Source: Citrus sinensis
Lineage: Eukaryota; Streptophyta; Magnoliopsida; Sapindales; Rutaceae
NCBI RefSeq assembly: GCF_022201045.2
Contig: NC_068562.1
Coordinates: 7,236,001-7,300,000, forward strand
Reading direction: 5' to 3'
Length of the DNA: 64,000 bases
The notes under the pieces were generated by a model, which ran no database searches, had not been told where the DNA came from, and saw only the letters and a program-made list of their open reading frames with translations. The position numbers and the translations under genes were made by a program. Below are positions 1 through 64,000 of this stretch, one piece after another. The number at the start of each line of letters is the position of its first letter. Positions within the stretch are counted from its first letter, which is position 1.

Positions 1-35
1 AAAATACAAAATTGAAAAATTAGCCAGCTGATACA

Positions 36-1778
36 ATGGCAAGCTTATGTTATTATTCTTCCTTTAATGTAATAATTTTAGTTGCAACATTACTTCTTAC
101 AAATCCAATTGATTGCTTTGGTGAATCCAACCAAGAACAAGAAGCAGAGAAAACTCCGAAGCTTTTGTTCGTAATCGGAGACTCACTTTATGACCCCGGA
201 AACAATCAATATTTCAATGCCACTGAAAAAACTCGACAGTCTTATTCTTGGCCTTACGGAATGAACTTAAATCACAAGAAAGCCACCGGCAGAGCATCCG
301 ATGGCTTCGTAATCCCCGATTTCATCGGTATTGTATAATATGATTATGTTAATAATAATTTGTACAGGTTATGTAAATTGATTAGTTATTTAATTAATTA
401 ACTTTTCCTATTTCATTGTAATTTTGTAGCATTTTCTCTTGAAATAACTCCGCTACAACCATATCTGCAATCCGGGGCAGACTTTGCTCATGGGGCCAAT
501 TTTGCTTCGGCTGGCTCAGGCTGCCTTGAAATTCATCCTGGAGTGGTATGTATGTTCTTATTTTAATTTTTCGTTTTGGAATGTGAAAAGGGAAAATGAT
601 TAATGTGAAATTCAAGGGGCCAATTTTGCTTTCATGTGCTGCAACAAAGTTGCCTTTACCCACCACAATCACAAACAACAAATGGCCATTTGATTCTTTG
701 TTTATTTTTCTTCCTAATAATAAGTTATTTATCCTTTGCTCTTTCAGATGAATTTGAAAATGCAACTGAGCAATCTCAAGAAGGTGGCAAAGTCATTGGA
801 ACAAAACCTTAATAAGCAGAAGGCCAAGCAAGTGCTGAAGGGATCTGTTTACTTGATTGGCTTGGGAGCCAATGACTACTTCGAATTTAACAAAAATCAC
901 CCCAACGCTTCCAAATCGGAACGAATCAAGTACATACACATGGTGCTTGGAAATTTAAAAATGGGACTGGAGGTAAAAAAAAAAAAATCTCAATCAATCT
1001 ATCTATATGTAATTTTCTGATGTAGGGTTTTTTGATTTTAGGGTATTTGATGAATTTTTCTTTGTGGCTTCTACTTGTAGGAAATATATGAGATGGGAGG
1101 AAGAAAATTTGCATTCCAAAATGTTGGACCACTAGGCTGCTTGCCAATGATAAAGCAAATGTACCCTCAGCTCAATTGGGGTTGTAATAATGACTTGCTG
1201 ATTGTTGCAAGAATGCACAACAGAGCCCTATCAAATGTGCTTAAGAAGTTGGCTCTCAAGTTTACTGACTTCAAATACTCAATCTTTGATTATTACTCGG
1301 CACTTGATGAAAGAATAAACAATCCTTCAAACCATGGTATGCAATATGTTAACATGATTTTTGTTTACTTTTTTCAGTGCTATAGTTTTACAAAAACTCA
1401 TGAACTTAACTCATACAAAAATTCATTGTGAGCTACTAATATTTAAGCTTTCTAACTAGCTAGCTTTTGTATAAATATAAGGGCCTTCGTAAGATATTGA
1501 GCATTCATATGAATATAACTTATTTTCCCAAATTTTGTGAAGATTTCACGGAAGGGAAGATTGCGTGCTGTGGGAACGGGCAATTCAATGGGCAAGATTG
1601 TGGAGGAAATACTGCGAAAGATTTTTATAATCTGTGCAAAGAACCTGATGATCATGTCTTTTTTGATGGACTTCACACTTCACAAAGAGCGAACAGTCAA
1701 TTGGCTGATCTTATTTGGAGTGGAACTCCGAATATCACAGGACCGTTAAACGTGAAGCAGCTATTTGAACTGCCATAA
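36..1778 (+). CDS. GDSL esterase/lipase, GLIP-like, five exons
   Basis: Exons by GT-AG and frame: 36-327, 430-545, 748-972, 1081-1336, 1543-1778, giving 374 aa, the usual plant GDSL length and exon number. A hydrophobic N-terminus (about residues 1-28) looks like a signal peptide, so the enzyme is probably secreted. Block I reads FVIGDSLYDPGNN with the nucleophile Ser in GDSL. Block II is seen around FASAGSG, block III around GANDYF with the oxyanion Asn, and block V is DGLHTSQRAN with the catalytic Asp and His. The family hydrolyses ester bonds of lipids or acylated metabolites. The sequence most resembles the GLIP1-5 type linked to defence, but the substrate cannot be told. The ATG is the first in frame, 35 bases from the window edge, so the promoter lies outside. 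No break was seen. Confidence 0.93.
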
Positions 1779-2162
1779 ATTATTTGAATCTTGCAGTTTC
1801 CACTAAAATTTAATTGTACAGATGTGAAGTAGAATAGGAATTGAAGTATTTATATGGGTCGATTTCGTAAATGAAAAGGAGGTATTCTAGCTAGTTGGTC
1901 TAATAAGCTTCGATGTATATGTCGTTTTCCCGATAGGATTGTATCGACTTGACATTCCAAGTTTGTGTTTTGTTGTGATTTTAAGAATTTCTTGTTTTGA
2001 GATTAAAGTTTCTAATTTCCATTTAATTGGAACTGAAGAACTATTCAAATCCATGTAAAATATTTTCTTAATTATCGATGTAAAATATTTTCTTAATTAA
2101 CTCCCCATCTTTTTGTATTGTCATTTCTGATCATTGTTATGTGACGCTGTATGTGAAGCTGT
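1779..2162. other. 3' flank of the GDSL gene, no gene seen
   Basis: AT-rich 3'UTR and spacer. It holds a short tandem duplication near 2050-2100 (a unit containing ATGTAAAATATTTTCTTAA, twice). No coding signal was found on either strand. Confidence 0.6.
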
Positions 2163-2170
2163 GGTTTAGC

Positions 2171-2849
2171 AGGGGATGACAATGGGGCGGGGTGGGGGTG
2201 GGGATACCTACCCCATTCCCCACCCCATTAAAAATTTTTGCTTCCATTCCCCAATAAATTTAGTGGGTTGGGGATGGGGAATCCCCACGTGGAGAATGAT
2301 TCCCCAATCCCCACCCCATTCCTCATTTACTTATTTTATAGTAGATATAAAAATATGATTTCAGTAAATTAAAAATTAGAGACTTAAAATAAAATCATTA
2401 CCATATTATAAAGTATTGAATTTTTTTTTAAAAATCTTTAAAAATTTGAAATAATATCTTAAAATGATATTAAAAGTGAAAAATATTTAAAGAGAGCAGC
2501 TCCTTAAAAGAGAAAAAAAATATAATAATGTTTTAAAGTTGAAAAATATTGTAAGGTTTTCTTTTATTCATATTCTATTTATATTACATAAAATTAAAAA
2601 AATTATTAATTGACATTATAGTTGATAAAATAAAAATTATTAAATAAGAATTAAAAACATATTTATATATAATGGGGATTGTGGTGGGGGTGGGGTGGGG
2701 AGTGCAATACCAAACCCCACCCCGTTAACAATTTGGGGATTACTTTTCCCTCACTCCCCACCCCATTCCCCAAAAATTATTAAAAAATTTTTTTATTTGG
2801 GGTGGGGCTCCATGGAGCCCCAAACCCGTGGAGGATTTTGTCATCCCTA
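2171..2849. mobile_element. Non-autonomous hAT element with 8-bp TSD
   Basis: The 8-bp direct repeat GGTTTAGC flanks the element at 2163-2170 and 2850-2857. The ends are imperfect inverted repeats: left AGGGGATGACAA, right TTGTCATCCCTA. An 8-bp duplication with TAGGG-type ends is the hAT superfamily signature. The subterminal parts are rich in GGGGTGGGG and CCCCACCCC runs and the middle is AT-rich. There is no transposase, so it must have been moved in trans. Confidence 0.85.
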
Positions 2850-2873
2850 GGTTTAGCTAATATCAAATAGAAG

Positions 2874-3014
2874 GGGAAACCTTAGGTGCAACTATGGCAC
2901 CGTGCCACAGTTACATCTAGCCGTTGGATGCCAGTGGACCCCATCAATCTAACTGCATCCAACAGTTAGATGCAACTGTGGTACGGTGCCACAGTTGCAC
3001 CGTAGCCTGATCCC
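2874..3014. mobile_element. MITE with about 50-bp arms and 9-bp TSD
   Basis: A near-perfect hairpin: the left arm contains GGTGCAACTATGGCACCGTG and the right arm is its imperfect inverse, with arms of about 50 bp. The 9-bp direct repeat AAATAGAAG flanks it at 2865-2873 and 3015-3023. Both ends start with GGGA. The 9-bp duplication points to the Mutator superfamily. It sits 15 bp from the hAT element. Confidence 0.8.
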
Positions 3015-3144
3015 AAATAGAAGCCCATATTTTCATATCTTGAAAGGACATCATGGGCTACTTACCTACTCATAAGCTACGATATTAAAGAAAAATTTCA
3101 TTTGCAGAGATTATATATGTTTGCGGAAACATAGTCCATATAAT

Positions 3145-3153
3145 TTCTTAACT

Positions 3154-3192
<39 letters not shown>

Positions 3193-3195
3193 GTA
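3145..3195. repeat. TA / GTAT microsatellite
   Basis: A run of alternating TA from about 3153 passes directly into GTATGTATGTATGTAT. It lies just outside the left end of the next transposon. Confidence 0.85.
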
Positions 3196-3389
3196 TTTCT
3201 AGAGAATCATCAATGATATACGCTCTTTGGCCAGTTATTTTATACATATAAAATAGGATCGGGAGTCCCTCTTTTTTGACACAAGAATATACACAAAATT
3301 CTAACCTTTTAACAGCAACCAAATCAATGGATCAAATTAAATGCTGATTTATTTTTTATGAATAACAAAGTAAAATGATTCAAGAGATC

Positions 3390-4530
3390 AATGGCGACAC
3401 AAGTAATCCGAAAAATCATGAAGATAATTTTAAAACACCATTCGTGGGAACGACTTTTGAAAACGATGGAAGAAGCTCGAAGTTATTATGAAGACTGTGT
3501 TCGTCAAGAAGGATTTTGGATTTGAACTCGAACTTAATCCAAGAATAGATGGGGTTCGAAATGAAGAAACTAGTAGGCAATTTGTGTGCGCCCACCAAGG
3601 AAAGTATTTTCCAAAAAAAAAAAAAAACACGAGGCTGAAGAAGAAAACGAAGAAAGAGGTGCATGGAAAAGAGAAGATAAATAAAAGAGGTAAAAGATGT
3701 TCAACTGTCGAGTCACGAGTGCGGGTGCAAGGCTCATATGTGAGTTATGCATGATAAGTGGTTCAATAAATGGAGAGTTTCAGTTTTTGAGGATATTCAC
3801 AAAGTAGTTACTCCAGCAAGAAGGATAATAAATTTATGATGAAGCAACTGAGGATTTGACTGAAATATTCCAAAAGGAAAATTGAAAAATTGGAAAAGTT
3901 TGTTCAGTTTTTGGTAGTGCACAATCTGGTTTTAACCAAAGAGATTGTTATAATCATTTGAGGACCTTCGTCATCGGCAAATAGATGGAGGGGATGCCTA
4001 ATCAATCTTTACTTACATGGAAAAATGAAGGCTGAGAATCCAATGTTCTTTTATGCAATTCAATGCGATGAAAATAGAAGGGCAACTAATTTCTTTTGGG
4101 TGGACTCTCGATCTCGCATGACATATTATTATTTTGGGGATGTTATCACATTTGATATTGTTTATAAGATAAATAAGTATGATATGTCTTTACCACCATT
4201 TACAGGTTTTTGTTATGTTATATAATCATGTATGTTACATGATTATGTAGTAGCCATTGGATTACAAAAAATAATATGATTTTATTATCTTATATTTTCA
4301 AAACCGTTGGATTTTCATCTAACGACTACTACATAATCATGTATGTTACATGATTATATAACATAACAATCTCTCCATTTACAAGAGTCAATTATCACCT
4401 ACAATCAATACTATGTGGGTGTGCACTCGTACGAGATAAGACGGAGTTAATATTTATATGGCTTTTTGAGACATGGCTTAAAATTATGGGAGGATGACGT
4501 GCAATCATCACTGACCAAGATAATTTATAA
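3390..4530 (+). pseudogene. Decayed FAR1/FHY3-related (FRS) transposase-like gene
   Basis: Fragments in different frames match the FAR1 family in order. First the FAR1 DNA-binding start (TPFVGTTFEN then SYYEDCVRQEGFW, stop after it). Then a block from 4025 reading NPMFFYAIQCDENRR, FFWVDSRSR, YYFGDVITFD, typical of the MULE transposase domain. After the inserted MITE the frame resumes with VNYHLQSILCGCAL and ends near ITDQD. At least one frameshift and several stops are present, so no functional protein is expected. Homology to FAR1 is from family knowledge; the frames are read directly. Confidence 0.75.
4205..4374. mobile_element. MITE with 9-bp TSD inside the FAR1-like pseudogene
   Basis: The inverted arms contain TGTTATGTTATATAATCATG on the left and the inverse on the right (about 60 bp each). 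The 9-bp repeat CCATTTACA flanks it at 4196-4204 and 4375-4383, and removing one copy restores the FRS reading frame around PFT. This gives its relative age: it inserted after the MULE had arrived. The 9-bp duplication suggests the Mutator superfamily. Confidence 0.82.
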
Positions 4531-5134
4531 TTTATTTTTATTCATAATTTTATTTCATTTATCTAAACATAATTTTAAACTCAGGTCTGGGTATGTTAAA
4601 TTATAATTTTATTTATTCTTAACTGTTTTTGCGTGCTAATTGGTATTTGTACTTAACCAAAAGTTAATATGTTATAAAGAATTTAACGCTACTGAAAGAT
4701 TAGAGAGAATCAAATAATATTAATTATGGAGGGAAGAGAAGAAAAAGCAATTAACGATATACTGTGGGGGTCCATTAATTTTTTTATTTTGTTATTCATA
4801 AAAAATAAATCAACATTTAGTTAATTTGATTCGTTGGTTCGGTTGCTGTAAAAAAATTAGGATTTTGTGTATATTCTTATCTCAAAAAAGAGGCGCTCCC
4901 GATCTTATCCCATCGCATTTATAACATATTAATAATTAAAAATCATGTATAATACTGGGAAAAAAAACTTGATAAATTAAAGAGAGAATTGTCTTTATGA
5001 TTCTCTAGAACCAAATTGCATTTGCAATTCTGAACTACAATCACTTTTATCTTTCAGAGGTTTTGGTGGGCTTTACAAATACTAATTTCTTCTGAACATT
5101 GGATCAAAAAGATGGCATGTAAAGGAGTTGAGGT

Positions 5135-5539
5135 TCAAGATAAGATTCTAATATCTAGCAAAATTGTCCGGGTCTGTTGCCGGATAATCCACCCGGTCAC
5201 CGGCACACGACAGAGGGGGCAGTCGGAGTGAGAGTGAAGCCTCGTGTCAATACAAGGAGAACGAAAAGAAGTGCTTGCAGTTGGGAAGCTGGCGAACATT
5301 TTCCCCATCTTTGAATCCTGACAAGCACACACAGCACATGATTTTGATTCTAATAAAGCCGCTTCAGCTTTTTCAATCCCCTTTTGTATGCTTGAATGTG
5401 GAAGCCAAATATGGCTCAACCGCTCAAGCTCTTCCCCGAAGCTGGAACCACACCATCCAAGTATTACTAGAGTGTAGACTACAGTGGCAATGGCCATTGA
5501 TACTAGTATGAGAGCAAGATAACAGATGACGGGTATCAT
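5135..5539 (-). pseudogene. ATL-type RING-H2 gene with a frame-shifted RING core
   Basis: The 134-aa open frame starts with a hydrophobic segment (about residues 5-30), as in ATL E3 ligases. It has CAVC (first RING cysteines) and PCIDTRLHSHSDCPLC (last ones). The part between, where the third Cys and the His ligands belong, is nonsense in this frame. In another frame of the same bases it reads LSGFKDGENVRQLPNCKHFF, the correct ATL middle. Two compensating indels therefore scramble the zinc-binding core while keeping an open frame. The GLD motif before the RING is not recognisable. Most likely a pseudogene; two sequencing errors are the alternative. Confidence 0.65.
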
Positions 5540-6274
5540 AATTTTTTTGTGTTAATAAATCTGCATGTATCCTGAAATGGATTTGAAGAGCTAGGAAGTT
5601 CATAAAGAGTTCATAATATAAAATTTGGAAATGATTAACTCGCAAAGACTTTTGGATTTTATCCTTCTAGTTTTGATCAACTAACTAAAACGGATCATAA
5701 GAAAACCGGCTTTTGCTACATGCTAATATCAAGAAAATATATAATAAGATCGCATTAAATTTTCGGAATAATTGCGTATGGGTCACCCTTACCAATTAAG
5801 AAAGAGGAATCTAGTATTTTGTTTAGGGAGCCTCTAAATTACAATCATTGTAACTTGAGTTATGTTATTTGCACTCTTTGACTACAAAGGGACGACAGAA
5901 ATGTGGGTCCCTTTGTCTGTTGTTTCAACTCCATTCATCATCCTTTGTCAGTTATTTTTTTCATTAAAAAAATAAAATAATAAAAAAAATATTAAAATAA
6001 TGAAAAAAAACCACAAAAGTAACGAAAAGATATGACAATAGCATCACTTTTTTAGTTCCGATTTTTCTTATTGTCTTCTCTCTCTCCATCTCTCACATCT
6101 CATTTAACATGAGCCATCTGCATTTAACAAGGAAAAATCGGTTCCCTCTCTGCATCTCGCTTATCACAAGGAAGAAGTTAGATCTGGATCTGCAAACAGA
6201 GGCAACTTGATAAAATTGGTACTGATTAATTGGTAAGTTGGTGACTCTCATTATATTCAAATAAAATTTTTGTT

Positions 6275-6845
6275 GTGTTCTATATATTTAAATGGTTAGA
6301 ATATTTAATTTAAATTGTAAAAATTCATAGATTTTTGCTTTTTATATATTTAAATTGTTATGATTTTTTTTAATTTAAATGGCTGGAAATAATGGAATAA
6401 ATTATAACAATTTCTGAATGTGTTTTATATATGTTATGATTTTTCTTAATTTAAATGGCTGGAAATAATTGAATAAATTATAACAATTTCTAAATGTGTT
6501 TTATATATGTTAGGATTTTTTTAAATTTAAATTGCTGAAAATAATAGAATAAATTATAACAATTTCCAGATGTGTTTTATATATTTAAGTTGTTAGGATT
6601 TTATAATTTAAATTGCTGGAGATAATGGAATAAATTATAAAAATTTGTGGATGTGTTTTATATATTTAAATTGTTAGGATTTTTTAATTTAAATTGCTGG
6701 AGATAATGGAATAAATTATAAAAATTTGTGGATGTGTTTTATATATTTAAATTGTTAGGATTTTTTAATTTAAATTGCCGGAGATAATGGAATAAATTAT
6801 AAAAATTTGTGGATGTGTTTTATATATTTAAATTGTTAGGAATTT
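6275..6845. repeat. Minisatellite, about 81-bp unit, about 6-7 copies
   Basis: Units contain GTGTTTTATATATTTAAATTG, then GGATTTTTTAATTTAAATTG, then ATAATGGAATAAATTATAA. The last three copies are almost identical and earlier ones diverge, so the array grew towards the coding fragment. It lies in the 5' leader (possibly an intron) of the FAR1-type frame inside the MULE. Confidence 0.85.
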
Positions 6846-6906
6846 TCGTTATTGGACAAAAATTTTATATAAGTTTCTTAATACAAATGTTAATTGTTTT
6901 GTAGAA

Positions 6907-7200
6907 ATGGAGAATTTGGAAAATGAGCATGCATTTGAAGAGTTGCAAGAAACAAGAGCTAACGATTTAGATGAAATTGTGGAACCGAACAAATGTGAGC
7001 CAGCTCTTGGAATGTTATTTGATAATCATGAAGAAATGTTTGCATTTTACAAAGTTTATAGTAAACAAGAGGGGTTTCCTGTGAGGGTTCGAAGTACTAA
7101 GAAAGGGACCGATGAAATTGTAAAATATGCGACATTTGCATGTGGGTGTAGTGGCAAGTCAGAAAGTAAATCAGCTAATGCATTGAAGCCGAGCTTGTGA
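6907..7200 (+). CDS. FAR1 DNA-binding domain fragment, 97 aa, inside a MULE
   Basis: The open frame reads through the start of a FAR1 domain: PALGMLFDNHEEMFAFYKVY, EGFPVRVRSTKKG, then TFACGCSG. This is the WRKY-GCM1-like zinc-finger start typical of FRS proteins and MULE transposases. It stops after about 97 residues, before the zinc ligands are complete and long before a transposase domain. A TTTTGTAG acceptor-like site lies just before the ATG, suggesting a leader intron. I read it as the remaining 5' end of the element's own transposase gene, not a host gene. Expression is unknown. Confidence 0.6.
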   Translation: MENLENEHAFEELQETRANDLDEIVEPNKCEPALGMLFDNHEEMFAFYKVYSKQEGFPVRVRSTKKGTDEIVKYATFACGCSGKSESKSANALKPSL

Positions 7201-7849
7201 AAGGGAGGGAAAAGCACCAGCCGACCAGGAATGATGACCAATTGCTAGGGGTCGATTTCCTCTTCTTTCCAGATGAACGGAAAGGGAAGAACGAAAGAGG
7301 GGAGTAAACTAAGGAAATGAAAATCTAGCTGGGGAAGGAGGAGATAAAAAACGAAAAGAGATGACATGCTTTCCATTTAACAATTCTTTATTTTATTATT
7401 TATTATGGCCCCACGCGGAACTAAAAGAAGATAAAGGAAACGCGTGAAACGATAGTGGGCGCTACATTTCTGTCGTCCCTTTATCTTCTTTTAATTCCTT
7501 TATCATTTTCCTTGTAAGTTATACCTCTTATGTGAACCACACAAAATTATAGGACCCGTAATTTGTGTGGTTCACTTGAAAATTGTAAGTTACAATAATC
7601 GTAACTTAGCATTTGCCTTTGTTCAGATAGAATCTCCAATACGCTGACTTCTTGATTCCATTTTGTCTTCTTAACAAGATGCTACACTTAGGTGGCAGTC
7701 CTAGGTGCTGCCAGATGGCTAAATGAAGAAACTACTTTTGTGGGCTTCCCCTTGGGCTTGCTTATTGGGCCTTAGTCCAGCAGTCAGTGATACTCTGGTT
7801 TTTGTATTATGACGAGATCAAATCACCAGCATGACAACCAAAAGTATTC

Positions 7850-9599
7850 ATGACAAGCAAGTACCTTGTCCCACGTAGCAAAACCTTTAACCAACTGAAA
7901 CAAGTACACAGTTACTTACTGAAAACCCTAACCAAACCCCACGACCAATATCATTACTACGCTCAATTTCTGATCAGGCTTCTTCAACTTCCTGGTGACA
8001 ATTTAAGCTATGCACGCCAAGTGTTCGACCAAATACCCAAGTGCAAAACCCAGTTCCTCTGGACTTCCCTCATACGTAACCATGTCCTCCATGCCCATTT
8101 TAGACAATCCATCCTCCTGTACGCTAAAATGCACCGATTAGGTGTATTAACATCTGGTTTCACCTTCTCTTCTGTGCTTAATGCGTGTGCGCGGGTCCCA
8201 TCATTGCTCGAAGGTAAACAAGTCCATGCACAAGTAGTGCAACTAGGTTTCTTGCGAAACAAGTTTGTAATAACTGCATTACTTGACTTGTATGCGAAAT
8301 GTGGAGATTTACCTGAGTCACGTAGTCTATTTGATGCAATGGATGATAATGATAAAGATGTCGTTGCTTGTACAGCTGTGATATGTGGATACACAAAGAT
8401 AGGTCTGATGGATGATGCACAAAGATTGTTTGATAGCATGGCTGAGCGCAATGTGATTTCTTGGAGTGCCATGGTTGCCGGGTATGCAAACTGTGGCAAC
8501 ATGAAAGCGGCAAAGGAGTTTTATGATAGGATGACGGAGAAGAATTCTGTCACATGGGTTGCTATGATTGCTGGTTATGGGAAGTGTGGTGAGGTTAGAG
8601 AGGCTAAGAAAGTGTTTGATGAGATTTCCGAACCAGATGCTTCGTGTTGGGCAGCAATGACGGTTTGCTATGTGCAAAATGGATATGCAAAGGCAGCCAT
8701 TGAAATGTATAAGGCGATGAGAGAAGAAAATGTAAGGATCAGTGAAGTGGCCATGGTGGGGGCTATCTCAGCTTGTACACAACTTGGAGATGTCGAAATG
8801 GCTGCCATATTGGCTAAGCATGTTGATGAAGGATGTTGTGGTAAGTTATTCTGGCAGTTCATTTCGTTATAGGTTTGTTAAACTGCTCCAATTAGTTAGC
8901 CACCAGTGTCATTTTGGCCCAAAATGATTAAAACCGATTTGTTGTATACTTTCAGACAGGACAAACTATGTATCTAATGCACTGATTCACATGCATTCAA
9001 AATGTGGATATCTGGACCTGGCCTGGAGAGAATTCAGCAGGATAAAGAACAAAGATGTGATATCATACAGCTCAATGATCACGGCTTTTGCAGATCATGG
9101 GAAGTCCCAAGAAGCATTGGATATGTTCTTGAAGATGAGAAATGAAGGAATAGAGCCAAACCAGGTTACATTCATCGGAGTCCTCAGTGCATGCAGTCAC
9201 GGAGGATTGGTTGAAGATGGGTGCAAGCAGTTTGAGCTGATGACTAGGGTTTTTGGCATTAAGCCATTAACAGAGCACCTTACTTGCATGGTCGACCTCC
9301 TTGGAAGAAGTGGGCAACTTGAAAAGGCACACAGTTTAATAATGGACTACAAAGATTTCTGCGATGCAGGAACTTGGGGTGCTCTTCTAGGAGCTTGTAA
9401 GGTTCATGTTAATGCTGAATTGGGTGAGATTGCAGCCAGGCATCTCCTGGAACTTGGGCCTGAGAAAACAGGGAACTCTGCACTTTTAGCTAATATTTAT
9501 GCATCAATGGGTAAGTGGAAAGACTCAGAGATAGTGAAGATGATGATAAGTGAGACAGAAAAGAAGAAATCTCCTGGCTGTAGCTGGATATCAAGTTGA
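7850..9599 (+). CDS. PLS-class pentatricopeptide repeat protein, E subgroup
   Basis: Two exons, 7850-8840 and 8956-9599, joined by a clean GT-AG intron (phase 1), giving 544 aa. Many PPR units are visible, for example NVISWSAMVAGYANCGNMKA and DVISYSSMITAFADHGKSQE. The P, L and S variants alternate, and the C-terminus has an E-type end with PGCSWI. There is no DYW deaminase domain. Such proteins bind specific RNA bases in chloroplasts or mitochondria and act in editing or splicing with partner factors. The N-terminus (KTFNQLKQVHSYLLK) is the usual start of this class. Most PLS genes lack introns, so the single intron is a small oddity. A short out-of-frame upstream ATG sits at 7831. Confidence 0.9.
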
Positions 9600-9986
9600 G
9601 ATAAATTAAGAATTAACTATATTTTTCATGAATATGATATTGTCTACTTGGTGCATGTATTTCTCCTGAAGCGTTGCTCAAGAAAATATAATGAAACTGA
9701 GTGGTCTACATTCAAATGTTTTGTCATTGTAATTCCACAATATAACATTACAATCAAGTACATTAAACTGAAGGATCTAATCGGACACCCATATAGAAAA
9801 TAAAATTAGAAGTACAGCCTGCCGCAAAATTCTGTATTCTGGACATCAGACTCAACAATACCTCCTCTTGACTATGGTCACTCAGTTTACACTACCAATT
9901 GTGTCTTTTTTTTTAATTCCACTACCAATTGTTTCTTAAGCCCTTATGTCTGACCAAAGGCTGCATTGCAGTGCCCACTTATGTAA
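9600..9986. other. Spacer between convergent PPR and DRG genes
   Basis: Only the two 3' ends and AT-rich spacer are seen. The PPR (+) and DRG (-) transcripts converge here with under 400 bp between stop codons, so their 3'UTRs may overlap. Confidence 0.6.
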
Positions 9987-12900
9987 TCATGTTTTCAAGG
10001 GAGCCTTCTTCTCTCTGTCAGATATTCGTGCAGGGGCATTCGAATGAGATTTAAACCGCCCTCTCCCTCCCTCTTCCTTTTCCTGAAAATGCATATCACA
10101 TTCAGTTAGTATTAACATTGTTTTTTTGAGCCAACAAATTGTGATTGATCAGGAACAGCCAAATAAATCCTCAACTAAAAGGTGGATTTAAGCTCCATCT
10201 AAGAAGCCACATATTTGCGATAGGGTTTTTTTTTACTATTCTCAGTTTTTTCCTTTATCCAAAATCCTAAAGTTGGCCCCGTGTTAATGGAGTACTTTTT
10301 CGGGAAGAAGAAGAAAGAGTAAGTTCATGCAAAGGGAATCACAAAACAGTTTGCATAAATTCTCATCACAAAAATCCTGCCCTAAATTGAATGTAGAACA
10401 GCCTTGCACAATCAGATTGCTAGATGGAAAGAACAAATTTCTGCACCTTTTTCTTAACAATCTGAACCACATCCTCATCTTGAAGAACATGACCAAGGCC
10501 ACAGTGCTGTGGATAGTGCCTTGCACTTGTACCCCAGACTAGCACATATTTTACATCCTTCACCAAACTCCTGTGTATGTGATTACAGAAGTCTTCCACT
10601 GTGCAGCCACCTCTATCCTATCAATAACCAGAAAAGAGAATAAAGAATTGGGAAAAAGAATAGCCAGGTACTTCAAGCATGAATATAACACCAATATTTT
10701 CATTCATTTGATACCAGAAGGATATGTAACATACAACAGATAGAACTACAGGTTCAGTGAAATCAGGTTGCTGGCCTTGTGGCTTCGTATAAACTCTCAC
10801 AAGTCCCATCTCTTCCCACATCCTTGCAAGCAGTCTGTCTAAGTTCAACTGTACAAGTAACATGAACAATCAGTTAATCTATCTGATTTACACCTTGGTT
10901 TGGAATCACACTTAATGTCAGAGCAATGTGCTTGCTTGGCATGCAATCATAAGAAGACATAACAAAACTACATGCATGAAAATTGTATTATACACTAAAT
11001 CTTATCAATCATATTGCTGTTACTGGCAAAGAGATCAGGAGTTAAGATCACTGGCAAGCATGACTTTGCGAATTCAATTAGATTCTAATGGTGGTGTAGC
11101 AAGTAAACAAAATTACGAATTTAGAACATACCTTCAGATTGCAGCTAATAACGACAGAATTTGGCTGGCGGGCTAACTTATCCACGTCATCAATACCAAT
11201 AACATCTATCTTATTGTAAACATATACACACTTCATGTATTTACGGTTTCCTTCAATGACATCTATCAAATCATCCACTGTGGCATCCTCTCGAAATAGC
11301 ACCTACAACAAAATCACCACCAAATTAATATCCTCTTCTTTGGGATAGTTTGATAAAGAATACCAAAGAAAAGAAATCTAGACCATAAGAGATAGCACAC
11401 CATAGAAAGAGGCTTGCTGAAGAGATCAAATCATGATAGCAGTGTGTGGAATAGTTATCCACATAATGTAAGAAAAGTGAGGGCAAGGCAAAAAGAAATC
11501 AGAAAATAATTGCAGAAGAGGAAATCATATTTGAAATCTTACAGCTACATTCTAGCACTTTCGTTCTGAAGAAGAACAAGATATTTATGAGGTAACCTGT
11601 TGGGATTAGAGAGACTTGGACAATCTTAAGCAATGGCAAAAATATCAAAAAATCCTTCACTTTTCCTGAGAGAAGATTTTAAAAAGAGAAAATAATAACA
11701 AAAGTGAATAGCTATACAAGAAGAAAGCATCAATTTGGGCATGAGCACAAGAAATAAAGGAAGCACTAATATCATCCCCATGGTCCCATCATTTAAGCCA
11801 TTATTAGGCTAGTTTCAAGTTTTTTATCTGAAGCAGTTGCAAATCTGAATATGCAACAAGTAGAAGTGACTACTCCCAGATTTTGCAGAAAACCATCAAC
11901 TGGGATGTAACCTAACTCATTTAGGAAAAGAGCCGGTACCTCTGCATTGTGAATTTTATATTCATGTAGAATTTGGTAACAGAGCTTCTCATCCACATGA
12001 GTTAAAGGTAAAGTGCTGTTGAACGAAATGCCTCCAGTTTTTTTCTTCTTGAAATAAATCTGCCAGTGAAACAAAAGATAAAACAAAACAGATTGGGATG
12101 GTTAAAACCATAACAATGCATACTCAGAGGTACTGGGAACACATGCTTACTCATCATGAAACGCATTTGACATTGATAAGATGTTTATACTAATCAAGTC
12201 CTTGATACCCAAAGTTGAAGAGACAAACTTACTTGAGGTGGTCTCTTGTTTAAACGTAGTCCTACAGCTTCCAGTTCTTTTGTCAATATTTGTCGATGAC
12301 CTTCACTCTGAAGTATTTTGCAAACAAATTAACAAGATTAAGGAAGACTACAGAAACTTAACCATAACAGGAAAATAACAAAACTAATTAGAGTCAGTTG
12401 AACATAAAACATTTGGTACAAAACAGACAGTGATGGCACAAACAAATTCCAGAATTCTTGCAGCAATAATACAATCATGCAATGCAATGATATTAAAAGA
12501 ATGGACACTGTAGTAATTATAGATCACAAAAGCTTAAGCAAATAAGAAATGACCCAACAATATCTGATACCATGTTTTTAAGTAGTTATCGAAGCAAAAG
12601 GTTATACTGATTAAAGACCAATGCAACAATAGAATTTAAGCACTTACTTTTGAGGCATCAAGAACCATCAACACAATGTCTGAAGACTTGGAAACAGCAA
12701 TGACCTGAGAGATAAACAGTCTCATCACACTTCTTCAATGCCTATGATACCCGAAAAGGCTGGAAAAAGAAATGGATGGGAAAACCAAATGCTATGCAAT
12801 TCTATTTCATAACAACTTTGCCTCACAACTGCTGAGAGATGCCAAAGGATTTTCCTCTCCTTTTTGCTCAATTATGTGATACTATTATAATAGATTCTGG

Positions 12901-13714
12901 CATGATACCACAAAGGGGGAAAAAAAAAAAACAAGCAGCTTAAATTGTTTTACCTGCCTTCCACGTCCCTTGCCTTCAGAAGCACCTTCAATAATTCCGG
13001 GAAGATCAAGAAGCTGAATTTTAGTATCATTGTAGTGTATGATCCCAGGAATGCAGGTCAGTGTTGTAAACTCATAAGATGCAGCTTCTGAATGAGTGCC
13101 CGTCAATAAAGTTAAAAGGGTAGACTTTCCCACACTGGAACCAAGATATTATCAACACCACCAACTTTAGAACTCTTCCCATCTCTACTTATTGAAGAAT
13201 GCACAAATATTTTGATCACAAAGTTGACATACCTGGGAAAGCCTATGAGTGCAACACGTCCATGACCAAACTTTGTAACTTCAAAACCTTCTCCAGCACC
13301 ACTAGAGCCCTGATACATATGGGTTACACACAGCAGTCACAAAGCTACAATACTTAGAAATCAATATGGAAGATTGGCCAATGTGATGACCACTAAAATG
13401 AATCTTTAAAACACAAAATTTGTAGAATAACAAACATAATAGAGCCACATACTTTTGGAGGCTCCAACAATTGAGTTCTCAGTTTTGCAATCTTTGCTTT
13501 GAGCTGGCCAAGATGATACTCTGCATATTCATTACATTACAATTTTTTTTTTAAAAAAGTTTTTTTTATCTATTCAAGAACAAAAAAATAATTAAATATA
13601 AACATGAAGTGCATAATATTACACGAAAAAATATATGTGATTACCTGTGGCTTTATTTTTCTGGGTACGAGCCATCTCGGCTTCAATTTCTTTAATCTTT
13701 TCAATAATCCCCAT
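9987..13714 (-). CDS. DRG2: DRG-family GTPase (DRG2-type), eleven exons
   Basis: Exons in transcript order: 13714-13645, 13520-13453, 13309-13233, 13134-12954, 12704-12648, 12307-12233, 12059-11940, 11302-11132, 10848-10738, 10617-10447, 10082-9987, totalling 398 aa. It starts [19 protein letters not shown]-box motifs: G1 GFPSVGKST (split by an intron), G2 [12 protein letters not shown]3 [10 protein letters not shown]4 NKID, then SCNL for G5. The C-terminal part is a TGS domain ([27 protein letters not shown]) followed by a basic tail. DRG proteins are conserved cytosolic GTPases that work with DFRP partners on ribosomes. The sequence is nearer human DRG2 than DRG1; Arabidopsis numbering of these genes differs, so treat the symbol as the orthologue class. 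Confidence 0.95.
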
Positions 13715-14069
13715 TTCTTTATTTCTTTATTTCAGCTGATACGAAACAGAAAGAGAAACAAAATTAGGTTCTAAAGTATCAGAATTATTGAAGCTACTAA
13801 CACATAAATAATCAATCCAAGGAAAAAAAAATTCTAGTTCAAGTTAAAAAAATATGATATCTTTTAATTAGACCATGAGGACTAGGCAATTAGGTGCTAA
13901 GAATTTTGAAAAAAAAAATTTTTTTTTGAGGCTTTAGCTTTTAGTTTTGAGTAAAGTACGTTAATGGCATGGAATTAGAGAGAAACAGAATGAGCGGAAT
14001 CGGCGGTTGTGGATGACTCACCGGGTACTCTTGAGTTAACGCGGATCGTAGCCGCAGCAGCTGACAGAG

Positions 14070-14071
14070 TA

Positions 14072-14102
<31 letters not shown>

Positions 14103-14110
14103 AGAGGGAG
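14070..14110 (-). promoter_or_regulatory. CT-rich leader microsatellite of the DRG gene
   Basis: On the minus strand a CCCCCC(TC)n run of about 40 nt lies about 360 bp upstream of the DRG start codon, next to a likely 5'UTR intron (13740-14040). CT microsatellites are common in plant core promoters and leaders. The exact transcription start is not visible. Confidence 0.45.
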
Positions 14111-14129
14111 AGGAGAAGACAGAGATGCC

Positions 14130-14902
14130 ACTTTTCTTCCGAGTATTTGTGGGAGAGCGAGACGGCGAAGCGGGTGACGTGAAAAGGGCTGAAAAATAGG
14201 GCCTTTGGGCTAATTTTGTAAGCCCTTTTGATTGGGCTAATTTTACAGGCCGTATTTATTGAGTTTTAGGGGCCCAGATTCTAAATATTTCAAGCCCAGC
14301 TCAGACTCATATACGGTTTTTTCATTTTTCCATTTTAAAGAAATAAGAAGATTTAAATTACAGGGGATTCGAGTAGTGAATTAATTATCGCACAATCAAT
14401 TTGTTTTATTTTCTTCATATTTAATTGAAAAACGACAAATTTCTGATCTGCTCCGAGTCCAACAATTATAGATTATTGACGTTACGGAGTACGTTTGCCT
14501 CTACTCCATTTGAACGTCCTTTCACACCCTTCGCAAATACAAATTACGATATAAAAAACTTTTCTAGACTACTAGAAACCGAGAGACTCCAGACTACTAA
14601 AAGGAAAAGAAAAAAAAGGAACATCAACAGGAGACTTGCAACAAGATGAATTGCACAATTCTCGTTCCAATAATACAAATCTAGGTTAACAAAGATCTTC
14701 GGTAAAGATATCACTTAAGCAGCCAGCTACTTAATCCCAGAGGGATTGCGGCACCATAAAATTAAATCTAAAAGACCATAATTTTTTAAAGGGCTAAATT
14801 TAGGTCAGAATAACTCATGTTCAACCAACAAAGCTACTAGCAATTAGCAAACTTTATTTTAGTACTCTAGGCAACTGGGTATGTATTATTTTATTTACAG
14901 TG
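14130..14902. other. DRG promoter and TRFL 3' flank
   Basis: AT-rich, with no coding frame. The right part should hold the 3'UTR of the minus-strand TRFL gene, and the left part the promoter of DRG. Both genes read leftward. No transposon was recognised. Confidence 0.5.
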
Positions 14903-17900
14903 TTACAAGTACCCTGATCTTGTTTCATTTACATTTCTTCCAGCAGATCCAGTAAGCTTGCTTGAGCTAAGATTTGGTGGAAACTGTGACTGCATTTCCG
15001 CAAGCTCTCTCACTCGAAGCAGTACCGGCATGGGAATAGGCACTGAAGATGCATGTTTCCGGGCACCCATCTACATTACCACAGAAGGAAACCATTTAAC
15101 ACATTGATTTTCAGGACACGAGAAGATTATTCAAGTTATTGCACCAGTTTAAAGTTCAACAAAGCATGAATGTACAAGAAGCAAATTTCTCACCCGACTA
15201 TCTGGAGGTGTTTGTGCAAGGCTAGCTTTCAGTAGATTCCTCCACTTGTCCTACAAAATAGGTTTTGCTATCAGCCTAAATTATTGGCAACAGCCAGACC
15301 TAGCACTATGATATAAGTCCATACCTTGAGATCAACGGAGGTACGATATGAATACGATGCAAAAGCAAGCCTTTTGATCTCAGACCACCTACCAGCTCCA
15401 TACTTAGATACACCCTCAACAAGTTTCATAACTTCAGAGAGAGTCCAGGCTCGGTGGTGTTTCCTTCTCACCCCGCCTTTTACTACACGCACAGTAGCCG
15501 GATTATCATCTGGAGTATACACAGAGGGATCTTTATTTTTCGGCTCCATGTTCTGCCCCTGTTCAATTGAAGCCACTTCTGAGAAATGATTATCTTTCTC
15601 AGGTTCAACTACAAACTGGATAGGATTCGATTAAATGCATAAAATCAGGATGTCACAGAAATTTTCTTATGGCAAAGCGCCTAGTCAAACAGTCAGCAAA
15701 CATAAAACAAAGCCCAAGAGAACAATAATTCCACAATTCATGACTATAGCTAGTTATATTTAACATTTGCAAGACCTAAAACTGATCATAACAGTTACCA
15801 GCTAATTCTTTCAAAAAGTTAAGAGGTGAACTCTCTATTAACATAATTGGCAAGTCGCGTAAGAAAATTAAAAATATCACATCAAAAGCTTTTCTTTAAA
15901 TTCTTATAATCACCTATGGAGACTACTACCACCATTTGTCATGCATGCATGATCACATCTAATCTTGAGTGCCCTCAGGGTGGAAATTGTTCAAAGGTGG
16001 TCATCATAGTGCTCCATGATATTCCAGTTAAGGTTGGAAGAGCATTATTACTACCTTTTAAATCACCATACATTGAAGAGCTGTACCCCTTGGTGAGTTA
16101 AAGTTTCATGTCCAAAACTAATTTATGAAGAGAATTATATGAGGCTCCACACCCTTAACTGATGAAATGATGCCCACAACATAGACTTAGTAATGTTTTT
16201 ATAAATGAAGAATTTCATTGAATAATTTGAACAGAAATTCACTAACAAGCAAGAGTAATATAATCCAATCAGTTAACAAGCTAACCCTTTTTCCTTTCTT
16301 TCTTTTCATCGGAAATGTATAGTTGGTGTTACCTGCTGCTGAATCTGTTCAGGAGCAGAACTGGCTTTCAAGACTATGCCCCCGCTCTCCCTATTTGGTT
16401 CAGAACTATGTACATCAACAGCTTCCTTGACCAGTTTAGCTGCCATGCCTATGCCATTTGGATGGAATTCCTACGGGTGTGATATATGTTTGTTGTATTA
16501 GTAAACCAGTTACATAATAGACAAGCAAAGATGATAAAATATATAATAACTTTAAAAAAAAAAAGAACAGATATAGCAAAGCCTTTATGTATGATAAAAC
16601 ATGCATGGTTTTCATCATACTATCAAGGCTTGGCTATATGTATAAACCACATTCTTATAGCCGGAACAGAAAAGGATTGTATATACCATAAGCGCCTTGA
16701 CATTTTTCCTTGGACGGCTTCTACGGACCCGAGAAACATATGGGATCTGAACACCAGATCCTCCAAGGGAATCCAGTCTGAGAGTAATCCTATTAGAAGA
16801 GGCAATTCTAACTGGCCTAGTATTAGATCTTGAGGACATTAGTCCAAGCCCCAAATTTTTAACTGAAGCTATTGACTTTCCACTGTGCTCTTTGGATTCC
16901 ACTTCTGAAAGTTCTTCAATGTATCTTCTTGTTGGCTTCCGAATTCTCTTCGCATTTCTCTGCTCTTTGAGAGGATCTTCATCTGCACAACTGTAATCTT
17001 TGCTACAGTTTCTCTGTCTCTCACTAGAAACAATTTGTTGATCTTCCATTTTGCTACCGGGGTTTAATGATGACTCTTTGCCACTTCCATCCACTGGTTT
17101 AACTGCTTGATCTTCAATAGCTTCCTTGTTACAGCTTCCTTCTCCACCTTTGCTTACCAATTTGTTATCTTTAATAATAAAACTCGATGTTGAAACATCG
17201 CAAGAGTTAGTCAACCCCATAGCAATCCTTCTCTTAAGCCATTGCTTGTCCTTGACAGTTGTTTCCCGTCCAAAAGTCGCCTTAAATGTTTCATGCAGTT
17301 CTTTTATCGATAGATTGTCCAAGCAGATCTCTCCCATTAACCTTGAAAAATCAGGTTTGGAACTAGTGCAGACAGCAGAAGTTGATCGTTGGCCTTCTAC
17401 CAGTCCGTTTGAAGAATTTGAGCATTCCCCATGAATGCTAGGCTGATTATTAAGGCTTTTAGACAAACTTTGGGAGGAAAGGTCACTTTCCTGCAAAGGA
17501 ATTTCAGATTGGAGCTTCTCATCAATGCCACGTAATGTATCATGCTGATCAGAACACTGGCCGTCTACAAGCACATAAGTAGAAGAATGATCAGGAGATC
17601 CACAAGCTAAGAGATGGCTCTCTTCCTGTTTGGCCTTCGTCAACATCTCCTCAATGGACTACGAGAGATTTTAGGGCCGAGAACGATCCAACACAATCAA
17701 CAATTCAATTAATATTTTATTAATCTAGAATCAACGAAAGTTAGATGCAAAACAACACTCAGAGAAAAATCTGATTTAACAAACCAATACACTGTTCATC
17801 TTGTAAAGCTCACTATTTCTTAAGTCGCATGGACCAGATAAGAGTAGTTCTATCAGTGATTAAGTATTAACGAAGATAAAGAAAGAACACACAGTCATTC

Positions 17901-19118
17901 TATTTTGAGACAAATAAATTCATACTGTAAAAACTCCAGTCAATACCTCTAGATGAGTATTCAATTTTCCTGCATCAGCTTCTGCATTTTCAGAATTTGA
18001 CAATCCTGACAAGAATAGCTAATTCAGATTCGGAAAACATATGAACAAATGATATAAGATAAAACAAAATGCAAAAAACAAAGCAATGTCTTATTCATCC
18101 TCTTAAGAAAAGTATAGTACTAGGAAAAGCAGCTTCTGTTTCATTGTAAAATTAATTTTAAAAATGTTTCATACGATTGCTTTTCTTTCATGTGTTTAAA
18201 ATTGGCATTCAAATTTTCGTCCGTAATGTTAACAAAGGTAGACCTTCTGAGCTTTCTAACTTGGGCATCCCAGAGGAAGACCTTTCATTGAAAATGCACC
18301 TTCCAGTCGGCCCAGCATCCGCAACTAGATGCATTTCGATTTTATCATCTGCAAGCAGATTTCCAACCTCCATAAGTTCATCATCTGTTGCAGGCACTAG
18401 TTTTCCATCTCCATCCACCTGAAAATCATAGAGAAACTTCAGAATCTAATATCTCACTTGCAAGTAGTCACTTTACGAAACATAATGGGACCAAAATAGA
18501 AATATTTTGAGACCCATCAATTGACTATTTCACCGTACGATTCACTCAAAATACCCAAATCATTAAATTTGACTTCTAACTGTTTATTCACTGAATGTCA
18601 AAGCAAAGAACAGCGCAATTGCATTTATCTTACAAAAGTAGTGGCCACAATAAGAGACCAATCTCACAACCTAAACAATGAAAATTCTTACAACTAACAA
18701 AGTTTTTATTGAAATTTTAGACCAACTCAAGAACTACTACTTGTATGTAAGCCAAGTGGACAACAAAAAGTATTAAGATCTTCCCATTTCATGCAATTGA
18801 ACAAGCACTATTTGCACCAAATACAGATATTGACTCTTCACAGTTCTAGGTCCAACTTTAAGTAAATTCGGAGTGATAATGACCATGTTGAGCAACCTGA
18901 AATAAAATCATCAACTAACTTCATATGCATAAAAAAAAAAATCATTGACCAATGAGGAAATTACAATTCCACGCGTAAATAAAATATACCCGAACAAGCT
19001 TGTAGACAACTGGGTCAGCACCCAAATTTGGTGAAGAAAACGTAGAATTAGTTTTATGAATCCTGCTTTCCTTAAATTGTCCTTCACCGTTCCCCTCAGC
19101 TCCAACCAGTGTTTCCAT
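14903..19118 (-). CDS. TRF-like (TRFL) protein with C-terminal Myb/SANT telobox
   Basis: Exons in transcript order: 19118-18990, 18418-18244, 18005-17947, 17658-16687, 16470-16333, 15615-15325, 15250-15194, 15070-14903, totalling 662 aa. The N-terminus has a conserved block (GADPVVYKLVR, VDGDGKLVPATDDELMEVG). The long fourth exon is low-complexity with a basic stretch (KRIRKPTRRYIEEL). The Myb domain is near residues 540-597: RRKHHRAWTLSEV, YGAGRWSEIKRLAF, and the telobox VDLKDKWRN. This fits the plant TRFL group, Myb proteins related to telomere-repeat binders, presumably nuclear DNA-binding; the real target is unknown. It resembles Arabidopsis TRFL3/TRFL6. A 5'UTR intron is likely (donor near 19704). 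Confidence 0.92.
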
Positions 19119-20598
19119 AGAAGATCCACTGCATGCAACTTAAATACACTAACTGAAGGCATACCAACAAAAACAGGAAACACAAAAGACAAATAAAGTC
19201 AATTTTGTTCCCATCAAAACTAAAATATCATAAATTAAACATAAAGCATTAATGAAGCCAAAAAGCAATTCAAAATAAATAATCAATAGAATTCATTTAG
19301 CTTTCCTCTCCAAAATGACAAAGTACTAACTCTATCCAGTACATGCAACTCAAACACACACACCTATCAACAAATTCAATATTATGTTTCATTGCCAATA
19401 TGAAAAATAAGCAAGAGAACCAAAAATTATTTCAACGGTGACCAAATACAGACAAGATTCAGAGAAAATACTCTTTTTTTTTTTTTTTTGGTTACTTCAA
19501 ATTTTCTCGGTAAAAAAACGACACCGAATTAACCAGCATAAAATTTCGTTTTAAGCTCCATAGATGCAATACAATTCATTTAAAAAAAATTAAAAACACT
19601 AATTTCCTAAAATAGTAAGCCAAAACAAACTAAAAAACAACCACATAGAAGCATAATTTGAATAATTTAAATGCAAAATTAAATTAGTGTGGAGTTCGGC
19701 TCACCATAGAGTGAAGTGAGCGACGTGAAAGCGAACGAGTTGACCCAGTGAAAGCAGCAGAGTCGTAGCCGAGATAAATCGCGTCACACACAGAGAAAGA
19801 GAGAGAGAGACTGAGACGCTGAAGTTGAGAGCGCCAGTGAGAGCGCGTGGCGTGTTGTTCCGTGTGGTGTGAGTGGTACGGTTCCGGATTCGAAATTTTT
19901 GAGAGTTGGATTTGATCAGACGGCGTGGAGTCCGGATTGTGTTCGTCTTTTGTCCGGTGTTTTGGGTACTATTTGTTTGGTTCAGTGATTGGCAAGCAAA
20001 TTACACGTCTTACGCATGAAAGTACTTTTTAAAAATAATCCAAATTGGGAGAAACTATCGCTATCATTCTTGATGGATCGTATCCGAAACTCATTAAACA
20101 AATTGATTTTAAATTATATAAGTATATTGATTTAATCTATATTTTTATTACCATATCTTGAGAATTATAAATTCATTGGTTAAAATTTTATATTACATGT
20201 AGATACTAATTGACTCAAGTGATATTACCTCTTGAGATAATATCTTTTATCTTGACATTAGTTTCTATCCATGTCAGTTTAATTTACACTTATGTAAATA
20301 ATACACTATGATTAAATTGTTAAAATAGGTCCAAAATCATTTACTAAATAAAGAATAATAAAAGCAAACCAAAAAGCTAACAAAATAAAATAAGGACAAA
20401 AGGACTATTAGTCCCCAATGTTTGAGGAAAAGTACATAAAATCCTTTGATGTCTTTAAAAAGACATATAACTCCTACTTTGTTGGTTGGTCAATTTGGAT
20501 TGTTTTAACAGTGAAAAGGGTAAATATTGTATATTTATATATATATACATCCAAAAGAAATGACGTGTAAAATTTTTAAATAATTTTTAAAGTAGTAT
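19119..20598. other. TRFL leader, promoter and AT-rich spacer
   Basis: 19119-19850 probably holds the leader of the minus-strand TRFL gene, with an intron from about 19704 to 19129 and a CT-rich first exon near 19795-19812. A poly-T run lies near 19473. Beyond that the DNA is AT-rich and no gene or intact repeat was recognised. Confidence 0.45.
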
Positions 20599-21008
20599 TA
20601 GGGTTGGCAAAACTCGGGTTTGGGTCCAGGTATTGCAATGCCCAAACTCGGCCTGAATGTAATTTTTTAGATGCCCGGGTTAGATTTTTTTAAGCCCCGA
20701 CACGGGGCATCCGGGTACCTGAATTTTATATTTTTTAATATTATATGTGTATTTTTTTGATAATTTTATAAGTTTTAAATTTATTTAAAAAAAATTGACA
20801 TGAAAATATAAACTTTAAGTGTTTAAAACTTTATATATGTGTAATAAATGAGTCAAATAAATATAAAATATTTAAAATAATATATATTATATATATTTTT
20901 TAATAAAATTCGGGTTCCAGGGCGGGCTCTGGATTTATCAAGTGATGCCCAAGACCGGCTCGGCTTCATATCTAGGTTGGCTAATACCCAACCCACAACG
21001 CCCTTAAT
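20599..21008. mobile_element. Degenerate hAT element, same family as the one at 27242
   Basis: The left end TAGGGTTGGCAAAACTCGGG and the internal part (for example TTGACATGAAAATATAAACT and AATGAGTCAAATAAATATAA) match the element at 27242-27646 read in the opposite direction. The right end is diverged and no target duplication is left, so this is the older copy. Confidence 0.6.
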
Positions 21009-22422
21009 AATACTAAGATACAAAAGTAAATAAATAAGAGACTAAACTAGTAATCTTAATGTATCACAATGTCCTAATTAAACACACATTTTTATAGCAT
21101 ATGTTAACATAATTTTATGAAAATTATGCCCTTAAAGACTTGTTCGCGTCATGCTCAAGTAACTTTCTTTTGTGTCCAAACAAAATATTATAGACTTATG
21201 TATGCATGTCATTGCACTCGAGATTGTGCCTAATCCGATTCAATGGTAAAAACAGATGGATTCCCAACCTCAAGGACCCACATCTAATAGCATGTTATAA
21301 TGCAAGACAAGTCCTAATCCTTGCCAAATAGAAATCATATAAAATAAGAGACAGATTTTCCTAACTTAAACATATTTTTTATTATTTCTCTCTAATATAA
21401 AGGGATCACCATTCAAGGGTAAGACCATGAGAAAAGATATACTGAAAGAACGAGTGAAATATCCTCCAAATCTTTCTCTTATTCTCTTTTATTGTTTGTT
21501 ATTGTTATTAAGCTCCTCATGAATGACTTGAGTATCGGAAGGTCTTTGCCCTTAATCGCACCTTCCCTTGATGGTTCTAGTTTTGTGGGATTCCGACCAC
21601 CAAGCTCATCGCTCTCATTGATGATAAGCCCAAGAACATTAAACTCTCTCCCAGAGTGTTCTCGAAGTAAAATGACTTCTACAATATTGCTAAATTTCTG
21701 GTATCAACACATATTTTATTGCATGCATATCACATGTTTAATTGTAAGATGATCCAATCATACAGACTAATGTTCATGACACCTTCTAGTTCATTTGGAA
21801 GATTCAAGGAAACAAATATCAACCAATTTTTAAAGCTTAGACCAAGAAGTTTGTTACTGATAAAGGAAAAGAACAAACAAGAAAAAATAGCACACCCCCC
21901 AAAAAAGAATGGATTTATCAATGATCTGACCTTTTTGTCTTTGTCTGGAAACTCCCTTATCAAAGTTTTACATTATGCCATGATTTCACAGCGAATGACT
22001 TAAACCAAGACGCTTTGGCAGAGTTCACGTGATTCTTTTGTCGACTGAAATTCCTTTATTTGTTAGAAAATAACAGCGCACCGAAAGTCGCTGCCCGCAC
22101 TAATCAAGCTTATTAGTTGCAGTTAATACAAAAGCACCATGTCTATTTAGCAGTAACATACATGTTTTATTTGATGACTATTTTTTGACCACTAGAAAGA
22201 AGACGACCATATGTCTATTTGGCGACAACATACACATTGTTTACTCGATGATTTATTTTTGACCATAATGATTGAAGAGGCAAAGGAGGCCGGATGAAAT
22301 GTGACGTATTGAGGCAGAGGATGAATTTATTTTTGAGAAGCTTTTTCTATTTTTGTTTGCGTATGACATGCTGTCTTATTTCTATTTATTCCAATGTCAA
22401 AATGTCACCTGACATGTCTTGT
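21009..22422. other. Spacer with a possible old LTR fragment
   Basis: At 21500-21700 the string TGACTTGAGTATCGGAAGG recalls a motif I associate with plant gypsy-type LTR ends, but no ends, duplication or coding part can be seen. The rest is AT-rich without features. Confidence 0.3.
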
Positions 22423-22432
22423 TTTTGTTTAT

Positions 22433-23045
22433 GGATAATTTTTAAAAACCTCCGCCGAGGTTTGGACTTGTTGCAAGTAGATGGTAAGAATCTGTTTATT
22501 TGTAAAAAACCTCCTACCGTCAGTTAACTTTAACATTGACCGTTAGTTGACTGTGCAAAGACAATATTACCCTCAACAATAATTTGTAGACGAAAATAAC
22601 TAAAAAAAAATTAAAATTATTGGCGCAAAAAACACAAACCCTATTTTTTGACAATTTTATCCTTGTCAATTCCAAAAATTTACAATATCATAGGTAAAGA
22701 TTATAACTATTTTATTTTCAAGTTTTTAATTTTATCTTTTTTGTAGAAACTTTAAGAAAATATCAATAATTTAAAGAGAATTTTTTAAATTTTAAATTTT
22801 ATCTTTCTTGTAGGAACTTTAAGAAAATATCAATAATTTAAAGAGGGTAAAATAACCAATAATTTTAATTTTTTTTAATTATTTCCGTCTACAAATTATT
22901 GTTAAGGGTAATATTGTCTTTGCACAGTCAACTAACGGTCAATGTTAAAATTAACTGACGATAGGGGGTTTTTTACAAATAAATCAATTCTCGCCATCTA
23001 CTTGCAACAAGCCCAAACTTCAGGGGAGGTTTTTAAAAATTACCC
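22433..23045. mobile_element. MULE-like element with about 180-bp TIRs
   Basis: The ends are inverted repeats starting GG(A/G)TAATTTTTAAAAACCTCC. The arms stay similar for about 180 bp, including TTTGCACAGTCAACTAACGG (right arm) and its inverse on the left. The 10-mer TTTTGTTTAT flanks it at 22423-22432 and 23046-23055. Long TIRs with a 9-10-bp duplication fit the Mutator superfamily. There is no transposase; the middle is AT-rich with a small internal duplication. Confidence 0.8.
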
Positions 23046-23472
23046 TTTTGTTTATTCCAATTCTCAAATGTCACTTGCACGGTTATATGTAAAACCAATA
23101 TATACATTAACAATACCCACATTCTTCATTAACAATAATACACATGAATGAAGAGGCCTCCATTAACAGGCAGCAAGAATGAAAAGGCCTGTAAAATATT
23201 ATGACAGATAGAAATCAGAAGACAAGTAAATGCGGTCCTTACCATAGTAGGCCAACCCACGCAATAATACAGACCTTACACTACAGGGATTAGTGTTTAG
23301 GGTTTATGATTAAGCTTAATGCACTTTTGCGCAAAGCGGTGGTTCACACCAGGATTAATTGACATGATGCTGTGTACCTATGCTGCCTTCATACTTTTGG
23401 GCACAATTAGCCCTGAGCTCTATGCTAACAGTAACCTAAACAAGCAGAAGCATATTACAAATTACACAAGAC

Positions 23473-24059
23473 TAGGGCTGGGCATCGGATCGGATTCGGA
23501 TAAATCCGATCTGAACTTATTTAGATCGGATTCGGATTTAATCAATAATCCGATCGGATATAATCTGTATCATCCGATCGGATTTGATTCGGGTCGATCC
23601 AAACAATCCGATCGGATTACAGTTATATAAACATAATAATTAAATATAAAAACAAAACCCAATATCTCCAGATATTTCCACTCATCTTCATCACCAATAT
23701 TTTTTCAAATCATTAACAATTTCAAGATCTAACATCTCTCAATAACAACAGCAACAATGGCCGTCTCTTTCAACATCAACCATCATCGTCAAGCTTTTGT
23801 TGATGAAGTAATGGTGGAACCGCCGGCGCCGGTAGGTTTCAAATGTAGGATCTGAAAGCATCATCCAAACCACTCAAACTCACCTAAATCCAAACTCAAT
23901 CCGAACCGATCTAAATCCAAATTTATCCGAAATATTCATCTGATCCGAACTATTTCGGATCGGATTTGATATTCGGATTGGAATCGGATGATTTTTTTTC
24001 CAATCCGAATTATCCGAAATCCGATCGGATTCATCCGAATCCGAAATTGCCCACCCCTA
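23473..24059. mobile_element. hAT element with CGGAT-rich ends
   Basis: Left end TAGGGCTGGGCATCGGATC, right end AATTGCCCACCCCTA, with possible imperfect 8-bp duplications (CACAAGAC / TACAGGAC, 6 of 8). The subterminal DNA is packed with CGGAT and ATCCG repeats. A short non-repetitive centre (23757-23860) starts with ATG GCC GTC and holds CATCATCG and GCCGGCGCCGG. It could be a captured host fragment, but I do not recognise it. Confidence 0.65.
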
Positions 24060-24361
24060 TACAGGACAAGTGAACAGAACAAAATTTTATTCATGGATAA
24101 GACAAGTATTGAAAGCAATGGATACCTCGTACCCCTTTGCTTGGTCTCATTAATCTGTCTAACCTTACTACAAGCCCTGAAACCAGTGAAAGAATTGGTG
24201 ACTTATATCCAAACTGAAGTCCAAGGTTAAATGATAATATCAGAGTTATGTCAGAACAAACATTGCCTGCAACGTATAACGAAGGTAAGATGGTTACACT
24301 TTTAATTGTGCCATTAAAGAAATAGAAAAAAATTTTTAAAAAAAAGGGAATTAAGTTATGC

Positions 24362-24498
24362 CATTGTAGGAGTTCCCGAACTCCAAGAACTACATAAAGT
24401 TCACGGAAACTAACAAACTCCCTGAATAATCAATTTAAGCATTGTTATGTATCCTCTTAGCCCATCAGTATTGGGAAAGGGAGGAGAAAATCAATGCT
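24362..24498 (-). ncRNA. Candidate H/ACA-like snoRNA, copy 1 of array
   Basis: 137 nt on the minus strand. The 5' hairpin is closed by AGCATTG/CAATGCT, with an upper stem TCCTC/GAGGA and CCCA/TGGG. A hinge TAAATTGA follows. The 3' hairpin has outer stem GGAGTT/AACTCC and inner stem GAACT/AGTTC. It ends T-ACA-ATG, an ACA box exactly 3 nt from the end. The hinge fits the H box (ANANNA) except for the last base. Size and layout match plant H/ACA guides, which direct pseudouridylation; no target was identified. Confidence 0.4.
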
Positions 24499-24676
24499 AA
24501 CAATGAAAAGAATATACAAAGATTCCACCAACTTTAATCTAAATACATAGTATTGGGACTAACAAAAGGTCATGCGTCACAGATCATAATAAAAAAAGAA
24601 CTAATATAGAAAGTAAGGGATTTATGCTATTCGTGACGAGATTATTATGCTATATTTCTCCAAACAGAATTTTCTG

Positions 24677-24816
24677 TGATATAAGAGTTCCTGAACTCCA
24701 AGAACTAGATAGAGAGAGTCCTAAGAGACTAACAAAACTCCAACTATTCAATGCAAGCATTTTTCTGGATCCTCATAGCCTACGGGTATTGGGAAAGGGA
24801 GTTGTAGTTCAATGCT
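24677..24816 (-). ncRNA. Candidate H/ACA-like snoRNA, copy 2 of array
   Basis: 140 nt, same two-hairpin design as copy 1, 315 bp further on. The 5' stem AGCATT/AATGCT and the GAGGATCC segment are kept. The tail box is ATA rather than ACA, and the inner 3' stem is GACT/AGTTC. The hinge is GCATTGA. Confidence 0.35.
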
Positions 24817-24982
24817 AACAATAAAAAATTTACAAAGATTCCATAAATTTAGCATGAACACACAATCTCACAACCAAAGTCAAGCACCATGTAACATGGA
24901 TAGAAAAGAAGTGAGGGCATCATCCTACTCGTGAAGAGATAATTTTAGCCGGATTTCTCAAAGAAGATACAGTGAAAATCTG

Positions 24983-25121
24983 CAATATAGGAGTTCCCAA
25001 ACTCCAAGAACTACATAGAAAGTTCAAATAAGCTAACAACATTCCAACTATTCAATATAAGCATTTTTCTGGATCCTCTTATTCCGCCGGTATTGGGAAA
25101 GGGGAGAACTAATTCAATGCT
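24983..25121 (-). ncRNA. Candidate H/ACA-like snoRNA, copy 3 of array
   Basis: 139 nt, 306 bp from copy 2. It keeps AGCATT/AATGCT, the GAGGATCC segment, the hinge ATATTGA and the inner hairpin GAACT/AGTTC. The tail is T-ATA-TTG. Confidence 0.35.
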
Positions 25122-25297
25122 AACAATAAAACTATTTAGAAAGACCTACAAATTTACCCCAAAATACATAATCTCACAATCTATGGAATGGTCATACATC
25201 ACGGAAAATAGATATTAAAAAAAAAAAGCAAAAACTAAGAGCATTATGCTACTCATGAAAATATTATTATGCTAGATTTTTCAGATACGAGGTAGTA

Positions 25298-25437
25298 CAA
25301 TATAGGAGTTCCCAAACATCAAGAACTAGATGGAAAGAGTTCGAAGAGACTAACAATACTGCAATTAGTCAATGTCAGCATCTTTCAGGACCCTCTTAGC
25401 CCACCAGTGTAGGGAATGGAAGTAGTAATTCAATGCT
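25298..25437 (-). ncRNA. Candidate H/ACA-like snoRNA, copy 4 of array
   Basis: 140 nt, 315 bp from copy 3. The 5' stem is AGCAT/ATGCT, the loop segment TGGGCTAAGAGG is as in copy 1, the hinge is ACATTGA, the inner 3' hairpin GAACT/AGTTC, and the tail T-ATA-TTG. The outer 3' stem is weaker. Confidence 0.35.
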
Positions 25438-25731
25438 ACCAATACAAAGATTTGCAAAGGTTCCACAACTTTAAATCAAATCCACAATCAAAGGAAAGGT
25501 CATATCGCTAGCTAATAAAGATATTAATTGCTTAAAGGAAGTATCAACGTGGACGTAAGGACAAAACTATACCAAGAAACTCAAATTCTGAGAACATGCA
25601 AACTTTTGCAGCTAAAACTCAACAGAAAACACTCCAGAAACAACATTGTAGTAGATACAGAAGGCAGTAAAACCGGAAAGTGCTTACAGTTTTTTTCATT
25701 TAACCAGCAAGGTAACTGGTAAAATAACTTG

Positions 25732-25850
25732 ATGTAGGAATCACTAAACTCCAAGAACTTGGTAATTATAAAGTTATAGAGCCTTAAAAACTCCCGACTT
25801 AATATACAAATTGTCAAGTAGACTCTTAAACCAAATAAATTCATTGGTAA
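25732..25850 (-). ncRNA. Degenerate unit of the snoRNA-like array
   Basis: Only the 3' half is clear: GGGAGTT, CCAAGTTCTTGGAGT and a T-ACA-TCA tail. The 5' hairpin is eroded. Spacing from copy 4 is about 430 bp. Probably a dead copy. Confidence 0.3.
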
Positions 25851-25855
25851 GATCG

Positions 25856-26003
25856 GCAGAAAAACTTGATCAATTCTAGTAGAGCTACACTAATCCAACC
25901 CTGTTAACAAGTTTTGTTCCAGATAAGAAAGGCAGAAAAGCTTGATCAATTCTAGCAGAACTACACTAATACAGCCTGATAACAAGTTTATGTTCCAGTA
26001 CAC
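25856..26003. repeat. 76-bp tandem duplication
   Basis: Two copies of a unit of about 76 bp containing CTTGATCAATTCTAG, CTACACTAAT and TAACAAGTTT, starting near 25856 and 25932, about 90% alike. It sits between the degenerate unit and the last full unit of the snoRNA-like array, so local slippage or unequal exchange has been active here. Confidence 0.8.
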
Positions 26004-26317
26004 GAAACCTACAAAATAAAAGTGATTCCCAGTTGGGAACTGAGGAGAGTTGTCGCAATGGCACATGGGAATATTATTCTTATTCTTTCTAGCCTCCAAA
26101 ATTGAACATGAAAGATCTGAAAATGGGATAAAACCTTTCCCACCTGAATATCTTGGTAATGCCAAGTAGCAAGGTATGTCTCAGCCAAGAAAACTGTATC
26201 GCATGAACGGTAGATCATTGCATGAGGTAAATCAAGCGCATCTGTCCATAGATTTATGCATCAAAAGGAATTTTAAAAAGGAACTACTTATGAAGGGAAA
26301 CCAAATAGGATATAGTG

Positions 26318-26455
26318 CAATGTAGGAGTTATCGAACTCCATCGAAATAAAAATAGTTCCCAAGAGAGTACAAAACTCCAAATGTTCAATCTAAGCATTG
26401 ATTCTGGATCCTCTAAGCCCATCATTAATGGGAAAGGGAGGAGTAATTCAATGCT
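26318..26455 (-). ncRNA. Candidate H/ACA-like snoRNA, last copy of array
   Basis: 138 nt on the minus strand and the best-formed copy with copy 1. Stem AGCATTG/CAATGCT, upper stem TCCTC/GAGGA plus CCCA/TGGG, hinge AGATTGA, 3' hairpin GGAGTT/AACTCC enclosing GAACT/AGTTC, tail T-ACA-TTG. From the base of the upper 5' stem to the hinge is about 16 nt, the distance expected between a pseudouridylation pocket and the H box. Confidence 0.4.
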
Positions 26456-27233
26456 AACCATTAAAACTTTTTCACACGCAAGCAATAGGTTCCGCAAATT
26501 CAGCCCGAATATCATAATAAAACAATCAAGGAAAATGTCATCATATACAGCAAGCTAGATGCTAAGCATACCCCAAAAGCAAAAAAAAAAAAAAAAAATT
26601 CTAAAGCTCCAATTTCATGTATGAATCCATCAACATAAATTACATCTAGATGAACTACTGCAAGTAACTTGATCTATAAACTTCAATAAAGAACACAGCC
26701 ATAAAGAAAACCAATATAATAATTAAAAAAAATCAAAAGCCCATTTGAAAGAACACAAAAACCCTTTAAAAAAAATAACGAATTAAGAGCCGCGGCCACA
26801 ATAATAAGAGCAACAATCTTTTTTACTGACCTTCCAAAACCTCCTTCATCTCCAACCCATAACATAACACATCAACCAAAAAGAAATGAATGGATAAATA
26901 AAAATTCACATATTTGGCCTATGTAAGTGTGTTTGACAAAATATGGATTGAAGGCTGATGATCGGGCTCGGATTGGTTTAGTAGCCGAGAAAAAAAAATC
27001 AGAAAAATTTAGATAAAAGAGAAAAGAGAAGAAGCAAGGAGCTTCTAAAGTCTTACCCTGTCTAAACAGTTGACACGGCTTTGCTGTAAAGTGGGACCAG
27101 ATTGTAGAACAACTTTTAGAAGTCAAGATGATAACAAAACTCACCGTTTCAAGGCAGGATAAGGACTAAATTTTCAATTCATAATAATCCGATTCTGGTC
27201 ACTACTCTTCGGTAGGGTTTTAGTCTAATGCCA
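26456..27233 (-). other. Possible start region of a minus-strand noncoding transcript
   Basis: No protein-like frame is convincing. On the minus strand GTTTAGACAG followed by GGTAAGAC (near 27055) is a good donor-like site, and pyrimidine-rich DNA follows it. This may be the first exon of a host RNA running through the snoRNA-like array. This is inference only. A poly-A run lies at 26581-26598. Confidence 0.25.
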
Positions 27234-27241
27234 CCTATGCA

Positions 27242-27646
27242 TAGGGGTGGTAAAAATACCCGCATGATCCAGACCCGGACCGCATCCGGATATGAAATTG
27301 GATCGGTCTTGGAAATCACTTGATAAATTAAGAACTTAAATTTTATTAAAAAAATATTATAAAATATATATTATTTAAATATTTTATATTTATTTGACTC
27401 ATTTATTGCACATATATAAAATTTTAAACACTTAAAGTTCATATTTTCATGTCAAAATTTATTAAAATAAATTTAAAACTTATAAAATTACCAAAAAATA
27501 AAAAAATGTACACATATAATATTAAAAAATATAAAATTCAGATACCCGAATTAAACCCTGGCACAACCCGGGCTGGGCATCTATGCATCCAGGTCAAGTC
27601 CGGTCATTGCGATACCCGGACCCGACCCGAGGTTTTACCAACCCTA
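27242..27646. mobile_element. hAT element with perfect 8-bp TSD
   Basis: Flanked by CCTATGCA at 27234-27241 and 27647-27654. TIRs: TAGGGGTGGTAAAA on the left, TTTTACCAACCCTA on the right. GC-rich ends (ACCCGGACC types) enclose an AT-rich core shared, in inverse direction, with 20599-21008. There is no transposase. This is the youngest-looking hAT in the window. Confidence 0.88.
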
Positions 27647-27654
27647 CCTATGCA

Positions 27655-28533
27655 TGGCTGGTCTTAGATTCAGAAAATAAAACGGTGTCTAAATTTGAAT
27701 CACAATTTTAAGTTAATAATTTAAGAATTTTTTTTCGAAATATTTTCTCTTTTTGAAGCATCTCTAAAACTCTGTGGTTGTATAAGAAAATCTTTTCATA
27801 TTTCAACTGACGCTTAGATTACATCGAGGAGGATATCATATCCCATAAATTATACTATTAGGGGCTTGACAGATTTAATCAGTCTCGCGGAACTAAGTTA
27901 TGGAGTGAAACTCTTAAAATATCGGAGTCAAAGCCATTCTTAATAAATTTTGCTCAAACTTTTTAATAGGTGATTGTTATATACTGTATATTGCTATTTT
28001 GTTCTCTTATTTATTTTGTCCTTTCAGGGCTTTGGGTTACCAAGCCTTCGTCAATGCCTTAAATTGCTAAGGGGATTGATTTGTCATTTCTAGTGGAAGC
28101 TGGGTCAATTTGACAAGAAATAATTCCTCTGGTATGAATGAACCTACTTCTTTGTCCAAGCATTCATCTTATTGTATGTAAATAACAAATAGAGCCATTT
28201 TTCTTTTCCTGTTGTATTTGCTGAAAATACAAATGATAGAGGAATAAAGTAAAGAATAAAGTTAATTATATGGTAAAGAATATATAATTAATTAAAAAAG
28301 ATTTTAAATTGAATCAAGATTCTCTTTTCATTTTGACTTTTCTTTGTAGTAATTCTTTTCTTTCTTTTTTTTTTTAAGTGATGATCTTAAAAAAAAAGGT
28401 TTAAGGGGTACAGTTTTTTTGATTTATAACTAGGGGTATATGAGGAATTACAGATGATTATCCTAACTAGATTTATCCAGTTTCGCGGGAATCGAAACGG
28501 TTGGTTGATAGAATACCTTTGCACAATCAATCA
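27655..28533. other. Promoter side of the NAD(P)-binding protein gene
   Basis: AT-rich DNA with no repeat ends or coding frame recognised. The start of the downstream gene is the ATG at 28534; in-frame codons upstream lack another ATG. Confidence 0.5.
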
Positions 28534-30912
28534 ATGGCGGGTACAGCTTTTCCTTCAACACTCGTCATCCAAACTTCACACATTTCCTTCACTTCTCAGA
28601 AAAAATCATTTGAATTAGCAAACCCATCATCTTTAATTTTCAATTTCGAAAAAAAGGTTCTTTTTCGCTGCTCGGCTAAGAAAAAGATCAGCTTTGTTGA
28701 TCAAATTCTAGATTACATTGAAGGTAAATAAGCACTATAAGATATGCTTCCATGGCATCATTTAAGTTTCTTGCCCTTTTTTTAATTGAATTTTTTTTGG
28801 GTATTTTTGGTGTTGTGTATTGGTCAATTTTGTTGTTGATTTTGAAGGTGGTCCCAAGCTAAGGAAATGGTACGGGGCACCTGACCTTTTGCCAAAAGAT
28901 GGGTCCAATGAAGAAGATGAAGAGAAAGAAGATGAATTTCCGGGTAATCTGAAATGGAAACTTGTTGATTTTATATTTATCTATGTGTATTATCTCGACG
29001 ATGTCTTGAAACAATTGCCCGGTTTTGATTTCCTTTTAAAAAAAATAAAAACACAGAAGAAGCTAGGGATGCGGTTTTGGTAACAGATGGAGATAGTGAC
29101 ATTGGTCAGGTTTGTGTTATGTGCCATTGATTCTATGTTAGCGAAAATCTACTAAACAACTGAAAACCTGTACTATCTAAAAGGACTATATAGCATATCT
29201 TGCTACTACTTCCATTTGTATATGTAATGTGAGGTGAGATAGCTTGCTGTATGATTGATTCTTGGTGAATTTATCATATTTAAATAGTAATGATATTGAC
29301 GATCGTATCTCAATGATATGCAGATGGTGATATTATCATTGATCGTAAAACGAACTCGAATAAAGGCATTGGTGAAGGATAAGCGAAATGCCATGGAATC
29401 GTTTGGAACTTATGTTGAGGTGGGTGGAAGGATTACTTACAATGCAGAGTCGCTTTTCCTTTGTATCATATATGTGTATCTTCTTCGTAATCCTTTTCTG
29501 CATTGAAATGGCTGATCATGGTTGCTGTGTTCTTCACAAAGTCGATGGCTGGAGATGCAAGTAATAAGAAATTCTTAAAGACAGCTCTAAGAGGTGTTCG
29601 TTCAATCATATGCCCAAGCGTAAGTGTTTCTGTGGCATCTATACAGAGTTTTCCACTCTGCCTAAGGTGATGATTGTGGGTTAGCACCGAAAAGGATTTG
29701 TTGTTCAACTTTTTATTTTATGTATGGCAAATCATTTTTCAAATATCTCCCGCATGTAATTACAAAGCTTATTTTAGTATCTACATGTCAGTTTTAATCA
29801 CTCAATAGCTTATTGCATGAAACACATGTTTTTCATTTGCAAAGCACACAAACAAAGACTTTTAACAATGTATACAAACTTCTACTAAAATCCTTTCTTA
29901 CGCTTCTGTCACAGGAAGGCTTCATATCTAATGCTGGGAGCTTGAAAGGAGTACAACATGTAATTCTCTTATCTCAGGTAACCCTGTTCCTCTCTCACTC
30001 CTCATGTTTATGAATATATATACACATTGATACCTCATACATATGTGACTGCAAATACAAAGCGGTTTCAAACTATATAAAGTGACATTATTGTTGTTTA
30101 ATAAGGGTGCAGTTGTCTGTTTATAGAGGCAGCGGTGGCATTCAAGCTCTAATGAAAGGAAATGCCAGAAAATTGGCTGAGCAAGATGAGTCCATGCTTA
30201 TGGCTTCGGGTGTTCCTTACACCATCATTAGAACTGGTGTGTTACAGAATACTCCAGGTGGAAAACAAGGTTTCCAATTTGAAGAGGTATTAAATTTTGC
30301 ATGCCAACTTAAATTCCTTCGTGAATATGAGTGATAATAATAACAGAAACACCTTATTTTTTTTGAATTTTACAAGAAATGAAACTCAGAAGTATCTATC
30401 TTTCTTATTTATGTATAAACCCTTTTCAAAACCAGGGTTGTGCAGCAAATGGAAGTCTTAGCAAGGAGGATGCTGCTTTCATTTGTGTGGAAGCACTTGA
30501 GTCAATCCCACAGATAGGGTTGATATTTGAGGTTTGTGAAATTTCTAACCTATGTGAACAACTCAAGTAAACGGGGTCTTTTTCACTGCTGTTATTTCCT
30601 TGGAAAATGGTTGTTACCGCAAAATAAACCCTGCCTGAATCCCACCCTAGTGTAATTTATTCTACTTTATTTTTTCTCCTTTTTAAAAATAATTTTCTTT
30701 TTGGCCTTTCTGGGTTTAATCAGGGTTTATTTTTGGGTATCTATTACTGCAATACTGCTTTTCTTTTATCCTTTTCCCTTTTCTTTTCGTTCTACTCGTA
30801 AATGGCTGTTCATTAAATGGTCCTTAATTTGAAATAGGTGGTCAATGGAGAGGAGAAAGTTTCAGATTGGAAAAAGTGTTTCTCTAGATTGATGGAGAAA
30901 ACGGGAAAGTAG
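28534..30912 (+). CDS. Chloroplast-type NAD(P)-binding Rossmann-fold protein (atypical SDR)
   Basis: Nine exons: 28534-28723, 28848-28943, 29057-29109, 29324-29419, 29542-29619, 29915-29977, 30113-30286, 30436-30531, 30838-30912, totalling 306 aa. The first 50 or so residues are rich in Ser and hydroxylated residues without acids, as in a plastid transit peptide. Then WYGAPDLLPKDG, an acidic linker, and AVLVTDGDSDIGQMV, a Rossmann nucleotide-binding turn (GxxxxIG). Further motifs are VQHVILLSQ and PYTIIRTGVLQNTPGG, typical of NmrA/Tic62-like atypical SDRs. The classical YxxxK is not evident, so catalysis is uncertain. It resembles the unnamed Arabidopsis protein I recall as At1g72640. Confidence 0.88.
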
Positions 30913-32104
30913 CTTCCACAATTGTGGCTAAGGAAGAAGATTATCCCTGTTTGTTTGTTTGACATAAAAATGGCAATGACTTCTCATTTCCAAGTAATTG
31001 AATGGAAAATTCTACCAATTTGATGGCCATAATAAGTTGTAGAGTCTTTTTCTTGGAGCAGTCTCTCCGCTTGCCAAAATCAAAAAGAAAATCAGACTCT
31101 GATGTGATATAAAACCATTGATAAAATCTTTATTGTCAGATTCCTCCACTTTATGTGGAGAGCATGCTGCATGCATTAGATTTTTTTTTTTCTTTTTCCA
31201 ACTTTCTTTCCATCATTATCAAAAGCTCTTAGATTCCGCCACTTTTTCCACCACAATGTGAACAAAATGATTTATCCCTTTGATATTTCTTTTAAAAGAA
31301 CATAAAAGATAAAGATGGTGAGTTCTACTACTGAGATAAAAAAAATGCATCTCATCCTCTTTCTAATTCCCTTAAAACACTTGGAATCACATGGATTGAT
31401 AATAACAATGAATCGAAATGAATCGACAGATCATAAATGAAGTCTTTATAGGATATTGGAATCAAAGTCTGCAGAAAAGGAAACAATGCTTATCAAGAAG
31501 AATTTGGAATATCAGTAATGATATAGTACAGTAATACAGTATGGATGCTTGTTTTGCCACACAACATGATTATTCCAGAACACGATGTACTCAAATTTGT
31601 TATGAAGATAAGAATATATGCAGCAAAATTATTAAATAACTTATTACGGCTATGAGCATTATGTCAACAAAAGGCCATGTTTGCATTGCATCAAATAACC
31701 TTTAGATGGTAGCCGTTAGTATATGTTAAGTGTGACAGCAACATAATATAAGAATCATTCGAAGCATATCTTTAATAACAATAAAATAAGATTAGAGTTA
31801 TCGATAAGATATTGTTGGCCATTGCTATAAAAAATCAGTGTGCAGAAAGTGAAAGCAGCAAATTAAAAAGTAGATTATTTCTCCGTTCACATGCTTCCAT
31901 GCTTTTATTTGTCCTGGCTTATTATAAACGCTGACCCATTTTATCTCCTTGACTTCAATCACTTCAAAAACGTAAGATGTTATAAACTAATCCCATATAT
32001 TCAGCTGGATCAGCACTCATTGGCTGAAAATGCAGGCCCGCAAAATACTCGTTTCCCCATTTGATTGGTCCAAAAATAAACATAAAAAGTGATACTCCTT
32101 ATTT
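30913..32104. other. Spacer, partly duplicated near 36.5 kb
   Basis: 3' flank of the Rossmann protein gene, then AT-rich DNA. From about 31700 rightward it matches 36480 and on (for example CAGAAAG/GTG near 31840 and 36605), the left part of the ELF4-like segmental duplication. No other feature was seen. Confidence 0.4.
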
Positions 32105-32138
32105 GGGGGGGGGGGGGGGGGGGCGGGGGGGGGGGGGG
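32105..32138. repeat. Poly-G tract, 19 G, one C, 14 G
   Basis: An almost pure G run of 34 bases, followed by TGGGTG. It can form G-quadruplexes on the plus strand. Length in an assembly is unreliable for such runs. Confidence 0.9.
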
Positions 32139-33260
32139 TGGGTGTTGGTTGTTGGAAGTCTACATGGGTCCTTCAATCTAAATCTAAAAGATTGAAGGTG
32201 CACTTAACCTAATACTAAATCCTAGCAGAAGTCTATATGTGGCATAAGCCACCTGAATTACATCAACAATTGGAGTGATGCTGATCGCTACATGCCCTAA
32301 AAGTTCTAAATACAAGCCAAAAACCAAACTATTCACTGCGTGCAGTCATTAACATGGGTCCTTCAATCTAAATCTAAAAGATTAATAAAAGGTTCAAAAG
32401 AAAATATACACTGAGAGAACAATGGATCTAACTCACTGGGTCCACAGAAAAAGCACTTGTTCGATCAACTTTTTGGTTAGTGTATATGTGAGTTTATAAA
32501 GTGAAAGATTATAACGTGAAAGAAAGGACAGCACCTATAGATAGAGATTGATGATTTGCTAGCTAAGGGTTAAAGGGACCGTATTTACCATCTCTTGAAT
32601 ATAACCTCAGCTAGGGGACTACAAACACCATAAGGAATCTCTTTTGACAAACATTGGAGAGTAATAAAGTGGGTTGTTGGAAGCTCCAATCAAAAGCAGA
32701 AAATGGGATATCATAAGAAAATAGAGATAAGGTGATAAAAGATGATTAAATAATTAATGATGAGCAATTAAGCATACCAGTCTTAAAGCCTCTCTAACAA
32801 CCTTGAAGGAAAAGTAAGTAATAATAATATTATCCAACTCTTCTTTGATGACAGTTCAGCAATCAAGCTTAAGTCTATTAAGCAATAATTATAGAAGAGA
32901 TTAAGTACAAAAGACATCACCTAACCAAGTCATCCAAAAAAAAGCCAGGTGTGTTGACAGAAACAGTGCATTAAGCAAACGCTAACAAAATTAAATTGTA
33001 TATAAAAAAGACCAGGCAGGTTAAAGAAATGTAATGTAAAAAAGAGAAGCCTTTTTTATTTCATTGAGATACCACGGTTACACAAAATTACAATGGCGAA
33101 TTTGCCAAAAGGCTATTTCAATCATATTATATATATATATATATAACTGATTCATAAGACTTATGTAATGTCATCGAATATCTTTCTGCTTTTTATCCAA
33201 TTAATCTTTCCAGTACAGCAAGAAAGAAAACAGACTAATACAAGAACTCAGTTTGGTAAA
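32139..33260. other. 3' flank of the first ELF4-like gene, half of a segmental duplication
   Basis: The phrase ATGGGTCCTTCAATCTAAAT occurs twice here (32165, 32355), each followed by CTAAAAGATT. The stretch 32370-33260 is paralogous to about 37260-37990 (for example CACTTGTTC.ATCAACTTT and TTGATGACAGTTCAGCAATC). No coding frame was found. Confidence 0.55.
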
Positions 33261-33605
33261 CTACCCGGATCTAATTCTCTTCTGACTAGCTTTTCCTTCG
33301 GATTTTAATGTGGCAGCCGATTCCCCTTCCGATGAAGCCTCCATTGACCTTGTGAAAGAGTTTGAGAGATCAGCATAGAGATTGACAACCCTTCTGATGT
33401 TGTTGTTAAGCTCTTTGATCAAACCAACATTTCGCGTCAAGTTATCAGGGACCTTTGACTCATGGTTTTGATTAATCTCATTGATTAGCAACCTGTTTTG
33501 ATCTAAAATATCTTGAACTTGTCCAAAACTCTTTTGAAATATTTGCAAGATTTTATCATCCACCTGTGCATCATAGCCGGCGCTTGAAAATATATCCCCT
33601 TCCAT
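33261..33605 (-). CDS. ELF4-L: ELF4-like protein, copy 1
   Basis: Single coding exon, 114 aa, DUF1313/ELF4 family. Conserved centre: QKSFGQVQDILDQNRLLINE, INQNHESK, DNLTRNVGLIKELNNNI, RRVVNLYADLS. ELF4 is part of the evening complex with ELF3 and LUX in the circadian clock; ELF4-like proteins are its small helical relatives, and this sequence is closest to the ELF4-L2/L4 type. The start is the ATG before EGDIF, since in-frame codons upstream have no ATG. A 5'UTR intron runs from 34994 to 33645 (donor CGCAG/GTATGC, acceptor GTGCAG/GAATAA). The second copy lies 4.7 kb to the right. Confidence 0.95.
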   Translation of the reverse strand: MEGDIFSSAGYDAQVDDKILQIFQKSFGQVQDILDQNRLLINEINQNHESKVPDNLTRNVGLIKELNNNIRRVVNLYADLSNSFTRSMEASSEGESAATLKSEGKASQKRIRSG

Positions 33606-33644
33606 TTCAAGTTTACTTCTTCTCAATAAACAGCAGACTTATTC

Positions 33645-34994
33645 CTGCACCAAAGACTCAAAGTTAGTATAAGCAAAGCCAATTGAGGGGGAAAGTAAAT
33701 TGGTCGGTTCCCATGACTTTATCTTATCTGTAGTTACACTTCTTATAATAAAACTCAAAATGAAAACTTCACAAGCCACACATCATTCAGCATGCATTTT
33801 GTTGCTGAAAAAGAAATTAAAAAAAAAATACTTTCAGATCTTTATACAACATTATTATGCAAAAATAGTGATTAAGTCCCTCCACCAATTGAGTGTAAAC
33901 CAAGAATTTGACTTCAATGAAGTCATGAGTCCCTATTTCCTATGCTTTTCCTATATTTCCTCAGGAACCAAACAGAGAATTGGCAGAATTGCATAAGAAA
34001 CAACAAAGAAGCAGAAGAACACAAACACGGAATTGTTCTGTCTCGTATAAGCAGACTCTTTTCCCAGAAAAGAAATCTTTTTCCTTTTTAATGCTTGAAA
34101 ATTAAATTCACAGTTGGGATTTTTGGGAAACAACAAAAGTATATTAAGGGTGACCAGAAACTAAGAAAATGTTTTTCTGTTGCAGAAAACAATGAGTTTC
34201 AACAGAAAAACAATGAGTTCTGAATCGATATATCAATGAAGGAGATCCGTGTCATCTCTCAAAGTGAAAAAGCATCAACGATTTTCCAAAAAAATAAAAA
34301 TAAATAAATTACATAAACAAACACGACCAATGCATTGAACTGACCAGAACCAAAATCTTAACGAAAACTAAGGATGAACAGCGCCCAAATACCCAAAACT
34401 GCAAAACTGATCGTGTGGATGATACAATTCTTTCAAGTGGAATTGAGGGAAGACTATTGGTAAAATCACTCCACCTATGCGTTAAGTACAGATTTTATTG
34501 TATAAAGATTCGCGCGCTCAGGAAGAAAAGAAGTGCATTTAGAATCACTTTAAGAGAACTCCCTGCAAATTCCAAATATGACACGGTTAGGTCAAATTCA
34601 AATAAAACTGGCTTGTCAGCGTTATCGTTTCAAGGCTTTTAGCCATCAATATCAGGTTATGTATATTAGGAAGGTACATCTAATGCATGGTAATAAGCAA
34701 TGGCAAACGACAAAAGGCCAAGAATTCAAAATCAAACCCAGCTGTCCCGATAATGAAATCAACACACAGACATAAATTCGTAGTCATGCAAAGGTCTCAT
34801 TAAAACAATACGAAAACTACTTTTGTGGTCCGGAAATTTGTGCTTTCCTGAAAATTTAATACCATCGCCGAAATAAACAGAATCTAAAACTAAAGTCTAT
34901 CGAATGAAATAGATGTAAATAAAAAATAATAATAAAAAAAAAACTTAAATGTAAACGAGCGGAAATTACGAGATAAATTTCAAAACATGCATAC
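33645..34994 (-). other. 5'UTR intron of ELF4-like copy 1
   Basis: GT-AG bounded region between a leader exon (from 34995 upward) and the coding exon. The same layout is found upstream of copy 2. Open frames inside it are unconvincing. Confidence 0.65.
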
Positions 34995-34997
34995 CTG

Positions 34998-35536
34998 CGA
35001 GTGAGAACACAGCTGGTTTTCCATTTGAATTTCTGCACAAACCCAAGTGGAACGGTTATTGATTTGTTTATCACTTTGTCAACACAATTCAATTAGTATT
35101 TTATTTTTTTGGTCAATAATTAACTTCTTTAATAAAGAATTCAGCGTTTAATTACATTACATGAATACGTACAAATCAGTGCAGATCTACAGTAAATTAA
35201 AAAAAATAAATTAAAGAAAACAGGCGAGCTCTGTGTGTGTGTGGGGGATGGAAGAAAGAAAATACGAGGAATGAATATGATGAAGCATAAAGGGAGAAAG
35301 ATACGAACAAGAAAAATTTATTGAAGGGTTTTTATCATTGACATCCCTTGATTTTATCGTATTATCACTTTAGATTTTCTTTTTTTTTTTAAATCATTTT
35401 TTCTGGTAATAAGTAATTAAGTAGTGATTTTTCTTAAAATATATATATATATATATAAGGGAATGGTTTTTTTAATTAATTTAATAATTTTTTACTTTAA
35501 AAAGTGATATTTTTTTTGCCTAATCCAATTAAATAT
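34998..35536. other. Promoter side of ELF4-like copy 1
   Basis: AT-rich, with a TA run at about 35438-35455 and a short GT run near 35233. No defined motif could be assigned. Confidence 0.4.
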
Positions 35537-35723
35537 GAGTAATGATATAGTCATAAATTCTTGTACAAATTGATGTGGCGTTAATTCATTAGTTTAATTA
35601 AATATTTATTGACCCATATAATTTATTTATATTATTTTATATTTTTATTCAACCAATGAATTAATACCACATCAATTTATATAAGATAAATTTATACAAA
35701 AATTTATAATTATATAATCACTC
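35537..35723. mobile_element. MITE, GAGTAATGATA family, copy A
   Basis: Flanked by a perfect 9-bp duplication ATTAAATAT at 35528-35536 and 35724-35732. The inverted ends begin GAGTAATGATATAG, and ACAAATTGATGTGG occurs inside. Same family as 52258-52459 and 55449-55650. Confidence 0.85.
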
Positions 35724-35732
35724 ATTAAATAT

Positions 35733-37990
35733 TATAATATTAACGGTGAATTAATATAGTAGAGAAGTATTTATCTATTAAATAAAGCATACCATACAAG
35801 TGAAATGAAAATACCATAAGCCTTAGGGGAGGTGAGTGATAAATTTCGGTTTCTTCTAGAAAGAATAAAAAGACAATGCAAGAAAAATTACCCAAGCAGG
35901 GAGATACGATGATTATTTCAATGTTAACAAAATAAGGGAGGACAAAATTTTTGGCAGTTCAAAGTTTTGTATATGGTTTTTTATTTTTATTTTTCTTTAT
36001 GTTTTAAAGATTATTTCAGAGTTAAAAAAAAAAAGTAATTAATACGAATCTAAAAGTTGTCGTTTTATAATTTTTTTTAAAAGAAAGTGTGCAGCGCGTT
36101 TTTTCATGTTTTATTAGTAGCTTTTTCCGCGAGAATGTCAACCGAACACGTTTTTCCCATCAATATTTCCCCTAAAAAAGAAACGGCCCTCCATTTTCCT
36201 GGAAAAAAACCCAACACAATTTTCCAGCCGTCCAAAGGGTTAGCGAGACTTGAAACGCACGGTTTCCACTCTCCCCCAATTTAATTCAATCATGACCTGA
36301 ACATCATCCTTTATTAATGGAGTTTGAATCTTAAAGACTTTTGATAGATTATGCAAAATGGAAAGAAAACGAAGTGACGGACGAATCAAAATACTGAAAA
36401 TTGATGAGGTATATAAATTTGAATGCATATTATGGGCATAATAATAAGGGTCAAACAAAGAACCAAATCACCTTTAGTTTATGGTAGTCATGGTACGTCA
36501 AGATCGAAAGCAACATGATATAAGCATCTTTAATTAACAAATAAAATAAGACTAAAGTCGTCGTGGAGGTCTCTTGTTGGGTTATTGCTAAGCAAATCCG
36601 CATGCAGAAGGTGCTGTGGCCTGCTTATTAATTAAATATTATTAATTAAATAAAAGGCGGATTTATCTCTCTGTTCAACATGTTCTCGATCTCTCATTTG
36701 TCCTTGACTTCATAATCGCTTTAAACAAAGTAGATGATGAAAAGCTTATTTCATTTATTCCGCATTAATACGCACCGTTTGATCGGTCCAAGAAATAAAA
36801 GGTGATAAAAAAGATGCCGATTGGGTTACATCAATAATTGGACTATGCATGGCTCAAAAAAGAAAAATAAAAAATAAAAATAATTGTGGAGCTATGCATG
36901 CTATTTGCTATGCATATATATAAGACACCCCTATGTTCAAAATATAAGCCAAAAACCAGCTACTCGCGCTGCAATCAATCACATGGGTCTTGCCACTAAT
37001 GCCATAGTCTAATGGTAGGTTGGTGTCTGATTCGAGTCTTTATATATGGATTGGAAACTCGTAATTAATTTTTCTCCCATAAAATATGAGTAACATAATA
37101 TATTTTTAAAAAATATTAATGAAAGTAAATATCTCTCTAAATGTAGAGTAAGTAAGTTTTCCAACTGGTCTTGGTAGAGCTTTTAACTGTTCTACAATTA
37201 TGTAGATTCAGATTCCAAATGAACCTTAAATTGCAATATCCATGGGGTTTAAAAAATAGGAAAGAAAATCAAATGGGTCCTTCCTCCTATTAAATCTAAA
37301 ACTCTAATGAATGGCTCAAAGAAAGACGAGACAATGAGAAGGAAATGAACCTAACTCACCGGGTCCACCGAAAAAAGCACTTGTTCAATCAACTTTGTTG
37401 GTTTGTGCATTTATGAGTTTTATGAAAAGATAGCGATCGATAAATTGCTATCTCATGGTTAAAAGAATAGTATATGCAACGCCAAAGGGAATCTCTTTTG
37501 AAAAAAACATTGGAAAGGAATAAAGTGGGTTGTTCAAAAGTTGCAATCAAAAGCAAGATCATGGGATGTGGGATATGATATCATAAGAAAAATGGAGATA
37601 AGGCGATCAAAAAGATGATTGATGATGATGAGCATATTAGACTTCTTAGTTTCTATTGATGACAGTTCAGCAATCAAGGGTTAATTAACTCTTTTGGGCA
37701 ATAATTAAAGACGAGATGAAGTACACATGACATAACTTAACAAAGTCATCAACACACAAAAGCCAAGTACATTAGAGAAAGGAACAGAGGGCACCAACCA
37801 AGCTCTAACACTACTAGAACAAGAGAGAATTACAATAGTGAATCTTTGCCAAAAGGCTATCTCAATCATTCTACATAAAATTGATTGATTCATTAGGCTT
37901 AATGCAATGTCATCCAATCAACATTCCTTGTACATCAAGAAATTAAGAACACAGGACTAATAGAAAAGCTCAGTTTTGATAAAATATAAA
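35733..37990. other. 3' flank of second ELF4-like gene with tRNA-like traces
   Basis: Right-hand copy of the segmental duplication from about 36480. At 37000-37080 the string TAGTCTAATGGTAGG followed by GATTCGAGTC looks like A and B boxes, and at 37160-37225 TTGGTAGAGC followed by GATTCAGATTCC is similar. These may be remnants of tRNA-derived SINEs. No coding frame was found. Confidence 0.35.
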
Positions 37991-38320
37991 CTACCCAGAT
38001 CTAATTCTCTTTTGACTAGCTTTTCCAGCCGATTCGTCTTCTAATGAACCCTCCACTGATCTCGAGAAAGAGGTAGAGAGATCGGCGTAGAGATTGACAA
38101 CTCTTCTGATATTGTTGTTGAGCTCTTTGATCAAACCAACATTTCGTGTCAAGTTGTCGGGGATCTTTGATTCGTGGTTTTGGTTAATCTCATTGATTAG
38201 CAGCCTGTTTTGGTCTAAAATATCTTGAACCTGCCCAAAACTCCTTTGAAATGTTTGCATCACTCTACCATTCACTTGTGTGCCATTGTTGCCTATGCCT
38301 GAAAATATATCCCCTTCCAT
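37991..38320 (-). CDS. ELF4-L: ELF4-like protein, copy 2
   Basis: Single coding exon, 109 aa. The central domain is almost identical to copy 1 (QRSFGQVQDILDQNRLL, NHESKIPDNLTRNVGLIKEL, RRVVNLYADLS). The N-terminal linker and the acidic region near the C-terminus differ and are shorter by about five residues. Both end in KRIRSG. A 5'UTR intron runs from 39153 to 38349, in the same place as in copy 1. The frame is intact, so both copies may work; differences in the flanks could give different expression. Confidence 0.95.
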   Translation of the reverse strand: MEGDIFSGIGNNGTQVNGRVMQTFQRSFGQVQDILDQNRLLINEINQNHESKIPDNLTRNVGLIKELNNNIRRVVNLYADLSTSFSRSVEGSLEDESAGKASQKRIRSG

Positions 38321-38348
38321 TTCAATTATCACAATATTCTCCTGTTTC

Positions 38349-38528
38349 CTGCATCAATCACCCCCAGTCAGTACGCCTATTTTGGTGGGTGCCTATAATT
38401 TTATCTCATCTCTAAACATACTCATTACAATAAAGAAACTCAAATGCATACTTCAAAGCCCACAAATCATTGAGCTAGCATAATTGGTTGCTGAAAGAAA
38501 AAAACACTTTTACACCTTAATCAAGCAT

Positions 38529-38566
<38 letters not shown>

Positions 38567-39153
38567 CACAATAGCGATTAAGACCCTCCAACAAATTGAG
38601 CCTAATTCATGAGTCCTACTTTCCTATAATTTTCTCATGAACCAAACAGAGAGAATTACCAGAAGTGCAAAGGAGACAGCGAATGAAGCAGAAAAACACA
38701 AATATGGTAGTGTTCTGTGTCATAAAAGCAGACACCTTTCCCATAAAAAAGAGAGCTTTTTATTCTTTTGTGTTCTTCAAAAACAAAAAAAATCCCAAAG
38801 GCCCTGTTGAGTTTCTGGGAAACAGTGGAGTGTGTATTACAGGTGACCATTAAAATAAGTGAAATCACTGAAAACACTTTTTGTGTTGCAGAAATAACGA
38901 GTACTAAATTGATACATCAATGGCATGACAGAGATCTATGTACTATGCTAATGTTATAATATATCTCAAAGTGGAAAAACAAAAGCCAGCCTTTTTTTTT
39001 CAAAAGCATCAGAGATTACCAGAGAACAACTATAAAAGAACAAACCAAAAACGCCAAAACCAAAAGAAAAATTGACGGTGCCTGTACAATTAAACAATCA
39101 CAATTATTTATTGAACTTAGGCTGAGTTTATTGGCCTTTTCTTGACCACTCAC
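38349..39153 (-). other. 5'UTR intron of ELF4-like copy 2, with TA repeat
   Basis: GT-AG bounded (donor TTAAG/GTGAG, acceptor ATGCAG/GAAAC). Contains a (TA)n run at about 38530-38566. Parts such as ACCAAACAGAGAGAATT match the intron of copy 1. Confidence 0.65.
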
Positions 39154-39271
39154 CTTAAAATGGCAGCAACTACGTGAGGCGCGGATGAAGAAGAGCAAAA
39201 AGATGAAGGATTTTCTCAAGAAAATATGGGAAGAAAATTTAACAAAGTTTGAATTATGAACAGAGATGAAG

Positions 39272-39277
<6 letters not shown>

Positions 39278-39306
<29 letters not shown>
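39278..39306 (-). promoter_or_regulatory. GA/CT microsatellite upstream of ELF4-like copy 2
   Basis: A (GA)n run of about 28 bp, CT on the transcribed minus strand, about 130 bp upstream of the leader intron donor. Such runs are common in plant leaders. Further GAGAGA runs follow near 39405. Confidence 0.5.
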
Positions 39307-39310
<4 letters not shown>

Positions 39311-39419
39311 TTGAAGATTAATTTGTGGAGAGAAACAAAACAAGATTGGTTGTTTTTAATTCTTGAAACTTTGTTTGGTGGGAGAAAGAAACAAGAGAAG
39401 AGATTGAGGGAGAGAGAGC

Positions 39420-41580
39420 AAAGACTATAATGGAGGAAACAAACTTATTCATGTTCTTTTGGTCTGTCTGTCAAGTTTTAGTTGGTAAAATGAAGGAATA
39501 TTGTGATAGAAAGTTGTTATTATTATTATTATTATTTTAAGACTAGATTTCAGTCCTTTTCAGATTTTTTTATATCTTATTTTTCACTAAACTGGACAAT
39601 AACCACTAAGTATTAATATTAATTGAGGTAGATCATTGTAGATTTTTCATGTAATATAACTTTATATAACATGTCATGTTACTTGGGATATATATTGAGA
39701 TCATTAATAACCTTATTTAGGAAAATAATGGTAAGTTCTAACAGTGATACAATGTCGACAAAAATAATTTTAAAGTGTTATATTAAAAATAGTATTAATT
39801 TTTTTACTTAACACTATAATAAGATATGATTTTGTTATTGTTTTGTCATCATTGTATATATAAACATTTTTCAGTTTCAATATCAGTACTCCTTTATATA
39901 ATATATATGTCACATTATTTATGATATAAATTGTGTAGTTCAATTTTATAAGAATATCATGAGGCACAAAATATTCTTTGCATTGTTGTAATATTGAAAA
40001 CGAAAGAGTTTTATTCAAATTTATCAACAAAAGAAAACAGTAAATTTCCTGTACGCTTAGATGAGTCGAAGAATTTTATATATCTTACTCACTCTTTCCA
40101 ATCTCTAGTCTATGCTCCGGATTTTAGTAGCATTCGGGGAGTCTATCAATTTCTTGTCTTGTATAGTATGGAAGTTGGTGTTTGGGGAATAAATCTTGAT
40201 AAAATATTTTGATCATGCCCGACACAAATAGTAAATCACATGAAATGAAAATGTAGATGGAATGATTATTGGGTAAAATGATAAGAATTATTTTGTGATT
40301 AGTTGAGGTAGAGCGAGATGTGACACTTAATTATATATTACTTGCTTTAGAAGCATATTAATGAATTAATTTACTCGAGTAAAAATTTTTTTAAAAAAAG
40401 AAGAAAATATTTGACTATTAGATGAGATGCCAAAATAACCATTAAACTTAGATTTGTAATCACGATTGCTAATTTTTCTCAAATTTATATGTTTAGTTTT
40501 TACTAAATGTGGACTTGTAAAATAAAAATAATCTTGAGCATTTCGTACAAAATTGTGTAAAAAAGTTGCTTAGTTCTTGAAAAATTTCGAGTAAATTAAA
40601 CTAAAAAGAAAAATAATTTCTAGTCTTAAGGGCAACAGTAGAGCGACAGAAACAATACTCCTTCTGTCGTTTTTGTCTTTCATGGTTTTTAGAAAGGATA
40701 AAAAATAAAAAAATCAAGTGACTACAAAAAGGGGCAGCAAATGGTGCCTCTTTTGATCGCCCTCTTACTATTGTTATAGAATTTTAGTCAAATATTACTG
40801 CTCAATGAGAAAAGGGGTGCCTTATTGGCTTGACTTGTAAAGATTTAAGAGAGAGTTTTTCACGACAAAGCAGTGCTGCCGCTCCGCAGGTTCCGAATAC
40901 CCGAATCTGCTAAATGGGTCGTCTCGAAAGCCAACCTGTATTTTTAAGCAAAACGGTGAGGGGAGTATTAATTAAGTTCACTAGTTAAGTTAAGCTGATC
41001 CCTCGTATGTATAATGAAAAAATTCATAATATATTTATTATTTTTATTAAAATTATTATTTAAAAATTAAATTTATTACAAATTATTAATTTTTATTTTT
41101 TAATTAGTTTTTTTTTTTGGTACAACAACTGTACCTGACAATTACAATACGACAATGCCAGTTAAGTTTAATTTACAGTGGCGTCCCCATGTTTACAACT
41201 TACATGGCAAAGAAGTTTTTCACCTTGCCTTTACGCCCAAAAAATGATTAGGTTTAAAAGGGTAATTTTAGAAATGCACTTAGTTAAAGCCGAAAAATGG
41301 GCCGCTTTGATGCATAAAGAACAACACGATTGTAACCCACCAATTTCAAGTTCTAATGGAATTGAGGCGATGTGGTTTAAAGCTATTAACGGTAAAATAA
41401 ACAATAAATGAATGTTTAGCGTTCAAAATTTTTAAGTTGTATAAAAACGAATTATTAAGGATAATGTAGATTTTTCATGAAATAGTTAGATACTTAAATT
41501 AATTTAACTTTTCAAGTATAACTTTGCACGCACTTGATGAACAATAAATTTTTTTATCAATAAATCTTAATTAGGCCTAG
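39420..41580. other. AT-rich spacer, one weak MITE
   Basis: (ATT)n run at about 39515-39537. At about 40629-40778 weak inverted arms (GGCAACAGTAGAGCGACAG on the left, GATCGCCCTCTTACTATTG on the right) suggest an old MITE of about 150 bp. Nothing else was recognised. Open frames at 39994 and 41178 have no family likeness. Confidence 0.35.
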
Positions 41581-41770
41581 ACATTGGATAGGATTTGAAT
41601 AGATCCGATTAGAGATGGCAATGGATTGAATCTGATCTAAGATTCAGGTGATTCAAATCCAATCGGATCGGATTGGGTCGGTTTAAAATGAATTTGGATC
41701 GGATTTGGATATTGATGTGCGGATCTAAGACGGATCTGAGTAGGTCTGGATCTATCATAATATTTAAATT
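41581..41770. mobile_element. Truncated hAT-like ends, CGGAT-rich family
   Basis: TTAGAGATGGCAATGG followed by GATC/GGAT-rich DNA, the same style as 23473-24059. A second similar start lies just before it (TAGGCCTAGACATTGGAT). No matching right end was found, so both are fragments. Confidence 0.45.
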
Positions 41771-41899
41771 CATATCCATATCCACCCACTTATTAAATAT
41801 GTCATATAAGATATATGTGGATACTTCTATTACTACAGATATTTGTTTCTTTACTGTGCATACTTTCTAAAATAACCATATATTCAATTTTTTCACTTT

Positions 41900-44660
41900 T
41901 ACTATATATTAAATATGGATCAATATGGAACAATATTCCTTAGTAAACGCACCACAGTAAATTGCTCAAACCAAGACATTTATTGTCTCCTATGAAATCA
42001 CTACACAAGTAAGTGGTACATGTTCAGCTTTGCGAACAACTCACGATCTCCTTTAATATCCTTGCAAAGCATATGTGTATGTTACCCTACATGCACATGA
42101 AGAATCTCTTTAAAAATAAATTTATTTTTCCGACAATTATTTACTCTAAACAAACACATAACCTGACCATTCGCAACCATTTACGACTTTATCATGGGAA
42201 AATTCGTCTCAATCTAACTCCAACCACTACTACGACGCTTGCACGAAGTTTTTTGCAACTATTACTTCCTTATGACGGTTTGTTATTGCTCATTTCTTTT
42301 AACGCATAAGCTGGTATTTCTAAAAAAATAAATACCTCCTAAGTTGTAGAACTACTTTCAACCTATTACATATGTAATCGACAATACATAAGGAAATAAA
42401 TATGCCGCAAATATTTCTATCCCACGAATATACAATCCACAGCATACTTAAGTATACATTTTCTACATCATTTTTGATTTGCCAACTACCAATCCCTTGT
42501 GTGAAACCTTACTTCATCCTCTAACTTAAGCTAGGCTGCTTGTGTAATTTATAACCTCTCCACGACATCTTTCACTGTGAATATCTTTCTATTCTTCAAA
42601 ACAAAGATTATAAGCACCATATCCACCATCCTCGGCGCCTATAATATTTATAGGCTCATCGTTTGTCGGAGACACCTTCGGCCTCTACCTTCAATTGGTC
42701 TAATTTGTGCTATCTTTTTCCATATTCCATTGACTCTAAACTCATCCACAATACATATCTCAAACGAACCAACAGTGTCATCATCTTCCATTGTATTTGT
42801 AACAATAACACAACATAATTTGTTAATAACATAAAAATTATTTAAAAATTAGATCACAAGAAACACTTAATGTGTTAATCTGCCATGGGTGCCTGTCGCA
42901 CCAAACACATATGCGACACGCACTTTTCTCACAAAACACACCTTATGTGCTTTGTGCGATAATTGCTCCACTGTCGGCCCACTGTTTGCTGTGAATACAC
43001 CTTTCGCTGATAACCATCCATTACACCATACTATTTCCACTATTCAACCGATAATACCAGTTGCCAACATTCTTACATTTTGATTCAAGTAAAATAATAC
43101 CAAAATTAAGCCTACACAATATACTGTATTCTTTGAGGCATTTTAGCAAACATTTGTATTGCCATTTTTAACGAACCACACTTTCATTAACATTTGGTCA
43201 ATTTTCAATCCAATTTCATTCCTAATGTTAACGAGTCTAATCGCTCAACAAGATATATCCTATAATCTTCTACAATTACTACTAAACCCATAAATCCATT
43301 ATCCATTTACGAATTTTGACAGAAACTTACCGAACAAACTCAAATTAAAGAGGTCGCTGTTGCAGGAAGTAGCCATTGTTGTCGCCACTTCGATTCCAAA
43401 CTATTGTTGCCGTTCTTTTTTTTTTTTTTTTTTTTTTTGCTTATTCGAAAATACTGGATTTTAAGATTTTTGCCGGAGGCAGCCATTTAATCACAAATTT
43501 TTAATGTGTTATTATTTTTTATTTCCCTATGCTCTTTTACCAATCCAGTGACCGGCCAATTACTTGTTTCTCTGGTTACCCCTACATCTCTACATGTTTC
43601 ATTTCCAGCCGTCAGATTATATCGAACGCTGACTTGGGAAAATGACAAATGAGTGGGGTACGAAACCACTGATGCAAAGTAATTTTGGCCTTAATCAAAT
43701 TATTTTTTTGCTCTTATGTGTCCCTATTTTAATTTTTTTTTTTAAATTGACTCATTAACTTATTTTCCAATTCGACATCCTCCATCTAGAATCCCTAAAG
43801 CCTACAAGAATTCAACGATGTTTAACTTTTCCAAATCTCTAATACTGAAGACTACAAAATACAAATCCTCTTCCCATTAAGTTCCAACATGCATTCTTAA
43901 TTTTTAATCTTTTATTCATAATTATCATTAAAAGATGATTATTTCTATTAAGCTATATCAAACAATAATTTAATTGGTAATTGTTTTATTTATACAGTAA
44001 AAACTAAAAGTATCATTATTCGTCATTATCAATTTGTTTTGTCTGATAGGCTAGTTATACACAGAGAGAAAGACAATTTTAGTAGTATTGACTATGGACG
44101 ATGAAATTATCTTTCAAATTTTTCATGACAAGTGTAATAATATATCAAATTAACTTCAAGTTTGTCTTTTTGTTTATATTAAAGTTGTAAAAAATTAAAT
44201 TAAGGGTATTATTATAACTAATGTGATTATTTTTATCAAGTTAGTTTAATTATCTCATTGTTAGATACTGATATTGTTATCAAGAATAATCCCCTCTAGT
44301 TAGTAGGCTTTAGTCTCAATTTCCTTCTTTAATTTAAGTGAAGACAATCCTCTCTCTTTTGAAATGTGAGTAGAGTGGACGTCCCTCGAATATTAGAGAG
44401 GGTTAAAATTTGGGTTGTGCTATATAAGATTTGTAAATTAGTTCCAGTAATTGTGTGATTGTAAATATTAATATACTAATATCATTAACTATGAGTTGTA
44501 ATCTGAACATTAGTCTCATGTAATTCAAAAAAAATAAAAATAGCCCCCTCCAAATAATTTGTCTGGGCCCAACACTGATGATATACATATTCATATGTCA
44601 AATAGTGAATGGATAAAAAGAATTGTTTCAGGAGCACCAAAAATCTTTTCATAATGAGTC
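41900..44660. other. Unassigned spacer
   Basis: Higher coding-like texture at 42000-43100, and on the minus strand at 42700-42830 a short readable stretch, but stops break every frame and no family is recognised. It may be an old transposon interior. A poly-T run of about 24 bases lies at 43415-43438. The rest is AT-rich. Confidence 0.3.
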
Positions 44661-44670
44661 TTGTTACCCA

Positions 44671-45897
44671 TGTTAGCCTATATAGCTATAAATATTGATT
44701 TTGATGATAACAAACCACATGTATTTATTAAGTAAAGATTTATGAATTGTGCTTTTATAATAAGAAAATGATGTTATGGAATTAAAGCATTTTGGACTAA
44801 AATGAAAGTAATTTTAAAATCTTTGATAGTATTTTAAATTTCAGATTTGGACCTATTTGAAACTATTTAAATATTTTTGGATTATTCTATAATTTCACAA
44901 AGTTTGGGCGAAATCATAATTTTAAAAAGTTTTGAGATTGATAAAGTATTATTCTAAAATTATGAAATTAGACCTTTTTGCAAACTTTCATAACGTTTTG
45001 GGCCACACTATAATTTTATAAAATTTTGAGGTTAAATTATAAATTTGGAAAAATATTCACTGTAGCATTTACTGTAGCAAACGGAAATCTGGATTCTGAC
45101 AAACGGAAGTCCGGATTTTAGGCAGAATCTATCCGAATTGAAAGCGGAAATCCGGATCCTGACAAACGGAAATCCAGTTGTTGGGCAGTAAGCTACTGAG
45201 CATAAGCGGAATTCCGGATGTGACAAAGCGGCAATCCAGATGTTCAGAAATTTAAAATTGTGGCTGTAACGGTAACATTAAGCGGAATTCCGGATGTCCA
45301 TAACCGGTAATCCGGTTACGACCAAAATGTGCATAACGGCTAGTTTTTGAGCTCAAACTATATAAACTCAAAACCAATTCATTTTTGGTAATCCAAGCAA
45401 GCAAGAATAAGTGCACACAACATATATTGAGCTTCAACTTTGTGAATCATCATTCATTAAATCATCTTTGTTCTTCAATTTGTATATCCACTCTTAAAGA
45501 GAGATTGATTGTTGTATTTTTCATTTCACATCAAATTGTGAGTGTACAAGTGTGAGAAACACTTGGGGTGAAGAGATTGAAGATATAATCTCTTGTTGTA
45601 AAGGTTCATTGACACCTTAAAGTCAATTGTAATCGTTTGAAGCCTTGGAAAGACTTGGATAGTGAAATCCTCAAGCCTGGTGTGCTTGGAGGCGTGGACG
45701 TAGGCGGGGATTGCCGAACCACGTAAAAATCCTTGAGTTTACTTTCTCTTCCCTTGCTCTTTAATTCTTGTACTTTGATTGAACTTATTACTTTCAATTT
45801 TTATTAAGACATTAGAGTGCTTGTTGTGTGGATTTGCTAGGATAATTTTTAAAATTTCAATTCACCCCCCCCTCTTGGGTTGCACACTTATATTTCA
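44671..45897. mobile_element. Solo LTR, copia/Sirevirus-like, 5-bp TSD
   Basis: Starts TGTTAGCC, ends ATATTTCA (TG...CA), and is flanked by ACCCA at 44666-44670 and 45898-45902. 1227 bp without any gag-pol interior. Near the start is ATTGATTTTGATGATAACAA; at 45075-45320 there are about eight short palindrome-like units such as GCGGAATTCCGGATG, and near the end CACCCCCCCCTCTTGGG. Long LTRs with repeated CGGA..TCCG palindromes recall Sireviruses. Intra-element recombination presumably removed the interior. Confidence 0.85.
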
Positions 45898-46195
45898 ACC
45901 CAAACTTAAAAAATGACTTGCTAAGTAACATTTCATCCTTGCACCATTCCCAAAAAAAAAGAAAGAAAGAAAACAATCCACATTTGACCATTCTTGTTTT
46001 CCTATTTTATTATTATTTATATTTGAAAAAAGTCAGCGTTGAAAAGTATATGCTTTGCACTAAAATATTAGAGTAATATTATGGATATTCATTTTAGATA
46101 TTTATTGAATTGGAATACTCACTGACGTATAATTTGATGTGTCAACTAGCTTTAAAATAATGTTTCAATTTGTAAAAATTATAGAGGTGAATAAA

Positions 46196-46637
46196 GAGCA
46201 ATGCTACTTTATTAAAAGTTGGTTCACAAAATTTTGATTCAAGCTTTACAATGTTTCATTTTGTAAAAGAGTAATGCTACTTTATTAAAAATTAGTTCGC
46301 AAAATTTTGATTCAATTATAAGAAAATATTGAATTATTATTATTTTTTCCAATTCGCCCATCCTACCCCACACGCAAACACGAAATTAAATAACTTTCCC
46401 CTCCAACATTGGTATGAGGCCATAAGGGGCAATTGATCCCTTGACGACTTGACCTCAACTAGACTATCATAGTTTTCAAACCCGAACTGTATTTTAGTTT
46501 ATTTACAATAATGAAGGGTAATAAAACGAATTTATCTTTCACGTTTTTCATGCAAGTGTGAAAAGTGAAAAATACATATGATGTTAGTTAACAACTCAAC
46601 TTGTATTTTACACACTTTATCAAAGTAGCATTACTTG
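46196..46637. repeat. Probable MITE with an internal 70-bp direct duplication
   Basis: AATGCTACTTTATTAAAA is present twice in direct order (46199 and 46270) and once inverted at the right (CTTTATCAAAGTAGCATTAC near 46617-46635). AAAATTTTGATTCAA follows both left copies. No target duplication is clear. Confidence 0.45.
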
Positions 46638-46830
46638 AGAATTAACATACCAAAAAGGAAAAGAAATAATTACGCCATGATTTTGGGAATAAATTCCAAT
46701 CGTCCCACAACTTTTTAGATAAAGAGAATTCATCAACTTTGATTGTTCCAGAAGAAATGAAATGATGCAAAAATGAAGTTATAAATGTTTTACTCAACAG
46801 GCTTAATAAGTTCTGTTTTAGCTAGCCTAT

Positions 46831-47397
46831 TGTCACGGGCCGCTCAAAACTCTACGATCGAAGGCTAATTTGCGCACACGGGCTCGCTTAGCACTCAAGG
46901 TGGATACACTTAGAAGTGGGGGTTAACTCAGAAATGGGCCACCAAGACAACTACACTAGCCGGGGTGCGCTTAGCAAATCACCCACCAAGGCCCATAGTC
47001 TAGAATTCTCCACATATTGCACATACACTAGAATATTCTAGGACTCACCACTTGGGTCCCTAAGTGTTTTGCCACTTGTAGTAGAATTCTCTAGAATTAA
47101 GCATTCCACCCCCTATAAATAAGGGTGAGCATCCATCATTCTCACAACCACCAACACACCCACACAACACACCTAGCACACTAGCTCACAAGCTCTCTTG
47201 TACAAATACCCTTGTAATTATTCAAAGTGTGTAATACAATCATACTTGGCCATCCCACACTTGCTTCCCTTAACATTTTCTCTAAGTGTGTGCTTGACTT
47301 GTTTAGGGAGTAACCAAGGCTTACTTGACGATTCACGCGCTAAGGTCGCTCAAGTGCCGCACGGGATCTTGCTGCGCAAAACTATCACCCCGTGACA
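46831..47397. mobile_element. Solo LTR with TGTCACGG / CCGTGACA ends
   Basis: 567 bp with 8-bp inverted tips TGTCACGG and CCGTGACA, flanked by CTAT on both sides (46827-46830, 47398-47401). Contains a TATA-like CTATAAATAAGG near 47110 followed by short exon-like DNA. The ends match a common Ty3/gypsy LTR style. No interior and no second LTR in the window. Confidence 0.75.
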
Positions 47398-47775
47398 CTA
47401 TGATCAAATCAATTTTATAGTGAAGCCGCATATACATGCCTAACTAGATAATTATGAATTGAATAACAAGATTGAAAATTTCAATCCTTTATGATTTTAT
47501 TCTCGAATTTTCATTCAATATATAGACTTTCATTGTATATATTTATTTATTTGGGAGAAGGATTTATGTGTATAATAATGATCCTTAAAATTCATGTATT
47601 AATATGTGACTAAACACTTGCAGTATTACATTGTTTGTTGTGTTCTAGATCTAGTCAATCTTGTGGCTTGAAAAATACAAAGAATAAGAAGAGAAGAAAA
47701 GCAAATTAAGAAACCCAACATTTAGATGGACAAGAACAAAACTGGAACACATGATAATAATTATTCAGCGCTGAT

Positions 47776-48768
47776 TATGGATGGCAAAAATCGGGTTCGG
47801 GTCCGGGTTTGGCCTTCTCGGTTCCGGACCGGTGTACTAAAAAGTTGTTCCGGATCCGGATTTAAACCCGAATTTATTGCATGCGGGTCCGGTACGGGTT
47901 CAACCTGGAAAAATCCTAATTTTAGGATTGCGGGTTTTAAATTCGGATCACTTAATCAACTAAAAAATTAAAGAAACCGAATACGAATACAAATACAAAT
48001 CCCAATTTGAAAAAACATTCACAAATACACAAATACAAATCCCAATTCTAATTTCAATGATTCAAAGCAATAAAACATTCACAAACACAAATCCATAATA
48101 CAGATCTACAATCCAAACTGACGATTCATGGATTCAATATTTACGAACTTTAAGGATCCACATCTGGCGAAGCAACAAATGGAGGCTGATGATGATGATG
48201 ATGATGATGAACACATCGCCACAGCCACGATTGCAATCGTGAAGGCGGACAAACGTCGACCAAAACCCATGAAATAGATAGACAAGCGGCGGCCGGTGAT
48301 GATGATGAACATGAAATACAGTGAAGGTGGCGAAGCGATGACAAGTGACGACAATGATTTGATTAAAAAAAGAGTTGAAGAGAGAGAAAAATAATACTTT
48401 GCTTTGGCTAGGGCTGTGAAAGTGTGAAGATGAAGAAGATTAAAATGAAAGAGAAAGAGTTGAAGAGAGATGAAAAGAATGGCTTTTGGTTTGGACTTCG
48501 ATGGCTGTGGCTGTAGAAGTGGGAATTAGGGCGTGGCTGATTTTTTTTTCTATTTATATTATAAAAATAATTAAAAAATCATATTAAGATAAAAATATCT
48601 GGGTCCGGGTTTCAGATTTCTGGGGTTACCCAAACCTGGAACCGGACCCGGATACATGCGGGTAGATGAAATCAATTTCGGATACCGGATTTATTTTATT
48701 CCGGTGCGGGTTGAACCCGGTCCGGATTATCCAGGTTTGTCCGGGTCCGAGTTAAATTGCCATCCCTA
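47776..48768. mobile_element. hAT element, 993 bp, 8-bp TSD
   Basis: Flanked by GCGCTGAT (47768-47775) and GTGCTGAT (48769-48776), 7 of 8 identical. Ends TATGGATGGCAAAAA and AAATTGCCATCCCTA. The subterminal DNA is full of GGGTCCGG and CCGGACC. The centre (48110-48540) is non-repetitive, with a (GAT)n run at 48188-48210, and may be captured host DNA; it shows no recognisable gene. Confidence 0.82.
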
Positions 48769-49081
48769 GTGCTGATGTTTGCCTTAGGTCAAAACCCTAA
48801 AACTAATGCAAACGACGTTGTTTCATTTTTTTTTTTTGTTTTAATCGGCATCAAAATGATGCCGTTTGCTATGCTTCTCATCTCTATATCATTTATTTCA
48901 TACAAGTCATGGAAACTGAAATCGATTCAGCATTCACTAAGATACCAATTCCGGCAATACATCCTAAAACATATCAAATTCTACAACTTGAGAGGAAAAT
49001 TTGCTTTAAGAACATAGAAGAAGTTCACACAAGCCTTTCCAAATAATTACGCCAAGATAATGGACTTGGTAGTGCCCTGCC

Positions 49082-50102
49082 TAGGGTTGGCCAAAAAGCT
49101 TGAGTCGGCCCAGGCCTGCGAGCTTTGAGCCTGGCCCTCATAGTCAAGCCATGAATTTGGGCCAAGATTTTCAAGGCTCATTGCGAAAGGGTATGGGGAA
49201 AAAGCTTTTGGACAAAGTTCGGGCTTTGGCCCATGCCTTTGTAATTTATAAAATAAAATTAAAAAAAAGGAAAATTAAATTAAAAAAAAGGGAAAAAAAG
49301 CTAAAAAATAATATATCACAAATCAAAAGTCATGGTTTCATTCAACTACCAATCCCTAAATTAAACACAAGTAAGAATCAAAAGCCAACAACCGTTAGCT
49401 GATACCCACCCAACTTAATTCACAGCCATCACTGATCAATCCAACCATTGTTGAATGCCAATCAAACCCAGCAGCTATCACCACCAACGAGCGATGTAGC
49501 AGCCACGAGATCGCAACACACCAAGCAGCAACAGCGGCGAACTCAACATGCGAGCGCGAGCAGCATCAGTGGCCAGCAAGCCTCTTCGAACCCAACACGC
49601 GAGCAGCATCAGTAGCAGCAACAGCCAGCGAGCCTCTTCAAACCCAACACGTGAGCATGAGCAACAACAGCGGACAACGAGCCTCTTCGAATCCACGTGA
49701 TTTTTGAGGTGCAAAGAAGTGCCAGAATAGGGGCTAAAAAGGAAGAGATTCGCAAAAAAAGAGCTGGAGACTTTTGCGTATGACATTCTTCATTAATCGT
49801 TGAGCTCTTTCCATTTCGTGTAAAAAAAAAAATCAATTATGAATATAATTTTTGACAAAATCTATGTAACCATACGCCTCTAGTTAAGAACTTAAATTAT
49901 TATGAAATTGTTCTCCATTATCAGCAAGTGACTAATGAATATGTAAATCTGAAAATTATATATGTGCTATAAATTACTTGATTTTCCTTCAAGTAAATTG
50001 TTATGAAATTATGAGTTACCGTAAGTCCAGGTAAAGGGCCTGGACTTGAAAACAATTTGGCCTTGAAAAAGCCTGGCCCAAGCCCGCAATTTACCAACCT
50101 CA
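49082..50102. mobile_element. hAT element, about 1.0 kb, GGCCC-rich ends
   Basis: Ends TAGGGTTGGCCAAAAA and AATTTACCAACCTCA, with possible imperfect 8-bp duplications GCCCTGCC / GCCTTACC. GGCCCAGGCC-type repeats at both ends. The core at 49470-49700 contains four degenerate repeats around CGAGCCTCTTC and AGCAACAGC. Confidence 0.65.
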
Positions 50103-50189
50103 GCCTTACCTGAAAGATAACGCTTAGTCAACAATCAAAGATACTAGGAAAACTAAATGAAATGGACCTAAAATTAACCTAAGAACCAT

Positions 50190-50890
50190 CAATTAATTAG
50201 AATCTTGCATCGATTGAATTCGTCAAGTGCTTCGTGGTCGCTTAAGCCAGCAAGAAATTGGGCTAAGCCTTCAAGAAACAAAGCCACTTGAATGAACACT
50301 CAAGGCACTAGCAATTTCAGCGATCACACTTTTTCTCAACTTCTGAGCATCCACAAACACACTCACCATATCATTCATGTCCTCTTTCATTGACTCCCCA
50401 ATAACCCCTTTGAGTCCCTCATTACGCTATCTCTCAAAAGCCACCCAATCCTCTGCTATCCTCACTTTGCACCTTCTTGATTCTACCACTGAACACCGGT
50501 ACCATCAGCCTCAACCCACCTTCAATTTGCTCAATTTGTGACATTAAATTCTTGGACACATTACTCTACGTCGTGAAAGAGGAATGCGATTTCAAGACTA
50601 TTGCGCCAAGATGGGAAGAGAAGCTCGGGTAGGTTTTCTTGGGTGGCCGCATTGTCTAATGCATCGTAATAGAAAATAAAATGGCTGAAGAGGAGGTCGA
50701 CGTGAGAGTAAATGAGGGTTTGTGAAGAAGATGAAGAAATAGATTTGTGAGTGAGAGGGAGGGAGGAGTGTTTTTTGCAGAGTGTTGCACCAGTTTGTGT
50801 AGTAATCTTTGAAGGCAAGTGTTTGCGATTTCTTGGGGGAGAAAATAGAAGCAAAGAATCTTGGTATCTTTGAAGAAGATGATAATTTGA
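50190..50890 (-). pseudogene. DOG1-domain protein pseudogene
   Basis: On the minus strand, pieces in shifting frames follow DOG1-family order: FKDYYTNWCNTLQKTLL, then HFIFYYDALDNAATQENL, LLFPSWRNSLEIAFLF, then SVFVDAQKLRKSVIAEIASA and FLEGLAQFLAGLSDH. At least two frameshifts and several stops break it. DOG1-domain proteins include DOG1 (dormancy), TGA factors and INAPERTURATE POLLEN1; the subgroup is not clear. No introns are seen, as in many DOG1-like genes. Confidence 0.55.
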
Positions 50891-51397
50891 GCTTGATGTA
50901 AGTAAATTCGTTGTTTCTCCTTAAGCAGTCAAAGAAAAAGAGACAGGAAAGGGGAAAAGGAAAGATAGGAAACGATGAACGAAAGGAGAAATATTTAGTA
51001 AGCAAAACGCACCGTTTTTTACTTTAATTGTGAAACGGCGCGTTTTGAGTTTTCAGAGTTTGACCCGAAATTTGACTCAGGGCAACTATCATTTTCCATA
51101 ATTATTTAAAGTGATTTCATAATAAAGATAAAAGTGATAAGAACCTTAGAATTCTTCTGTTTGACTTAAAGCACAAAATAAAATTCCAAACCCAGCATGT
51201 ACTTAATGAACGCAGGGGCCCGGAAGGGTATTGCTTTACAAGAACTCAACGTAATGATTACAATTCTTTCCATAGAGTATGTGACTGTGTGTGTACATAT
51301 TTTGGCTTAGCCCTTCCGAGCATCCTGCTTATAAATATATTTATCATATCTGTAGTTGATTCATTCCCTAAAAGACTAGTTATATAATCAAATAAAA
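50891..51397. other. Promoter side of the ankyrin-PGG gene
   Basis: Contains CAAAACGCACCG and AAACGGCGCGTTTTG near 51003-51045. Otherwise AT-rich; no further feature assigned. Confidence 0.4.
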
Positions 51398-54300
51398 ATG
51401 ATGGATAGCAACGAAACCACAAGAGCGCAAGAGCAGAGCAATGAGGGTGATAACCAAACTCCAAAAGCAAAAGGTAAGTTAATGAAGGACATTGGCTGGC
51501 TAACATTAATAATTTTTTCTTTTTTTTTTGGGTTAAACGAATTGTTAATTGCTGCACGTTCGATATTTGATGGACAGATGAGAAGATAATAGAAGATATT
51601 GCTAGCCACGTGCAAGTTACAAGGTGTGTACTGGAGAATGATTGGAAAGGTTTAGAACGTTACATAATGAGCAAGACTCCGGAGGCCTTGACCAACAGAA
51701 TTATCGCACGATTGACCATATTTGATTTTATTGTTGCGTCAGATGCGCCCGCTACGCTTCTGGAGAAGCTTCTATCAAGAGTCCCTCCAGATTTGTTACA
51801 AGAATTGATGAGTGATGCCCACCTTTTCTTTGCTGTTGGTTGTGGGAACAAAAATATAATCGAAATCCTTATGCGTTACAAGACAGATTTGCCAAACGTA
51901 AAGCACGTCACACGTTTACATCTTGTTCATCATGCAGCCTTGCTTGGCCTAAGGGACGCCGTTGATTATCTACTCCCAAAGACCATACAATCCTTGGATG
52001 GCCACGATGCTATTACCCTGCTTAAATTTCTGATTAATTCTAATCTCTTCGGTAAGTACTACAATGGAGTACCCTATATAGCATTTTTTTTTGAAGAACT
52101 ATATAGTAATTTTGCAATAAGGGAATCCTTATTTTGTTAAAGTAAAACATAAGTTAAAAAATACATAATACGGACTCCACCAATGCAGTATTTTGTCATG
52201 TGATGCGTTGAAATTTATTTAGTTTAATTTCAATATATTGAAAACTGTATTTTTTATGAGTAATGATACAGCCACAAACTCTTGTACAAACTTATTTTGT
52301 ACAAACTGACGTGGCATTAATTCATTAGTTGAATGAAAATATAAATTAATAAAAACAAATCATGTGGGTCAAGTGATATTTAATTCAACCAATCTTATCA
52401 TGCCACATCAGTTTGTACAAAATATGTTTGTACAAGAGTTTGTGACTGTATCATTACTCATTTTTTATATGTTAGTCAGTTAGTGCATTAAAATCTATAT
52501 CTTTTTTTATTTTAATGGCATTCTCATTTTGTTAAAATAAAGATATCTTCATTTTATATATATTGAAATTAAAGTTTGAACTTTTTTTTTAGTATTTTAC
52601 AATATTGTAGAATTGGTTTACAATTTTTAAAACTCGTGATGCATTTTAATGAAGTACGGAATTCTCCTATTGAAAATTATATATATATATATATATATGT
52701 ATATTTATTCATTATATTTTTTTTACAGATATGGCTCTGGCTTTATTGAAGAAACATCCAAATATAGCCCGCACAGCAGCACTTGATGACACCAGAATAA
52801 TTTTAGAGTCATTGAGTAAAAAGCCTAAGGCGTTTGCAAGCGGGAGCCGACTTGGATATTGGAAACGCTTACTGTATCAATGTTGGCCTTGTTCACAACC
52901 TTTTCTAATTGAAGTTGCACTACCTTTTTAGTTGTTTATTTGGTTCAATTACACCCTTTTTTTTTCTTTTACCTTTTTTTTTTCCTTTACATTTGTTTGT
53001 TAAAATAACTTAAATGAGGTTTTTGACTTTAGTATCAGTTGATTAGAAACTCTAATATTACTTAGGTTGAAATATTCTAAGTCCCATAGTTTTACACACG
53101 TGGACCAATATTAAAATTAAAAAAAATGTAATAAGATTTTTGAATAATTTCACCAATAAAATCATTTCGGCTCAAAGATTACAATAATATAGGTTAATTT
53201 AAAATAAATCTAGCTTATCTAAGTTTTCCAACTAACCTTTCTTTCTCTTTACTTTTGTGTATTTGTAGGGATTCCTAAACAAGAAGAGTATAATCCTCAC
53301 CCTCACCCTCATTATGAGAATGCGGATGGAGATGTGGAGAAGCAGCTCAGTGTAACTTCAAAGATTCATTTGGCTCCTCAGAAAATTGCTACTGCATTTG
53401 GTTTGTACATCTCATACTTCTATCTAAATCTTTATGAGCAATTTATGACATACCAAATTTTATTTTTATTCACACCTTCTTACCATCCACTTAATAAATA
53501 ATACATCATTTGTAGAAAAAAAAATTAGAATAAAATCATTTGGTAGAAAAAAGCAGAATAAAATTTGAGGTGTCTAGTTTTCATTAAATCTTTATATGTG
53601 TATGCTGAACAAAAAATATATTATCCTGAGGGGTATATCATGTATGCAGATCAATAATTTTTTCATGCAGCTAATAACTTACTGTGTATTTTTACAGGTT
53701 CTTTGTGTCAAAAATTAAAGATTGTGCTCTGGAACAACATCATGCAGCTAGGTATTAATTAAGTATTGAAGACGTTCTCTTAATTAAATTGAGAAAAAAT
53801 TTTTATGTAAATTAATATTTTTTTAATTATTAACAATTTAATTAGAGTTGAATATATGAATGGCAGCCCCGTGCATAAAATCGATACGTGATACAAAGTT
53901 AACCCATGAGCAAACGCTTGAAATATTAACGATCATGTGTGCGGGAGCGGTAGTTAATTTGACTACAGATGAAGAAGCAGAAAAGATATTGAAGACGCCA
54001 ATGTTTACAGCTGCAAGATGGGGGATTTACGAGATTGTCATCGGAATTATTCTCTCTTATTTCCCTGCATCATTATATTTCGAGAATAAAGATCAACATA
54101 ACGTATTCGATGCTGCAGTTGAACATCGCCAGCAAAAAGTTTTTAACATCATATTTAATATGCCAAAGCAACTCACAATCCTACGTGTGAGTGTGGCCAA
54201 CTTCGATGTAAAATTGAACAACACGTTGCACTTAGCTGCAAGGTCGGTACCTTCAAGTGAAGTCCCCGGTGCAGCATTGCAGATGCAGAGGGAGTTGCAA

Positions 54301-55013
54301 TGGTTCAAGGTATATTAATTAATTAATACATCATTCTATTGTATACCATTTTATATAATTAGCCATGCACTTATACATTAACTTAGTTATCTATGCTAGC
54401 TCAGGCTGTGGAAAATATTGTTCACCCAACCCTTCAAGATCAGCTAAATGATAAAGATAAAACACCAAGAGAGATGTTCACTGAAGAACACGAGAAGTTA
54501 GTCAAAGAAGGTGAAAAATGGATGAAGGACACAGCTCAATCGTGCTCACTTGTAGCTGCACTCATAATCACAATAGCCTTTGCTGCAGCTATCACCGTAC
54601 CAGGTGGCAGCGACAGTAGAGGAATGCCCAATTACTTGCATGAACCATCTTTCACAATTTTTGGAATTTCAAACGCCCTTGCACTCTTTTCATCCGTTAT
54701 TTCGGTCTTGATGTTCTTGGGCATCCTCACTTCACGTTTCTCAGAAGAAGATTTTCTCGTGTCGCTGCCCAGGAAATTAATCATTGGCCTCGTCACGTTG
54801 TTCTTTTCAATTGCAAGCTTGATGGTTGCATTTGCTGCCACAGTCTACATAGTTCAGTTTCATTCATGGAAATGGGTCATTATTCCAATGGGTCTGCTTG
54901 GTTTTCTACCTGTCTTCTTATTTGTAACCCTACAGTTTCCACTCTTGATTGAAGTGTTTTCGTCCACTTACGGGGCTGGTATTTTTCCACCAATAAAGAA
55001 TGTAAGAAAGTAA
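51398..55013 (+). CDS. Ankyrin-PGG membrane protein (ACD6/ITN1-like)
   Basis: Proposed exons: 51398-51473, 51578-52051, 52729-52881 (or to 52890), 53269-53400, 53698-53751, 53867-54309, 54405-55013, about 646 aa. The middle has weak ankyrin units (RLHLVHHAALLGLRDAVDYL, PMFTAARWGIYEIV, NNTLHLAARS). The C-terminal PGG domain (from EKWMKDTAQSCSLVAALI through ITVPGGSD) is followed by three more hydrophobic helices, giving four membrane spans. Family members sit in plasma membrane or ER; some act in defence and salt responses. The third-exon donor is ambiguous because two in-phase GT sites exist. The ankyrin part is poor compared with active relatives, but no stop is present. One intron carries a MITE. 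Confidence 0.82.
52258..52459. mobile_element. MITE, GAGTAATGATA family, copy B, in an intron
   Basis: Inverted ends GAGTAATGATACAG on both sides, arms of about 80 bp (CACAAACTCTTGTACAAAC). Perfect 9-bp duplication ATTTTTTAT at 52249-52257 and 52460-52468. It lies in the second intron of the ankyrin-PGG gene. The inverted structure could fold into a long hairpin in the pre-mRNA. Confidence 0.9.
52677..52699. repeat. TA microsatellite at an intron 3' end
   Basis: (TA)n of about 20 bp, 30 bp before the acceptor of the third exon of the ankyrin-PGG gene. Confidence 0.8.
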
Positions 55014-55448
55014 TTTTCAATTCGAGATAATTGGTGTTGTTTTTATAATTATTTTAATGTTAATAAAAACCTCGCTACCTAGTACGAGTTCTCGTCTAAT
55101 AAGATATTCAAATAAAGTTCTAATAACACCTTTGTTTATTTATTTACGGAATAATCAATTTCTATCTGTTCGCTTTTCGTCTTTTTCTAATTTTTCCTTT
55201 CCTAGCCTTTTTGTGTCGTTATAATTCATAAGCTCTAGTTTCTCTAAGCCTTTGTTTCTCTACGCTTTAGTTATGTGTAGCTTCAATAATACATGGCCAA
55301 AAAATTTTTATTACATTTCATAATGAAAAATTTGTGCAAAACTGATGGTTGCATAATATTGAAGCCCAAATTCAACCAGAAACTCATACAATAAGGATCT
55401 TAATAATAGTAGTTTAATTTTGATCAAATCATTTAGAAAAGATTTTAT
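55014..55448. other. 3' flank of the ankyrin-PGG gene
   Basis: AT-rich. A likely 3'UTR comes first, then nothing recognisable before the MITE at 55449. Confidence 0.5.
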
Positions 55449-55650
55449 GAGTGATGATACAGTTACAAATTTTTATATAAACTTATCTTGTACAAATTGA
55501 TGTGTTATTAATTCATTAATTAAATAAAAATATAAAATAATATAACTAAATCATGTGGACAAAAAAATGTTTAATTCAACCAATGAATTAACACTACATC
55601 AATTTGTACAAAATAAAATTATATAAAAATTTATAATTACATCATTACTC
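55449..55650. mobile_element. MITE, GAGTAATGATA family, copy C
   Basis: 202 bp, ends GAGTGATGATACAG and its inverse, flanked by AGATTTTAT / ATATTTTAT (8 of 9). Contains ACAAATTGATGTG and its inverse ACATCAATTTGT. Same length as copy B. Confidence 0.82.
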
Positions 55651-56312
55651 ATATTTTATTAATTCTCCAAAACCTTCCAAGATTTACTGGAGTGAAGATT
55701 TTGTCCAAATACTTGAAATTTTGTCAAAATAGTCAATTTTAACAAACACAACAGACCAAAACCGCCGCCATGATTGTTGACTTTATATATAATTATATAT
55801 ATATATAATTTTTGCCAGATTTTAATTTTTGCAACTTGTGGCAATAGAGAATCAAAAAATAAAAAATCTATGCTTATCTATAATTTATGTTATCAATTAA
55901 TTAAGTTATCGCTTGAATCATTTTCCCAAAGAAGGACAACAAATTTCTCATTAGAGAATTTCAAATAACATGAAAAATCTCAGTCGAGTTTCTGATTTTG
56001 ATGCTTGTTTCCTGTAAGGATAACACGTGTTGTTCATTCCACCTTTCGTGTCGATGTTGATAGATTTAGAGATTTCCCTGCAAAACATGCTTTGATATTT
56101 ACGGAATAAGCCTTTGTTGCGGAGCCGGTGTATTCAGAGATTGCAGGGGTGCATTTAGAATGGCTTTTGCTTATGCACGATTAAATTTGGATCGGCTTTT
56201 TTGCAGAATTAGACCGTAATGCTAACATATATATAAAAGTAAAAATAAAAGTGAATCAGCACCAAATTTTCCTGTCGTCCAAACAGAACCGTTTCCCTCC
56301 CAATGCGAAACA
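55651..56312. other. Promoter side of the TFIIIC gene
   Basis: AT-rich up to 56000, with TATATATA near 55795. No gene is visible; the leader of the TFIIIC gene must start in the last 300 bp. Confidence 0.45.
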
Positions 56313-59300
56313 ATGGACGCCATTATCTCGTCTGCTCTCGAAGAAATCTGTTCGCAAGGGCAAAACGGTCTTCCTCTGTCGTCTCTGTGGACAAGACTCA
56401 ACACTGACGACTCTCTGAAAGAATCAGTTTACTCAAACCTCTTGAAAGTACGTTCGCTCCAGTTCCAGTCTCCCAAAAACGTCGCGTTTGACGCGAACGA
56501 TGCCGTGATTCAGCGGCTCGAGGACGCGGAGAAGCTCGGCTTGAAGATCGTCGCCAGTTCGCAGCTTCGAGATAACTTCGTTGGATTGTACGACAGTTCG
56601 TCTAACTCTGGCCTTTCGGCTCCTCAACGCCGCGTGCTTGAGCGGCTTGCCATTACTAGGTGACGAAGGATTTTTTAAATTTTACTTCTTTTATCTTTTA
56701 ATATTAAGGCGTTCGTGGTAATGAGAGTGGTAGTTTTTTTTATAGTAAAATAAAATAAAACAGAATTGAAATTTATAAGTGATCTCGCATCTCAGAATTG
56801 TTTTCTTTGTTAGATTTGTGGATAGTTCGTTTTGTTAGTAAGTAAAACAAAAATATTGGAAATTATTAGTGAAACTTGTGAGTAATTGAGTTGTTTTTTT
56901 TTTTTTTTTTGGCTTTTTGATTTGTTAACTTGATTATTATTTCTTAGCGAGAGTAGTGTGATAAGATACAGCTTGTGAACTTTAATGTTATAGGGAGTTT
57001 TTCTTGACAAGTCATGGGGAAACTAGTTTTTCTTGTCCTATGTGCACATAGATATTGGGAATGGTAAATTTAACAAGAATTTCTTTGTTTGAATATAGAC
57101 TTTTTATTTGCAAATGTTGCTGAAGATGGCAAGGTTTGAAATTCATGGTTTTCACATTTTAATTCATTCATGTATGGCTTATCCAAAGATGAAACATGTC
57201 AATGATTACAGATGGAACATGGAAGTTGTTAGTTCAACTGTATTTTTTCGTGCTAAAAAGAGAAGACAAAGTTGGTGCAATGATTTGGTTAGAAATTGGT
57301 AATAGTTATTTTGTTTGTTAATGATAGTTGAATGTTTGCTCTGGACTTTGAGATCTTGATAAAAAAAATAGATTTCTTTATACTGGATTAAAAAAAAAAG
57401 GTTATTCTGGGCTAATTGCGATGATTAAGTTTTAAAATTAAAACCTATTAGCTTGTTCCAAAGCTATCAATTACAGATTGCGATGGCTTTTAACTTGTTG
57501 GGTAATTACAGATCGAGTGGAATAACACAAAGTCAGCTTGCTAAGGAATTTGGTATTGAAGGGAATAACTTTTTTTATATTGTGAAAAACCTTGAATGCA
57601 AAGGGTTGATTGTGAGGCAACCAGCAATTTTGAGGACAAAGGAAGCTGACAGTGAAGGAGAGTTAAAAACCAGTTCATGTGTGACCACCAATTTAATATA
57701 CTTATATCGCTATGCAAAGCATTTGGATTCGCAACAAAGATTTGAGGTCAGCAAGGAAGCAACAACTGCGGAGGGTTTCGGGAATGCAAATGAAAAGGCT
57801 GTTAATGGAGATGGTCTCCCCAAGGACTGTGCGAAAGAGGATGTGCACATAAAGGATTTTCTACCAGCGATGAAAGCTATTTGTGATAAGCTTGAAGAAG
57901 CAAATGGCAAGGTTAGTTTATGTATAAGGTTTTTAGGTAGCATGTTCTCTTTTCTACGGATGTGATAAGTTTGAAGAAGCAAATTGCAAGGTTAGTTTTA
58001 TGTAGAAGGCTCAAATTGCAAGGTTAGCTTTATGTAGAAGGCTTTTAGGGAATGTGTTCTCTTTCATAACATTATGCTGATGTAGTGATATTTATTTCAT
58101 TGAAGGTTCTTGTTGTCACAGATATTAAGCAAAACTTAGGTTATTGTGGATCATCATCAGGACACAAGGCTTGGAGAAATGTAAGAATCTTTTCTCGGTG
58201 TGTTTAGTTTGGTTCTTTGTGTGTGTTTTGATGGAAAGTTATATGTATACTAAAGTTTGTTTTTCTTTTTTCAGATTTTTTGTTCTTTGTCTCATCTTGT
58301 GATTAATATGCTCCCAGATTTGTCAGCGGTTGAAAGATGCTGGTGTTGTTGAGGAGTTTGATGCAGAAGTGAATGAGAAGGTGAGTTATTAAATTTTAAC
58401 TCTTTTTTTAATTATTAAATTTTTACTTAATGAGTAATGTTTTGGCTTGATTTAGGTGGCATTTGTTTTTTAATCTGAAATCTGAATAGATCTAAATGTT
58501 TGAATCTAAATGATATATTTATATTCTTTATTCCTGACTATCTGAATATATGTGTAAGTTTGTTTTATTCAACTAAACAAATCTAAAAACTTATACTTTA
58601 TACATTTACATTTGTGCCCTTATAAACTTGAAACATTCACTAAGTGATAAAATGTCCTAAAAGCAAATGAATTTTATCATAGTTTATGATTTTTTATGTA
58701 AAAGTTCATGTAAAAAATGACTCTTGATAAATTAAATTAGAATAAACAAATATACATGAGTAAAATCAATATGATATGGTTTATATCAGCAGGGGTGTAA
58801 ATAAATAATTAGGGAGGGGTATTTTTTACATGATTATTTTGGATCCATTCAGACTTTTCAAGTTTTAAAAAAAAAAAGCCAAAAAATTTGCTTTTTTTTA
58901 TTAGGCTAAAAATATTTGAAAATCTGCTTCAAGTCAGAAAAATAAACATTCTTAATTATCCCAATTAGTTAACTTCAGTCACAATAAGCTATTAAGTCAA
59001 AAAAAAAAAAAAAATACTTAGTGTTCCAACCTTTGTTGACCTTGAATATAATTTCAATAGTAACTTTTAGTTTTTTGGCCTTGAAATTGGTTATTTATCC
59101 TTTGCGTATAATTGTATATAAATGGTTCTACATCACTGGCTGTGGATCTTTGAATTCAAATTTACCTCTAGTATTTTTTTACATGTTAGATTATTTATCC
59201 TTTTCCTGTAATCAGGCATAGAGAAAAAGTGAATTTTAGTTTTCTAAATTTTCCCCAATTATTTGAGTCACAAATTGTATGCTAGGGGACGGCACATGAC

Positions 59301-62300
59301 TGAACAACACTATCCCCTACATGTTCTTTCTAAATGGAAGTTCTTAGTAGATGCATCAAAAGTGCTTCTTTTCAATGTGGCATGATGCCATTTGATTTAT
59401 GAGCGGGCAATATGACTTTTGTTCCTTATCTCTCGCGAAAGTAGATAACTTTTTTCATGCTGTTTGTCATTGTTTTTATTAGTCATATTCCTTAAACAAT
59501 GTTGCCAATCCAAGGCACTGTCCTGTGTCGCTCCCTAGAATTTTTCTTATTTTATTAAATGAATTATGTACTGTTAGGTTGTGGACAAAGATTCTATTTC
59601 TGGTTTTGTTGGTTGATGTGTTTTCTCATTTGGCAGGTTGAGCGATGCCTACGTTTGTTGAAAGCTTTTTCTTCAAAACTATTTGAGCCAAAGTCTTTTG
59701 GATGTGGAGATAGTTTTGAGAACGAACAACTGAAATTTGGAAGAAAATTTCGTAAAACTGAACAACTTGTAGAACTTCCTGTTGACCATCAAATTTATGA
59801 TATGGTTGATGCTGAGGGATCTGAGGGTCTTGCTGTTATGGAGGTGTGCGCGTAACAGATTCCATTATATATATTTTCCTGAAATGTTTTAATAGTATTT
59901 CAAATGTTTTCCTCGCTGGAGCACCAAAAGGAAAAGATGATGTCTTTTGATGTCAAATGTTTGGTGCTTTTAGCCTTGAACATTTAATTTCTATGCTTTA
60001 TCACAGTGGACAACATTTAAAAACCAATATGAGTGCTCAGGTTGATAAGTTTAGAATATATATCGGAATCTTTTCAGTAGTTATTGCTAGTTTGAGTTAT
60101 ATTACCCTAACCATCTATTACAGTTTTTCATATTGATATTTGCTTGTGCAGGTTTGTGACAGGCTTGGAATTGATAAGAAGAAGAACTATTCTCGGTTTT
60201 GTAACATGTTCTCTAGATTTGGAATGCATCTGCAGGCAGAGAACCATAAAAAAACTGTGGCATTTCGAGTTTGGACGTCTGGAAACTCTAATTCTAGATC
60301 TTCTAATGCATTTCTAAGTAAATTAAACGTTGACATAGACAATCTGGATGATGTTTCTCATGGAGCGGCTCAAACCTTTCTTGGGAATGATCATTCAACT
60401 TCAGGAGGTGATACTGCTAATCCTGGACATAAGACTGACACTGAAATCAACACTGGAACTTGTTGTGCCTCCTTTGGAGAAGGTGAAAATAACTGTATAG
60501 TTTCATGTCCTGAGCAAGAGTTGGTCCATGAGCCAAGTGGTATGGCTGCTGAAGGAGAATTTGATTTAGTGAGTACGGCAATGAAAAAAAATGTTTCTCC
60601 AGCAGAAACGAAAGTCCTTGCTCCCTCAAAACCACTTAAAAATCCATCCCCATTTTTGACTCCTAATTACTTGCGAAGGGAGCAAAGGATACTCGAACGC
60701 TTACAGGTTTTTTATTTCATTGCCTTCACTCAATGCTTACATAAGGCTCTTGTTTCTTCTTTCAAATGGTCAATATTATCGATTCTTAACCATTTTTCCA
60801 TTGTTCTTCCTCAGGATGAGAAGTTCATTTTGAGATCTGAGCTCCTAAAGTGGCTTACGAGTCTTGAGGACGCATGTACAACAGTTGACCGCAAGGTTGT
60901 TGGACGAATATTAGCAAACCTTCAGCAGCAAGGGCACTGCAAATGCGTAAATATTAATGTCCCAGTTGTCACAAATTGTGGCCGGAGCCGTATCACTCAG
61001 GTGGTTCTGCATCCTTCTGTTCAGAGTTTGACTCCAGACCTACTTAGTGAAATTCATGATAGAATAAGGAATTTTGAGATCCAAGTTCATGGCCGGGGCT
61101 CGTCTAAGTGGAAGAAAAATGAATCAGTTCCTGTATTGGATGGTGTCCAGAGAACTCATAGCCGTGTAGATTCAGATGAAAAAGCCATTAGATCAGAAGC
61201 TATGCGTGCTAATGGATTTGTTCTGGCAAAAATGGTTCGTGCAAAGCTGCTGCATAGCTTTCTATGGGATTATCTCAGTAGTTCATCTGGTTGGGATGAG
61301 TCTGGAAAACTTGTGCCTGACTTAAAAAATCCCTGCAGCTCATGCTATTTGTTTTCACTTGAAGCAGCCATTAAGAACATTCCACTTGAACTCTTCTTGC
61401 AAGTTGCAGGATCTACTCAAAAGTTTGATGATATGATCGAGAAGTGTAAGAGGGGTTTATGTCTTTCTAATCTTCCAATCCAAGAGTATCGACTTATGAT
61501 GAATACTCAAGCAACTGGGAGACTATCATTGATCATTGACATTCTACGCCGGTTGAAGGTATTATTACTTGGTCAAATTCGAAATAACTTCACTATGCAA
61601 ATGTAATCATCCTTTTAAACTGTTTGCCGTATTTTTTTATTTCAATCGTTTTACCATTTTTTTTATGAGGTTCATATAAAATTTTATCATTCTGAATGTG
61701 AAAGTTGTAACATTTTTTTTTAACCTTCCAACCAGATGGCTAATTTTTGGTATGTAAACTGTATTTTATATGAGCACCAGGGCAGTTATTTTGCATGAGT
61801 TTTGTAATGCATGCAATGAAATATTGGCATTTTGCATTAGACACGGTACTGAGTCGGCTAGAAGAAACATTTGTGACATCAAATATTTGCTTGTTCTGTT
61901 GTTAGAGAAGTTGTGCTAAAAAATCACATTGTTTGATGTCTCCACTGTGGTATTCGACTCTGTGAATGGTTGAAATTGATGCTGGTCTGCAATATTGAAA
62001 TTGAATATTTGATCTCAATGTAGCATTATTTGTGTCAGCATATGAGATGACAGATTCTCAGTGACCTTATTTGGGTTGGAATTTAATCAATTTGAACTTG
62101 AGCTCATACAAATAGAGAGCTACAGTTCTGCACAACATCCGTATAATGTTTCATGGAATTGCAAAATGACCTTCAAATAGCATATAGGATTCCTGAACTT
62201 AAATACTGTATGTGTATTCAAATTAAATTTCTACTTAGGTTGAGTTCATTCCAATGAAAATTTTTCTTGCTTTGAATGAAGAATCTGAATTGGGAGCATA

Positions 62301-63875
62301 ACTGATTTCTTAATTTGGCCAGTACCAGTCATACTGACTCATGCACTTTTTTGGTTAATCCAGTGAAAACTCTAGCAACCGTATCAATTTAGTAAGTGGA
62401 TGGTCCATCTCCTGGCTGTGTCATCTACTGGCTATGTGTTCTTTTATCTTTAAGAAACACGGTTGTCATTCACTTCGACATTAACGTAAACGAAGATGTA
62501 ACTGTGTCGCCTGTCCTTCTGCAGTGGATTATTTTATCCTATTTCTTGTGGATTTCCTTATCTTTGAGAAACTGGATTTCCATTCAATTAAAATTATAGT
62601 AATTGATTTTGTATTTGTGTTATAGATCGATATTATCATGACTAGCATCTGATTTTTATGATGTAGTTGATCCGGCTTGTAAGTAATGGACACTCAGATA
62701 ACGGGACCAAGATCTTGCATGCCAATTTGACACATGCAATGGAACTTAAACCTTACATAGAGGAACCACCAACAGTAGCTGCAACATCCAACTCTATGTC
62801 TCTTGACCTTCGGCCACGAATCAGACATGATTTCATCTTCTCAAATAGAGAAGCTGTTAATGAATATTGGCAAACTTTAGAGTATTGTTATGCTGCTGCT
62901 GATTCAAGAGCTGCCTCACATGCATTTCCTGGATCTGCCGTTCATGAGGTATGCACTTCACAGTTTTCTTCTTCCTCTATTTTGACCTTTTCTTTTAAAT
63001 ATTTTTTCAACAACAAACAATTTAACGAATTATGTTAATACAGGTATAATATTCATGCTGTCATTTATGTGTACTCCATGTTGCTATAGCAAGTATCAAT
63101 TGGATAGGCTGTTTTATACCAAATTGTTCCTACAGGTTTTTCATTATCGGTCATGGACCTCAGTCCGGGTTATGACAGCTGATCAGCGTGCTGAGCTCCT
63201 GAAGCGTATAGTGAGGGATAACGTTCGTGAAAAGATCCCATTCAAAGAGTGTGAGAAAATTGCAAAGGATCTTAGTCTGACATTAGAGCAGGTTAGGTTC
63301 AGTTAGCTTAGCATACATTGTCAGTATCTGTTGTTTTGTTTGGTTCATGTCTGAGTTTCTTGGGAAGCGTACCTCATATTTGTTCTCACCCTTCTTATAT
63401 ATTTATAATTTTTTCATCTTTTTGGTTGAACTGATACATAGTGTCTCTGTGAATGCTACTTGCAGGTGCTGCGCGTGTATTATGATAAGCGCCACCAACG
63501 TCTTGATAGATTTCAGGGTGCATCCGGTGCAAATGGGAATGAGTTTGCGCCACTGAAGAATAAATGTTCATCATCCCAGAAAAGAAAGAAGTCTTTAGAA
63601 GAAAGATCAGTGAAGCGCTCAAGAGTTGATGCTGTAACTAGACAATTGGTTGGGCTAACTGGTGCTACGAACGAGTTTGTGGAAGAACAAAATCCTTCAG
63701 CAGTTTATTCAGGAGAACCTGACTTTCATAAGGAGGATGATCATTTAGAAATGGTTGGAGAGCCTGGATTGAGCGACGAAGATGATGAGTGCCATTCCTT
63801 GCTTAGTCAACTTGCCTTTTCAAAGCTAAGGCCATCACGCCAAAAGAGATTCTCATGGACAGATGAAGCTGATAG
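56313..63875 (+). CDS. TFIIIC largest subunit (B-block binding), 5' part; runs off the window
   Basis: Exons visible: 56313-56659, 57512-57911, 58106-58180, 58318-58380, 59637-59843, 60152-60706, 60815-61558, 62667-62948, 63136-63291, 63466-63875, about 1,080 aa so far; the gene continues past the edge after a donor (GATAG/GTAAAG). The start MDAIISSALEEICSQG and the winged-helix block (PQRRVLERLAITR, SQLAKEFGIEGNNFFYIVK) match the plant homologue of human GTF3C1. Further on are VCDRLGIDKKKNY, RRLKLIRL across a junction, and a basic SQKRKKSLEERSVKRSR nuclear signal. A Myb-like start (KRFSWTDEADR) stands at the edge. The protein binds the B box of tRNA genes and recruits RNA polymerase III through TFIIIB. 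Confidence 0.93.
57108..57302 (+). other. First intron of the TFIIIC gene (56660-57511), no gene inside
   Basis: Open frame of 64 codons inside the intron without any family likeness; AT-rich surroundings. A poly-T run lies at about 56894-56910. Confidence 0.5.
58381..59636. other. Long intron of the TFIIIC gene, possible transposon remnant
   Basis: From about 58460 (TTAGGTGGCATTTGTTTTTT) to about 59012 (poly-A then TACTTAG) the DNA has the look of an inserted non-autonomous element, with CTGAATAGATCTAAATG-type internal text. Clear inverted ends or a duplication were not found. Confidence 0.3.
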
Positions 63876-64000
63876 GTAAAGGAAAAGAAGCATAATTTCT
63901 AAATCATAAATCCACCTAAAGTAAATCACTATAAATAATCACTTAAGAAAACATGGCGTATTGCAACCATCCGGGTGGCTCATTTCATCTATGTTAATAA

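Follow-up and report, generated by a model that had tools for sequence, protein, structure and literature searches.

A short array of tandem repeats on contig 7 raised the question of what kind of RNA its units might encode. It had been proposed that the units are H/ACA snoRNAs read from the minus strand, and this was followed up computationally within the 64,000-nt stretch of DNA analysed (the window). The array is probably a tandemly duplicated cluster of minus-strand H/ACA snoRNAs, in which the unit u6 would be an intact guide with a predicted 18S pseudouridine at about U850.

Layout and limits of the array

Table 1 Array, units and associated elements (positions in the window)
Feature	Position	Strand	Remarks
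Array	24362..26456	minus	window is contig 7, 7.236-7.300 Mb
Unit u1	24362..24499 (138 nt)	minus	hinge AAATTGA, ACA box; good fold, pocket without 18S-site match
Unit u2	24677..24817 (141 nt)	minus	hinge GCATTGA, ATA box; non-H/ACA fold; guide match mostly gone
Unit u3	24983..25122 (140 nt)	minus	hinge ATATTGA, ATA box
Unit u4	25298..25438 (141 nt)	minus	hinge ACATTGA, ATA box
Unit u5, eroded	25730..25878	minus	ACA kept and strict ANANNA (ATATTA)
Unit u6	26318..26456 (139 nt)	minus	best H/ACA candidate; nearest presumed promoter
u6 hinge AGATTGA	26386..26392	minus	H box of ANANNNA form
u6 ACA box	26321..26323	minus	3 nt from end
u6 5' hairpin, left guide strand ATTACTCC	26440..26447	minus	8/8 pairs with GGAGUAAU of L029 18S
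u6 5' hairpin, right guide strand TCCAGAA	26402..26408	minus	6/7 pairs with UUCGGGA of L029 18S
Telo-box AAACCCTA, possible promoter element	27213..27220	minus	upstream of u6, weak
Site II TGGGCT, possible promoter element	26738..26743	minus	upstream of u6, weak

The array is real. Its five well-kept units measure 138-141 nt, and together with an eroded sixth they lie head to tail on the minus strand; number and direction agree with the original prediction, which gave lengths of 137-140 nt. The starts of u1 to u4 are 315, 306 and 315 bp apart, in agreement with the 306-315 bp claimed for four of the units (Table 1). Pairwise identity among the five good units is 67-81%, and u5 was recovered with E 4.4e-5 by a covariance model made from the other five. 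The 5' part of u5 is overlapped by a 76-bp tandem duplication at 25848-25998 (86% matches).

The five good units were aligned with 60 nt of flanking sequence on each side and the mean pairwise identity was calculated. The core reached 0.74, the 5' flank 0.54 and the 3' flank 0.39. Taken over the whole repeat, the core value of 0.74 compares with 0.46 for the spacer. The 5' edge of conservation lies about 9 nt before TAGCATT. At the 3' edge, which lies at ACA/ATA plus about 3 nt, identity is 0.83 in the CCTACA block and then 0.48 and 0.11 in the following 6-column blocks. The sharp drop after ACA+3 is where an H/ACA RNA would end.

Genome DNA (300 Mb, 11 contigs) was searched with two queries, u2 at a limit of E 0.001 and u6 at a limit of E 10, by a type of search that skips very common words. 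Each query gave four matches, all inside the array, which is therefore not a dispersed transposon; the original prediction had named a known transposon family as the finding that would speak against it, and only array copies were returned. We regard it as extremely improbable that the units are a transposable element, a foldback element or a microRNA precursor. Short inverted repeats occur in every unit and there are weak Rfam matches to MIR390 and MIR397, but the searches just described returned array copies only, the two microRNA matches reach 17.4 and 13 bits where the gathering scores are 77 and 55, and the folds contain no long perfect duplex. Exact-pattern searches for homologues present as plant contamination gave no match in genome contigs and none in viral contigs.

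Boxes and folding on the two strands

On the minus strand the hinge reads ANATTGA in four of the five good units (u1, u3, u4 and u6), as had been noticed originally, so that the ANANNNA form is found at one common place in these four. The strict H box, ANANNA, occurs in none of the five good units and is present in the eroded u5. This mismatch had been considered the main weakness of the H/ACA assignment; ANATTGA nevertheless fits ANANNNA, which the available text of PMC12218528 reports as a valid H box, with ANANNRA as the plant consensus and AUA among the accepted variants of ACA. The box 3 nt from the end is ACA in u1 and u6 and ATA in u2, u3 and u4, exactly as claimed, and ACA also in u5. 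If the units are H/ACA RNAs, these observations suggest that snoRNA searches relying on strict ANANNA and ACA boxes can miss plant H/ACA genes.

Free folding of the minus strand gave hairpin, hinge, hairpin and tail in just two units, u1 (z -2.8) and u6 (z -3.0). The 5' hairpin is kept in u3 (z -0.6), and u2 (z +0.9) and u4 (z +0.2) adopt other folds that are no better than those of shuffled sequences. The two-hairpin fold ascribed to every unit was thus recovered in u1 and u6, by half in u3, and not in u2 and u4. The plus strand folds at least as well, with z values of -4.1 (u1), +1.0 (u2), -1.8 (u3), +0.1 (u4) and -3.5 (u6), and RNAalifold compared with column shuffles gave z -2.45 for the minus and -3.2 for the plus strand; folding therefore does not pick the strand.

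Covariation across the array copies, proposed originally as a check, was absent: none of the 26 pairs of the H/ACA structure is changed on both sides within the array, and 11 of them never vary among the units. Although 87.4% of 127 cells can pair, against 37-51% in slid versions, the structure was derived from these same sequences. The argument that structure is better conserved than sequence accordingly fails for lack of covariation. A hand-made H/ACA descriptor matched 21 minus-strand and 16 plus-strand loci in the window, where three shuffles gave 14-15 for each strand. Among the units it matched u1 only; it is unspecific. As there is no covariation and both strands fold, structure by itself cannot establish the class or the strand.

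It is distinctly unlikely that the units instead encode some other kind of structured non-coding RNA, perhaps one read from the plus strand, with a resemblance to H/ACA RNAs only in the hairpins. The alifold z of -3.2 and the unit values of u1 and u6 on the plus strand would suit such an RNA, as would the A-ACA tail found there in u1, u2 and u3. The same holds for the strongest H/ACA match over u6 in lax Rfam scans, TtnuHACA9, which is on the plus strand (19.9 bits, E 0.35). The plus-strand hinges, however, are scattered (ANANNA occurs only in u3 and ANANNNA only in u1, and the two do not share a place), compared with four of five at one place on the minus strand. In addition, the top pocket score on the plus strand, 12.4 among 39 pockets with guessed boxes, is about equal to the mean maximum of 12.25 that minus-strand pockets gave in simulations (see below).

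The u6 pocket and the 18S site

When opened, the 5' pockets of u1, u3, u4 and u6 consist of a stem, a left strand of 8-9 nt, an upper stem and a right strand of 7-8 nt, at a cost of 2.0-4.3 kcal/mol. The distance from the 5' pocket to the hinge is 15 nt in u1-u4 and 16 nt in u6, the latter being the value of about 16 nt given originally for the last unit; both lie within the 14-16 nt range of box H/ACA RNAs. For the 3' hairpin of u6 the free fold gives a spacing of about 12 nt, which becomes 14 nt only with two base pairs opened. No significant target of a 3' hairpin was found in the rRNAs used, a plant-like 18S and non-plant LSUs.

The 18S used for comparison was L029 (NZ_CP050525.1, 1-1764), a plant-like contaminant record rather than the plant's own 18S, and the LSUs were non-plant ones from contaminated bacterial and archaeal assemblies. 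The u6 pocket forms 14 of 15 Watson-Crick pairs around a uridine at position 840 of L029, in UUCGGGA-U-C-GGAGUAAU, 16 nt from the hinge. At the same uridine u3 forms 12 Watson-Crick pairs and one G-U of 15, and u4, with a slightly shifted pocket, 12 and two G-U of 15. U840 is the top 18S match for these three units, which share ancestry; its score was equalled by shuffled 18S in 31 of 250 cases for u3 and in 0 of 250 for both u4 and u6. Neither u1 nor u2 has a guide match at this site, although in an exploratory target scan U840 ranked second for u2 under one guide setting. Against three non-plant SSUs u6 scored only 8.6-9.0. A u1 target at position 3376 of the LSU in contig L022 was considered and rejected: none of 30 shuffles equalled its score, but u1 yielded no passing pocket with that left arm.

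The chance level was estimated from 9,167 random rRNAs of 5,970 nt (first-order Markov) and 72 minus-strand pockets. A score of 14 was reached in 47 of the 9,167 by any of the 72 pockets and in 3 by the u6 pocket itself. A looser score was reached in 20 of 6,163 simulated rRNAs by u6 and in 38 of 6,163 by u4, and permuted u6 arms reached it against the 18S 16 times in 19,739. The real LSUs, all non-plant, gave maxima of 11.8-12.0 with minus-strand and 11.4-12.4 with plus-strand pockets, against the simulated mean maximum of 12.25. In a reverse-complement control with one LSU u4 scored 13.7, near its real value of 14.2. Since 22 hand-set guides had been tried before the pockets were scored, these p values are optimistic, and we would put the real family-wise chance at perhaps 1-3%.

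The position of the site was estimated by comparison with Arabidopsis. We take psi 761/762 of Arabidopsis to be L029 751/752; with this anchor U840 corresponds to about U850 in Arabidopsis numbering, and other anchors give 849-853. Pseudouridines 761 and 762 are reported for Arabidopsis 18S in PMC8351944, and U850 is unnamed in the available main text of that paper. A literature search for U850 together with 18S and snoRNA found no paper.

In the plant's own assembly only a decayed rDNA copy was found (L011, C3:52282500-52292000; partial SSU, 5.8S and partial LSU), and a piece of the L029 18S gave no match to the genome. The decayed copy retains the target U and GAGTAATGATT. The proposed guide role presupposes the same site in the plant's own 18S. 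Many of the differences in this copy look like C-to-T and G-to-A changes.

The record L029 is filed as an Acinetobacter baumannii plasmid and yet contains an 18S rRNA that we take to be plant-like. Its end resembles a sequencing adapter, and the record is probably an artefact. Eukaryotic LSU rRNA was also seen in all eight bacterial-labelled contigs scanned (L015, L017, L018, L022, L023, L024, L026 and L028), with SSU too in four of them, and this rRNA is contamination of public assemblies.

The H/ACA assignment thus gains from the hinge variant, the edge at ACA+3, the confinement to the array and the match of u6 to 18S in canonical geometry. It is only partly supported because there is no covariation, because u2 and u4 have no H/ACA fold, because u6 alone joins fold, boxes and guide, and because the 3' hairpin of u6 has a 14-nt spacing only with two pairs opened. 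It is fairly unlikely, in our judgement, that the array is made up of pseudogenes, that is, locally duplicated copies of an ancient RNA gene, of H/ACA type or otherwise, all decaying without function, the 18S match being a relic or due to chance. The shuffle-like folds of u2 and u4, the erosion of u5, the missing guide match in u1 and u2 and the lack of covariation all fit such decay. On the other hand, the identity of 74% in the core against 46% in the spacer, with its sharp edge at ACA+3, points to past or present selection, and fold, boxes and guide have been kept together in u6.

If the array is an H/ACA cluster, the units would each be cut from a longer precursor, and the dyskerin complex would bind them through the hinge H box, in its ANANNNA form, and the ACA/AUA box. 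The bound RNAs would then act as pseudouridylation guides, the 5' hairpin of u6 pairing with both sides of the 18S uridine (L029 840) and so leading to its conversion to pseudouridine. Units u3 and u4 would be weaker versions of this guide, the target of u1 may have been lost or changed, and u2 and u5 may be decaying. The cluster would then illustrate how guide RNAs arise and decay at a single locus, with one intact guide, two weakened, one folded without a known target and two decaying. It would also predict an 18S pseudouridine at a site for which three non-plant eukaryotes have no match.

Known H/ACA RNAs and local context

Rfam release 15 detected no family in the window at gathering score, and a tRNA search found no tRNA there; the cluster, if real, would be a new H/ACA family absent from that release at threshold. 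The likeness to SNORA13 and snoR83 consists of weak, in-register covariance-model matches on the minus strand, seen in lax scans and far below gathering. SNORA13 (RF00396) matched over u1 and u6 with 19.7 and 13.6 bits (gathering 53), and snoR83 (RF01227) over u6 with 16.3 bits (gathering 40), with E values of 0.86-4.9; the SNORA13 match over u1 is no longer reported if the stretch begins at 24361. The lax scans give chance-level matches of several classes. The units may also bear a resemblance to U4 snRNA and to the target of the miR482 family.

Among plant H/ACA RNAs the closest parallels are PRP38-HACA, MPCRibo-HACA and EIF3G1&2-HACA, described in the available text of PMC12218528, which like the array have an unusual H box, stated as ANANNRA for PRP38-HACA, and an ACA box that shows some variation at the C. 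Those motifs are, according to the same text, intronic in named protein genes, covarying and found in 49-102 species, whereas the array is a local tandem repeat without covariation in one genome. Polycistronic plant snoRNA clusters, as presented in the accessible parts of PMC4660826 and PMC5122169, resemble the array in that their units are co-oriented, and the former reports a Telo-box and Site II upstream of such clusters. Both elements may be present upstream of u6 (Table 1). The array differs from those clusters in that all its units are copies of one type and its promoter elements are weak: the two co-occur in 6.4% of the 1-kb segments of the window, and Site II is found also inside u1, u4 and u6.

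The site of u6 recalls snR30/U17, an H/ACA RNA that pairs near expansion segment 6 of 18S through the basal side of its 3'-hairpin pocket, as the available portions of PMC7601244 and PMC9176245 describe. The right arm of u6 pairs with L029 833-839, adjoining an rm2-like UGGCCU at 828-833. Unlike snR30/U17, u6 has no m1/m2-like motifs and would use its 5' hairpin and the distal pocket, as an ordinary guide does. Identity with snR30/U17 was rejected: TATTCC, TATCCC, AAACCA, AGGCCA and GGCCAA are absent from all six units, the plant forms of m1 and m2 having been deduced from the compensatory rule. According to the accessible text of PMC8351944, snR30/U17 could not be identified in Arabidopsis as of 2021. 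It is very improbable that the array encodes a plant-specific H/ACA RNA acting at the edge of expansion segment 6, next to the counterpart of rm2, and partly replacing snR30/U17, with tandem duplication continuing to yield guide variants for this site.

Just upstream of u6 a C/D-like stretch (ATGATGA ... CTGA, 26495-26550, minus strand) with weak lax Rfam C/D matches was noticed. A C/D snoRNA in this spacer (C box at 26544) was rejected, as rRNA complementarity at its D box does not exceed 8 nt. The genes of the window include Pfam Myb and Elf4 domains, and we take them to be TRF-like and ELF4-like, a plant-like gene content. The array lies in the interval bounded by the Myb-domain gene and the ELF4-like genes. 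The two ELF4-domain genes are themselves in tandem on the minus strand, at 33261-33638 and 37991-38353, about 4.7 kb apart (PF07011, E 3.1e-39 and 4.9e-39).
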